Origin: Akkermansia muciniphila
GTDB taxonomy: Bacteria > Verrucomicrobiota > Verrucomicrobiia > Verrucomicrobiales > Akkermansiaceae
Direction: 5' to 3'
NCBI GenBank assembly: GCA_945870545.1
Contig: CAMBTF010000151.1
Location: forward strand, 1-5,293
DNA: 5,293 nt
In this document: positions 1-5,293 of the stretch, one piece after another
Layout of the letters: each line of letters starts with the position of its first letter
How positions within the stretch are numbered: position 1 is the stretch's first letter
Position numbers and translations under genes: made by a program
Notes under the pieces: model-generated
The model's input: the letters and a program-made list of their open reading frames with translations, nothing else
Databases searched by the model: none
What the model was told of the DNA's origin: nothing

Positions 1-11
1 GGGATTCATCG

Positions 12-94
12 GTCGCGGAGCGACTTCATGACAGTAGCCGTGGGTTTCAACCCACGGACTCCGCGCCACCCGCTTCCCCGCGTCGCGGCGCGAC
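12..94 (+). repeat. Full REP-like unit, left flank of the transposase
   Basis: This is an 83-nt composite palindromic unit. It contains a GTCGC-gga-GCGAC hairpin (12-24), a 9-nt spacer, GTAG (34-37), a hairpin with arms CCGTGGGTT/AACCCACGG and a 2-nt loop (38-57), a 24-nt spacer and a second hairpin GTCGC-ggc-GCGAC (82-94). A GTAG tetranucleotide at the foot of a short hairpin is the hallmark of REP elements recognised by RAYT transposases. The unit ends 27 nt beyond the transposase stop codon and points toward that gene. Positions 12-102 match 795-885 at 85 of 91 bases. The bases before it (1-11) also recur before 711, so the array may continue to the left of the window. Confidence 0.85.
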
Positions 95-121
95 GCTTGA
101 TGAACATACCTACGCCCCCGC

Positions 122-574
122 TCAATCCCACAGGTATTTCTCATCATAACTAACACCATGCTTTTGAAGCAACGCGAGGTATTCGTCCTGAAAGGTTCTG
201 CTCCGGTGATGTTCGCGTTGCCCCCGGATGTAGTCGGCCACACTCTCGACATTCGAGCGGCTCACGGTGAAACCTCCGAATCCATCCTGCCAAGCGAAGG
301 CTTTCATGTCCGGAAATGTATCGTGAATCCATGCGGATGACCCTCCTTTGACCATCTGCGCTATCTTGCTGGGTGCCAAAGTGGGAGACGCTCCCAAAAG
401 AACGTGGACATGATCCTCCACTCCACCGATCTGGATGGGCGTCATCTTGTTCTGTTTCGCGATCCCGGCCAGATAAGACCAGACGCGCTCCTCGATTTCC
501 GGGTTAATCCAGCGTTCGCGGTTCTTGGTGCTGAACACGAGATGGTAATGCAGGCTGGTGTAGGTGTTGGCCAT
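122..574 (-). CDS. IS200-like Y1 transposase, REP-associated (RAYT) type
   Basis: This intact 150-residue protein is a single-domain HUH/Y1 transposase (Y1_Tnp, IS200-like fold). Family members cut and rejoin single-stranded DNA at hairpin-tipped ends through a covalent phosphotyrosine. The opening YTSLHYHLVFSTKNR (residues 5-19) is the typical first strand. The metal-binding H-V-H is at residues 55-57, within GGVEDHVHVLLG. The presumed nucleophile is Tyr115 in the YIRGQREHH motif, followed by the FQDEYLALL and YDEKYLWD tail common in RAYT-like members. The ATG at 574-572 gives the usual length, but I see no clear Shine-Dalgarno sequence. The gene is flanked on both sides by inward-facing GTAG-hairpin units. 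That points to a REP-mobilising RAYT rather than a simple IS200 copy. It has the same orientation as aspS, about 340 nt downstream of it, but is probably an independent module. Confidence 0.93.
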   Translation of the reverse strand: MANTYTSLHYHLVFSTKNRERWINPEIEERVWSYLAGIAKQNKMTPIQIGGVEDHVHVLLGASPTLAPSKIAQMVKGGSSAWIHDTFPDMKAFAWQDGFGGFTVSRSNVESVADYIRGQREHHRSRTFQDEYLALLQKHGVSYDEKYLWD

Positions 575-589
575 CGTTTCGTTCGGAAC

Positions 590-671
590 GTCGCTACGCG
601 ACGCGGTTTGATTTTGGTTCCGTATCCCGTGGGTTGAAACCCACGGCTACCATCAATTGTCGCTCTGCGAC
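590..671 (-). repeat. Full REP-like unit, inverted, just upstream of the transposase start
   Basis: Read on the minus strand, this 82-nt unit has hairpin GTCGC-aga-GCGAC (671-659), an 8-nt spacer, GTAG (650-647), the hairpin with arms CCGTGGGTT/AACCCACGG (646-627), a 24-nt spacer and hairpin GTCGC-gta-GCGAC (602-590). The GTAG-plus-hairpin core is identical to that in the 12-94 and 795-877 units. The 24-nt spacer keeps its exact length, although almost none of its sequence is shared. The unit ends 15 nt before the transposase ATG, so it probably lies in the gene's promoter or 5' leader. It is inverted relative to the other units. Confidence 0.85.
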
Positions 672-682
672 AGGGAATTGTT

Positions 683-698
683 TCCGTTTGGAAACGGA
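683..698. repeat. Small palindrome between repeat units
   Basis: TCCGTTT-GG-AAACGGA is a perfect 7-bp-arm inverted repeat with a 2-nt loop. It lies in the short stretch joining the inverted unit (590-671) to the tandem array (711 onward). It may be a remnant of another hairpin or a junction left by rearrangement. No function can be assigned. Confidence 0.45.
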
Positions 699-710
699 TG
701 GGATTCATCG

Positions 711-794
711 GTCGCGGCGCGACTGCACGATGGTAGCCGTGGGTTTCTTCCCGTCGCGGCGCGACTTTATGACGGTAGCAGTGGGTTTCTTCCC
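711..794 (+). repeat. Two 42-bp tandem, half-deleted REP units
   Basis: Two copies (711-752 and 753-794) of a 42-bp period lie immediately before the full unit that starts at 795. Each has the hairpin GTCGC-ggc-GCGAC, a 9-nt spacer, GTAG (733-736; 775-778) and the left arm of the core hairpin. After GTGGGTTTC it jumps to TTCCC and then into the next GTCGC hairpin. The right arm and most of the 24-nt spacer are missing, so the core hairpin cannot form. The second copy also has a C-to-A change in the arm (GTAGCAGTGGG). These look like internal-deletion derivatives of the 83-nt unit that were then amplified in tandem. Confidence 0.85.
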
Positions 795-877
795 GTCGCG
801 GCGCGACTTCATGACGGTAGCCGTGGGTTTCAACCCACGGACTCCGCGCCACCCGATTCTCCGCGTCGCGGTGCGAC
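795..877 (+). repeat. Full REP-like unit, right side
   Basis: This 83-nt unit has the same parts as 12-94: hairpin GTCGC-ggc-GCGAC (795-807), 9-nt spacer, GTAG (817-820), core hairpin with 9-bp arms (821-840), 24-nt spacer and hairpin GTCGC-ggt-GCGAC (865-877). It forms the third period of the 42-bp tandem array but keeps the complete core hairpin. It lies in the 3' flank of aspS, ending 37 nt beyond the aspS stop codon, so transcripts leaving aspS would run into it. Confidence 0.85.
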
Positions 878-885
878 GCCTGATG

Positions 886-904
886 GGGATGTTCGGAACA
901 TCCC
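886..904. repeat. Perfect inverted repeat just after aspS
   Basis: GGGATGTTC-G-GAACATCCC is a perfect palindrome with 9-bp arms and a single central base, 10 nt beyond the aspS stop codon. On the aspS strand it could fold as a 3'-end hairpin, although the loop would need some arm bases to open. No T-run follows, so it is not a canonical intrinsic terminator. Its centre GTTCGGAAC recurs at 581-589, directly beside the inverted REP unit, so it may belong to the REP family's flanking sequence. Confidence 0.6.
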
Positions 905-914
905 AGCGCACAAA

Positions 915-2696
915 CTACTCAACCGGCTTCTTCTTGTAGGTGCTCTGCACGTAAACCTCGCGCAGTTCCTTCATGCCGATCTCGCAGGGGCTCTGCGCCA
1001 TGAGGTCGGCTCCCTTGTTGTTTTTCGGGAACTCGATGACCTCGCGGATGCTGTCCTCGCCGGCGACAAGCATCGCGATGCGGTCGAGGCCGAGCGCAAG
1101 GCCACCGTGGGGAGGTGCACCGAAGCGGAAGGCATCTAGGATATGTGCGAACTTGATCTGCTGCTCCTCCGGCGTGACGCCGAGTACCCCGAACATCTTC
1201 GCCTGGAGATCCTTTTCGTGGATCCGGATCGATCCGCCGCCGAGCTCGTAGCCGTTGAGAACCACGTCGTAGGCGACGGCGCGGACGTTGGCGTAATCGC
1301 CCTTTTCCAGAAGCTCGATATCGTCAGGATGCGGGCGGGTGAAAGGATGATGGACGGCAACCCAATGACCGCTCTCCTCATCGTGTGCGAGCAGCGGAAA
1401 ATCGACAACCCAGAGGAAATTGAATTTGTCCGGGTCGTTGTTGAGCTCCTGCATCACCGCGCATTCCGAGCGCACGCGGCCGAGGATGGTGGAAACGCTT
1501 TCGCGGGAACCGGCGGCGAAGAACACGATGTCGCCCTCCTCAAGGTTCATTTTCGAGGTTACGCTTGCCTTCTCCTCCTCGGTGAAAATTTTCCACAGCG
1601 GGCTCTTGTATTCGCCGCCTTCGAGCTTGATGAACGCGAGGTTTTTCACCGGCAAGCCCGCCTGAACGGCGATCTCGTTGAGCCGGTTCATCTGGCCTGT
1701 AGTGATGCCCGCGAAGCCCTTCGCGTTGATCGCACGGACGACACCCGCGCCGTCGAGGATGCTACGGAAAATCTTGAACTCGGTCGCGCCGAACACGTCG
1801 GCGAGATCAGTGATTTTCATATCGAAGCGCGTGTCCGGCTTGTCGGATCCGTAGATATCCATCGCCTCGCGGTAGGTCATGCGCGGGAACTCCGCCGGGA
1901 TGTCGATACCGAGGCCGGCTTTGAACATCGCACCGAGCAGACCCTGCACGAGTTTGATGATGTCCTCTTGGCCGATGAAGCTCGCCTCGATGTCGATCTG
2001 TGTGAACTCCGGCTGTCGGTCGGCGCGCAAGTCCTCGTCGCGGAAGCAGCGGGCGATCTGGTAGTATTTTTCCAGACCAGCCACCATCATCAGCTGCTTG
2101 TATTGCTGCGGCGCCTGCGGCAGAGCGTAAAATTTCCCGGGGTTGAGGCGGGAGGGCACGAGAAAATCGCGCGCGCCTTCGGGGGTCGGGTTCGAAAGGA
2201 TGGGCGTCTCGATCTCGAAGAAGCCGGACTCATCGAGGAAACGGCGCGCGGCCGAGGTGATCTTGCTGCGCTGGCGGATGTTTTTCGCCATGCGCGGGCG
2301 GCGCAAGTCGAGGTAACGATATTTCATCCGGATATCCTCGTTGGAAAGCTCCTTGTCGAGTTGGAAAGGCAGCACGTCCGCTTTGTTCACGATCTCCATC
2401 TTGCTCGCCACGATCTCGACCGTGCCTGTGGCCATCTTGTCGTTCTCCGCACCGTCAAGGCGCCTCGCGACTTTTCCGGTAACGCGCACCACATCCTCCT
2501 CGCGCAGCGTATGCGAAAGCTCGGCCACCACCGCATCCTCCTCCGGACGGAACACGCATTGCGTCAGGCCCTCGCGGTCACGCAGGTCGATAAAAATGAC
2601 GCCGCCGTGGTCGCGCGCGGAATTCACCCAACCGATCAGGCTGACGGTTTCGCCGATGTGGGATTCTTTGAGTTCGTTGCAGTGGTGTGTTCTCAT
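915..2696 (-). CDS. aspS: Aspartyl-tRNA synthetase, bacterial type, probably non-discriminating
   Basis: This cytosolic class II aminoacyl-tRNA synthetase charges tRNA-Asp (and possibly tRNA-Asn) with aspartate using ATP. The 593 residues match the bacterial length (E. coli about 590). The N-terminal OB-fold anticodon domain covers about 1-105. Motif 1 is around TPILSNPTPEGARDF (164-178), QAPQQYKQL is at 194-202, and motif 2 with FRDEDLRADRQPEFTQID is at 218-235. The bacterial GAD insertion spans about 250-380. Motif 3 GLALGLDR ends at Arg539. The ATG at 2696 (MRTHHCNEL) aligns with the family N-terminus. The 37 residues encoded upstream do not look like AspRS and run into repeat 2721-2756. 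An ATG two codons earlier (2702) is possible, and neither has an evident Shine-Dalgarno sequence. His30 and Gly82 match residues linked to non-discriminating activity. It is probably co-transcribed with hisS, or served by a promoter in the gap around 2697-2763. Confidence 0.97.
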   Translation of the reverse strand: MRTHHCNELKESHIGETVSLIGWVNSARDHGGVIFIDLRDREGLTQCVFRPEEDAVVAELSHTLREEDVVRVTGKVARRLDGAENDKMATGTVEIVASKMEIVNKADVLPFQLDKELSNEDIRMKYRYLDLRRPRMAKNIRQRSKITSAARRFLDESGFFEIETPILSNPTPEGARDFLVPSRLNPGKFYALPQAPQQYKQLMMVAGLEKYYQIARCFRDEDLRADRQPEFTQIDIEASFIGQEDIIKLVQGLLGAMFKAGLGIDIPAEFPRMTYREAMDIYGSDKPDTRFDMKITDLADVFGATEFKIFRSILDGAGVVRAINAKGFAGITTGQMNRLNEIAVQAGLPVKNLAFIKLEGGEYKSPLWKIFTEEEKASVTSKMNLEEGDIVFFAAGSRESVSTILGRVRSECAVMQELNNDPDKFNFLWVVDFPLLAHDEESGHWVAVHHPFTRPHPDDIELLEKGDYANVRAVAYDVVLNGYELGGGSIRIHEKDLQAKMFGVLGVTPEEQQIKFAHILDAFRFGAPPHGGLALGLDRIAMLVAGEDSIREVIEFPKNNKGADLMAQSPCEIGMKELREVYVQSTYKKKPVE

Positions 2697-2720
2697 GGAC
2701 ATGTGAAAGAAAGATTTTTT

Positions 2721-2756
2721 AACCGCAGATGGACGGGATGAACGCAGATGGAAGAG
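2721..2756 (+). repeat. 36-bp inverted repeat, left copy (IR-L)
   Basis: This copy matches 3147-3182 on the opposite strand at 35 of 36 bases. It is built from degenerate ~10-bp steps: AACCGCAGATG, GACGGGATGA, ACGCAGATGG. The octamer CGCAGATG occurs at 2724-2731 and 2743-2750. It begins 7 nt beyond the stop codon of the GxxExxY gene and lies in the 5' leader of aspS. With its partner it brackets the GxxExxY gene almost exactly. Confidence 0.9.
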
Positions 2757-2763
2757 GGGATCA

Positions 2764-3174
2764 TTAAGAAGTGGATTTTGGGGAAAGAGTGACTCTACGA
2801 AACTCAAGTTTGGAGTATTTAAAATTAAGGATGAGACCTACCTGAAGACCACTGACGCGCAGGTAATTCAGCATCTGACCGATTTCATGATCGGTAATGC
2901 GGGGAATGGTTTTCGTATCGACGACTATTTTCCCGAAAACGATGAGATCAGGAATGAATTCGCCGACCGTGATGTCGCGATGATGGACAGGGAAGCGAGG
3001 CTGCTGGAGAAAGTGGATTTCTTGGTGTCGGAATTCAACCACAAGCGCGTTCTCATACACTTTCTCATAGAAGCCATGTCCCACTGTATTCAAAACTCTA
3101 AACGCACAGCCGATCACGCGCTCCGTCTCAAGAACATGTATCTCTTCTCTTCCATCTGCGTTCATCCCGTTCAT
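2764..3174 (-). CDS. GxxExxY family protein (PDDEXK-like)
   Basis: This 136-residue protein belongs to the GxxExxY family (PF13366, PDDEXK_3), whose function is unknown and whose fold resembles PD-(D/E)xK nucleases. Counting from the first Met, the name motif is G34-F-Y-E37-K-V-Y40. It is followed by the candidate catalytic strand GEFIPDLIV (Asp76) and VVDTKTI (Asp86, Lys88), where many relatives have ELK. The C-terminal segment IGQMLNYLRVSGLQVGLILNF is also typical. The ATG at 3174 or the one at 3165 (MNADGRE) could be the start. Both lie inside repeat 3147-3182, so the repeat encodes the N-terminus. The frame stays open upstream into hisS, but that part is only hisS shadow. The gene is more AT-rich than its neighbours: 109 G+C of 240 at 2761-3000, against 37 of 60 at 1021-1080 in aspS. 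That supports acquisition as an insert between hisS and aspS. Confidence 0.9.
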   Translation of the reverse strand: MNGMNADGREEIHVLETERVIGCAFRVLNTVGHGFYEKVYENALVVEFRHQEIHFLQQPRFPVHHRDITVGEFIPDLIVFGKIVVDTKTIPRITDHEIGQMLNYLRVSGLQVGLILNFKYSKLEFRRVTLSPKSTS

Positions 3175-3182
3175 CTGCGGTT
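3147..3182 (-). repeat. 36-bp inverted repeat, right copy (IR-R)
   Basis: Read on the minus strand, this is the partner of 2721-2756, differing only at base 12 (A for G). It starts 9 nt beyond the hisS stop codon and overlaps the 5' end of the GxxExxY gene. Three ATGs in the repeat lie at 3174, 3165 and 3156. The first two are the likely start candidates and read MNGMNADGRE. The repeat therefore supplies the gene's translation start, while its partner lies just past the stop. Confidence 0.9.
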
Positions 3183-3191
3183 GATATTCTT

Positions 3192-4487
3192 TTATGCCAA
3201 CAAAGGCCCGTCGGGTTCGGTGAGGCGTTGTTTGATCCACACCACAAGAGAGGCGGCTTCGCATTCCTCTTCCAAGCGGCTGGCGAGGATCTTGATTTTT
3301 ACCTGTGGGAATTCCTGGCCGATGACGACCGCGAATCTCGCGCCGCATTTCTCGGCGGCTTGGAATTGCTTGGCGACCTTCGCCTCGGAGAGCGGGAGAT
3401 CTGCGGAAACGCCGGCGCGGCGCAGGTCGGTGACAAGCTTGAGCGCATCGTCGCGGCGACTGGCGTCGGGCACGACCATATAAACCTCGCAGCCCGCGGC
3501 GTTGCGCTGGAGCCAAACCTCCATCTGCATCGCGGCATGAGTGGTTTCCTCGATGAGGTTGCGGATCACGTAATCGCCCATCGCGAAACCCGTGGCGGGC
3601 ATGTCCACCGCACCATCGGAAATCGTTTTCACCAGCGTGTCGTATCGACCCCCGCCCGCGATGGCGCGCATCGATTTTTTCGAATCGAACACCTCGAAGA
3701 CCACGCCTGTGTAATAAGCGAGGCCGCGGACGATGGAGAGATCCAGTTCCACGAAAGCGCCGAAGCCGCGGGCGGTGAGATCCGCGCGGATCGCGTCGTA
3801 GGCTTCCGAGGCGTTCGCGGGGTTCGCGACAAAGGCTTTCACCTCCTCCAAGGTCATCCCGAAGGCCGCGAGCTTTGCGGTGAGAACTTCCGGCTTCTCG
3901 CGTTCCAGCTTGTCCACGAGGCCGAGGAAATCCGCCATCCGCGCGTCATCGACGCCCTTGCCTTCTGCGAATTTCAACCATGCGTTGCGGTCTGAGACGC
4001 GCACCACGAAATCACCTGCCACGAAACCGAAGGCGAGCATCGTCTCGATCGCCAGCGCGATCAGCTCCGCATCGGCGCCCGGGCCTGCCTCGCCTAGGAT
4101 GTCGACATTGAACTGATGAAACTCGCGCCCGCGGCCTTTCTGCGGCTTCTCGTAGCGGAAGCACTGGCCGATCTCGAACCACTTGAGCGGCTTCGGATAC
4201 TGCCGCTGCTCCACCGCCGCGATCCGGGCGAGCGAGGCGGTCACTTCCGGGCGCAACGTCACATCCCGGCCGCCCTGATCCTCGAAACGGAATAGCTGCG
4301 AGGAAAGCTCACCACCGGATTTTTTCAGATAAAGCGCGGTGTCCTCAAGGATGGGCGTTTCATACTCCACAAACCCACACCGCCGCGCGACCCCACGCCA
4401 AGTCTCAAACAGGTAATTCCGCACCGCGCATTCACGGGGAGTGAAGTCCCGGAAGCCGGGGAGTGCTTGGAAAACGGTGGATGCCAT
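3192..4487 (-). CDS. hisS: Histidyl-tRNA synthetase
   Basis: This cytosolic class II synthetase attaches histidine to tRNA-His. The protein has 431 residues, within the usual bacterial range. From the ATG at 4487 (MASTVFQALPGFRDFTP), motif 1 includes VEYETPILED (40-49) and the ATP/histidine region includes LRPEVTASLAR (78-88). Motif 2 is FRYEKPQKGRGREFHQFNVD (110-129), the histidine-binding loop is IVRGLAYYTG (252-261), and AGGGRYD is at 277-283. The C-terminal anticodon-binding domain covers about 333-431. Many bacterial enzymes have RGLDYY where this one has RGLAYY. I recall the Ala form from Verrucomicrobiota relatives, so I read it as a lineage feature. A GTG at 4523 would add 12 residues without family resemblance, so I prefer the ATG. 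No clear Shine-Dalgarno sequence is visible. The gene is first in the hisS-GxxExxY-aspS run and divergent from tRNA-Glu. Confidence 0.96.
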   Translation of the reverse strand: MASTVFQALPGFRDFTPRECAVRNYLFETWRGVARRCGFVEYETPILEDTALYLKKSGGELSSQLFRFEDQGGRDVTLRPEVTASLARIAAVEQRQYPKPLKWFEIGQCFRYEKPQKGRGREFHQFNVDILGEAGPGADAELIALAIETMLAFGFVAGDFVVRVSDRNAWLKFAEGKGVDDARMADFLGLVDKLEREKPEVLTAKLAAFGMTLEEVKAFVANPANASEAYDAIRADLTARGFGAFVELDLSIVRGLAYYTGVVFEVFDSKKSMRAIAGGGRYDTLVKTISDGAVDMPATGFAMGDYVIRNLIEETTHAAMQMEVWLQRNAAGCEVYMVVPDASRRDDALKLVTDLRRAGVSADLPLSEAKVAKQFQAAEKCGARFAVVIGQEFPQVKIKILASRLEEECEAASLVVWIKQRLTEPDGPLLA

Positions 4488-4681
4488 GGTTCGGGGGGCG
4501 CGACAATGCACGGCGATCCCCACATATCAAGCCAAACTCTCGTAGAGACGGAAGACTGGGAGACACAAGACACAAGAGAAGAGGGGGCTTTGCGGGCATT
4601 GGAAAATTTTTCCGGCACTGGCAGAAAATCCTTGCAAGCCCTCCGGTGCTCCGCTTTCTTGCCCCCCGCACCGCGACCAAC
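4488..4681. other. Divergent intergenic region between hisS and tRNA-Glu
   Basis: These 194 nt must hold the promoters of hisS (leftward) and tRNA-Glu (rightward). I see no convincing -35/-10 pair for either. The best tRNA candidate is TTGCAA at 4632-4637 with a weak TTTCTT 17 nt later. A short palindrome GGAAAA-T-TTTTCC lies at 4601-4613. A purine-rich stretch at 4559-4580 holds the 7-mer GACACAA twice in tandem. No gene is evident. Confidence 0.5.
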
Positions 4682-4756
4682 GACCCGTTCGTCTATCGGT
4701 TAGGACTCCAGGTTTTCATCCTGGCAAGAAGGGTTCGACTCCCTTACGGGTCGCCA
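4682..4756 (+). tRNA. tRNA-Glu (anticodon UUC), CCA encoded
   Basis: The sequence folds into a complete cloverleaf. The acceptor stem GACCCGT pairs with ACGGGTC. The D arm is GTC...GAC with loop TATCGGTTAG. The anticodon stem CCAGG/CCTGG encloses loop TTTTCAT, giving anticodon TTC for glutamate. A 4-nt variable region CAAG follows, and the T arm AAGGG-TTCGACT-CCCTT has an intact TTCGA. The discriminator is G (4753), and the CCA tail is encoded at 4754-4756. The start GACCCGT-TC-GTCTA resembles other bacterial tRNA-Glu genes. It is followed 40 nt later by an intrinsic terminator. Confidence 0.97.
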
Positions 4757-4795
4757 TCGTTTTCCCAGAAACGCAGGCATTTCATGGCAAAAACA

Positions 4796-4831
4796 GCCTC
4801 CGATCAGAGCACCGCTCCCCGGAGGCTTTTT
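4796..4831 (+). terminator. Intrinsic terminator after tRNA-Glu
   Basis: GCCTCCG (4796-4802) and CGGAGGC (4820-4826) form a 7-bp GC-rich stem around a 17-nt loop, directly followed by TTTTT (4827-4831). This fits a rho-independent terminator ending the tRNA-Glu transcript. The loop is longer than usual. On the opposite strand the stem is followed by TGTTTTT, so it may work in both directions. It lies upstream of the panB start proposed here. Confidence 0.75.
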
Positions 4832-4856
4832 CATTTCACCAAGAAAAATCCATCCC

Positions 4857-5293
<437 letters not shown>

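Follow-up and report, generated by a model that had tools for sequence, protein, structure and literature searches.

Between hisS and aspS, on the minus strand of the window (the whole 5,293-nt stretch of DNA analysed here), a short GxxExxY gene is enclosed by two copies of an inverted repeat. This raises the question of whether repeat and protein form a pair and, if they do, whether the protein moves its own gene, regulates it or acts on the repeat elsewhere in the genome. A preliminary description of the locus suggested either a minimal mobile element or a repeat linked to a nuclease-like protein. The window is one contig of a host assembly of 1.97 Mb that is 72% complete.

The unit and its protein

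An inverted-repeat search placed the left arm, downstream of the gene, at 2721-2756 and the right arm, upstream of the gene and overlapping its start, at 3147-3182, both assigned to the minus strand; the left arm consists of an AACC end plus words and reads AACCGCAGATGGACGGGATGAACGCAGATGGAAGAG on the plus strand. The arms are 36 nt long, match at 35/36 positions, stand 390 nt apart, and no longer inverted pair is listed for the window. The GxxExxY/PDDEXK_3 gene (2764-3174, minus strand) has 136 codons from an ATG at 3174; this ATG and an alternative in-frame one at 3165 both lie inside the right arm, and the stop codon (2764-2766) is 7 nt (2757-2763) short of the left arm. The whole occupies the gap at 2700-3191 between hisS and aspS, which were identified by Pfam. 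With a G+C content of 46.2%, the gene is AT-richer than aspS (59.9%) and hisS (61.7%). Repeat geometry, gene ends, location and composition had been described in this way beforehand, as had the view that repeat and gene are one unit, and all of this was confirmed.

The window protein scores 115.4 bits against the PF13366 PDDEXK_3 profile (cut-off 22) and 121.3 bits against the TIGR04256 GxxExxY profile (cut-off 35). PF13366 is its sole Pfam domain; the Pfam and TIGR profiles gave it no recognised transposase and no PF01797. Invariant in a 54-sequence alignment are G34, E37 and Y40 (the G-x-x-E-x-x-Y motif), Asp76, Lys88 and Gln100, and the segment from Asp76 to Lys88 (2911-2949, minus strand) is the predicted active site. 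The AlphaFold model has a mean pLDDT of 93.1, and DNA nucleases make up most of its better fold matches, RNA-splicing endonucleases ranking lower. A sequence search of solved structures returned 0 matches and PHROGs one marginal match.

Fold and invariant residues suggest nuclease activity, and the protein is predicted to be a Cas4-like PD-(D/E)XK nuclease. It shares with the Cas4, lambda-exonuclease and Hjc nucleases the fold, the invariant Glu, Asp, Lys and Gln, and a Q-x-x-x-Y helix, which we take to be typical of that group. Unlike these enzymes, it is short, stand-alone and tied to its own flanking repeats, and no Cas4-type iron-sulphur cluster is expected because the alignment consensus contains a single cysteine.

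Inverted word arrays at GxxExxY loci

Each arm begins with (A)ACC and continues with near-tandem words of about 10 bp following the pattern C-R-C-N-R-A-N. The word in the window is CGCAGAT, from which the middle word of the arms, CGGGAT, differs. That GxxExxY genes are borne by repeats in general had been supposed beforehand, and three samples bear the association out, with matched inverted arms at 223/263 testable loci against 9.5%, 1.6% and 0% in the respective controls. Among the matches listed, PF13366 occurs in 52/61 same-genus genomes at 138 loci. For these, the 350-nt stretches flanking the Pfam match were compared and an inverted match score of at least 18 was counted as a pass. After four loci with a flank below 120 nt were dropped, 119/134 passed (median score 27), against 9.5% of 1973 mismatched cross-genome pairs (median 11), which are a strict control, as such pairs may share a word. 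In named GTDB genomes, where the best 80 of 552 loci were taken and one with only 56 nt upstream was dropped, 63/79 passed, compared with 1.6% of 1653 same-geometry windows on the same contigs. Other genera of the window's phylum gave 41/50 passing loci (control 0/117); in this phylum the PF13366 family was found in 164/288 genomes searched, with up to 12 matches each.

Judged by their record titles, the passing GTDB loci include members of Verrucomicrobia, Bacteroidetes, Planctomycetes, Acidobacteria, Chloroflexi, a cyanobacterium, Alphaproteobacteria, Methylobacter, Cloacimonadota, Ignavibacteria, Parachlamydiales and Methanosarcinales archaea, many of the records being metagenome bins in which single taxon assignments may be wrong. 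At least three grammar words over both arms are present at 198/223 passing loci; the remaining 25 have either related arrays, with words such as ACAGGAT or CGCAATGG, or inverted repeats of another kind, and 40 of the 263 loci have no strong inverted repeat. Reversed patterns, mismatched pairs, same-geometry windows and the other-genera sample together rule out a chance repeat. Nor does the repeat abound genome-wide without a link to GxxExxY genes, a possibility that was looked at.

Among 116 genus loci with a score of at least 18 and no internal stop, the median distance from stop to arm is 4 nt and the median unit is 498 nt long. The preliminary description had also stressed a start codon within the repeat. 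This holds in the window and at 41/116 loci, where an in-frame ATG lies inside the left arm, but it is not general, as 74 loci have one only outside the arm (one has none).

At six loci (L098, L153, L151, L119, L102 and L412), a whole inverted pair rather than a single arm stands on each side of the GxxExxY gene. Elsewhere (G025:C73:7563-7661), about nine CGCGAATGAA words follow each other head to tail, a local expansion of a single word.

Residues, words and dispersed pairs

The word changes with the protein. On a tree of 135 genus proteins, which has only 125 columns and includes near copies, the word changes 41 times (minimum 22) against a mean of 84.0 after shuffling, and 0/200 shuffles were as low. 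A word was available for 107 of these proteins, the 28 wordless rows being uncounted, and three proteins with internal stops were excluded.

Rows with an inverted-repeat score of at least 14 within 200 nt and at least three words (166/215 training and 36/50 hold-out loci) were used to relate residues to letters. In the 166 training loci one helix-1 residue, Thr17 in the window protein (codon 3124-3126, minus strand), stands out for letter 5 (z 5.7), Thr going with G and Ala, Val, Gly or Cys with A; the window agrees, with Thr and CGCA-G-AT. The rule was fixed in writing before the 50 hold-out loci were read and proved correct in 25/26 hold-out rows with one of these residues (Thr-G 19/19, Ala/Val/Gly/Cys-A 6/7), the hold-out proteins having a median identity of 62% to the nearest training protein. 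Ser rows, mixed in training and hold-out alike, stand outside these counts (51 and 10 rows, respectively); by a post hoc sub-rule, Ser followed by Glu or Gly goes with G (23/23) and Ser followed by Lys, Asn, Gln or His with A (22/24).

A coding artefact behind the letter-5 rule was ruled out, as the result was the same when the letter was taken only from the downstream arm, at a distance of over 300 nt from the residue codon: Thr-G in 73/73 (one more row uncalled) and Ala/Val/Gly/Cys-A in 55/58, the exceptions being L192, L195 and L442. Of 25 edge-disjoint nearest pairs that differ in letter 5, 19 also differ at the Thr17-equivalent residue, with Thr accompanying G in 14 and A in 0, and in one further pair both members have Thr; pairs on well-supported branches number only three and nearly always agree. 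The residue-letter rule supports well the view that the GxxExxY protein recognises its word array, and a small hydrophobic side chain for A:T and a hydroxyl for G:C would be chemically reasonable.

A weaker association, chosen with the hold-out in view, concerns the position of Gln111 (codon 2842-2844, minus strand), at which Lys or Arg tends to go with A at letter 2 and other residues with G. Exceptions are many; among training rows, G occurs in 17/63 with Lys or Arg and A in 29/103 others. Rules for two other letters were rejected: letter 7 divides along the deepest branching of the protein tree and is inseparable from descent, with only six disjoint pairs, and letter 4 has no clear alignment column.

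The preliminary description proposed a search of the host genome for the repeat. The only other GxxExxY gene found there also has matched inverted arms, with a different word (CGCAGAG), and the two units are 29% identical to each other. A pattern scan found the first array (CGCAGAT) at 26 places (reversed-pattern control 0) and the second at 15, including that gene's own two arms (control 1). Fifteen of 19 first-type places inspected are inverted pairs with a span of 82-162 nt, which is too short to hold the gene. The inner tail of the window gene's start-side arm recurs at 7/19 of these places with at most two mismatches, and nowhere in 43 kb of surrounding sequence. Five second-type places on five contigs have about 170-260 nt in common at 92-96% identity, and the three that were aligned (on contigs C111, C120 and C178) have unrelated sequence outside, which indicates that gene-less pairs have spread within the host genome. 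First-type pairs are more diverged, e.g., 79-83% over about 100 nt. A 400-kb stretch of the close relative G008 overlapped the host's repeat places too little to yield their orthologues. The repetitive item of this genome is the gene-less pair and not the cassette, and the spread unit may reach 15-20 nt past the word arms. The near-identical element around the CGCAGAG pair at the five places (L036, L038 and L040 on the three contigs, also L031 and L042) is about 250 nt long and ends in inverted CCGCAGTT / AACTGCGG.

Dispersed copies were also counted across the genus, to see whether they go with the gene. Where a cognate gene is known, genomes have a median of 23 CGCGAAT copies against 3 (p 5e-4; 0.0013 with own arms subtracted) and of 7 CGCCAAG copies against 1 (p 0.003; 0.0085 with own arms subtracted). 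The window's own word, CGCAGAT, has no significant excess of copies in genomes that carry the gene (p 0.067; 0.19 with own arms subtracted): two genomes (G010, G022) have the gene and no copy by the pattern used, and three (G035, G077, G079) have 35-40 copies and no CGCAGAT gene among the matches listed. The three words together reach a median of 1 copy in the nine genomes that are PF13366-free among the matches listed and 18 in the 52 others (p 8e-4); when word labels were shuffled within genomes, the observed fit was reached in 150/5000 cases. In G020, the case that suggested a further test, the gene arms start with AACGCC instead of ACCGCC and all 10/10 other exact arrays do likewise; G077 goes against the prediction, with AACGCC arms at the gene and ACCGCC in 8/9 other exact arrays. 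These results suggest that the dispersed copies generally correspond to the gene, although they may change later than it does or persist after its loss.

Single tandem words by themselves are weak evidence. Evenly sampled over 400 kb, G004 has 10 same-word tandem pairs, against 2 in the reversed control, and a single inverted place. In G066, a genome with no PF13366 match, 354 kb hold seven tandem pairs (reversed control 0) in seven different words and no inverted pair. Of the 61 genomes, G018 has the most three-word-array matches to CGCCAAG (75), some of them 120-150 nt apart on one strand, and no CGCCAAG-type gene among the loci read.

Residency of the gene and possible mechanisms

Linked transitively through shared outer flanks, the 138 genus loci form 50 site groups, of which the three largest contain 28, 14 and 11 loci. 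This grouping indicates that the gene for the most part stays at its site and is passed on there. The 11-locus group is the hisS-aspS gap, where 28 junctions were read among the 30 best loci (26 from the genus, 2 from the order): eight hold full units, two hold remnants that keep the element ends (L054, L056) and 18 are gene-free, some of the latter with relic arms. Comparison of this junction in relatives, as the preliminary description proposed, revealed gene-free sites, but no target duplication is visible among the A-rich, diverged flanks; neither is one visible at the metH site or the dispersed pairs read. A gene carried here by all relatives with no conservation of the repeat was likewise looked for, and is not what the junctions show. 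Unit-free gaps (L059, L062, L069 and L070) can hold inverted pairs of a second grammar (AAGACGCAAGAC, AGACAGAAGAC); apparently this gap is a landing site common to both.

The 28-locus group is at metH, where the unit separates two ORFs, with PF02574 before and PF00809 after it, and a whole unit aligned across this site in 21/61 genomes. Twenty-eight further metH loci comprise some full units, some plain gaps and some remnants, of which those in L388 and L390 are clear and those in L387 and L389 degraded, and two genomes without any PF13366 match (G019, G066) still hold metH remnants or arm relics (L387, L378). Whether or not the unit is present, metH is split at the boundary between the homocysteine-methyltransferase and pterin-binding parts in 26/28 loci (L363-L392); it is continuous in copies of G071 (L373) and G012 (L392). 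Insertion into coding metH was ruled out, as relatives that lack the unit already have metH as two ORFs.

A unit is sometimes exchanged for a different one at its site. At metH, G001 and G013 have flanks that are 93% identical and proteins that are 59% identical, the words differ and identity drops at the arms. Between G000 and G082, the flanks are 90% identical at metH and 92% at hisS-aspS, with proteins at 53% and 68%, respectively.

We favour, with a probability of roughly 0.6, a RAYT-like arrangement in which a resident nuclease binds the word and cuts and copies dispersed paired repeats in trans. The GxxExxY protein likely binds the word of its own arms, and as the words lie about one helical turn apart, each arm could take up several protomers side by side on the same face of the DNA. 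The nuclease would then cut and copy paired repeats in trans, as has been proposed for RAYT on REPs, so that the pairs scatter and the gene itself mostly stays in short operon gaps. This reading builds on results established at the level of sequence: the unit, its grammar, the tie across phyla, the co-variation, the gene-less pairs, decay in place and unit replacement. Its least certain step, in which nuclease activity would move or copy the gene-less pairs, we hold with moderate confidence. Against it, a systematic search for insertion polymorphisms of gene-less pairs gave a few weak cases and very few clean ones, and no target duplication was seen. Of the two suggestions made at the outset, the link between repeat and nuclease is well supported by the residue rule, but free hopping is not, the gene being mostly site-stable, and spreading would concern the pairs.

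The nearest known system is REP/RAYT, which extracts from two accounts describe as a small, mostly resident gene near a dispersed repeat that largely forms inverted pairs, with repeat and protein type co-varying (PMC8266576, PMC3116915). A resident gene, dispersed cognate inverted pairs and co-variation are common to GxxExxY and REP/RAYT (REPtron; TnpA-REP with REPs or REPINs). However, the enzymes are unrelated, PD-(D/E)XK (PF13366) in one and HUH/Y1 (PF01797) in the other, the GxxExxY arms are near-tandem words of about 10 bp whereas REPs are short hairpins, and GxxExxY repeats enclose the gene from either side in a single inverted unit. With an enzyme unrelated to HUH/Y1, the unit is not a member of REP/RAYT, and the best reading would be a pair analogous to REP/RAYT in which the enzyme is an unrelated, Cas4-like nuclease.

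It is unlikely that the unit is instead a self-mobile element, in which the nuclease serves as a transposase on its own terminal repeats, moves the 0.46-kb cassette and leaves gene-less pairs as deletion derivatives (MITEs). The inverted ends close tightly around the gene at the 116 loci, junctions at hisS-aspS and metH are full, reduced or gene-free, and different units occupy one site between flanks of 90-93% identity, all as this explanation would have it. Terminal inverted repeats and internally deleted derivatives are also shared with MITEs and their parent insertion sequences, from which the GxxExxY unit differs in having no known transposase, no duplication seen and a parent gene that is mostly site-stable. 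Against mobility of the cassette stand the same sites in many species (50 groups for 138 loci), and the host, at 72% completeness, has two dissimilar units rather than several alike. A query with one relative, L085, had matches in 7/72,556 plasmid records and 0/50,697 phage records, and viral contigs gave none at the sensitivity of that scan; on these results a viral or plasmid cargo gene was rejected. A simple hopping cassette is only partly supported, and neither the site groups nor the plasmid and phage counts support free hopping of a minimal element; no target duplication is visible either.

An autoregulated nuclease of the toxin or defence type, whose arms are operators and whose dispersed arrays are regulatory or decoy sites, would explain why the upstream arm overlaps the start region here and would fit the sequence-specific recognition that the residue rule implies. 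We regard it as improbable: a second matched arm stands downstream at 223/263 loci, gene-less copies are mostly inverted pairs, clear remnants retain both ends, and the limited PADLOC library gave no match to the window protein at E 0.01 and only weak Cas4 profile matches (E 8e-4 or worse) to two relatives. Slightly less probable still is an element that acts at the RNA level in the manner of the 23S rRNA intervening sequences, its arms pairing in the transcript and the unit being processed from operon mRNA, which would suit the operon gaps (hisS-aspS, split metH) and the inverted arrays around PF05635 (23S_rRNA_IVP) genes, but arms vary in concert with the protein, fold matches favour DNA nucleases, orthologous gaps without a unit exist, and Rfam finds only a tRNA, and no rRNA gene, in the window.

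The 23S rRNA intervening sequences (PF05635) also have a small ORF between inverted ends and a similar size, but the GxxExxY protein is unrelated, lies outside rRNA genes and has a different word grammar. PF05635 four-helix-bundle genes of the genus (L443-L472) stand between matched inverted arrays in 28/30 cases, from 41 same-genus genomes searched and with no separate control, in which the arrays read AGACGCAAGAC..., AGTTTTCAGTGTTCAG..., AAGTCTAAAAGTC... and AGGGGTTAGGGG.... They suggest a broader reading of repeat-plus-enzyme pairs. Tentatively, and at slightly under even odds, GxxExxY would be a second, independently evolved repeat-spreading class in bacteria and probably archaea, with a readable residue-to-base code, and PF05635 a third with its own grammar.

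In the literature searched, GxxExxY appears as a neighbour gene or as an entry in gene tables (PMC8934634, PMC12085832). A search, with most subscription journals outside its reach, returned no account of the GxxExxY-repeat association or of a GxxExxY role, and no match on PDDEXK with inverted repeats and nonautonomous, or on dispersed repeats with nucleases and Planctomycetes or Verrucomicrobia; six word arrays matched, as far as the excerpts returned go, only animal-tissue work. If the RAYT-like reading is right, the role of a widespread family becomes directly testable, dispersed arrays such as ACCACAGAG..., CGCAGATG... and CACGAAGG... get an owner, and the REP/RAYT arrangement would have arisen again with an unrelated nuclease. 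The code, if true (Thr-G and Ala/Val/Gly/Cys-A at letter 5, Lys/Arg-A at letter 2), would make the word of a new member predictable from its protein, and the existence of such a rule in a nuclease of this small size would shed light on the evolution of DNA specificity.

Further out, the window holds the start of a ketopantoate hydroxymethyltransferase gene and a RAYT-type Y1 transposase gene (122-574, minus strand; PF01797, 101 bits). Palindromes at 38-57, 627-646 and 821-840 are copies of CCGTGGGTTTCAACCCACGG on both sides of the latter. Gene and palindromes look like a common REP/RAYT pair, at a distance of about 2.1 kb from the GxxExxY unit, and the contig carries two unrelated repeat-plus-enzyme pairs.
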